Below are positions 1-40,855 of a stretch of DNA of 40,855 bases, one piece after another (the first letter of the stretch is position 1; each line of letters opens with the position of its first letter). This DNA is from Fidelibacterota bacterium (GTDB taxonomy: Bacteria; Fidelibacterota; Marinisomatia; SCGC-AAA003-L08; D37C17): NCBI GenBank assembly GCA_002719095.1, contig PBGO01000024.1, forward strand, positions 65,949 to 106,803, read 5' to 3'. The notes under the pieces were generated by a model, which was not told where the DNA came from, did no database searches, and was given only the letters and a program-made list of their open reading frames with translations. A program made the translations under genes and the position numbers.

Positions 1-85
1 AACTCTTTATGCTTTCAGGATTGTTCATAAATAATTAAGTTTTTGGGTAGTTAAACTCAAAAAAAATATAAATAAGGCATATCAA

Positions 86-1717
86 ATGAACGAAGTTACA
101 ATCAAAACTATTACAGCTGTGAATGAGCCCATTAAACCCTATGGACCTGGAAGTCCTGAAAAAGAAAGTATAAAAAAAGAAATTAATCGATTGAAATCTA
201 CTAAAATTGAAATTCCCATTATTATTGGAGGTCAGGAAATTAAAACAGGCAATACATCAAAATGTGTAATGCCACATGATCATAGTCATATACTAGCAAC
301 ATATCATAATGCATCAGAAGTTGAAATCAAGATGGCTATTGAAAGTTGTCTTGAAGCTCAAAATGATTGGGCAAATACATCTTTAGATAAACGATGTGAA
401 ATTTTCTATAAAATGGCTCAACTCCTTCAAAATAAATATAGAGATACTATTAATGCCTCTACAATGCTAGGGCAAAGTAAAAATATATTTCAAGCTGAAA
501 TAGATTCTGCTTGTGAACTTATCGACTTTTTTAAATTTAACTGTCAATACGCTCAAGAAATATATGCGAATCAGCCTTGTATCTCACCTAAAGGATTCAA
601 GAATCATTTAGAGTATAGACCTTTAGAGGGATTTGTTTTTGCTGTAACTCCATTTAACTTCACATCAATCGCAGCGAATCTTCCTTCAGCACCAGCGCTT
701 ATGGGTAATGTCTCAATATGGAAACCGGCATCAAGCTCTGTATACTCAGGATATTTTTTAATGCAGATGTTCAAAGAAGCAGGACTACCTGATGGCGTGA
801 TCAATTTCATTCCAGGAAAGGGATCAATCGTTGGACCAAATGTAATCAAAAACTCTAATCTTGCTGGAGTTCACTTTACTGGCTCAACCGCTGTTTTTCA
901 ATCAATGTGGAAAGAAATAGGAAATAATATAAATAACTACAAATCCTACCCAAGAATTGTGGGTGAGACTGGTGGAAAAGATTTTATACTTGCTCATGAA
1001 TCAATTGATCCCTCTGAACTCGTAACCGCGATGATCAGAGGTGCTTTTGAGTACCAAGGACAAAAGTGTTCTGCTGCATCAAGATGCTACATTCCAAAAA
1101 GTATATGGAAAAATACAAAAGAAATATTGCTAACTGAAATGTCAACCATTAAAATGGGTGATGTAGAAGATTTCACAAATTTCGTCAATGCAGTTATAGA
1201 TGAGTCAGCATTCGACAATATATCGTCATATATTGATTATGCTAAAAAATCTCCAGATGCTGAGATAATTCACGGCGGTTCTTATGATAAGACCAAAGGC
1301 TACTTCATTCAGCCAACAATAATTGTGACAAAAGATCCTAAATTTATGACAATGGTAGAAGAAATATTTGGACCAGTGCTTACTGTTTACATTTACGATG
1401 ATGATTGGAGAAGCATTTGCAAACTTGTCGATTCCACATCAGAGTATGCGTTAACTGGTGCGATAATGTCTAAAGACGAAAAAGCAATCGAAATAGGCAG
1501 TAAAATGCTTGTTAATTCTGCAGGAAACTTTTACATAAACGATAAGCCTACAGGAGCCGTTGTTGGGCAACAACCTTTTGGAGGCTCAAGAGCTTCAGGA
1601 ACTAATGATAAAGCGGGCTCATATTTAAATCTATTGAGATGGGTTTCTGTCAGGACTGTTAAAGAAACTCTTTTACCTCCAACAGATTATAGATACCCTT
1701 TTATGGAAGAAAAATAA
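86..1717 (+). CDS. pruA: L-glutamate gamma-semialdehyde (1-pyrroline-5-carboxylate) dehydrogenase
   Basis: 543 aa ORF; ALDH motifs FTGSTAVFQSMWKEIG, GETGGKDFI, GQKCSAASRCYIP, EEIFGPVLTVYIY, as in the ALDH4/PruA family. Confidence 0.93.
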   Translation: MNEVTIKTITAVNEPIKPYGPGSPEKESIKKEINRLKSTKIEIPIIIGGQEIKTGNTSKCVMPHDHSHILATYHNASEVEIKMAIESCLEAQNDWANTSLDKRCEIFYKMAQLLQNKYRDTINASTMLGQSKNIFQAEIDSACELIDFFKFNCQYAQEIYANQPCISPKGFKNHLEYRPLEGFVFAVTPFNFTSIAANLPSAPALMGNVSIWKPASSSVYSGYFLMQMFKEAGLPDGVINFIPGKGSIVGPNVIKNSNLAGVHFTGSTAVFQSMWKEIGNNINNYKSYPRIVGETGGKDFILAHESIDPSELVTAMIRGAFEYQGQKCSAASRCYIPKSIWKNTKEILLTEMSTIKMGDVEDFTNFVNAVIDESAFDNISSYIDYAKKSPDAEIIHGGSYDKTKGYFIQPTIIVTKDPKFMTMVEEIFGPVLTVYIYDDDWRSICKLVDSTSEYALTGAIMSKDEKAIEIGSKMLVNSAGNFYINDKPTGAVVGQQPFGGSRASGTNDKAGSYLNLLRWVSVRTVKETLLPPTDYRYPFMEEK

Positions 1718-2826
1718 TGATAAAAACAATCACAAATGAATATGATTTTATCGACAGTGTTATCGTACACAGGCCTGATATCGAGCATTTAGAAATGACT
1801 CCAAAAAATCTTAATTCAGAAGACGATGAAAATTACTTACTCTTCGACGACATAATTGATTTAAGAATAGCTCAAAAAGAGCACGATTTATTCACCTCTG
1901 TCATTAAAAAGTTTACAGGCGAAGATAAGTGTTTCGAATTACTATCAATGCTTAAAGATGTGTCAGGAGATTTTGATTTGACCTCAAAACATCCACTTCC
2001 AAATATAATGTTCACCAGAGATTTAGGTGTAAGTATAGGTAACTCTGTAATAATTACTTGGGCATCCAATAGCGTAAGAAATCCTGAAAATATAATAGCA
2101 AAACAAATTATCAAAAATCATAAGGTATTTTCAAAAAGTATCATTTATGATTTTCATAAAAATCACCCTGGACTTGCATTTGAAGGAGGTGATGTAACAT
2201 TAATTAACGAAGAGGTTGTAGCAATCGGTATTAGTGAAAGAACATCAATACATTCAGTTGAAGCTATTGTTCCTTTTATGTATGAAAATGGAGTAAAATA
2301 CATCATGTGCTTTAATATGCCGAAAGAGCGAAGATTTATGCATTTAGATACTGTCTTAAGTATCATTAATACAAACGAAGCAATTGCATATCCCCCATTT
2401 TTTCAGAAAAATAATCCCCTAGAGCTTGATGTAAATATAATTAAAACCTCAGAAAAAGCTCCTACTTCACATATGAAGCTAAAAGCTAACCATGCCTTTG
2501 ATGATGTTGGCATTGATATGAAATTCATTAAATGCGGTGGTGATAATGGCAAAATGCAAGAACGTGAACAATGGACAGATGGAGCAAACGCTTTCTGTCT
2601 TGCTCCTGGAGTAATAGTTTTATATGATAGAAATCTAAATACTTTAAAAGAGCTCGAAAAGCATGGATATGAAATAATGTCTGCAAGAAAATTTTTGGAT
2701 TTGGATAATTTTGAGAGTGGACAAAAAACAGTTATAACTATTGAATCAGGCGAGCTCTCAAGAGGTAGAGGCGGGCCTAGATGCTTAACAATGCCTATTG
2801 GAAGAAAGAATGATTCAAAAAGATAA
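1717..2826 (+). CDS. arcA: Arginine deiminase
   Basis: VHRPDIEHLEMTPKN, LLFDDIIDLRIAQKEHDLF, FEGGDVTLI, MHLDTVLSII and catalytic-Cys motif RGRGGPRCLTMP; start overlaps the pruA stop (TAATG). Confidence 0.9.
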   Translation: MIKTITNEYDFIDSVIVHRPDIEHLEMTPKNLNSEDDENYLLFDDIIDLRIAQKEHDLFTSVIKKFTGEDKCFELLSMLKDVSGDFDLTSKHPLPNIMFTRDLGVSIGNSVIITWASNSVRNPENIIAKQIIKNHKVFSKSIIYDFHKNHPGLAFEGGDVTLINEEVVAIGISERTSIHSVEAIVPFMYENGVKYIMCFNMPKERRFMHLDTVLSIINTNEAIAYPPFFQKNNPLELDVNIIKTSEKAPTSHMKLKANHAFDDVGIDMKFIKCGGDNGKMQEREQWTDGANAFCLAPGVIVLYDRNLNTLKELEKHGYEIMSARKFLDLDNFESGQKTVITIESGELSRGRGGPRCLTMPIGRKNDSKR

Positions 2827-3766
2827 TAAAAAAGTAGTAATCGCTCTGGGTGGAAATGCTCTGATGCAGAAGTATGACTCAGGATCTGCCGAACAGCAAT
2901 TCAGGCAAACCAGAAAAAGTCTAGATCAGCTGTTTCATTTTATAGAAAAAGATTATAATATATGTATTACACACGGCAATGGACCTCAAGTTGGACTTGA
3001 ATTATTGAAAAATGAAGCTACGGCAGGTGAGATTCCTGCCCTACCTTTAGGAGTGCTGATAGCTCATACTCAAGGTGGTATTGGTTATATAATCCAACAG
3101 TCTTTACAAAATTTACTATCAAAAAAAGGGCTAGAAAAAGAAGTTGTTACCTTTGTATCTCAAGTTAAAGTTGACCCTAAAGACCCAAAGTTAAAAAATC
3201 CAACTAAATTTATAGGAAAGCACTTTACTAAAGATTTAGCATCGGAAATGATTAAAAAATTCGATTGGCAAATGAAGGAGCAGGAAAAAGATTCATGGAG
3301 GAGAGTAGTGTCAAGCCCTACCCCACAATATCTTTTTAATGGTAATTCAATAAAACATTTGATGGAGTTTGGGACGATTGTAATTGCTGCTGGAGGTGGA
3401 GGGATACCAGCATATATTAAAGAAGATAAAGGTCTTCGACTCGTTGATGGAGTAATTGATAAAGATATGACATCTGCTCTTCTTGCAAGAATAGTAAAAT
3501 CAGAAGAATTTTTTATTATTACAGATGTTGATCATGTTTGCTTAAATTACGGCTCAAATGATGCAAAAGAAATTCATAAATGTACTTTAGGTGAATTGAA
3601 GAAGTGGTTAAAAGAAGGTCACTTCAAAGAAGGTACAATGAAGCCAAAAATCGAGGCTGCAATATACTTTTTAGAGCATCATGGAAAAAAGGTAATTATA
3701 ACGTCAATTGATAATATTGAAAATGCAATACAAAGAAAATCAGGAACAATAATTAAAAAGGCTTAA
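2810..3766 (+). CDS. arcC: Carbamate kinase
   Basis: VVIALGGNALMQ, ITHGNGPQVGL, AAGGGGIPAY, ITDVDHVCLNYG, GTMKPKIEAAIYFLE; ATG at 2810 with GGAAGAAAG upstream preferred over the TTG at 2798 used in the ORF track. Confidence 0.92.
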   Translation: MIQKDNKKVVIALGGNALMQKYDSGSAEQQFRQTRKSLDQLFHFIEKDYNICITHGNGPQVGLELLKNEATAGEIPALPLGVLIAHTQGGIGYIIQQSLQNLLSKKGLEKEVVTFVSQVKVDPKDPKLKNPTKFIGKHFTKDLASEMIKKFDWQMKEQEKDSWRRVVSSPTPQYLFNGNSIKHLMEFGTIVIAAGGGGIPAYIKEDKGLRLVDGVIDKDMTSALLARIVKSEEFFIITDVDHVCLNYGSNDAKEIHKCTLGELKKWLKEGHFKEGTMKPKIEAAIYFLEHHGKKVIITSIDNIENAIQRKSGTIIKKA

Positions 3767-3769
3767 TTA

Positions 3770-4948
3770 ATGAAAATACACGAATATCAAGCAAAGAAGA
3801 TACTCAAGGAATTTAATGTACCTATTCAAGACGGTTATTTAATTGAAAATACTCTAAAAGCTATGGAAACAGTAAAGAAAGTACAAATCGATTTCGATTC
3901 TGAAGCTGTTGTCGTAAAAGCGCAAATACATGCTGGTGGAAGAGGCAAGGCTGGAGGAGTAAAATTTTGTACATCTGCAGATAAAGCAGAACAGGAAATC
4001 AAGCAGATGATGGGCAAGAAATTAGTCACTCATCAAACAGGACCTGATGGTAAGGAAGTAAAGAAAATTTTGATAACTGAGGCCCTTGATATTAAAAGTG
4101 AATTTTATGTTGCAATCACTTTAGATAGAGCAAAAGAAATGAATGTTATCATGGCTTCGCCAGAGGGAGGAATTGATATAGAAGAGGTTGCGGAAAAAAC
4201 ACCTGAAAAAATACATAAGATCTGGGTAGAACCTAATTACGGCTTGAGAAGTTTTCAAATTAAAAAGTTAATTAAAGGATTAGGTTTAAGTGATAATCAT
4301 GTAAAAAATGCAATTACTTTATTCAAGAATTTATATAAATGTTATGAGCAGACTGATTGTTCTTTGCTTGAAATAAATCCTCTAGTCATTACAAAAAATG
4401 ATAAAATCATAGCACTTGATGCAAAATTTAATTTTGATGGAAATGCATTATACAGGCATAGTGATATTTTAAACATGAGAGACATTGATGAAGAAGATGC
4501 TACGGAGGTTGAGGCTAGTAAGTATAATCTAAACTATATCAAGCTTGATGGAAATGTTGGGTGTATGGTCAATGGTGCAGGACTTGCTATGGCTACTATG
4601 GATATAATAAAATTATCTGGAGGAGATCCAGCAAATTTTTTAGATGTAGGTGGTGCAGCCAATATAGACACAATTAAAAATGGATTTAAAATCATACTAA
4701 GCGATAAGAATGTTAAAGCAATTCTAATAAATATTTTTGGAGGTATAGTAAGATGCGATAGGGTTGCAAATGGTGTTGTTCAAGCGGTTCAGGAAATGGA
4801 CCTTGACTTCCCTATTGTAGTTAGACTTGAAGGAACAAATGCAGATGCAGCAAAAAAAATATTAGATGAGTCTGATGTTTCCGTTACATCAGCCCACAGT
4901 ATGAAGGATGCTGCTAGTAAAGTAGTCGAGCTAGCGTTAAGGAGATGA
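3770..4948 (+). CDS. sucC: Succinyl-CoA synthetase (ADP-forming) beta subunit
   Basis: MKIHEYQAKKILKEFNVPI, KAQIHAGGRGKAGGVK, LEINPLV, GGAANIDTIKNGFKII, NIFGGIVRCDRVANGVV. Confidence 0.96.
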   Translation: MKIHEYQAKKILKEFNVPIQDGYLIENTLKAMETVKKVQIDFDSEAVVVKAQIHAGGRGKAGGVKFCTSADKAEQEIKQMMGKKLVTHQTGPDGKEVKKILITEALDIKSEFYVAITLDRAKEMNVIMASPEGGIDIEEVAEKTPEKIHKIWVEPNYGLRSFQIKKLIKGLGLSDNHVKNAITLFKNLYKCYEQTDCSLLEINPLVITKNDKIIALDAKFNFDGNALYRHSDILNMRDIDEEDATEVEASKYNLNYIKLDGNVGCMVNGAGLAMATMDIIKLSGGDPANFLDVGGAANIDTIKNGFKIILSDKNVKAILINIFGGIVRCDRVANGVVQAVQEMDLDFPIVVRLEGTNADAAKKILDESDVSVTSAHSMKDAASKVVELALRR

Positions 4949-4949
4949 A

Positions 4950-5840
4950 ATGTCAATATTAATAAATAAAAGCACTAGAGTTATAGTTCAAGGTATAACA
5001 GGTTCTGAAGGAACTTTTCATTCTGAACAAATGATAAAATATGGAACGAATATCGTTGCGGGAGTAACACCTGGAAAGGGTGGTACTAAAGCAATCAATA
5101 ATTCAATTCCTGTTTTTGATTCTGTTGAGGAAGCTATAAAAAAAACCGGTGCAAATGCCTCAATAATATTTGTACCTCCAGCTTTTGCTGCAGAAGCTGT
5201 GATTGAATCTGCTTACTCTGGTATTGAAGTTGTTGTCTGTATATCCGAAGGAATACCTGTTAAAAATATGATTGAAGTTAAAGCTTTGTGTAAAAAAAAT
5301 AATACTCATCTTATTGGACCTAATTGCCCGGGCATTATAACAGTTGACGAATGCAAACTTGGAATAATGCCAGGATTTATTTGTAAAAAAGGAGATATTG
5401 GTGTAATATCAAAATCAGGGACTCTAACCTATGAAGCAATTGATCAGCTTGTTAAGAATGATTTAGGAGTAACAACTGCAATTGGAATTGGAGGAGATCC
5501 AATTATTGGTACGAGCATGAAAGATGCTATTGAATTATTTGAAAATGATATTGATACAAAAGGACTTGTAATGATAGGTGAAATTGGCGGACAAATGGAA
5601 ATTGAAGCAGCTAATTGGGCTAAAGACAACTGTAGTAAGCCAATTGTAGGATTCATTGCTGGGCAAACTGCGCCACCTGGGAGAAGAATGGGCCATGCGG
5701 GAGCCATAGTTTCTGGTGGCAATGAAACAGCTGAAGCAAAAATGAAAATTTTATCTGATTGTAACATTGATGTGAGTACGTCAGTTGCCGATATTGGAGA
5801 AATGATGAAAGTAAAAATGGAGAAAAAATATGCAAAATAA
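4950..5840 (+). CDS. sucD: Succinyl-CoA synthetase alpha subunit
   Basis: VQGITGSEGTFHSEQMIKYGTNIVAGVTPGKGG, GPNCPGIIT, SKSGTLTYEA, GIGGDPIIGTS, GHAGAIVSGG. Confidence 0.96.
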   Translation: MSILINKSTRVIVQGITGSEGTFHSEQMIKYGTNIVAGVTPGKGGTKAINNSIPVFDSVEEAIKKTGANASIIFVPPAFAAEAVIESAYSGIEVVVCISEGIPVKNMIEVKALCKKNNTHLIGPNCPGIITVDECKLGIMPGFICKKGDIGVISKSGTLTYEAIDQLVKNDLGVTTAIGIGGDPIIGTSMKDAIELFENDIDTKGLVMIGEIGGQMEIEAANWAKDNCSKPIVGFIAGQTAPPGRRMGHAGAIVSGGNETAEAKMKILSDCNIDVSTSVADIGEMMKVKMEKKYAK

Positions 5841-6240
5841 AACGTTTGCAATTATTAAGCCTGATGCTGTCGAGAGTAATAATCTAGGTAAAATTATTGA
5901 TATAATAATAAAAAATGAATTTACTATTTTAAATGCACGACTAATTACTATGAGCGTTTCACAGGCTGAAGGATTCTATGCTATACATAAAGAAAGACCT
6001 TTCTTTCATGATTTAGTATCTTTTATGTGTTCAGGACCTTGTATGGTGCTTGAATTAGAAAAACCCAATGCTGTAAAAGAATGGAGAAGTCTTATTGGCT
6101 CAACAGATCCTAATGAAGCTGATGATGGAACAATAAGAAAAGACTTTGCTGAAAGTAAAGAGCGTAATTCAGTTCACGGTTCTGATTCCGATGAAAATGC
6201 ATCGATTGAAATAAACTATTTTTTTAAAAATGAAATTTAA
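5830..6240 (+). CDS. ndk: Nucleoside diphosphate kinase
   Basis: TFAIIKPDAVESNNLGKII, ATDP-like STDPNEADDGTIRKDFA, NSVHGSDSDENASIEINYFF. Confidence 0.95.
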   Translation: MQNKTFAIIKPDAVESNNLGKIIDIIIKNEFTILNARLITMSVSQAEGFYAIHKERPFFHDLVSFMCSGPCMVLELEKPNAVKEWRSLIGSTDPNEADDGTIRKDFAESKERNSVHGSDSDENASIEINYFFKNEI

Positions 6241-7363
6241 TATGTATAAAATCTTATTTTTCTTTTTTTTCATACTTTTAAGATGTGACAGAAGTTACGA
6301 TTACGTTGTAACCAATGATTTAATTAGCGTGGAAACTAACCAAGTCATCGAACTAAAATCAATTTACTTTCAGAATAATATTGATAATATATCACACTTA
6401 GATTCATTGTCGTTTTCATGGACCTCAGATAAACTCCTCGAAAATAAATTCAATCTTAAACCTTTTGGCGATTTTGGTGAAAAGGCTTATCTAACACCTA
6501 TTAATGAAGGTTTTTTTGAAATAAATCTCATTGTAAAACATAGGTGGACGGGAAAGCAGCTTAATTATGAAAATTTTATTTTTGAGGTTACTTCATCAAA
6601 TGAAAATAAATATAATAATGTTGAAAACAACATATCTGAAAATAAAAGTATAAATGAAATAAAAGTAGATAAAAAAGCTAAAATATATGAACCCTCAAAA
6701 CCTGATGAAAAGATCCATGAAAATATTTTTTTCATACAATTTGGAGCATTTAAGAGTAAGCAAAAGGCATTACTTGAATTAAATAACATCGAAAAATATT
6801 TATCCAATCTTTTTATAATTGAGGAAGAATCTCTATTTAAAATTCGATCAGGTCCTTACGATACCTTTAGCCAGGCAAAGTCTATTTCTGAGTCTTTAAA
6901 TAAAGATTTGAGACATGAAAGTTGGATTATTCAAAATTTTATATTTGATAATTTAAAATTGGACTCTGAATCAAAAATAATTAATATTGAGGTTGAAAAT
7001 CTAATTAGCTATGAAGACGAAGTACAATCTAAACCTATTGAGGTTGAAAATCTAATTAGCTATGAAGACGAAGTACAATCTAAACCTATTGAGGTTGAAA
7101 ATCTAATTAGCTATGAAGATGAAATAGCAAAAACAGAAAAATCATACATTCAAATTGGTACTTGGAAAAATAAAAATAAAGCAATAGAATATTTTGATAC
7201 AATCAAATCTTTAGGTTTTGAACCATTCATTGAAGAAGTAATTGGACCAAATGACCAAGTATGGAATAAGGTTCTGATTGGTCCGTTTAATAAGGAGAAA
7301 GCTGATATTTTTCAAAAGGAGATTTCAAAAAATATCAATAGAAGAGTTAGAATAATTAAATAA
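6230..7363 (+). CDS. SPOR-domain envelope protein (probable lipoprotein or signal-bearing) with two SPOR-like modules
   Basis: Hydrophobic N-terminus ending ...ILLRCDRS; SPOR-like modules FFIQFGAFKSKQKALLELNNIEKYL...FKIRSGPYDTFSQAKSISESL and SYIQIGTWKNKNKAIEYFDTIKSLGF...WNKVLIGPFNKEKADIFQKEI. Confidence 0.75.
   Translation: MKFNMYKILFFFFFILLRCDRSYDYVVTNDLISVETNQVIELKSIYFQNNIDNISHLDSLSFSWTSDKLLENKFNLKPFGDFGEKAYLTPINEGFFEINLIVKHRWTGKQLNYENFIFEVTSSNENKYNNVENNISENKSINEIKVDKKAKIYEPSKPDEKIHENIFFIQFGAFKSKQKALLELNNIEKYLSNLFIIEEESLFKIRSGPYDTFSQAKSISESLNKDLRHESWIIQNFIFDNLKLDSESKIINIEVENLISYEDEVQSKPIEVENLISYEDEVQSKPIEVENLISYEDEIAKTEKSYIQIGTWKNKNKAIEYFDTIKSLGFEPFIEEVIGPNDQVWNKVLIGPFNKEKADIFQKEISKNINRRVRIIK
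6986..7126 (+). repeat. In-frame 51-bp tandem repeat (17 aa, IEVENLISYEDEVQSKP), 2.7 copies
   Basis: Units read directly at 6986-7036, 7037-7087 and 7088-about 7126 (partial). Confidence 0.95.
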
Positions 7364-7428
7364 ATTATTTTCTTTATGTTTTAATTATTTATAAATTAAG
7401 TCCTCAATTTTAATAATAAGGTGTTTTT

Positions 7429-7668
7429 ATGTCAAGAATATGTAAAATAACAGGTAAGAGACCCAGAGTTGCAAACAACGTTTCAAAAGCAAACAACAAA
7501 ACGAAAAGAAAGCAGTATCCTAATCTTCAAAATAAAAAAGTTTTCATACCTGAAACTGGTAAGTTTATTAAACTTAGAATATCAACAAAAGCGATTAAAA
7601 CTATTGATAAGTTTGGATTGACTCATTTTTTGAATAAAAACAACCTATCACTTAAAGACATACAATAA
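7429..7668 (+). CDS. rpmB: 50S ribosomal protein L28
   Basis: MSRICKITGKRPRVANNVSKANNKTKRKQYPNLQ. Confidence 0.95.
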   Translation: MSRICKITGKRPRVANNVSKANNKTKRKQYPNLQNKKVFIPETGKFIKLRISTKAIKTIDKFGLTHFLNKNNLSLKDIQ

Positions 7669-7669
7669 A

Positions 7670-7855
7670 ATGGCTGTACCTAAACGTAAAATATCAAAAA
7701 CTAGAGGAAGAAAGAGAAGAACACATTGGAAGTTGAAAAATTCTAATTCAATTATTTTATGTTCGAAGACTGGTCAGCCTCATCTACGTCATAGAGCATA
7801 TTATGTTGATGGAGTTCTCCACTTTAAAGGTGAAGTTCTCCAGCAAAATAAATAA
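7670..7855 (+). CDS. rpmF: 50S ribosomal protein L32
   Basis: MAVPKRKISKTRGRKRRTHWKLK...GQPHLRHRAYYVDGVLHFKG. Confidence 0.95.
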   Translation: MAVPKRKISKTRGRKRRTHWKLKNSNSIILCSKTGQPHLRHRAYYVDGVLHFKGEVLQQNK

Positions 7856-7923
7856 TATCTTTGTAATTTAGATTTTCCAATTAATCTTTTCATCAACAAT
7901 GAAGAATTTTTCTTTTTTTAAAT

Positions 7924-8826
7924 ATGGATAAGCTATCATATATTTTTTCAGGACAAGGTTCCCAGTACGTTGGCATGGATGCGCTTTTTGAAAAGTTTCC
8001 TAATTTCTCAAAAGATTATTTTATTAAAGCCAATGATATTCTCGGTTATGATATCTATAACATAATAAAAAACGGACCTTCAGAAAAAATTAACAGCACG
8101 AGATATACCCAACCAGCAATATTTATTATAAGCTCAATTGCATTTGATATTTTAAAAAATGAATACGGATTACCTGATTTTTGTTCTGGTCACAGTTTAG
8201 GAGAAATATCAGCACTCTATGCTTGCAATGTATTAACATATGAAGATGCACTAATTCTTGTCAATAATCGAGCACGTGCAATGGAAATATGTTCAGAAAA
8301 AAATCCAGGTGGTATGATAGCTTTAATCAATCAGAGTGAAAGTAAAATTGAATCAGTTCTAAATATTTCCAACCTTGTAATTGCAAATTTCAACTCTGAC
8401 AAACAAACGATTTTGTCAGGATCAGATAAATCAATTAAAATTGCATTAGATTTTTGCATAAATAAGAAAATTAAAGCAATTAAACTTCCCGTTTCTGGCG
8501 CATTTCATTCAAAATTAATGGGTTCAGCATCTGATACTTTGCTAGAAACAATAAATCAACTAAATTTTGATGATGCAAATATACCATTATATCAAAACTA
8601 CGATGGATTACCTTATATGGATAAGATTTTAATCAAGAAAAATATAATAAAACAACTCACATCACCAGTTTTATGGAAAAATTGCGTTGATAACATGATT
8701 AAAGATGGAGCGTCTTCTTTTATTGAAGTCGGTCCAAAAAATGTGCTTTCATCAATAAATAAATCTATAAATAAAAATGTATCAACAGATTCATTTGAAA
8801 ATTTAATTAAAAATGAATCGATATAA
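7924..8826 (+). CDS. fabD: Malonyl-CoA:ACP transacylase
   Basis: FSGQGSQYVGM, SGHSLGEISALYA, PVSGAFHSKLM, EVGPKNVL. Confidence 0.95.
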   Translation: MDKLSYIFSGQGSQYVGMDALFEKFPNFSKDYFIKANDILGYDIYNIIKNGPSEKINSTRYTQPAIFIISSIAFDILKNEYGLPDFCSGHSLGEISALYACNVLTYEDALILVNNRARAMEICSEKNPGGMIALINQSESKIESVLNISNLVIANFNSDKQTILSGSDKSIKIALDFCINKKIKAIKLPVSGAFHSKLMGSASDTLLETINQLNFDDANIPLYQNYDGLPYMDKILIKKNIIKQLTSPVLWKNCVDNMIKDGASSFIEVGPKNVLSSINKSINKNVSTDSFENLIKNESI

Positions 8827-9550
8827 TTTAGCAAATAAAACTTCACTAGTAACTGGTGGTTCAAGGGGAATAGGTCTTGGAATATCTAAAAAACTTCTTC
8901 AATCAGGTTCTGATGTTGTAATTTTGAGTCAATCAGAATGGCTAAAACGAGAAACTCTCGATGAGCTTAAAGTTCTTGGTAACATAGATTATTTATGCGT
9001 AGATGTTTCTGATTACAATGACGTAAAATCAAAAATCAAAAAAATAACTGAAAAATTTAATAAAATCGATATTCTCGTTAACAATGCAGGTATTACCATT
9101 GATAAGCTTGCAATTAGGACTTCAGATTCAGATTGGGATAAGGTTTTAAATACAAATCTTAAAGGGTATTTCAATTGCATTAAATCTGTACTCCCATACA
9201 TGATAAAACAAAGGTTTGGAAAAATAATCAATATATCTTCGGTTATAGGAATAAAAGGTAATCAAGGTCAAAGTAGCTATTCAGCTTCAAAGGCTGGTAT
9301 CATTGGACTAACTAAGAGTATTGCAAAAGAATATGGAGCAAAGTCAATAAATGTAAATGCTATAGCTCCAGGCTATATAAAAACAGAAATGACAGATAAT
9401 ATTAATTCTGATAAATTTTTAGATAACATCACACTAAAAAGAGCTGGACTTCCTGAGGATGTTGCTAATCTAGTTTGTTTTCTGTCATCTGATGACAGTT
9501 CATATATAACAGGTCAAGTAATAGATATTGATGGTGGTTTAGTAATTTAA
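8813..9550 (+). CDS. fabG: 3-oxoacyl-ACP reductase
   Basis: SLVTGGSRGIGLGI, NNAGIT, YSASKAGIIGLTKSIAKEY, APGYIKTEM, SSYITGQVIDIDGG. Confidence 0.94.
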   Translation: MNRYNLANKTSLVTGGSRGIGLGISKKLLQSGSDVVILSQSEWLKRETLDELKVLGNIDYLCVDVSDYNDVKSKIKKITEKFNKIDILVNNAGITIDKLAIRTSDSDWDKVLNTNLKGYFNCIKSVLPYMIKQRFGKIINISSVIGIKGNQGQSSYSASKAGIIGLTKSIAKEYGAKSINVNAIAPGYIKTEMTDNINSDKFLDNITLKRAGLPEDVANLVCFLSSDDSSYITGQVIDIDGGLVI

Positions 9551-9568
9551 TAAAAAGGAGAAATAAAG

Positions 9569-9796
9569 ATGTCAAAAGATAAAATAAAAGAAATCATTAT
9601 GGAAAAATTAGGAGTTGAAGAAAATAAGATTACATTAGAAGCTAACTTTATAAACGATTTAGGGGCTGATTCCTTGGATCAAGTCGAATTAATTATGCAG
9701 CTGGAGGAAGAATTTGATATTGAAATTAGTGATGAAGATGCTGAAAAACTAGTGACTGTTGGAAAAGTTTACGATTATTTAAAAAATAATAAATAG
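9569..9796 (+). CDS. acpP: Acyl carrier protein
   Basis: 75 aa, phosphopantetheine site [24 protein letters not shown]. Confidence 0.97.
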
Positions 9797-9806
9797 TACC
9801 TTTCAT

Positions 9807-11039
9807 ATGAATAGAGTAGTTGTAACAGGAATTGGTATTGTTTCACCATTAGGTAACACAATAGAAGATTTCTGGAGAAATATTGTATCCGGTAAAAATG
9901 GAATTTCAGAAATAAACTCTTTTGATACAAGTGGGTACGACGTTCATATAGCTGGCCAATGTAAAATTAATCTACAACATTACTTCGATAAAAAAACTTT
10001 AAATAAAAATGATAAATTTACTGCTTATGCTATTATCGCTGCAGATCAAGCTTTTAAAGATTCAAATTTAGATTTAAAAAAAATAAATCATGATAAATCA
10101 GGTGTAATAATTGGTTCTGGTATTGGGGGAATGAATACATTTGAATCTCAATATAAAAAATTGCTTAAAAATCCAAGAAGAGTTAGTCCATTTTTCATTC
10201 CTAGTATGATACCAGATATTGCTGCTGGTCAGGTTGCTATCAAATATGGTTTTAAAGGAGTAAATTATTCGATTTTATCAGCATGTGCCTCTAGCTCTCA
10301 CTGTATAGGTGATGCATTTAGAAATATCAAACATGGTTATGCTGACATTATAATAACTGGAGGTTCGGAATCTACAATAACTCCATCAGCAATTGCAGGC
10401 TTTTCAAATATGAAAGCGTTAACTAAAAATACAGATATTAAAACCGCCTCAAGACCCTTTGATTCAGATAGAGATGGTTTTGTAATGGGTGAAGGTTCTG
10501 GAATTCTTGTTCTAGAGAAGCTTGAACATGCGTTAAACAGAAATGCTAAAATTTATGCTGAAATTATAGGTTATGGTGCCACGGCAGACGCATTTCATCT
10601 TACTTCTCCTAATCCAGACGGATATGGAGCATGCAAGGCCATGAAATTAGCAATAAAAGAAAGTGGATTAGACAATAAAAATTTTCAATATATTAATGCT
10701 CATGGAACCTCAACAAAGCAGAACGATTTCATTGAAACAAAAGCGATAAAGAAAGTATTTAAAGATCATTCAAATAAAATATCGATTAGTTCAACAAAAT
10801 CTATGATTGGTCATCTTCTTGGTGCATCAGGATCCGTTGAAATGATAAGTACCATTTTATCCATAAAAAATTCAATTATTCCACCAACAATCAACTATTC
10901 TACAAAAGATCCTGATTGTGATTTAGATTATGTTCCAAATGAATCTATATCGAAATCAGTAGATAATGCCTTAAGTAATTCTTTCGGATTTGGTGGTCAC
11001 AATTCAGTAATTGCAGTTGGAAAATATCAAAATAAATAA
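9807..11039 (+). CDS. fabF: Beta-ketoacyl-ACP synthase II
   Basis: NRVVVTGIGIVSPLG, SACASSSHCIGDA, INAHGTSTKQND, SISSTKSMIGHLLGASGSVE, NSFGFGGHNS. Confidence 0.96.
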   Translation: MNRVVVTGIGIVSPLGNTIEDFWRNIVSGKNGISEINSFDTSGYDVHIAGQCKINLQHYFDKKTLNKNDKFTAYAIIAADQAFKDSNLDLKKINHDKSGVIIGSGIGGMNTFESQYKKLLKNPRRVSPFFIPSMIPDIAAGQVAIKYGFKGVNYSILSACASSSHCIGDAFRNIKHGYADIIITGGSESTITPSAIAGFSNMKALTKNTDIKTASRPFDSDRDGFVMGEGSGILVLEKLEHALNRNAKIYAEIIGYGATADAFHLTSPNPDGYGACKAMKLAIKESGLDNKNFQYINAHGTSTKQNDFIETKAIKKVFKDHSNKISISSTKSMIGHLLGASGSVEMISTILSIKNSIIPPTINYSTKDPDCDLDYVPNESISKSVDNALSNSFGFGGHNSVIAVGKYQNK

Positions 11040-11661
11040 CTTCGAATCAAATATTAATTACGTTTTTTCGGACAAAAAATTACTTATCAAAGCTTTAAGT
11101 CACTCCTCATTAGTAGAAAAACATGATTCTTACGAGCTTATGGAATTTTTAGGTGATAGTATTTTAAATTTTGTTGTAACAAAATATTTATTTAAAAAAT
11201 ATAATAAATTAAACGAAGGAAAGCTAACTGAAAAGAAATCACGATTAATTAATTCAAAAACTCTTTCAAAAGTTGCAAATGAAATAAATCTCAAAAATAA
11301 TATTCGAATAGGAAAATCATTAGAAAAAATTACTAATAATATAATTTCTGATTGTTATGAGGCCCTAGTAGCCGCGATATATTTAGATTCAAACTTTAAA
11401 AATGCAGAGCAGTTTATAAAAAAATCTCTTCTTAATAATTCATTTTGTTTCGAAACAGAAATGAATTATAAAGGGAAATTACTAGAAATATGTATTCAAA
11501 AAAAAATATCAAAGCCAATATTTGATACAAGGTTTTTAGAAAAAAATATATTTGAAACTAGGATTGAAATAAAATCACTAAATATTATCAACCATGCTAC
11601 AGGAAAGAGTATTAAACAAGCTGAAAAAAGGGCTTCAAAAAAAATCTTACAATTCATTTAG
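11011..11661 (+). CDS. rnc: Ribonuclease III (TTG start overlapping the fabF 3' end)
   Basis: LLIKALSHSS, YELMEFLGDSILNFVVTKYLF, SDCYEALVAAIYLDS; C-terminal dsRBD-like region is divergent. Confidence 0.87.
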   Translation: MQLENIKINNFESNINYVFSDKKLLIKALSHSSLVEKHDSYELMEFLGDSILNFVVTKYLFKKYNKLNEGKLTEKKSRLINSKTLSKVANEINLKNNIRIGKSLEKITNNIISDCYEALVAAIYLDSNFKNAEQFIKKSLLNNSFCFETEMNYKGKLLEICIQKKISKPIFDTRFLEKNIFETRIEIKSLNIINHATGKSIKQAEKRASKKILQFI

Positions 11662-12214
11662 TCTTCTCTGATTTAATTTCATTGATTTGATCTCTAATTT
11701 TAGCAGCAGTTTCGTATTCCTCCGAGAAAACAGCTTTATCTAGAGCATCATTAAGTTTTTCAAGTAACATTTCATTTTGATTAAAGTGTTGTGATTCCCT
11801 AAAGTTTAAATCGGGTTTTTTTGAAATAATTTTTGTAAAAATATCACTTGATATATATAATGGACAATTTGATTTCAAACTCATAACAATTGCATCACTT
11901 GGCCTGGAATCCATAACAACTTCTCCTAAATTATGGTTATAAAGCACAATTTTTGCATAAAATGTTGAAAGTTTAAAATCGCTAATTATTATTTTTTTTA
12001 ATTTAACATCAAAACTATTGATGAAATCCAATAATAAATCATGCGTTGAGGGTCTCGGTAAATTAACCCCTTCTTTTGCTAAAGAAATCTGTTTAGCATC
12101 TTTGGTGCTTACAAGTATCTTTAGGGTTTCATTATCATTAGAAGTAACTATTTCCACAAGGTAACCTTTACTCTCAGGATCATAGGATATTTTTTCAATT
12201 TGTGCTAAAATCAT
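11654..12214 (-). CDS. Bifunctional nuclease family protein (DUF151) with C-terminal UVR motif
   Basis: GVNLPRPSTHDLLLDFI, VVMDSRPSDAIVMSLKSNCPLYIS; UVR-like LEKLNDALDKAVFSEEYETAAKIRDQINEIK. Confidence 0.85.
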   Translation of the reverse strand: MILAQIEKISYDPESKGYLVEIVTSNDNETLKILVSTKDAKQISLAKEGVNLPRPSTHDLLLDFINSFDVKLKKIIISDFKLSTFYAKIVLYNHNLGEVVMDSRPSDAIVMSLKSNCPLYISSDIFTKIISKKPDLNFRESQHFNQNEMLLEKLNDALDKAVFSEEYETAAKIRDQINEIKSEKTK

Positions 12215-12217
12215 ATA

Positions 12218-13261
12218 TTATTTTCGAATTAAAATTTTAAGTTCCTCAATATTTTTTACTGGTGACGGGTTTACATCATTCTTCAAAGCTAAAAAATAAC
12301 TTATCCAATCAATGAAATTAATCATTTCGAAAACTCTATTAATCATTTCATTGTTTTCTGAATGTAAGTGAATTTGATTATTTGTATGCAGTGAAACAAT
12401 CTTTGATACTATTTTCATTCTCTTTTTAATTTCAATTCTATCATCTTCATCATTAATCCACACAATAACAAAATTTGTAGTAATATTTTCAAGCTTGTTC
12501 CAGCCTTCAATTTCATTATGATTGTGCTCTGGGAAAGTGCTATTATAAGATAGAATTTTTGAGTTCTCTGCTAATTGCCCTTTTAATCTTATTGCAAGTA
12601 CTTCGTTTATACCTCCTGAAGAATAAATTACAGGAAACTTTTTGTATAATTTTTGGGATACTACCAAAGCATTTTCTTTATTAGTATCAACTGAATTTAC
12701 CTTTAACATTGCCCTCAATCTATTTTCAATATTTGAAATTAATCCAAGCTGTTCAAATATTAATAATATTAATGAAAGTGAATATCCTATAGCAGCTCTA
12801 GGTTGGAAACCAGTAGGAATTTGTATCACGTCAATTTCATTTCTGTTTGCAATTTTTGTCAAATTCCCACAGGTAGAAATAGCAATTGAATTACAACCTA
12901 TTTTTAAACAACTTTTATAGGCACTCAATGTTTCTTCCGTGTTGCCTGAATATGATGAGACAATTACAAAAGTTTTTTTATTGACCCATGCTGGCAAATC
13001 ATAATCTCTTAGAATGTGTATTGGTTTATCATATTCATTTTTGAAACATTTTGATGCAAACTCCGCGCCAATAGCAGAACCTCCCATGCCAATTATAAGT
13101 ACATTATCAATTTTCTTTAGAATTTTTGTATATTTCTTGTTTTTTCTAAAAAAAGATTCACTTATCTTTAATGAATCTTCGACCTGAAGATAAATAGATG
13201 AGATTTGAGATTGCATATCTTGTGAATCAATTTCTTCTATTTTTTTTATTAAATCTTTCAA
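12218..13261 (-). CDS. SIS-domain bifunctional phosphoglucose/phosphomannose isomerase
   Basis: NVLIIGMGGSAIGAEFASK, VIVSSYSGNTEETLSAY, FPEHNHNEIEGW. Confidence 0.85.
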   Translation of the reverse strand: MKDLIKKIEEIDSQDMQSQISSIYLQVEDSLKISESFFRKNKKYTKILKKIDNVLIIGMGGSAIGAEFASKCFKNEYDKPIHILRDYDLPAWVNKKTFVIVSSYSGNTEETLSAYKSCLKIGCNSIAISTCGNLTKIANRNEIDVIQIPTGFQPRAAIGYSLSLILLIFEQLGLISNIENRLRAMLKVNSVDTNKENALVVSQKLYKKFPVIYSSGGINEVLAIRLKGQLAENSKILSYNSTFPEHNHNEIEGWNKLENITTNFVIVWINDEDDRIEIKKRMKIVSKIVSLHTNNQIHLHSENNEMINRVFEMINFIDWISYFLALKNDVNPSPVKNIEELKILIRK

Positions 13262-13262
13262 A

Positions 13263-14231
13263 TCAATATTTCCTATTTATTAAATAACGATTTACTTCGT
13301 GAAGATAATTAACTTTAAACTTAATTGTATCTAAAATTTTATTTGCATTATTAAAAGTTTTATTAATTTCTTTAATTGTTTGCTGTTTAATACCTGTCTT
13401 TTCAAAATAATTTCTCAAATCTTTAATTTTTTCCAATGAACATTTTTTACTTTTGAGAATATCAATTACATCAAATTTTCTATTCTTTATGGCTAAGCAA
13501 ATCATATATGTTTTTTTATTTAGCTCCACATCACTATTTAAACTTTTTTTCATAACTTCTTGATTAGAATAAATTTCCATATAATCATCTTGAATTTGAT
13601 AAGCTTTACCTATTTCAAGTCCATAATTTTGCATTTTTATTTGGGTTCCTAAATCTGCGTCAGCACAAATAGAGCCCAGATGACTACATAAGCCGATCAT
13701 ATATCCTGTTTTCATTCCAATCATTTGCTCATATTCGTCTAATGTGATATTTTCTTTTGATTCAAACATTTTATCATATGCTTGACCCTCACAAACTAAT
13801 TTAATTGCATCAATGAAAGATAAAATGATTTTTTCACGATTTTTTTTTATATTTTTTAAAGCATGTAAAGATAGCCAAAGTAAAGAATCACCTGTTAGAA
13901 CGGCTGTACCAATATCCCACTTTTCGTGAACAGTTGGTTGCCCATGTCGTAAATTATCATCGTCCATAATATCATCATGAACAAGTGTAAAATTGTGTAA
14001 TAGCTCAATTGCAATTGCAACGTCAATTGAATCTTCAATTTTACCTCCTAACGCAGTACAGGACATCATTGATAAAATTGGCCTTACTCTTTTGCCCTTA
14101 GCGCTCATTACAAAATTTGATGTTTCTATCATATTCTTAGGCCCATCAATGTAAAAGTCATTTATGTTTAGCTCAAAAAAATTTTTATAATCGAGTAATA
14201 CTTTTTTAAAGTTCAATTTTGATTCCCTCAT
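13263..14231 (-). CDS. Polyprenyl (farnesyl/geranylgeranyl-type) diphosphate synthase
   Basis: AKGKRVRPIL, LVHDDIMDDDNLRHGQPTVHEKWDIGTAVLTGD, YQIQDDYMEIYS...DVELNKKTYM. Confidence 0.88.
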   Translation of the reverse strand: MRESKLNFKKVLLDYKNFFELNINDFYIDGPKNMIETSNFVMSAKGKRVRPILSMMSCTALGGKIEDSIDVAIAIELLHNFTLVHDDIMDDDNLRHGQPTVHEKWDIGTAVLTGDSLLWLSLHALKNIKKNREKIILSFIDAIKLVCEGQAYDKMFESKENITLDEYEQMIGMKTGYMIGLCSHLGSICADADLGTQIKMQNYGLEIGKAYQIQDDYMEIYSNQEVMKKSLNSDVELNKKTYMICLAIKNRKFDVIDILKSKKCSLEKIKDLRNYFEKTGIKQQTIKEINKTFNNANKILDTIKFKVNYLHEVNRYLINRKY

Positions 14232-15597
14232 ATTCGGATAATTTATCAGTTATTGTATCTTTTATTTTTTTTAGTTCATTGTCCGATTTTGCTTCAATCC
14301 TGCAAACAATAATTGGTTGAGTATTAGATGCTCTAAGAAGTCCCCATCCATTTTCAAAATAAATTTTTACACCATCTATATCGGAACAATCATATTTTTC
14401 CATAAAATATTCTTTAATACTTTCCATAATTTCGAATTTAATTTTATCGGTATCACATTCTAACCTTATTTCTGGGGTGGACTTATATTTGGGAATTTCT
14501 TTAACTAAATCCTCTAATTTTTTATTAGTATTGGATAATATCTCTATAATCCTCAAAGAAACATAAATTGCATCATCATACCCATAATATTTATCAGCAA
14601 AAAAAATGTGGCCGCTAAACTCTCCACCAAAACTTGCTTTTTCTTGTTTCATTTTATTTTTAATCAAAGAATGGCCCGTAGACCATTCTATCGGAATGCC
14701 ACCATTATCTATAATAACATCTCTAATAGCCGAAGAACATTTGACATCATAAATTATTTTTTTATTTTTAATTTTAGGCATTATATCTTTGATGAAAATA
14801 CACATCAAAATATCAGAACGAATGATATTTCCAACTGAATCAATACAAACGACTCTATCTGCATCACCGTCATATGCTATTCCGATATCATATTTTTTAT
14901 CTTTCTTAATTTTTTCAATAATCAATTCTAGGTTTGAATCAACAGTTGGATCTGGATGATGATTTGGAAAATTTCCGTCTACTTCGCAAAATAACTCTGT
15001 TAGGTTCAAGCCAATTTTTTTAAATATTTCTGGAGCTATTATTGAACCAGCTGCATTTCCACAGTCCATAATGACATTGATGTTTTGTTTTATATTTATC
15101 CGTTTTATAATATCTTCAACATAATTTGGTAAAATATCAATATGTTCAAGCGTCGATTTTTTAACTGGTAAATTATTTAATTTATCTTCAAACATAATTT
15201 TGTAAAGTTCTATTATTTGACTTCCGAAAAAAGGTTTTTTGTCAACTGTGAATTTAAATCCATTATATTCTGTAGGATTATGGCTTCCAGTAATTTGCAC
15301 TGAAGCATCTGAAAAATAATAATTTGAAAAATAGTTTGTTGGTGTCGGTAGGATTCCAATATCAAGAACATCTATCCCTGCTCGAAGGACTCCTCTAATG
15401 AATTCTTTTTTAAGTCTCTTAGTGCTTGGACGAACATCTCCACTTACTGCTAGTTTGCCATCAAAATTATTTTTTGATAAATAATATCCAAATGCTTTAC
15501 CAAGAGCAAATGGAAAGTCTCCAATGAAATCAACATCGGCTAATCCTCTAATATCATATTTTCTAAAAATATCTTTATTAAGATTCATAAATATCAC
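14206..15597 (-). CDS. Phosphomannomutase/phosphoglucomutase
   Basis: IFRKYDIRG, ITGSHNPTEYNGFKF, IGIAYDGDADRVVCID, GGEFSGHIFF, RASNTQPIIVCRIEAK. Confidence 0.92.
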   Translation of the reverse strand: MIFMNLNKDIFRKYDIRGLADVDFIGDFPFALGKAFGYYLSKNNFDGKLAVSGDVRPSTKRLKKEFIRGVLRAGIDVLDIGILPTPTNYFSNYYFSDASVQITGSHNPTEYNGFKFTVDKKPFFGSQIIELYKIMFEDKLNNLPVKKSTLEHIDILPNYVEDIIKRINIKQNINVIMDCGNAAGSIIAPEIFKKIGLNLTELFCEVDGNFPNHHPDPTVDSNLELIIEKIKKDKKYDIGIAYDGDADRVVCIDSVGNIIRSDILMCIFIKDIMPKIKNKKIIYDVKCSSAIRDVIIDNGGIPIEWSTGHSLIKNKMKQEKASFGGEFSGHIFFADKYYGYDDAIYVSLRIIEILSNTNKKLEDLVKEIPKYKSTPEIRLECDTDKIKFEIMESIKEYFMEKYDCSDIDGVKIYFENGWGLLRASNTQPIIVCRIEAKSDNELKKIKDTITDKLSEYEGIKIEL

Positions 15598-16687
15598 CTA
15601 AAACGATATTTTTCCCAGAGCCAGTCACATTTGGGATATTACTGGGAATTTCATTTATTCTTGCATAACCTAAAACTATCATTAATAGACATTCTTTAAA
15701 TTTAGAATGAACGCCGTAATCTAATATGTCTTCGAATTTAAAATCTAAATCTTTTTTTAAGTCACTAATTAATAATGGATGATTAATTCCGCCACCACTA
15801 ACAATAATTTTATCTATTTTATGATATTGTAGAATGTATTTTTCAATATTTAGTTTAATAGCCTTTGAAGTAAAATTAACAAAAGTACGCAATATATCTT
15901 TAGGATTAACATTTGGAAAAATTTTACCAACTTCTTTAACAAACTTAACCCCAAAATCGTTTCTACCAGTTGATTTTGGAGGAGGTTTAAGTATGAAAGA
16001 GGTTTTCATCAAATAATTTAATAATTTATGGTTTATAACTCCATTCAAACTAAATCTGGCGTCCTTATCGAATCTCTCTCCCCATTTTAAGTTAGTATAT
16101 TCATCAATAAGAGACATACCAGGACCTACATCGAATCCATAAACACTCTCAATACTTCCTTTTTTAGCTATGAACGAAATATTTGAAATTCCTCCTAAAT
16201 TTATTGTCAAATAATTTTTTTTATGTTCTTTAAGTATCAGCCAATCAAGAAATGGCGCTAAAGGAGCTCCATTTCCTCCATTTTTAATATCTTTTTCTCT
16301 GAAATTATAAATTATTGGAACTTTAAAAAATTCGTTGAGAAACTTTGGATTACCTAATTGAATACTTTTGACTTTATCAATGTGAATTACTGTTTGACCA
16401 TGAATAGAAATATAATCAACTTTGAACTGTGAAATAAATTTTTGTGATAAATTAAGAAATATTTTTCCCAAATAAATATCTAGACGATCTAAACAATTAG
16501 AATCATTATAAACGCATGAACGTATTTCATCTATAGTCTCTTGACTGAATGGGAAGATCATTTTATCAATTATTTTAAAATCTAGAATCATATTTTTTTT
16601 ATTAATTTGGATGTCACAAATACAACAGTCTAATGAATCCATTGAAGTTCCAGACATCATTCCAGCAATCCTTAATTTTTTGTACAT
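15578..16687 (-). CDS. anmK: Anhydro-N-acetylmuramic acid kinase
   Basis: GMMSGTSMDSLDCCI, ISIHGQTVIH, NLGGISNISFI, GFDVGPGMSLID, IIVSGGGINHPLL. Confidence 0.92.
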   Translation of the reverse strand: MYKKLRIAGMMSGTSMDSLDCCICDIQINKKNMILDFKIIDKMIFPFSQETIDEIRSCVYNDSNCLDRLDIYLGKIFLNLSQKFISQFKVDYISIHGQTVIHIDKVKSIQLGNPKFLNEFFKVPIIYNFREKDIKNGGNGAPLAPFLDWLILKEHKKNYLTINLGGISNISFIAKKGSIESVYGFDVGPGMSLIDEYTNLKWGERFDKDARFSLNGVINHKLLNYLMKTSFILKPPPKSTGRNDFGVKFVKEVGKIFPNVNPKDILRTFVNFTSKAIKLNIEKYILQYHKIDKIIVSGGGINHPLLISDLKKDLDFKFEDILDYGVHSKFKECLLMIVLGYARINEIPSNIPNVTGSGKNIVLGDIYES

Positions 16688-17568
16688 TAAAATAAATCTC
16701 TTATTGAGCTTTGAGAATAAGATAATTTTAATGCATCTTCATACGATATACTTTTTTTATGCATTATAAATGCTACCTTTAAATTGTAATTTGATTCTTT
16801 AAATAGAGATTTTGCATCTTTAATAGATAAAGAAAGTTTATCATGAAGTATTGATATTCCTCTATTTATTAATTTTTTATTTTTCGGAACCATGCTAATC
16901 ATAAGATTGCCAAAAGTTTTATTTATTTTAATCATACTTATTGTCGAAATCATATTTAATACCATTTTAGTTGCAGAACCTGACTTCAACCTTGTGGAGC
17001 CCGAAATCAACTCGGGACCAACAATGACTTTAATGATATGGTTAATATATTTTTTAGATTTAATATTATTGGATGTTAATAAGCCTGTTTTTGATCCTAA
17101 TTCCGAACCATATTTTAATGCTGATAATACATATGGTGTTGTTCCACTTGCAGATATTCCAAGTAAAATATCATTTTTTCTAAATCCTATTTCTTTTAGT
17201 TGTTCAACCGACTGATTAATATCATCTTCTGCTCCTTCAATCGATTCTTTCAATGCTAAATCACCTCCAGCAATAATCCCAACAACCATTTTTTTTGAAA
17301 CCCCAAAAGTTGGTGGACATTCCGATGCATCAAGAACTCCTAATCTTCCACTGGTACCAGAACCAATATAAATCAGTCTGCCTTGATTATTGAATGATAC
17401 TACTACATCTTTTATGAATGAAGATACATTTGGTAAAACAGTTTTAATACTCTCAGATACCCCCCTATCTTCCTCGTTCATAATTTGAGTTATTTCATTG
17501 ATATCTTTTTTATCTATATCTTCAGATTTAAAATTGCTCTGTTCTGTAATTTTATTTATGTTCATCAC
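16687..17568 (-). CDS. murQ: N-acetylmuramic acid 6-phosphate etherase
   Basis: GRLIYIGSGTSGRLGVLDASECPPTFG, GIIAGGDLALKESIEGAEDD, GISASGTTPYVLSAL, STRLKSGSATKMVLNMIST. Confidence 0.95.
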   Translation of the reverse strand: MMNINKITEQSNFKSEDIDKKDINEITQIMNEEDRGVSESIKTVLPNVSSFIKDVVVSFNNQGRLIYIGSGTSGRLGVLDASECPPTFGVSKKMVVGIIAGGDLALKESIEGAEDDINQSVEQLKEIGFRKNDILLGISASGTTPYVLSALKYGSELGSKTGLLTSNNIKSKKYINHIIKVIVGPELISGSTRLKSGSATKMVLNMISTISMIKINKTFGNLMISMVPKNKKLINRGISILHDKLSLSIKDAKSLFKESNYNLKVAFIMHKKSISYEDALKLSYSQSSIRDLF

Positions 17569-17593
17569 ATTTTTTTATTAAATTTAATAATAA

Positions 17594-18808
17594 ATGTCAG
17601 ATACATTACTAATATTAGTTTCGCTAATTGGAATTCTTCTCTCAATGTTATTTTCTGCAGCTGAAATTTCATTGATTCGGTCAAATCCACTTCAAATAAA
17701 TGTTTGGAAAAAGCAAAAAAAACTGGTCGCAAACTACACTTCAAATTTAATCGAACATCAAGGAAAAACTCTTGTTCTTATTCTTATAGGAATAAACTTT
17801 TCAAATGTTTTAGCTTCATCATTTCTGACCATTTTATTTATGAATAATAAAATTATATCTGATTCTATGATAATTCCTGTAATTTCGATTTTAATATTGA
17901 TTTTTGCTGAAGTTCTTCCAAAAACTATTTCAAAAGAATATTCTAATACAACTCTTTTAATACTTACACCTTTATTAGTAGCTTTCAAAGTAATTTTTTA
18001 TCCTCTGATTTATATCATTACTAAATTTGAGTTTAATGTTAAAGCAAATGAAGATTCTCAAATGTATGAAGATGACGAAAGAGATGATTTGGAGCATGTT
18101 TATAAACAAGCAGGCAAGATGGATATAGTTGAAAAAGATCAAAAAGAGATGATTGAAAATATTTTTGACTTTGGCGAAGATACCATTGAAAAAATAATGA
18201 CAACTCAATCAGATATTGCTGCTGTATCTGTTCATGATGACTTGGAAAAAATATTAAATATATTTATTGATAGTGGCCATTCAAAGTTATGTGTCTATGA
18301 AAAACAAGCTAATAACATAATTGGTATGATATCCCTTTATGATTTATTTAGTTATCCATCAGATATTAATTCAATTATTAAAAGCGTTCTTTATGTGCCT
18401 GAAAAGACAAAAGTTTTAGATGTCATACTTAAACTACAATCCTCTAAATACAGTATGTGTGTTGTTGTCAATAAAGAAAATCAATCGATAGGTATTGCAA
18501 CAACTGAAGATATATCAGAAGAAGTTTTCGGAGATTTTGAAGATGAATTTGATGTAAAAGATGAAGTTATCCATACAAAAAAAGACGGATCTTATATTAT
18601 CAACACTTCTATAAGCATTACAAAATTTAATGAAAAATTCAATAATATAATTCAGTCTGAATACGAGTCGCTCGCAGGCTATATAATTAATGAGATTGGA
18701 AGAATACCCAAAAACAAAGAAGTATTTTTCCTAAAAATCGGTCAAGTAAAAATAATCAAAGCATCGTTAAGAAAAATTGAAATTATTCAACTTTTCTTGA
18801 ATAGATAA
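17594..18808 (+). CDS. CNNM/CorC (HlyC)-type transporter-associated protein with CBS domains
   Basis: N-terminal DUF21-like membrane region LFSAAEISLIRSNP; ALFDFGEDTIEKIMT-like motif and CBS pair; C-terminal CorC_HlyC-like TLAGYII equivalent YESLAGYIINEIGRIP. Confidence 0.87.
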   Translation: MSDTLLILVSLIGILLSMLFSAAEISLIRSNPLQINVWKKQKKLVANYTSNLIEHQGKTLVLILIGINFSNVLASSFLTILFMNNKIISDSMIIPVISILILIFAEVLPKTISKEYSNTTLLILTPLLVAFKVIFYPLIYIITKFEFNVKANEDSQMYEDDERDDLEHVYKQAGKMDIVEKDQKEMIENIFDFGEDTIEKIMTTQSDIAAVSVHDDLEKILNIFIDSGHSKLCVYEKQANNIIGMISLYDLFSYPSDINSIIKSVLYVPEKTKVLDVILKLQSSKYSMCVVVNKENQSIGIATTEDISEEVFGDFEDEFDVKDEVIHTKKDGSYIINTSISITKFNEKFNNIIQSEYESLAGYIINEIGRIPKNKEVFFLKIGQVKIIKASLRKIEIIQLFLNR

Positions 18809-18818
18809 ATTTAAAGTT

Positions 18819-19817
18819 CTAATTACTAAAAACGCCTGAGCAAGCAAGACTATTGTTTTTAGCTCTTTGTAAAAATCTTTTTTGAGCTTCTTGCCTATTT
18901 TTACCACCCCATGAATTTAATGCATCATGTTGCAATGCTCTTCCGTATGAAAAAGTTAGATTCCAAGGAAGGTTATCATCCTGCGCATTCATCGCATTTA
19001 AATGTTTAGTTGCATCATCACTACTTTGTCCGCCTGATAAAAAAGCAATCCCAGTTACTTCACTTGGAACGTTAGCTTTCAGACATTTTAAAGTCATATC
19101 AGCAACTTTTTCAACTGAAGCTTTTTCTGCACAATCTAAAGCTGAGATAACCATATTTGGTTTTAAAACCATCCCTTCAAGTGATACATTTTGCTTAATT
19201 AACTGTTCGAAAGTTATTTTTAATGCTTTATCAGTAACATCATAACATTTATCAATAGTATGTGTACCGTTCATCAAAACTTCAGGCTCAACAATGGGTA
19301 CTAGACCTGATTCTTGACAAAGAGCCGCATATCGCGCAAGTGCGTGTGCATTAGCTTCGTAACATCCCAAGGATGGTGTGTTATCTCCAATTCGTATTAC
19401 TGCTCTCCATTTTGCAAATCTAGCTCCTAATTCGTAATACTCATTTAATCTCTCTCTAAGTCCATCAAGGCCTTCCGTAACTTTTTCATTTTCAAATCCA
19501 GCTAAATTTTTCGCACCTTTGTCAACTTTTATACCCGGTACTACACCCTTTTTTGTAAGGTATTCAACAAACGGAATTTTATTTTCGCAAGTAGTAGATT
19601 GACGTATTGTTTCATCAAACATAATAACTCCACCAATATATTTTTCCATTCCATTTGCAGTTATTAATAAATCTCTATATTCATTTCGATTTTCAGGAGT
19701 AGAGTCCACTCCAATAGAATTAAATCTATTAGTACAAGTTGGGGTACTTTCATCGGCTGCTAATATACCCTTTCCTGAGCCAGTCATTCTGAAAGCTATA
19801 TCTTTTAAATTTGTCAT
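18819..19817 (-). CDS. Class I fructose-bisphosphate aldolase
   Basis: GSGKGILAADESTPTCTNRF, VPGIKVDKG, AKWRAVIRI, VPIVEPEVLMNGTH, LSGGQSSDDATKHLNAMN, FSYGRALQ. Confidence 0.94.
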   Translation of the reverse strand: MTNLKDIAFRMTGSGKGILAADESTPTCTNRFNSIGVDSTPENRNEYRDLLITANGMEKYIGGVIMFDETIRQSTTCENKIPFVEYLTKKGVVPGIKVDKGAKNLAGFENEKVTEGLDGLRERLNEYYELGARFAKWRAVIRIGDNTPSLGCYEANAHALARYAALCQESGLVPIVEPEVLMNGTHTIDKCYDVTDKALKITFEQLIKQNVSLEGMVLKPNMVISALDCAEKASVEKVADMTLKCLKANVPSEVTGIAFLSGGQSSDDATKHLNAMNAQDDNLPWNLTFSYGRALQHDALNSWGGKNRQEAQKRFLQRAKNNSLACSGVFSN

Positions 19818-21016
19818 TTATCATCCTTTGTTTGCCCTATTTCATTTAACATTTTTGTATACCATAACTGTTCAAAGTCAAAAGGTTTACCACCTTTTAT
19901 CTTTGTAAAATCTATGCACTTAATATCTTGGTTGTGATTATCGCTGGGCGCTGCAACACCACTCCAATTTCTCAATGCATAACTTACAGCTTTATCACAA
20001 ACTTTATCAATCAATGATATATCATTTTTATTTGGTGCAGCGGAACGAGCAAAGTATCCACTTTTCTGAACTAATACTTTCTCTGCTTTAGTCCAATCAG
20101 CGATTTTATTGGCATACCATTGACCAGGATTAATTTCGTCAAGCCTTACATGACCAAATGCATCTTTTCTAATTTTTGTTCCACTCGATTCTAAATCGCT
20201 TATAATGTTATCCAATCCAGCTCCTTCACTTAAAAAAACATTGACACAATCATTAGAATCCATCAAGGTACGTAAGCGTTTTGATTCTGATGAAATATTA
20301 ATTTTTTGTTCAGGAATGTAAATAGCATGAATATCCCAACATATCTTTTTTAAACCATTTCTGTTATAAAAAATTTTTGATTGTAATCTTTGCCTGTACT
20401 TTTGTGCGGTTGCCGCGGTCAGCCAACCACAATTTCTACCCATCACCTCATGAATAATAAGCTGCTTTCTGCTTGTAGTATTTTCATTGACGATATTTTC
20501 AAAAAAAATAGCCCCTTGCTCTGCAGCTGTATCAGCCCCAAGAGTTTGAGAAATAGGATAAACATCATTATCTATTGTTTTGGGTAATCCTACAACAGTC
20601 AAATCATACTTTTTTTCTTTTAAGTATAATGCTAAGTCACAAGCAGTTGTATTTGTATCATCTCCTCCAATAGTATGTAGGATGTTAACTTTATCCTTAA
20701 CAAGTTGGTTGGCAGCTACTTCTAATGGAATCTCAGACTCTCTAACATATCCATTTTTAAGACAATCTAAAGTATTTGTTAATTTGACTCTACTATTTCC
20801 TAGAATTGTGCCGCCAATCTTTTTTAAATTTTCAATCTCTTCATTTGATTTGAAATTTAAAGAGATACTATTTCCTTTGAGTAATCCTAAATACCCATTA
20901 AGATAACCTATGAATTCGTAATTATATGTAGTTTTGTTGTAGCTTTGAATTAACGAAGCAATCGATGCAGATAAGCATGGTGCAATTCCTCCAGATGTTA
21001 AAAAGGCTATTTTCAT
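19814..21016 (-). CDS. pfp: Pyrophosphate-dependent 6-phosphofructokinase
   Basis: GGDDTNTTA and GLPKTIDNDV signatures (Asp and Lys at the two PPi-discriminating positions), EVMGRNCGWLTA. Confidence 0.88.
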   Translation of the reverse strand: MKIAFLTSGGIAPCLSASIASLIQSYNKTTYNYEFIGYLNGYLGLLKGNSISLNFKSNEEIENLKKIGGTILGNSRVKLTNTLDCLKNGYVRESEIPLEVAANQLVKDKVNILHTIGGDDTNTTACDLALYLKEKKYDLTVVGLPKTIDNDVYPISQTLGADTAAEQGAIFFENIVNENTTSRKQLIIHEVMGRNCGWLTAATAQKYRQRLQSKIFYNRNGLKKICWDIHAIYIPEQKINISSESKRLRTLMDSNDCVNVFLSEGAGLDNIISDLESSGTKIRKDAFGHVRLDEINPGQWYANKIADWTKAEKVLVQKSGYFARSAAPNKNDISLIDKVCDKAVSYALRNWSGVAAPSDNHNQDIKCIDFTKIKGGKPFDFEQLWYTKMLNEIGQTKDDK

Positions 21017-21049
21017 GATTTATTATCCAAATATATGTAATTTAACTAT

Positions 21050-21841
21050 ATGAAAATAAATATTAATCAATATATTTTAATAATTTTACTTTTGATTTCA
21101 GGTATATCGACACAAAATTTTGAATCTAACATCTCTTGCTCAATTTGTAATAATATAATCAAAGATAAAGAGTATTATGTCGATGCTTGGGGAAATCCTT
21201 TTCACATGTACCATAAAAGAACTGGAATATTTTGTGAATGTTGCTCAAGAATAATTTCTGAAAAAATCACAAATGGTGGATACAAACTCGATGATGGAAG
21301 ATACATCTGCACTCTTTGCGATGTATCAGTAGTAAAAAGTGAAAAAGAAATTGAAAATTCTCTCAATAGGGTTTTAGATATACTTAAAGACAATAACATT
21401 TCTAACCTCAATAGAGAAGAATTGAAGATAAATCTCATCAACAGAAATTCAATGAGCGAACAATACAAATTTCATGAAGTTGAACATTTAAAAGGTTTAA
21501 CAAAAGTAATCCCAAGTGAAAAAGAAATTTTTAACATATTCATACTTAATAATCTTCCTAAAATTCAATTTGAAGCAATTTTAGCTCACGAGCTTTTACA
21601 TGTTTGGCTATTCAAAAAAAATATAAATTTAAGTAAGCCAATAATGGAAGGATTTTGTAATTTAGGTAGCTATTTAATCTACAAATTAGATGATACAAAG
21701 TTTTCTAGAATACATTTGTTGAGTTTAGAAAACGAATCAACGAATTCTAACGTAACAGAGTATAAAATTTTAAAGAGTATTATGGATACAAAAGGTTTTA
21801 ACTATGTTACAAAAAATATAGGAACGATTGATATTGAATGA
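21050..21841 (+). CDS. Secreted DA1-like/LIM-type zinc peptidase
   Basis: Signal-like N-terminus; Cys-rich LIM-like module CSIC...HMYHKRTGIFCECC...CTLC; DA1-like peptidase motif FEAILAHELLHVWLF...IMEGFCNLGSYLIYK. Confidence 0.75.
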   Translation: MKININQYILIILLLISGISTQNFESNISCSICNNIIKDKEYYVDAWGNPFHMYHKRTGIFCECCSRIISEKITNGGYKLDDGRYICTLCDVSVVKSEKEIENSLNRVLDILKDNNISNLNREELKINLINRNSMSEQYKFHEVEHLKGLTKVIPSEKEIFNIFILNNLPKIQFEAILAHELLHVWLFKKNINLSKPIMEGFCNLGSYLIYKLDDTKFSRIHLLSLENESTNSNVTEYKILKSIMDTKGFNYVTKNIGTIDIE

Positions 21842-24498
21842 AGAAGTATGATCCACTAAAAGATACAGACAGCTTGGAAACAAAAGATTGGATTGAGTCT
21901 TTAGATTCTGTTATAAAAAATGAAGGTATCGAAAGAGCTCACTTCATTCTGGAAAAGTTAATCGAATATTCCAGAGTAAATGGAGTAAGATTACCATATT
22001 CCCCGAATACACCATACCTTAATACTATTCCATTAGAAGCTCAAGAACCATTCCCTGGTAATAGAGCCATTGAAAGAAGAATTAAGTCTATAATAAGATG
22101 GAATGCCATGGCGATGGTTGTACGTGCAAATAAATTTAATGATGGAATAGGAGGACACATATCAACTTTCGCTTCAGCTGCAACACTTTATGAAGTTGGC
22201 TTCAATCATTTTTTTAAAGGTCCAGATTATTTTGGAGGCGATTTGCTTTTCATTCAAGGGCATGTCACTCCAGGTATATATGCAAGATCATATTTGGAAG
22301 GAAGGTTAACCGAAGAACATCTTCATAATTTCAGGCAAGAAATAAAAACAGATGTAGGTCTTAGCTCTTATCCTCACCCTTGGTTGATGCCTGATTACTG
22401 GGAGTTTGCGACTGTATCCATGGGGCTTGGCCCTATAATGGCTATTTATCAAGCAAGATTCATGAAATATTTACAAAATAGAAATCTAATTGAAGATACC
22501 GATAAAAAGGTCTGGGCGTTCTTGGGTGATGGTGAAATGGACGAACCAGAATCGCTAGGTGCTCTGACTATGGCTTCGAGAGAGCGATTAGATAATCTAA
22601 TTTTTGTAGTCAATTGTAATTTACAAAGACTTGATGGGCCTGTAAGAGGTAATGGTAATATTATTCAAGAACTTGAAGGTGCTTTTAGAGGTGCGGGTTG
22701 GAATGTTATTAAAGTAATTTGGGGTTCAAATTGGGATCCAATTTTTGAAAAAGATATAAACGGTCTTTTAACAAAAAGAATTGAAGAGTTGGTAGATGGG
22801 GATTTGCTAAAATACGTTGTTGAAGGCGGTGAATATATGAGAGAACATTTCTGGGGTAAATATCCTGAACTTAAAGAGATGGTATCTCATCTATCAAATG
22901 AAGATCTTGAAAATTTAAGACTTGGCGGTCATGATCCAGCGAAAGTATTTGCAGCTTACCATGAAGCGGTTAATCACAAAAATCAACCTACAGTAATTTT
23001 AGCCAGAACAATAAAAGGATATGGGCTTGGAGAAGCAGGAGAAGGTCGAAATGTTACTCATCAACAAAAAAAATTAAATGAACAAGAACTACTTCATTTC
23101 AGAACAAAATTTGATATTCCTTTATCTGATGAAGATTGTATTAAAGCTCCATTTTTCAAACCTCCAGAAAATAGTGAAGAAGTTGTATACATTAATGAAA
23201 AAAGAACTGAATTATACGGGCATACTCCACATAGAATAGATAAATCAGATTCAATTAAAATTCCTGATTTATTAATATTTGAGGAACTACTTAAAGGGTC
23301 TGACAATCGAAAAATTTCAACTACTATGGCTTTTGTAAGACTGCTAAGATTAATTTGTAAAAACAAAGATATTGGTCATAAGGTAGTACCCATTATTCCT
23401 GATGAAGCAAGGACTTTTGGTATTGATCCTCTTTTTCGAGAGATTGGGATTTACTCAAGTAAAGGTCAATTATACGAGCCAGTAGATTCGGAACAATTTT
23501 TATATTACAAAGAATCTATTAGCGGACAAATTCTGGAAGAAGGTATAACAGAAGCAGGTTCCATGTCTAGTTTCATTGCAGCTGGTACTTCGCACGTCAC
23601 AAATGGAATTAAAATGATTCCTTTTTTCATTTATTACTCAATGTTTGGCTTTCAAAGAATTGGAGATTTCATGTGGGCTGCAGGCGATATGAGAACTAAA
23701 GGATTCTTAATCGGAGGTACGGCAGGAAAAACAACACTTGCAGGCGAGGGATTACAGCATCAGGATGGCCATAGTCATTTAATTGCAGGAACAATACCTA
23801 ACTTAAAATCATATGATCCAGCTTTCTCATATGAACTAGCGGTGATAATTCATGATGGATTAAAACGTATGTATGAAGGAAATGAAGACATCTTTTATTA
23901 CATAACAGTTGAAAATGAAAATTATGAACATCCCTCAATTCCCAAAAATGTTGAAGATGGAATAATTAAAGGAATGTATCTCTTACAAAGCTCTAAAAAA
24001 AATAAATTAAATGTTCAATTACTAGCGAGTGGGCCAATTTTAAATGAAGCAATCGAAGCCTCAAAAATTCTTAAGGAAGATTGGAATATTAGTTCTGATG
24101 TGTGGTCAGTTACAAGTTATAGTGAACTTTATAGACAAGCTGAGAACATTGATAGAACTAATAAACTTAATCCAGGAAATTCGCCTAAAAAGACTTATAT
24201 AGAATATTGTCTGAACGAAAATGATCCAGTTATTGCTGTGTCAGATTATGTAAAGCTCGTTAGTGAACAAATATCTCCATATGTAAAATCTGATTTTACA
24301 TCTTTAGGAACTGATGGTTTTGGAAGAAGTGATACACGCGAAAAGTTGAGAGATTTTTTTGAAATAAATCGCTACTATATTGTAATCTCTTCACTTAATG
24401 CACTTTTAAAAATGAAAAAAATAGACAAAGATATAATTTTAAAAGCTTTCAAAAAATATAATCTTGATATTTCAAAAGATAACCCATTTAAAAAATAA
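21838..24498 (+). CDS. aceE: Pyruvate dehydrogenase E1, homodimeric type
   Basis: 886 aa; GGHISTFASAATLYEVGFNHFF, VWAFLGDGEMDEPESLGAL, NLIFVVNCNLQRLDGPVRGNG, DEARTFGIDPLFREIGIYS, GLQHQDGHSH. Confidence 0.96.
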   Translation: MKKYDPLKDTDSLETKDWIESLDSVIKNEGIERAHFILEKLIEYSRVNGVRLPYSPNTPYLNTIPLEAQEPFPGNRAIERRIKSIIRWNAMAMVVRANKFNDGIGGHISTFASAATLYEVGFNHFFKGPDYFGGDLLFIQGHVTPGIYARSYLEGRLTEEHLHNFRQEIKTDVGLSSYPHPWLMPDYWEFATVSMGLGPIMAIYQARFMKYLQNRNLIEDTDKKVWAFLGDGEMDEPESLGALTMASRERLDNLIFVVNCNLQRLDGPVRGNGNIIQELEGAFRGAGWNVIKVIWGSNWDPIFEKDINGLLTKRIEELVDGDLLKYVVEGGEYMREHFWGKYPELKEMVSHLSNEDLENLRLGGHDPAKVFAAYHEAVNHKNQPTVILARTIKGYGLGEAGEGRNVTHQQKKLNEQELLHFRTKFDIPLSDEDCIKAPFFKPPENSEEVVYINEKRTELYGHTPHRIDKSDSIKIPDLLIFEELLKGSDNRKISTTMAFVRLLRLICKNKDIGHKVVPIIPDEARTFGIDPLFREIGIYSSKGQLYEPVDSEQFLYYKESISGQILEEGITEAGSMSSFIAAGTSHVTNGIKMIPFFIYYSMFGFQRIGDFMWAAGDMRTKGFLIGGTAGKTTLAGEGLQHQDGHSHLIAGTIPNLKSYDPAFSYELAVIIHDGLKRMYEGNEDIFYYITVENENYEHPSIPKNVEDGIIKGMYLLQSSKKNKLNVQLLASGPILNEAIEASKILKEDWNISSDVWSVTSYSELYRQAENIDRTNKLNPGNSPKKTYIEYCLNENDPVIAVSDYVKLVSEQISPYVKSDFTSLGTDGFGRSDTREKLRDFFEINRYYIVISSLNALLKMKKIDKDIILKAFKKYNLDISKDNPFKK

Positions 24499-24499
24499 T

Positions 24500-25921
24500 A
24501 TGAAAATTAAATTACCAGAACTAGGAGAAGGAATTGAATCAGTAGAAGTAACAGATGTTTTTGTATCAGTGGATAATTTGGTTAAGAAAGACGATATAAT
24601 TATTGTTGTTGAATCTGATAAAGCATCAATGGAAATTCCAACAAAACTTGATGGTAAAATTCTTAGTATTAATGTAAAAAAAGGCGATGAAATAAAACCA
24701 GGTGATTTGATATTAGAGCTTAGCGATTCAACATCTAGTCAAACAGTAACTAAATCAGAACCCAGTTCTACAAACATTGATTTAAATGTATCAAATTCTA
24801 ATGATAATATTAATAATGATGATACAGAATACATCAGTTTAGAAGAATCCAAATCAATTTATGGTGATGGTAATTTTGAACCAACACATGACTCTTCAGC
24901 TGAACAACAACAAATCGACCCAGGACTTGTAGTAGCAACACCTTCTGTTAAAAAATTTGCAAGGGAACTGGGGTGTGATTTATCTAAAGTTCATGGAAGT
25001 GCAAAAAACGGAAGAATTACTAGAGAAGATATTTTAAATTTTGTTAAAGGCAATCAAAATAAACCATCCGAAAAAGCTGAAAAAACTTTTGATGATAATG
25101 AATCTCAACATGATAAAGACAATCTTGTTTCAGAATTAAATCAAACAAATATAAAACCTAAATCAAACACTCAAGTTGAATTGAAATCTTCAAGCAATAT
25201 TCAAATTGATGACAATAAGCTTTTAAAATATGGGTCCATTGAAAAAGTTTTATTTAACAAAATTAGAACTTTGACAGCAGAAAGAATGGTCGATTCTTGG
25301 AATACGATTCCTCATGTAACACATTTTGATGAAATAGAGATAGATCATATTTTAAATCTGAAAAAAGATATTGAACTTGCTACTGAATCCAAAAAAGTAT
25401 CAATACTCACTTTTATTTCGAGAGCTCTAATAGATTCAATATCAAAAATGGAAAAATTTAATAGCATCCCAGATATGGAAAATAATGTTTTGATAGTAAA
25501 AAAATATATTAATCTAGGTATTGCTGTTGACACCTCTAATGGTCTAGTCGTTCCAAATATAAAAAATGCTGAAAAGTTATCAATCAAAGAACTAAACGAT
25601 AGTATCATAGATATATCTCACAAAGCTCGAAATAGAAACTTAACTCCGTCTGATATAACGGAAGGCTCTTTTACAATTTCAAGCCTAGGTGGTATTGGAG
25701 GAAGGTACTTTACCCCAATTATTAATAAACCTGAAGTAGCAATTATGGGTTTGTCAAGAACATTTAAGAAGGTATACCTAGATAATAGTAGGATACCTTA
25801 CGAAGTTAATATCTTGCCTTTCTCTCTGTCTTATGATCATCGTGTAATTGATGGAGCTGAAGCTGCAAAATTTTGTAATTTATTCAAAAAGAATTTAAAA
25901 AATCTTTCTATCAATGGATGA
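24500..25921 (+). CDS. aceF: Dihydrolipoamide acetyltransferase (PDH E2), single lipoyl domain
   Basis: MKIKLPELGEGIESVEV, lipoyl site VVESDKASMEIP, E3-binding ATPSVKKFARELGCDLSKVHGSAKNGRITREDI, SLSYDHRVIDGAEAA; ATG at 24500 preferred over the ORF track start. Confidence 0.95.
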   Translation: MKIKLPELGEGIESVEVTDVFVSVDNLVKKDDIIIVVESDKASMEIPTKLDGKILSINVKKGDEIKPGDLILELSDSTSSQTVTKSEPSSTNIDLNVSNSNDNINNDDTEYISLEESKSIYGDGNFEPTHDSSAEQQQIDPGLVVATPSVKKFARELGCDLSKVHGSAKNGRITREDILNFVKGNQNKPSEKAEKTFDDNESQHDKDNLVSELNQTNIKPKSNTQVELKSSSNIQIDDNKLLKYGSIEKVLFNKIRTLTAERMVDSWNTIPHVTHFDEIEIDHILNLKKDIELATESKKVSILTFISRALIDSISKMEKFNSIPDMENNVLIVKKYINLGIAVDTSNGLVVPNIKNAEKLSIKELNDSIIDISHKARNRNLTPSDITEGSFTISSLGGIGGRYFTPIINKPEVAIMGLSRTFKKVYLDNSRIPYEVNILPFSLSYDHRVIDGAEAAKFCNLFKKNLKNLSING

Positions 25922-27317
25922 TATTCAAGAAATAGTAGTGATTGGTTCGGGACCAGGTGGCTATGCTGCTGCATTCAGAGCTGCTGACTTAGGAATGGGT
26001 GTTACTTTAATAGATAAAGATGTTGATCTTGGTGGTGTTTGTTTAAACAGAGGATGTATTCCATCAAAATCTTTGTTGCACATTTCAAAAATAATTAACG
26101 AATCAAAAGAATCATCTAAAATAGGATTAGATTTTAATAGTCCTAAAATTGATATTAAAAAGATTAATTCATGGAAAAATAATATTATTAAAAATTTATC
26201 CAATGGTATTCTAAGCTTGGCTAAGGCAAGAAAAGTCAATGTAATAAATGGAACTGCTAAATTTTTATCAGCAAATGAGCTTTCAATAGATAGTAAAATT
26301 AATTCAAAAAAAATTAAATTTAAAAACTGTATTATAGCCACAGGTTCCAGAAGCACAAATCTACCCAAAATAGAACCAAATGGTAAAAATATTTTATCAT
26401 CAAGAGATGCATTGAATTTTGAATCGATTCCGAAAAAGCTTTTAATTATTGGCGGTGGCTACATCGGTTTGGAGATGGCAACTTTCTACAATGCAGTTGG
26501 AAGTGAGATTGAAATAGCAGAATTTCAATCAAATATTCTATCAGAAATGGATAAAGATTTAGTTGATGTTTTAATAAAAAAACTTGGTAAAAAAGTTAAC
26601 TTCATGACTAATACCAAAGTTAACAGCGTAATAGATAATCAACATTCTTGCAATGTAGCTTTTGAATCAGAAGGAAGAACAATTCAAAAAAAATATGATA
26701 AAGTGCTATTATGTGTTGGCAGACAACCTAATACTGATAAAATTAATATTGAGAGTACAGGTATTGAAACCGATAAATATGGTTTTATAAATGTAAATAA
26801 TCAGTGCAGAACATTAGTACCCAACATTTTTGCAATTGGAGATGTAACAGGAAATCCAATGCTTGCTCACAGAGCTACTCACCAAGGTAAAATTGCTGCG
26901 GAAGTGATTTGTGGACAAAAAAGTATTTTTGAGCCAGAATCGATACCATACGTAATATTCACTGATCCAGAAATTGCATGGTCAGGCCCATCTGAAATTC
27001 AGTTAAAGAATCAAGGAATAGAATTTGAATCTAAAATTTTTCCTTGGCAGGCAAACGGTAGAGCCTTATCAATGGATTCACCGCAAGGTAAAACTAAAAT
27101 ATTATTTTGTAAAAAAAGTAAAAAGATTTTAAGTATCGGTATTGTGGGTCATAGTGCAGGAGATTTAATTGGTGAAGCAACTTTAGCGATTGAAATGAAT
27201 GCATTTGCCGATGATATTGCTCTAACAATCCATCCCCATCCCACATTAAGCGAAACTATTGCTAATGCATCTGAAATGATTGAGGGAACTATAACTGACC
27301 TTTATGTTCCCAAATAA
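25914..27317 (+). CDS. lpdA: Dihydrolipoamide dehydrogenase
   Basis: VVIGSGPGGYAAAFRAADLG, GGVCLNRGCIPSKSLLH, LLIIGGGYIGLEMA, NIFAIGDVTGNPMLAHRATHQG, HPHPTLSET. Confidence 0.97.
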   Translation: MDDIQEIVVIGSGPGGYAAAFRAADLGMGVTLIDKDVDLGGVCLNRGCIPSKSLLHISKIINESKESSKIGLDFNSPKIDIKKINSWKNNIIKNLSNGILSLAKARKVNVINGTAKFLSANELSIDSKINSKKIKFKNCIIATGSRSTNLPKIEPNGKNILSSRDALNFESIPKKLLIIGGGYIGLEMATFYNAVGSEIEIAEFQSNILSEMDKDLVDVLIKKLGKKVNFMTNTKVNSVIDNQHSCNVAFESEGRTIQKKYDKVLLCVGRQPNTDKINIESTGIETDKYGFINVNNQCRTLVPNIFAIGDVTGNPMLAHRATHQGKIAAEVICGQKSIFEPESIPYVIFTDPEIAWSGPSEIQLKNQGIEFESKIFPWQANGRALSMDSPQGKTKILFCKKSKKILSIGIVGHSAGDLIGEATLAIEMNAFADDIALTIHPHPTLSETIANASEMIEGTITDLYVPK

Positions 27318-27324
27318 TTTGAGT

Positions 27325-27756
27325 TTAATTAATTATTTTACCAAATTCGTCCCAGCTCATAATTTCTGATTCCTTTCTGTTAAACTTATACATTGTTTGC
27401 GTTTTGAGTTTACCTGAAGGATAATACCAACGTTCAAATCCGTTTTTTTGACCATAAAAGTAATTGATTGAATGCATAATTGTACCATCATCGTAGAATG
27501 ACTCCCAAAGTCCATGTAATTTACCATTCTCGTAATTTGCTCTTGATATTAATATACAATTTTTATTCCACCTCAGCATTTCACCATCAAATTTGCTATT
27601 GAAATAAGAAATACTATGCTTGGGGCATCCATTGGGGAAATATTCAATTTCATTTTTACGTCCAAATTTTTTAATTAGACTGTCAAAATCAAATTTTGCG
27701 CACCCCGTAAAAAATAGAAAAAATAAAATAATAAAATATAGCCTAATTCTAGCCAT
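27325..27756 (-). CDS. MORN-repeat (YwqK-like) lipoprotein
   Basis: Lipobox-like LFFTGCAKF; repeats NGKLHGLWESFYDDGTIMHSINYFYGQKNGFERWYYPSGKLKTQTMY. Confidence 0.7.
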   Translation of the reverse strand: MARIRLYFIILFFLFFTGCAKFDFDSLIKKFGRKNEIEYFPNGCPKHSISYFNSKFDGEMLRWNKNCILISRANYENGKLHGLWESFYDDGTIMHSINYFYGQKNGFERWYYPSGKLKTQTMYKFNRKESEIMSWDEFGKIIN

Positions 27757-28334
27757 TATCTTTTAGCGGTAACATTAAATTTAAGACTGAAAATATCATC
27801 AATTGCTCTGTCTTGTAAGTTTTCAAAAAATGAGCCTGATCCGTAAGTAATACCAAATAATGTACGATCGATATTTATTATTCCAGAGGCTTTTGCAGTT
27901 GAATCATTAATTGAAATACTAGCAGGAATTATTTTTTTTAAAGCAATATTTTTTATATTCAACTCTCCTTCAACTCCAATATCATCTATTATAAAAAATT
28001 TATGAGAACCAGTAACCTTAAAAGAAGCGGTTGGAAATTCATCTACTTTAAAAAAATCAGTATTCTTTAAATGATTCTCTAATTTTAAATTATATTTTGG
28101 TGACATATCTGTTACTTTAATGCTAGACATGTCAATTATGAATTCACCAGCTATAATTAGACTATCCATAACATCAATAAAACCACTTTTAAACATAATA
28201 GTTCCATAGTGCTCTCCATTGATTTTCTTTCCTGTCCAAACTAACTCAGATTCATCAGGTTGAATATAGTACCGATTTTCTAATGTTAGAATTAATCCGG
28301 TTATAAGCATACATGCAATAAATATTTTATTCAT
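27756..28334 (-). CDS. YceI-family periplasmic protein
   Basis: YIQPDESELVWTGKKINGEHYGTIMFKSGFIDV...GEFIIDMSSIKVTD...LKNTDFFKVDEFPTASFKVT; start set to ATG 28334 behind a GGAGGGGGG RBS. Confidence 0.82.
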   Translation of the reverse strand: MNKIFIACMLITGLILTLENRYYIQPDESELVWTGKKINGEHYGTIMFKSGFIDVMDSLIIAGEFIIDMSSIKVTDMSPKYNLKLENHLKNTDFFKVDEFPTASFKVTGSHKFFIIDDIGVEGELNIKNIALKKIIPASISINDSTAKASGIINIDRTLFGITYGSGSFFENLQDRAIDDIFSLKFNVTAKR

Positions 28335-28368
28335 TCCCCCCTCCAAATCATTTATAATTTACAAATTA

Positions 28369-28402
28369 ATTAAGAAAACTCCCTTAAAAGAGTTTTCTTA
28401 AT
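28369..28402 (-). terminator. Perfect 13-bp hairpin (attaagaaaactc / gagttttcttaat, 8-nt loop)
   Basis: Arms 28369-28381 and 28390-28402 are exact reverse complements; A/T-rich flank. Confidence 0.65.
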
Positions 28403-28404
28403 CG

Positions 28405-28478
28405 TTTACCATAGCGCAAAAGCCAGTTGAGGAATAAGATGTAGGCAGAGAAATTTAATCTCTAAATCTTATGGTAAA
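28405..28478 (-). ncRNA. Candidate structured RNA or leader upstream of yceI (strand inferred from neighbours)
   Basis: Nested helices: closing stem TTTACCATA/TATGGTAAA (28405-28413 with 28470-28478), aagat/atctt (28436-28440 with 28466-28470), agaga/tctct (28447-28451 with 28459-28463). The two outer helices share base 28470, so one must be a base shorter. Confidence 0.45.
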
Positions 28479-28500
28479 AATATATATGAAAATCTAGAAA

Positions 28501-28536
28501 TTTAAATTGATGTAAATCACAGTAATTCAATTTAAA
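28501..28536. promoter_or_regulatory. 10-bp inverted repeat enclosing an FNR/CRP-family-like box TTGATGTAAATCAC (28507-28520)
   Basis: tttaaattga / tcaatttaaa exact inverted repeat; the core matches TTGAT-N4-ATCAA with one mismatch; AT-rich TATATA about 30 nt downstream on the minus strand. Confidence 0.4.
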
Positions 28537-28553
28537 CCTGAAAGCTAAGAATT

Positions 28554-29033
28554 TTAATTTTTACCATCTTTTTTTACCCTTTGGATATGAAAAAACTCTT
28601 GAATAATTTGCAAGCACTCATTCTGCATTACACCACCCACAACTGCTGCTCTGTGTGGAAACTTTGGACTACTGCATAGTTGGTATAATGAAGCGGCGCA
28701 TCCATAATTTTTATCATAAACTCCAAAAATAACCATTTTAATTCTTGAATTTACTATTGCACCTGCGCACATCAAACATGGTTCTTTTGTAACATAAAGC
28801 GTACAATCATCCAACCTCCAATCATCTTGACTACTTGCAGCTGAAGTAATGGCAATCATTTCAGCATGAGCTGTTGCATCTTTAAGAGTTTCAGTTTGGT
28901 TATAGCCTCTTCCTATAATTTTATTATTTTTGACAACTATAGCTCCTATAGGAACCTCATCGCACTCAAAGGCTTTTTCAGCTTCTCTGAATGCTATTCT
29001 CATCCATTGTAATCTTTTGTTTTTAATATCCAT
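28554..29033 (-). CDS. tadA: tRNA adenosine(34) deaminase
   Basis: DEVPIGAIVV, TAHAEMIAI, TLYVTKEPCLMCAGAIVNSRI. Confidence 0.92.
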   Translation of the reverse strand: MDIKNKRLQWMRIAFREAEKAFECDEVPIGAIVVKNNKIIGRGYNQTETLKDATAHAEMIAITSAASSQDDWRLDDCTLYVTKEPCLMCAGAIVNSRIKMVIFGVYDKNYGCAASLYQLCSSPKFPHRAAVVGGVMQNECLQIIQEFFHIQRVKKDGKN

Positions 29034-29730
29034 TTATGTAATTAAACGAAACAGATGTCATAATTGCAGCTGTTTCTGTTCTGAGCCGCCTATCACCTAA
29101 ACTTACTGGTTTAAATTTATGCTTTAGCGCAAAGTCAATTTCTTTTGGACAAAAATCGCCCTCTGGTCCAATGATTATGCAAGTATTTTGGTTAGATTTC
29201 AGTTGATCATACATCATGTCTCGTTCACCTTTTTCTATGTGTGGTATTAATTTCTGCGAATCATTGACTGAAATTATAAAATCGCCAAATGTATTAAACT
29301 CATCAATTATGAGCTTATACCTAGAATATGATTGCTTCATTGCAGATATAGCTATTTTTTCACACCTATCAATTTTATTTTTTTTTCGAACTGTTCTTTC
29401 AGTGAAAATAAAACTTAATTTATATACCCCCATCTCAACTAATTTCTCAACTAACCAATCAATTCGGTCCTGATTTTTGGGTGGAGCAACAGCCAAGTGA
29501 AGTTTATACTTGTTTCTTTCTTTAAAATCTGTGTTATTAATTTTTAATCTACATTTTTGAAAATCATCATCTACTATTGAACAATTGTATAAATTTCCCC
29601 TACCATCTAGAACATTAACTTTATCCCTTATTTTATGCCTGAGAACTTTTATACAGTGTCTGGATTCAATTTCAGATAAAATAATTTCACCTGATTTTGA
29701 TACCGCTCTTCCGTAAAAAGGAATTTTCAT
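29023..29730 (-). CDS. rsmE: 16S rRNA (uracil1498-N3)-methyltransferase
   Basis: CIKVLRHKIRDKVNVLDGRG, FIFTERTVRK, IIGPEGDFCPKEIDFA, LGDRRLRTETAAI. Confidence 0.92.
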   Translation of the reverse strand: MKIPFYGRAVSKSGEIILSEIESRHCIKVLRHKIRDKVNVLDGRGNLYNCSIVDDDFQKCRLKINNTDFKERNKYKLHLAVAPPKNQDRIDWLVEKLVEMGVYKLSFIFTERTVRKKNKIDRCEKIAISAMKQSYSRYKLIIDEFNTFGDFIISVNDSQKLIPHIEKGERDMMYDQLKSNQNTCIIIGPEGDFCPKEIDFALKHKFKPVSLGDRRLRTETAAIMTSVSFNYINGY

Positions 29731-30953
29731 CTAAAAATTTCTCTAACCTCATTAATATCTCCATCAATATTTTTGAACTCTGGAATCCCTAAAATTTTAC
29801 AAATTATAGGGTATATATGGATATTTTCAAAAGAATCAACTTCTTGATTTCTATTGAAAGCAGGACCCATAGCATAAAATATACCATGAGTATCAGTATA
29901 CCGAGGATCATATCCATGCATACCATTAAGTGTGTTACCTACTTTGCTACTATTTGCATCATCAGTAATAAACCAACCATTGTGAGCAACCAATAAGAAG
30001 TCAGGAGAATCTTCATTGATATAATTATATTTTTTTGGAATTTTTTCTTTCTCGTAAACATCCATAAATTCTATAAAATCAATATGTTTTAAAATTTCTT
30101 TTTTAGAATATTTTGTTTTTTTTAAAATATTTTTAAATGACCACTTTGCCTTTTTTTCATTTATCATTCCGATTGCTCCACCTCCATGGAATTCAATCAT
30201 GTTCAAAGGTAAAAAATCTTCTATGTATATCAATTTCTCTCTCGTAACAGTAGACATTCCGTGGTCACTAACGACAATTAAATTAATTTTATCTTTAATT
30301 TTCAACGAATCTAATCCCTTAAGTAAATATCCCAATAACTGATCAGACTGAGTAATTGCATCAGCTACTTCCATTGATTCAGGCCCAAACATATGTCCAG
30401 AATGATCAGGTTCACTAAAGTAGAGAAGTGTCAAATTAGGAATTTTACTTTCTGGATATTGATACCATTTGATAACTGAATCAATTCTAGAGGTAAAAGA
30501 TACAGAGGAATCATATTGTTTATAAATCGAGGGTGTCATTCCTTCAGCCTCAGAACCTACCCAAAAATATGAAGCAGACTTCAAATCGTTCTGCTCACAA
30601 GTGATCCATATTGGTTCGGAGCCATAAAAAGAACTATCTGTAACCGTTTTTTTATCGTACATTGAGTAAACTTTTCCAAGTGTTTTGCTATAAAATTTGT
30701 TTGCGATGATTTTGTGTTTGTTAGCATATGAACCAGTCGCAATTGAGTAATGATTGGGAAATGTGAGTGTAGGAAATATTGGAATCAAAGATTTAGCTTT
30801 CACACCATTTTTTTTAATCTTATCAAAGTTTGGAGTATCAACAAAAGAAGAATAGTCATGCCTAAAACCATCAAACGATACAAGTAAAACATACTCTTTA
30901 GAAAATATAAAAGAAGTACATAAAAATATTATAAATAGATTGTTTAGAGCCAT
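29727..30953 (-). CDS. Ectonucleotide pyrophosphatase/phosphodiesterase-like (alkaline phosphatase superfamily), secreted
   Basis: Signal peptide; LLVSFDGFRHDY, PIFPTLTFPNHYSIATGSYANKHKI, LYFSEPDHSGHMFGP, VVSDHGMS, GMHGYDP. Confidence 0.87.
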   Translation of the reverse strand: MALNNLFIIFLCTSFIFSKEYVLLVSFDGFRHDYSSFVDTPNFDKIKKNGVKAKSLIPIFPTLTFPNHYSIATGSYANKHKIIANKFYSKTLGKVYSMYDKKTVTDSSFYGSEPIWITCEQNDLKSASYFWVGSEAEGMTPSIYKQYDSSVSFTSRIDSVIKWYQYPESKIPNLTLLYFSEPDHSGHMFGPESMEVADAITQSDQLLGYLLKGLDSLKIKDKINLIVVSDHGMSTVTREKLIYIEDFLPLNMIEFHGGGAIGMINEKKAKWSFKNILKKTKYSKKEILKHIDFIEFMDVYEKEKIPKKYNYINEDSPDFLLVAHNGWFITDDANSSKVGNTLNGMHGYDPRYTDTHGIFYAMGPAFNRNQEVDSFENIHIYPIICKILGIPEFKNIDGDINEVREIFR

Positions 30954-30992
30954 TATATTAAACCTTTTCTTTAACTAAATTTTAAATTGTTG

Positions 30993-31066
30993 TACACCCG
31001 ATAGGATTCGAACCTATAACCTCTTGTTCCGTAGACAAGTGCTCTATCCAATTGAGCTACGGGTGC
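30993..31066 (-). tRNA. tRNA-Arg (anticodon ACG)
   Basis: Cloverleaf read on the minus strand: acceptor GCACCCG/CGGGTGT, anticodon arm CTTGT-CTACGGA-ACAAG, T arm ATAGG-TTCGAAT-CCTAT; 3' CCA not encoded. Confidence 0.95.
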
Positions 31067-31133
31067 ATAGAAAGATAAAATTTAACATATTTTATTTTTT
31101 TTTCTTTGCTTTTTGTAGCAAATTATCAACTGA

Positions 31134-31721
31134 ATGATTTATACACGAATATTAATTATATGCATATTTATACCTCTTTTTTCAATTGAAATTGAAATAC
31201 CAAGATTCGCTAGGAATGAAACATCCAAGGACTTCAAAGCGTACGGAACAATTGAATTTGGAGATAGTAAACAATTTATTCAGACCAAGCTAAAAGAAAA
31301 TGAAATCTACAGAAATAATGATGATGGTGCCTATATAATCAATTTATTTGATGCTCCCTTTGAAATTATTTTCATTTATGGCTCTAATAAAAGAAAACCT
31401 ACTTTCCTCAAAACAATAAGATTGAGCCTTCACTCAATTATTGACAGTCATATATCAACATCGATAATTTCTGCATTTAATGAAAAATATGGAGAAGCTG
31501 AAAAATTTTATATCAACTCAAATGATGATATTAAAGAATATTATAGATGGAACGATGCAGATAAAGACATACACTTTGATTTTGATGGACTAAATATCCA
31601 GATTACTATTGAATCAAAGCATTTTAATAAACTTTCTCAAAAATCTCAAAATAAAGATACTTTAGATTCCAACAAACTAAAAGAATCTAGGCAAAGAGAT
31701 CAACTAAAAAAATTATTCTAA
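31134..31721 (+). CDS. Hypothetical secreted protein
   Basis: 195 aa ORF with hydrophobic N-terminus; no family recognised. Confidence 0.6.
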   Translation: MIYTRILIICIFIPLFSIEIEIPRFARNETSKDFKAYGTIEFGDSKQFIQTKLKENEIYRNNDDGAYIINLFDAPFEIIFIYGSNKRKPTFLKTIRLSLHSIIDSHISTSIISAFNEKYGEAEKFYINSNDDIKEYYRWNDADKDIHFDFDGLNIQITIESKHFNKLSQKSQNKDTLDSNKLKESRQRDQLKKLF

Positions 31722-31833
31722 ATGAAATACATTAGCTTTACATGATTACCCCCAGAAGCTTCCAGTTTGGAAAGCCACAATTTAAAAAAAATAATATAAA
31801 TACAACTTCCTCGTTTAAAAAATGGAGAATCAA

Positions 31834-32913
31834 ATGAGTAAACCAATAAGTTACCTAGCAGTACTTGCTACCTTGATTATATGCTTAAATATCTTTACAA
31901 CTGACACTAGCTCTAGGTCAGTAAATTTTCAGTATAATGTCAAGCTTAAAGAAAGTAATGATAAAGTTGAGGTTTGGATTCCAATACCTCAAACTAATGA
32001 GGTTCAAACAGTATCAAATGTACATTTAACAAATAAACAAGAAATGCAGTGCGAAGAACTGGAAGAAAAAAAGCATAATAACAAGTACTACTATTGCTCA
32101 GCTGACATGTTGAAAGAAGAAACAATTTTAAATCTGAGTGTTGATGTTATAAGATACGAACATAGCACAGTAAATTATGAAAATGTTAACCCCGATAATT
32201 ATGACAAAGGGACGAACAACTCAACAGTATTTGAAGGTAAAGTTTTTGAAAAAATCATAAACGAAGCAAATCTTTCAAGAAACAATATTGATAAAATTTA
32301 TGAATATGTATTATCTGGAATGCACTACGGAAAGCCGACTGAAGATACTAATGATAAGAACTATAAATACTTTAACGGCAAGAACCCAAAAACAGATCAA
32401 GAATGGCTTCCTGATACAATAACCTATGGAAGAAAAGGTGTTTCTAAAAAAGACCTAGTTAAGGTATACAATCAAGCTAGAAGGAATAAAACCAACTTTA
32501 CTTATGGAAATGGAAACTCCCAATATGCATGCGACATAGGTGTTGGAAACTGTACCGACTACCATTCATACTTTATGTCGCTATGTAGAACACTCGACAT
32601 TCCTGCAAGATTCCACATGGGGTTCTCAATTCCAAATATTAAAGATGAATCACAAGGAAAAGTTGGAGGATATCATTGTTGGGCTGACTATTATATTGAT
32701 GGAAAAGGATGGACTCCTGTTGATATATCGGAGGCAGATAAAGATCCAAGCCTTGCAGACTACTTTAACGGAAATGTAAATCAACACAGAATAGAGTTTG
32801 TTGTAGGAAGAGATATAGAGTTGAAGAACAGAAATAATCCAGAAAATTTTTTCGTTTACCCTATTGTTAATGGTACTGAGTATTCAAAATCATTTTATTA
32901 TAAAAATTTATAA
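31834..32913 (+). CDS. Transglutaminase-like cysteine protease domain protein, secreted
   Basis: GNCTDYHSYFMSLCRTLDIPARFHMGF...GGYHCWADYYIDGKGWTPVDISEADK; ATG at 31834 has GGAG about 8 nt upstream. Confidence 0.85.
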   Translation: MSKPISYLAVLATLIICLNIFTTDTSSRSVNFQYNVKLKESNDKVEVWIPIPQTNEVQTVSNVHLTNKQEMQCEELEEKKHNNKYYYCSADMLKEETILNLSVDVIRYEHSTVNYENVNPDNYDKGTNNSTVFEGKVFEKIINEANLSRNNIDKIYEYVLSGMHYGKPTEDTNDKNYKYFNGKNPKTDQEWLPDTITYGRKGVSKKDLVKVYNQARRNKTNFTYGNGNSQYACDIGVGNCTDYHSYFMSLCRTLDIPARFHMGFSIPNIKDESQGKVGGYHCWADYYIDGKGWTPVDISEADKDPSLADYFNGNVNQHRIEFVVGRDIELKNRNNPENFFVYPIVNGTEYSKSFYYKNL

Positions 32914-32918
32914 AAATA

Positions 32919-32952
32919 AAAAAAGGGGATATAAAAATATATCCCCTTTTTT
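32919..32952. terminator. Bidirectional intrinsic terminator
   Basis: Perfect 15-bp stem aaaaaaggggatata / tatatcccctttttt with AAAA loop, between convergent genes. Confidence 0.93.
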
Positions 32953-32973
32953 AATCTAATATAATAGATAATT

Positions 32974-34527
32974 TTATTTCATTAAGACAGCTTTCATACT
33001 TTGTATTTGACTGTCATATTGAAATTTTATGTAATAAACTCCTGATGGTAAATTAGCAGCATTCCATTGATATGAATGATTGCCTGCGCGTTGAAAGCCT
33101 TCAAAAATCACACCTACTTCCCTACCATTTAAATCATACGCTGATAAAATAACGTTTGAATCATTTGGTATGTTAAACTCTATCTCAGTTGTGGGATTAA
33201 ATGGATTTGGGTATATCTTGTTCAGACCATATAGCTCAGTGCTATTTGAAACAGTCATGTCATTGTCATCAATATAATTTAATGCAATTTGTGAACCTGA
33301 AGAGGATGACAAGGTAACGTTAATTGAATTCAAATCAAGATTTTTTGCGTCCTCAATAACTAATTTAACATTTCTGCTATCAAAGGGGCGATTTAACATT
33401 AATTCGTCAAGAGCTAAAATAGTTAAATTACCAGAATCAAAGTTTGATTGTACTCTGATATGGCTGTTATCGATTAAATACGCATGATAGTTATTATTAG
33501 TTTCAATGTCTATTTGTAATCCTGCTATGTCAACATCAGATGAAATAGATATTTCTAAATCACTATTTATTTTTGTAATTAAAATATCAGCTTTTGATTC
33601 TAAATCAAGAATTCTTGGTGAACCAAGAACCAAATTGATGACCTGAATAATGTCTAAAATATTAACAATATTGTTGTTGTCTATATCAGCATCACTTTTA
33701 GCACAATCAGAAAACGAAGCTGAATTTATACCACCAGAAAGAACCATATTAACTGTTTGAACTATGTCAAGTACATCAACAAGCATATCGTCGTTTATAT
33801 CGCCGTCAATATTACTACAGTCGTCGCAGACATTTCCAATGAAATCACCATCATCGTCACTTTGTTCTGGATTATAGTCATCTGGACAATTATCAACATC
33901 ATTAATTACTCCATCGTCATCTAAATCAGGATTATTACATGGAGCACAATCTTCAAGCATGGAATTAAGTCTATAATTCGCTGAAGCCAAAGTAGTATAA
34001 TTTGACTTAAATCTTACTGTCATAGTATGGTCAATCCAAATCTGATTAGGCATAGATATTACTGTAGGGTCGTAATCATTAGCAAAAAGTGGATAGTATG
34101 TGTAACCACCACCATCATCAGCTATAAAATTATTGGGTATTGATCCTGCAGCAGCCCATTGAGCACAGCTAAAAGGCTGATTATGATCATCTAAATGCGT
34201 AAAAGTAACAACATGCTGACTATAATTACTTGAATTTGGGTCCATCCAATATTCTTCAATGTCTTCCATATCACCTATGGAGTTATAACAACCTCCTCAC
34301 CATGTTGCAGCTAGGTCAATATGAAAAACATAATAATCTCCACCGTTCAATGCCCCATTTAAATCAGATAATTTAAATGATGAAGTTGAACCATTATGTG
34401 GGTTAGCTCCACTACAAATCCCAATAGTATTATTTTGATCTTGCAAACTGACAGTTTGACCAACACTATAATTGGAGAGGGATATTGACAGAAATAATAA
34501 AAAACTTAAAAATTGTTTAATAAACAT
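32974..34527 (-). CDS. Putative secreted selenoprotein: thioredoxin-like domain (UGGC) with TSP3-like repeat, dockerin pair and T9SS C-terminal domain; 517 aa with Sec77 encoded by UGA at 34297-34299
   Basis: The two track ORFs 34297..34527 and 32974..34269 are in the same frame, separated by one TGA. Joined: ...FKLSDLNGALNGGDYYVFHIDLAATW-U-GGCYNSIGDMEDIEEYW... resembles TlpA/thioredoxin WCxxC; later MPNQIWIDHTMTVRF; dockerin DINDDMLVDVLDIVQTVNMVL / DADIDNNNIVNILDIIQVINLVLG; C-terminal IYPNPFNPTTEIEFNIP...MKAVLMK; RBS AGGAG before ATG 34527. Confidence 0.8.
34265..34281 (-). promoter_or_regulatory. Putative bacterial SECIS hairpin
   Basis: UCCAUA-GGUGA-UAUGGA: perfect 6-bp stem, loop beginning GG, apical loop starts 21 nt after the UGA. 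Confidence 0.65.
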
Positions 34528-34601
34528 AAGTGCTCCTGGTAAATTTTTTAACTATTATTAATATAATATAAATCGGATTAATATCATATTTCAATTTGTA
34601 A

Positions 34602-36719
34602 CTAATTAAGGAAGGTTCTGTAAGTAAGCTTAAAACCATCAAAACCTGGTTGCTCTGCACATACCCCATTAGCACAAACAATGCCTCCTTTCTGAGAACC
34701 AGAAAATAAAGAAATAATTCCATTAGATTTTAAATCCAGTGAAAAATCAAAACCTGACCATTTTGATTTTTTCTTAATATTATTAATATCTGTGTAATTT
34801 TGTTTTTCAAGAAAGTATGTAATAGTATAAAATGACTTTCCTGTATATGAAGCACTTAAATATTTATTTTTATAAGTTTCTCTAGAAATATTTCTTTCAT
34901 CGTTTGTGTATTCATGCTTATCAATATATTTTTTTTGATGCTCCAAGTATAAGTTTATAGAATTACCGGCCCCTAAATTATATGTAAATTGAGCAGGTAT
35001 TGTCCAAGCTGAGTCATGCTCGTAAGATATGGTTGATATTTCATCATAATCAGCTAAATCATTAAAATTCAAGTTTGATAAAAAATTATCTGAACTTTCA
35101 CCAAATTGTTGTTGAAAGCCGAACTCTCCCGGATTATCTGAACAAGATTGTATAACACTACAAAAATCAATTGGATTGGCATCGTAATATGATAGAACAT
35201 CATTTACAATTGTCTCTGCATGGTTATAAAAAGTTGAAAATCCTCTATTCAAACCTGCATAGTCATTTACATAAAAATCTTGACTTTTAAACTCCTTAAC
35301 TTCGTCATAAACATCGTAACCTATTTTAAAATATAAATTGTCTGTAAAATATCCATTAAATTCTGAATAAATCTGTCTGAAAGGATAAAAAGATCTGAAG
35401 TTATTAGAGTCCTTATCAAATGTAATGTGATCTAAAAAACCATTAGGCTCTAAAGTAATGATATTAGCAGATGGATTGGTAATAGCGGAGTTTGACAGAA
35501 ACAATAAATCTGATAAGTAATCATCTTCCTCCGAACCTTGAGTACCATCAAAACTATTACTATCAATAATATTTTCAATTTCAAAACCACGTCTGAACTC
35601 AACTCTATTTGAGCTTTTTCTTCGAGAAAATGAAACTGTAGTCAAAATATTTAAATTATCAAAAATAGGTCTTATTAGTTCTATCTGATGTCCAATTTCA
35701 TCTCCGTAATTTATTGTTCTTGAATTTCTTGCCGCTAAAATTGAATTTGATTCAATAAGTGCTGTAGGAGGAGATGATAAAGTTATTATTCCATAGGGCA
35801 CATCATAGTTTTTATATTCATATGTAACTCCAACATCTCCAAAATTATTTCCATAAGAAAAATAAATTCTAGATCCATCATCTTTTGGACCTAGTATTTT
35901 ATTATAATCCATTAAATCAAATTCAATGTAAAAATCTCCAAGATTTGAAAACAAACCATATCCAAGATTTATTGAATTTTCTTCAATTGTTGGGTCACCC
36001 ATATTTTGTATGTCAATGTTATCGTTAGATATAATCGAATCTATTCTGCTGCCAATATCATTATCAAAAATTGTATATCTTTCAAGCTCGGGAAAATAAA
36101 AAGTCTGCAAGGTTTCATTATTAATTCTAGTATTTTGTTTTTTTAAAAGGAAATGACCAAATCCAAGCTGAGAATCATAATCAAATCCGATTAGTGAAGT
36201 ATTAATATCAAAGAACCTATCCGGTAAAATTTTGGCAGGATTAGTACGCTGCTTAAATTCTGAGCCACCATTTAAAATAAAAAAATTAAGCTGATTAAAA
36301 TTATAAACATACTCGAATCCATAAATGTTATTATCAAAATCAATATCTTGATCAGGGAATGTAAATAAACTTAACCCAGCACCATATAAACTGTAAACAT
36401 TTCCAAATCTAATATTTGAGTTTTTAAATTTTCTATCGATGTAAAACGAATTAATTACATCGCCTAAATTATTTTTCTTATATCCTAATAAAGGTGGATC
36501 AGAATATTCAATCTCCATAAACAAATCATATTTCTCGTAAGAACTATTAATTTTCAGAAAATGTTCAAGAAAGTTTAGTTCGAAGGATTGATCTGATGTG
36601 CTTATTATTCCATCACCATTGCCGTATTTTAACTCATAAGAGTAACTTGTAGAGATACTAAATCCTAGATTTAACAGAACAAGCAAAACAAAAATATTTT
36701 TAAGATAATTACTCAACAA
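34602..36719 (-). CDS. DUF6029-like outer-membrane beta-barrel family protein
   Basis: Signal peptide; repeated aromatic beta-strand pattern, RFGNVYSLYGAGLSLFTFPDQDIDFDNNIYGFEY; family assigned by resemblance only. Confidence 0.6.
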   Translation of the reverse strand: MLSNYLKNIFVLLVLLNLGFSISTSYSYELKYGNGDGIISTSDQSFELNFLEHFLKINSSYEKYDLFMEIEYSDPPLLGYKKNNLGDVINSFYIDRKFKNSNIRFGNVYSLYGAGLSLFTFPDQDIDFDNNIYGFEYVYNFNQLNFFILNGGSEFKQRTNPAKILPDRFFDINTSLIGFDYDSQLGFGHFLLKKQNTRINNETLQTFYFPELERYTIFDNDIGSRIDSIISNDNIDIQNMGDPTIEENSINLGYGLFSNLGDFYIEFDLMDYNKILGPKDDGSRIYFSYGNNFGDVGVTYEYKNYDVPYGIITLSSPPTALIESNSILAARNSRTINYGDEIGHQIELIRPIFDNLNILTTVSFSRRKSSNRVEFRRGFEIENIIDSNSFDGTQGSEEDDYLSDLLFLSNSAITNPSANIITLEPNGFLDHITFDKDSNNFRSFYPFRQIYSEFNGYFTDNLYFKIGYDVYDEVKEFKSQDFYVNDYAGLNRGFSTFYNHAETIVNDVLSYYDANPIDFCSVIQSCSDNPGEFGFQQQFGESSDNFLSNLNFNDLADYDEISTISYEHDSAWTIPAQFTYNLGAGNSINLYLEHQKKYIDKHEYTNDERNISRETYKNKYLSASYTGKSFYTITYFLEKQNYTDINNIKKKSKWSGFDFSLDLKSNGIISLFSGSQKGGIVCANGVCAEQPGFDGFKLTYRTFLN

Positions 36720-37272
36720 TAATTTCGTTTGATAATGGTTTCAAATTTTGAATTTGAGAATCTGAAGAATTAGAGCTAATAATATCTATTATTTCTTTTT
36801 CAAGCAGTGATTCATCACCCGGATTGTAACCAATGTGCTTACTCTCAATGGTTCCGTCAGTGTTAATAAATACAACTAAGGGCATAACACTTCCGCCTAA
36901 TTTTCGAAAAAGCTCCATTCTAGGATCTGATAAGATTTGAAATGTATATTTTTGAGATTTAGTAAATTGTTTAACTTTCTTTAACGTCCTTGGACTATCC
37001 ATATTTATACTTAAAACTTTAAATCCATATTCTGAATATTTAGTGTTCAATTTACTTAAATGCTTCATTTCTTTTTTACACGGCTCACAAGATAATGTCC
37101 AAAAATTGACGAGTATTGGACCGTTTTCATAAAATTGATCCAGCTTAACTTTTTTATTATTAAAATCCTTGAAAGTTAAATTTGGAACCAATTTTTTTTC
37201 TGAATCAGAATGATTTTCATCTGTGGCAGAAACTAAGAAAGCTATTTGTAAAGTAAACAGAATTAAAAACAT
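36709..37272 (-). CDS. TlpA-like thiol-disulfide oxidoreductase
   Basis: FKDFNNKKVKLDQFYENGPILVNFWTLSCEPCKKEMKHLSKL...VMPLVVFINTDGTI; ATG at 37272 preceded by AGGAG preferred over the TTG at 37308. Confidence 0.87.
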   Translation of the reverse strand: MFLILFTLQIAFLVSATDENHSDSEKKLVPNLTFKDFNNKKVKLDQFYENGPILVNFWTLSCEPCKKEMKHLSKLNTKYSEYGFKVLSINMDSPRTLKKVKQFTKSQKYTFQILSDPRMELFRKLGGSVMPLVVFINTDGTIESKHIGYNPGDESLLEKEIIDIISSNSSDSQIQNLKPLSNEIIVE

Positions 37273-37293
37273 TAAAAAACTCCTTTTTAACCA

Positions 37294-37323
37294 TAAAAGA
37301 GGAATCAAATTAGTTCCTCTTTT
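37294..37323 (-). terminator. Intergenic hairpin between the large adhesin gene and tlpA
   Basis: aaaagaggaa / ttcctctttt 10-bp arms with about 9-nt loop, followed by T-rich sequence on the minus strand; coordinates may be off by 1. Confidence 0.6.
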
Positions 37324-37345
37324 AAATAAAAATCTAAAAGATTAA

Positions 37346-40300
37346 CTATTTTATTAGCATGATTTTAGATTGGTATACTTTATTATTAGATTTTAGATTG
37401 ACGATATAAAGACCACTAGATTGATTCGAAGCATTCCATTCATAAGTATGACTTCCCGCAGATAAAAAATTGCTAAATAATACATCAACTAACCTACCGT
37501 TTACATCATAAATTGAGAGTTCTACATCAGAATCAATATCTAATAAAAATTCAATTGAAGTAACAGGATTAAATGGATTAGGATATATTGAGCTTAATTT
37601 AAATTCATTAGCAATATCTTTTCTAATTCTTAAGTCATCAATAAATGATATATTTAAATCATTCCATAAATCAAACTCACCATCTAGACTAATTAATTCT
37701 TGTGAATTAACTTTGAAGATTTTAAAACTTACTTCATCATCTGCCGATGGGTAATTAACTGTTTCAAATTGTCCATCATAACCCATCGTTGGAATGTCAA
37801 TAATTTGTCCATTCCATTGCCTTGCACCGATAACCTGATTATTAAAGTATGATATTATCCAATCCCCCTCTTCAGCTCCTTCAATTTGGTCAACAAAATA
37901 GAATGCTTGTTTTGTTGATTGCGAGTAAGAGAATTCATCAAGTGTTAAGACTTCATCATTTGTTGATAATCTTGAGTTACTATTGGGAGGAATATAGCTA
38001 AAGTCAAAAGCATCAGTTGCTATAAACCAATATCCTTTTTTACCTTCAAGCTCATCTAAACTACCTGCCCATTGTCCATTTGGTAAAAGTGTTGCTGCAA
38101 CACCTTCACCAATTATGCCTGTAATATTTTCATAAACTGAAGACGGTAAAGTTGACTCTAAGGCTGCACTATTCATGAAAGGATAAGATATCAAATTTGC
38201 ACCGTAGTGAAGATCATACAATAAATCGTCGTCGGATGGAAGGCCAATCACATCTAAGCTATCTGATGCTGTTTGCTTGACCCAATAACCTGAAGTCCTA
38301 GATATAGTATTCAAACTGCCTACCCATAACCCGTTTGGCAATAAATTTGCTGCAACACCTTCACCAATAACGCCATCAACTGTTTCTTCAATGGAAATCA
38401 TAACATTGCCAATTGAGGGGTCTTCAGGAAGCGCTGGGAAACTAACTAAATTTGCACCATAATGTAGGTCAATAGAATAACTTATTGAAGAAAACCCTGT
38501 TATGAACTCAAGAGTTGAAAGCCCGTTATTTGACCATGTAATTTCTTCTGATGGCATTGCACTAAAAATGGAGTTGACACTATTATCATAGATTTTAAAA
38601 CTAGGTAAATCTCCAACATTGAAATATCCATCGGAATAATTCTCTCCATCATCACCCATTGCAGGTATGGCTGTGAAAGGACCTTCCCAAGGCCAAAAAC
38701 CAGCGCATACATCTTCATTAAATACCCCAATCCAATCACCTTCTTCAAGGCTAATTCCATCGATATCAGCTTCGGCTATAAAATAAAATGCTTGTAATGT
38801 TGATTGTTCAAATGACCATCCATCTGGCGGGTATATACATGACCCATCTTCGACTGTCGCATTTGGATTTCCATTGTGAGAATCTGGACAAGTTGGACAA
38901 TTCCATGCTTGAGTGTCTGTGCATCCAAAGCAGTAATCGACGTCTAAATTAGTTGAACCGCTAACGCATCCACAATCATTTTCAAAAGCTTCACCGAAAC
39001 ACACTCCGGCACAATCAATATCTGAATCTGCGACGTGACCTGTAGAACCCTCAGAGCAAACATTACAATTATCTATGAAAGCCAAACCACCGCATTCCTC
39101 ATTACAATCAAAATAATTTGCAGCACAATTAGGGTAATCGTCTACATCACCACATAACCCATCAGAATCTGCATCGTTCTCAGAATCATAAGGACATGTG
39201 TCTACATCACCACATAACCCATCAGAATCTGCATCGTTCTCAGAATCATAAGGACATGTGTCAAGATTGTTGAGAACCCAATTAGAATCGGGAAGTAATT
39301 CATAAACTGTATTATTAGTAATTATATCAGATAAATTTGAACAGAACAACGCTTCACCATCTTGATTAAAACCAAAACCATCTTGGTCTGAGTCATAAAA
39401 ATAAACATTTGGAAAGTTTGCAAAACAACCGCATCCTATATCATCTGAATTAAAAATGTGTCCAGTAAAACCTCCTGAACAAATGCCACAATCATCAACC
39501 AAGGCAGAACCCCCGAGATCATCGTTACAATCAGGAAATACATTTACTGAATCTATGTAAGCAAAAAGATTATTTTCAAAACCAAAATCTTGAGAAGAGA
39601 CAGCTGGATAATAATTGCCTGAGGAACTATCAAAAATTATGAAAGTCGGTGCGTCTCCCATCATCAAGTATCCATCTGAATAATCTGCTCCATCATCACC
39701 CATTGCAGGAACGGTTGTGTACTCACCTTCCCAAGGGATTGCCCCAACGCAAGTATCACCACTAAAGGCTCCAATCCAATCTTCACCTTGAACAAGGTCT
39801 ACTCCATCAATTTTTGCATCAATAATAAAATAAAATGCCTGTAAAGAACTTTGATTGTAGTCAAAATTTTCTGGTACAAACAAACAACTTCCATCATCAA
39901 CTAGTGCTTCAGAATCATAATTAAAAGCATCCTCATTTGTACAACCGGAACATTCTGTATTATCACCATCACACACATTACATGAATCGACCACATTAGA
40001 TTGACAATTTGGATATTCATCACTATCATTCTGAACCCATCCATCAGGGGCTTCATCAATACAATATTCGTCTCCTAACCCATAACCAAGCCCATCGTTA
40101 TCAGTATCAAGATAGAAAGAAACAGGATATTCGCAACAATCATTGCAGGATACTTCATAATCTCCAAAATTACATGCTTCATTTTCAGTGCAACCAACAT
40201 CTGTTTGATACAAACAACAATCATCACATTCTAAATTTGCAGTAAAATCATAATTTATCGCTGTTTCATCTGTACAACCCTCAATAAATGTTACACCTCC

Positions 40301-40855
40301 CTCATTAATATCTTCTTCAACTTCTTCTAAAGCTTCTTCAATACTTTCAGCTCCAGTAAAATCTGTTTCTGCTAATTCTTCTTCTGTAAGTGTAATTGTA
40401 TATTCAACAATAATCTCGACCGCTCTTGTTTCAACTACAGTAATACTAATTATTTCTACAGAACCCTCTGGAAGTGCTAACTGAGTTTCTAATAAAGCTT
40501 CAAAGTTATCTTCAAAAACTTCTAGATCTTCTAAATCTGACTCATCTACTTCAGTAGCAAGTGAAGATTCAATAAATACAGCACAACTAGAACCATCTCC
40601 ATCACAAACACCACATTCATCATCAACTAATCCTGAACCGCAAACATCATCACAGCCTAGTACATTGCCATTACAATCACATGCACCCTCTGCAATACCA
40701 TCACCACCACATACACCACATTCATCATCAACTAATCCTGAACCGCAAACATCATCACAGCCTAGTACATTACCATTACAATCACATGCACCCTCTGCAA
40801 TACCATCACCATCACATACACCGCATTCATCATTTACTAATCCTGAACCGCAAAC
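37346..40855 (-). CDS. Large Cys/Asp-rich modular secreted protein with T9SS C-terminal sorting domain (5' end beyond the window)
   Basis: Frame stays open upstream of the track start (40213 is TTG): ...GCTDETAINYDFTANLECDDCCLYQTDVGCTENEACNFGDY...; TSP3-like DADSDGLCGDVDTCPYDSEND; C-terminal IYPNPFNPVTSIEFLLDI...VYQSKIMLIK. Confidence 0.85.
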   Translation of the reverse strand, partial: VCGSGLVNDECGVCDGDGIAEGACDCNGNVLGCDDVCGSGLVDDECGVCGGDGIAEGACDCNGNVLGCDDVCGSGLVDDECGVCDGDGSSCAVFIESSLATEVDESDLEDLEVFEDNFEALLETQLALPEGSVEIISITVVETRAVEIIVEYTITLTEEELAETDFTGAESIEEALEEVEEDINEGGVTFIEGCTDETAINYDFTANLECDDCCLYQTDVGCTENEACNFGDYEVSCNDCCEYPVSFYLDTDNDGLGYGLGDEYCIDEAPDGWVQNDSDEYPNCQSNVVDSCNVCDGDNTECSGCTNEDAFNYDSEALVDDGSCLFVPENFDYNQSSLQAFYFIIDAKIDGVDLVQGEDWIGAFSGDTCVGAIPWEGEYTTVPAMGDDGADYSDGYLMMGDAPTFIIFDSSSGNYYPAVSSQDFGFENNLFAYIDSVNVFPDCNDDLGGSALVDDCGICSGGFTGHIFNSDDIGCGCFANFPNVYFYDSDQDGFGFNQDGEALFCSNLSDIITNNTVYELLPDSNWVLNNLDTCPYDSENDADSDGLCGDVDTCPYDSENDADSDGLCGDVDDYPNCAANYFDCNEECGGLAFIDNCNVCSEGSTGHVADSDIDCAGVCFGEAFENDCGCVSGSTNLDVDYCFGCTDTQAWNCPTCPDSHNGNPNATVEDGSCIYPPDGWSFEQSTLQAFYFIAEADIDGISLEEGDWIGVFNEDVCAGFWPWEGPFTAIPAMGDDGENYSDGYFNVGDLPSFKIYDNSVNSIFSAMPSEEITWSNNGLSTLEFITGFSSISYSIDLHYGANLVSFPALPEDPSIGNVMISIEETVDGVIGEGVAANLLPNGLWVGSLNTISRTSGYWVKQTASDSLDVIGLPSDDDLLYDLHYGANLISYPFMNSAALESTLPSSVYENITGIIGEGVAATLLPNGQWAGSLDELEGKKGYWFIATDAFDFSYIPPNSNSRLSTNDEVLTLDEFSYSQSTKQAFYFVDQIEGAEEGDWIISYFNNQVIGARQWNGQIIDIPTMGYDGQFETVNYPSADDEVSFKIFKVNSQELISLDGEFDLWNDLNISFIDDLRIRKDIANEFKLSSIYPNPFNPVTSIEFLLDIDSDVELSIYDVNGRLVDVLFSNFLSAGSHTYEWNASNQSSGLYIVNLKSNNKVYQSKIMLIK
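39141..39260 (-). repeat. Exact 60-bp tandem duplication (20 aa, TSP3-like) in the adhesin CDS
   Basis: 39141-39200 and 39201-39260 are identical base for base. Confidence 0.97.
40611..40855 (-). repeat. 105-bp (35 aa) tandem repeat encoding CGSGLVDDECGVCxGDGIAEGACDCNGNVLGCDDV, more than 2 copies, running off the window
   Basis: Unit starts at 40611, 40716 and 40821; few mismatches between copies. Confidence 0.93.

Follow-up and report, generated by a model that had tools for sequence, protein, structure and literature searches.

The stretch of DNA analysed here (the window, 40,855 nt) raises the question of what is encoded in the gap between its tadA and yceI genes, where a reading made from the sequence alone had seen nested helices and a perfect hairpin and had proposed either a small RNA ending at that hairpin or a leader controlling yceI. 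The named helices are all present, namely the 13-bp hairpin, the 9-bp pairing of TTTACCATA with TATGGTAAA, AAGAT/ATCTT and AGAGA/TCTCT. On sequence evidence, the minus-strand interval 28520-28366 is best read as a stand-alone small-RNA gene, not a yceI leader. The span originally marked did capture a structured RNA gene, though it left out the promoter, which extends to 28520.

Along the minus strand, this candidate gene opens with a CRP-type operator, GTGATTTACATCA (GTGA-N6-TCA, 28508..28520), followed by a -10 element, TATATT, at the conserved hexamer positions (28479..28484), and a predicted small RNA of about 105-110 nt (28366..28472), whose +1 would lie near 28472 and whose 3' end would be a terminator-like hairpin. 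The RNA carries hairpin I (28435..28471), distinguished by a conserved asymmetric loop and by covariation, which comprises an outer helix, TAAGAT/ATCTTA (28466-28471 with 28435-28440), an inner helix, AGAGA/TCTCT (28459-28463 with 28447-28451), and GCCTAC as the 3' strand of the internal loop (28441-28446). Just 3' of it, at a position conserved in alignment A8, lies the pyrimidine-rich, anti-SD-like stretch TTCCTC (28429..28434), and the terminator-like hairpin (28369..28402) has 13 perfect base pairs, or 16 with G-U pairs. The minus strand has a fold z of -4.95, with none of 200 shuffles equally good (plus strand, -3.57), and none of 1000 dinucleotide shuffles reaches the 13 bp of the perfect hairpin. 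The U tract of this hairpin is weak in the window, where a simple scan for terminators failed to flag it; strong U tracts follow its equivalents in G009, G014, G016, G011b and others, and the stem keeps its position among homologs, with unrelated sequence. While AAGAT/ATCTT, AGAGA/TCTCT and the 13-bp hairpin have proved to be real conserved features, the 9-bp pairing (28405-28413 with 28470-28478) that had been taken for the closing stem has not: stems of that length turn up in 5.2% of shuffles, its minus-strand 5' arm falls between the -10 element and about +3, and it is absent from all homologs. The supposedly unpaired GC-rich core was likewise only partly correct, in that both the conserved GCCTAC strand and the anti-SD-like stretch lie within it; its likening to an aptamer core finds no support.

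The distribution of the element was traced from relatives. Two genomes of the same family yielded a copy in the first DNA search, at another site, beside recA, and this recA-side copy, used as a query, led to a third context in another genus. A covariance model restricted to hairpin I (R1, 42 columns, promoter left out) then found two new homologs, in G004 and G016, with weak scores; both have a GTGA..TCA box 49-50 nt 5' of the hairpin and a terminator-like hairpin 3' of it, and the operator is absent from the weaker R1 matches among those that could be checked. Two further models, R2 (promoter plus hairpin I) and R3 (22 members, 122 positions), include the known members, whose scores are high by construction, such that the evidence lies in the newly found ones. 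With R3, strong matches (E <= 1.5e-5) number 28 and fall in 19 of the 23 genomes of one family of Ca. Neomarinimicrobiota (SAR406), uncultured marine bacteria to which the window also belongs, and there are none of that strength in 148 other genomes of the class. Several of these genomes have two or three sibling copies, up to three each, and one copy was detected in the window's own genome. When 84,980 species genomes were scanned for the pattern, the full architecture was recovered only in records of Ca. Neomarinimicrobiota, along with four matches, in Paraglaciecola, Neobacillus, Acetomicrobium and Flammeovirgaceae, that lack the hairpin and were judged to be chance. Also set aside were a weak match in G081, which is coding (pspC-like), and the weak matches L091-L111 except that of G016 (L094), in which no operator was seen and many of which apparently lie within coding sequence, a few of the loci being incompletely checked.

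Rfam 15 gave nothing at the gathering threshold in the window beyond an ordinary tRNA gene (30993-31066, minus strand, 69.9 bits), and no match at that threshold at 18 homolog loci, which agrees, as far as these scans reach, with the original view that no known class is represented. We likewise found no SAR406/Neomarinimicrobiota small RNA in Rfam or in the open-licence literature searched. The family is thus apparently a previously undescribed one, albeit of a known functional kind, probably the anti-SD small RNAs.

The sequence-only reading had proposed covariation and conservation in relatives as its check, and, alongside the 28 strong homologs, hairpin I covaries. In a MAFFT alignment made blind to structure, pairing in the outer helix stands at 96.2%, with 19 double-change cells as against 6.1 in shuffles; pairing drops to 30-49% in slid controls of this helix, and none of 500 shuffles reaches the covariation score of hairpin I. 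A seven-sequence alignment agrees, and an alignment fitted to the structure supports both helices, consistent with the structure-blind result. The variants illustrate this directly: the outer helix occurs as TAAGAT/ATCTTA, TAAGAA/TTCTTA, TAAGGG/TCCTTA, TAAGTC/GACTTA, TAAGGC/GTCTTA and TAGAGC/GCTCTA, and the inner one as AGAGA/TCTCT, AGAGCC/GGCTCT, TAGCT/AGCTA, AGAGT/ACTCT and GAACA/TGTTC. Most members have a CCUAC-like sequence on the 3' side of the internal loop.

A second conserved element follows hairpin I, taking the form CUCCU, UUCCUC or UCUCCUU, with CUCCU or UCUCCUU in most members and a short version (UUCCUC) in the window. The a-type members of g6, as well as G007, present this stretch at the tip of a second hairpin, in its loop (CCAAAATA..TATTTTGG). 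It is succeeded by a UUGGCYUUGAUGAAC-like motif and then by a strong terminator-like hairpin. Its predicted accessibility ranges from about 0 to 1 among members, being high in many, not all, a spread due in part to automatic picks that fell in the terminator. Two sets of siblings deviate further. The c-type siblings (L180, L186, L187, L214) have an operator of the form TTGAT..ATCA in place of GTGA..TCA and a TAAGGC or TGGGGC stem maintained through G-U pairs; the d-type siblings (L181, L182 and L184, in G017, G012 and G020) lie about 230 nt 5' of a malate-dehydrogenase-like gene and have GUCUC, not CUCCU, after hairpin I.

The genomic settings bear on whether the element acts in cis. Its flanks, named mostly by reading the sequences, include recA (G003, G009, G014, G012, G017, G020), an EamA-like transporter, a saccharopine-dehydrogenase-like gene with a CYTH gene, mdh and others. 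A riboswitch-like leader or attenuator of yceI, with signal-dependent termination or read-through at the hairpins, would accommodate the tadA/yceI gap of the window, G004, G010 and G015, where the element lies just 5' of yceI on the same strand, as well as the weak terminator of the window. We nevertheless regard it as improbable, given that the next gene is yceI in just these 4 of the 28 homologs and another gene in the remaining 24, that we saw no conserved alternative pairing of the terminator with hairpin I, and that the terminator sequences are unrelated among members. Moreover, the downstream gene is convergent in 10 of the 28, and a cis-leader is therefore excluded at those loci. The set as a whole does not show the conserved placement 5' of one class of gene, on the same strand, that a leader would have, and at the window locus itself a cis-leader is unlikely. 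What recurs instead, in many unrelated loci, is a gene that by its sequence stands alone with its own conserved promoter and terminator, as do base-pairing anti-SD small RNAs, and this favours the small RNA ending at the hairpin over the leader or attenuator that had been offered beside it. Some residual read-through into yceI may still occur from such a free-standing gene. The many genomic locations and the inverted repeats could also recall a mobile or repeat element, a MITE- or REP-like palindrome structured by coincidence; this is most improbable, with one copy detected in the window's genome and the siblings within a genome falling into divergent classes, whose stems covary and whose promoter spacing is invariant, instead of being near-identical copies.

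The promoter of this free-standing gene is nearly invariant. The distance from the start of the operator box to the start of the hairpin is a constant 48-50 nt, and, in 22 aligned members, the GTGA and TCA of the operator are invariant, except that the first G is T in two. Within the -10 hexamer, T, A and the last T never vary (22/22). Counting from the -10 element, the base preceding TAAG (column 50 of A8; G in 21 of 22 members, A in the window) would be +1, which places the operator centre at about -41.5, the textbook class II position of CRP. The box occurs just this once in the 40.9-kb window, although about 1.5 would be expected by chance. The pattern of operator, -10 element and TAAG gives 33 matches against five for the reversed control. 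An FNR operator was suspected first and set aside in view of the GTGA half-site, the CRP-type recognition helix of the regulator and the lack of an FNR cysteine cluster. Further operator/-10 matches lie directly 5' of protein genes, at L228 (G021:C10), L244 (G019:C111), L251 (G001:C99) and L229 (G006:C8). This geometry before protein genes suggests that the family may possess a wider CRP regulon with a genome-wide CRP promoter type.

A candidate for the cognate regulator is readily found. In 20 of the 23 family genomes, a PF13545 search singles out one clear protein of the CRP/FNR family; in the window's genome it is encoded at L136:1477-2151 (minus strand). This protein aligns best with Escherichia coli CRP (E 6.9e-30 to a CRP structure), and retains the CRP-type recognition helix SRETVSR and, in that alignment, the E..RS of the cyclic-nucleotide pocket, with D at the equivalent of S128. 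Since its 127 bits on the NCBIfam CRP model fall below the curated cut-off of 266, we call it CRP-like, not a certified CRP. A MeaB/ArgK-like GTPase gene (L136:547-1470, minus strand) adjoins it, and the same neighbour is seen in G001 (L138). Class III adenylate cyclases are present in 22 of the 23 genomes, and we infer cAMP made by them as the probable ligand. A search for Hfq (PF17209) found nothing in any of the 23 family genomes, while it gave matches in 5 of 14 controls.

Taken together, we consider it probable that the gene encodes a CRP-activated, Hfq-independent anti-SD small RNA of about 105 nt. Conservation supports the gene, its promoter and its hairpin: an operator at -41.5, in class II geometry, and a -10 element would drive an RNA composed of hairpin I, a CU-rich anti-SD-like linker and the terminator hairpin. 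Its transcription, the identity of its targets and the sign of its regulation we infer from sequence. The single CRP-like regulator of the genome, with cAMP from the class III cyclases, would activate transcription; the CUCCU/UUCCUC stretch would pair with the Shine-Dalgarno regions of several trans-encoded mRNAs; and this pairing would block their translation without Hfq. The two or three diverged siblings of several genomes would share both the promoter layout and the seed. Target prediction on the window's genes was uninformative, with yceI 14th of 34 and no preference. The same small RNA might act in another mode, namely protein binding, sponging of another small RNA, as CrfA sponges the alphaR8 RNAs, or target activation, through the CCUAC loop or the UUGGCYUUGAUGAAC motif. 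The conservation of the hairpin I loop and the 3' motif besides the anti-SD stretch, the non-uniform predicted accessibility of the latter and the failure to find Hfq in the 23 genomes lend this some weight; yet a CUCCU-type stretch is kept in nearly all siblings, even in G010 and G007, which are devoid of the CCUAC loop, and we consider such a mode a minority prospect. Because a regulator is predicted for this candidate SAR406 small RNA, its promoter geometry is precise and a covariance model is to hand, it is directly testable in existing ocean metatranscriptomes.

Several known small RNAs offer functional parallels. FnrS is an FNR-activated small RNA, and the gene described here resembles it in its predicted control by an activator of the CRP/FNR superfamily; it differs in that the GTGA half-site and the SRETVSR regulator are of CRP type, and there is no Rfam match. 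NmsRA and NmsRB of Neisseria are described as sibling RNAs that repress several mRNAs through a single-stranded anti-SD stretch, rich in U and C, lying between the first and second of their stem-loops (PMC5362039). By description, they share siblings, stem-loops and an anti-SD-like stretch with the present family; the available part of that account does not describe their promoters as CRP-type (PMC5362039). The alphaR8 RNAs of Caulobacter (SisA-D) are siblings that repress many mRNAs and whose C-rich core of 10 nt, UUUCCUCCCU, lies just 3' of a weak hairpin; they are alphaproteobacterial and Hfq-associated (PMC12559287). Our members lack this 10-mer and have CUCCU, UUCCU or UCUCCUU instead. 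A further counterpart is the enterobacterial CyaR (RyeE), a CRP-controlled, Hfq-dependent RNA whose seed binds ompX at its Shine-Dalgarno region and so keeps ribosomes from binding (PMC11795201). Proposed CRP control and blocking of the Shine-Dalgarno region, here read from sequence only, link the two. The CyaR covariance model has no match at gathering in the window or at the 18 homolog loci and is absent among the permissive matches for the window stretch; CyaR belongs to another phylum, we recognise no shared sequence, and its dependence on Hfq contrasts with the family genomes, in which Hfq was not found. We raise the possibility, about as likely as not, that an uncultured marine phylum without recognisable Hfq has a network, driven by cAMP-CRP, of anti-SD small RNAs that are diverged siblings (at most three in a genome), forming a carbon or energy-state regulon that evolved independently of CyaR. 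If true, the family would supply a further, independent case of anti-SD riboregulation linked to CRP, in bacteria where no Hfq is recognisable.
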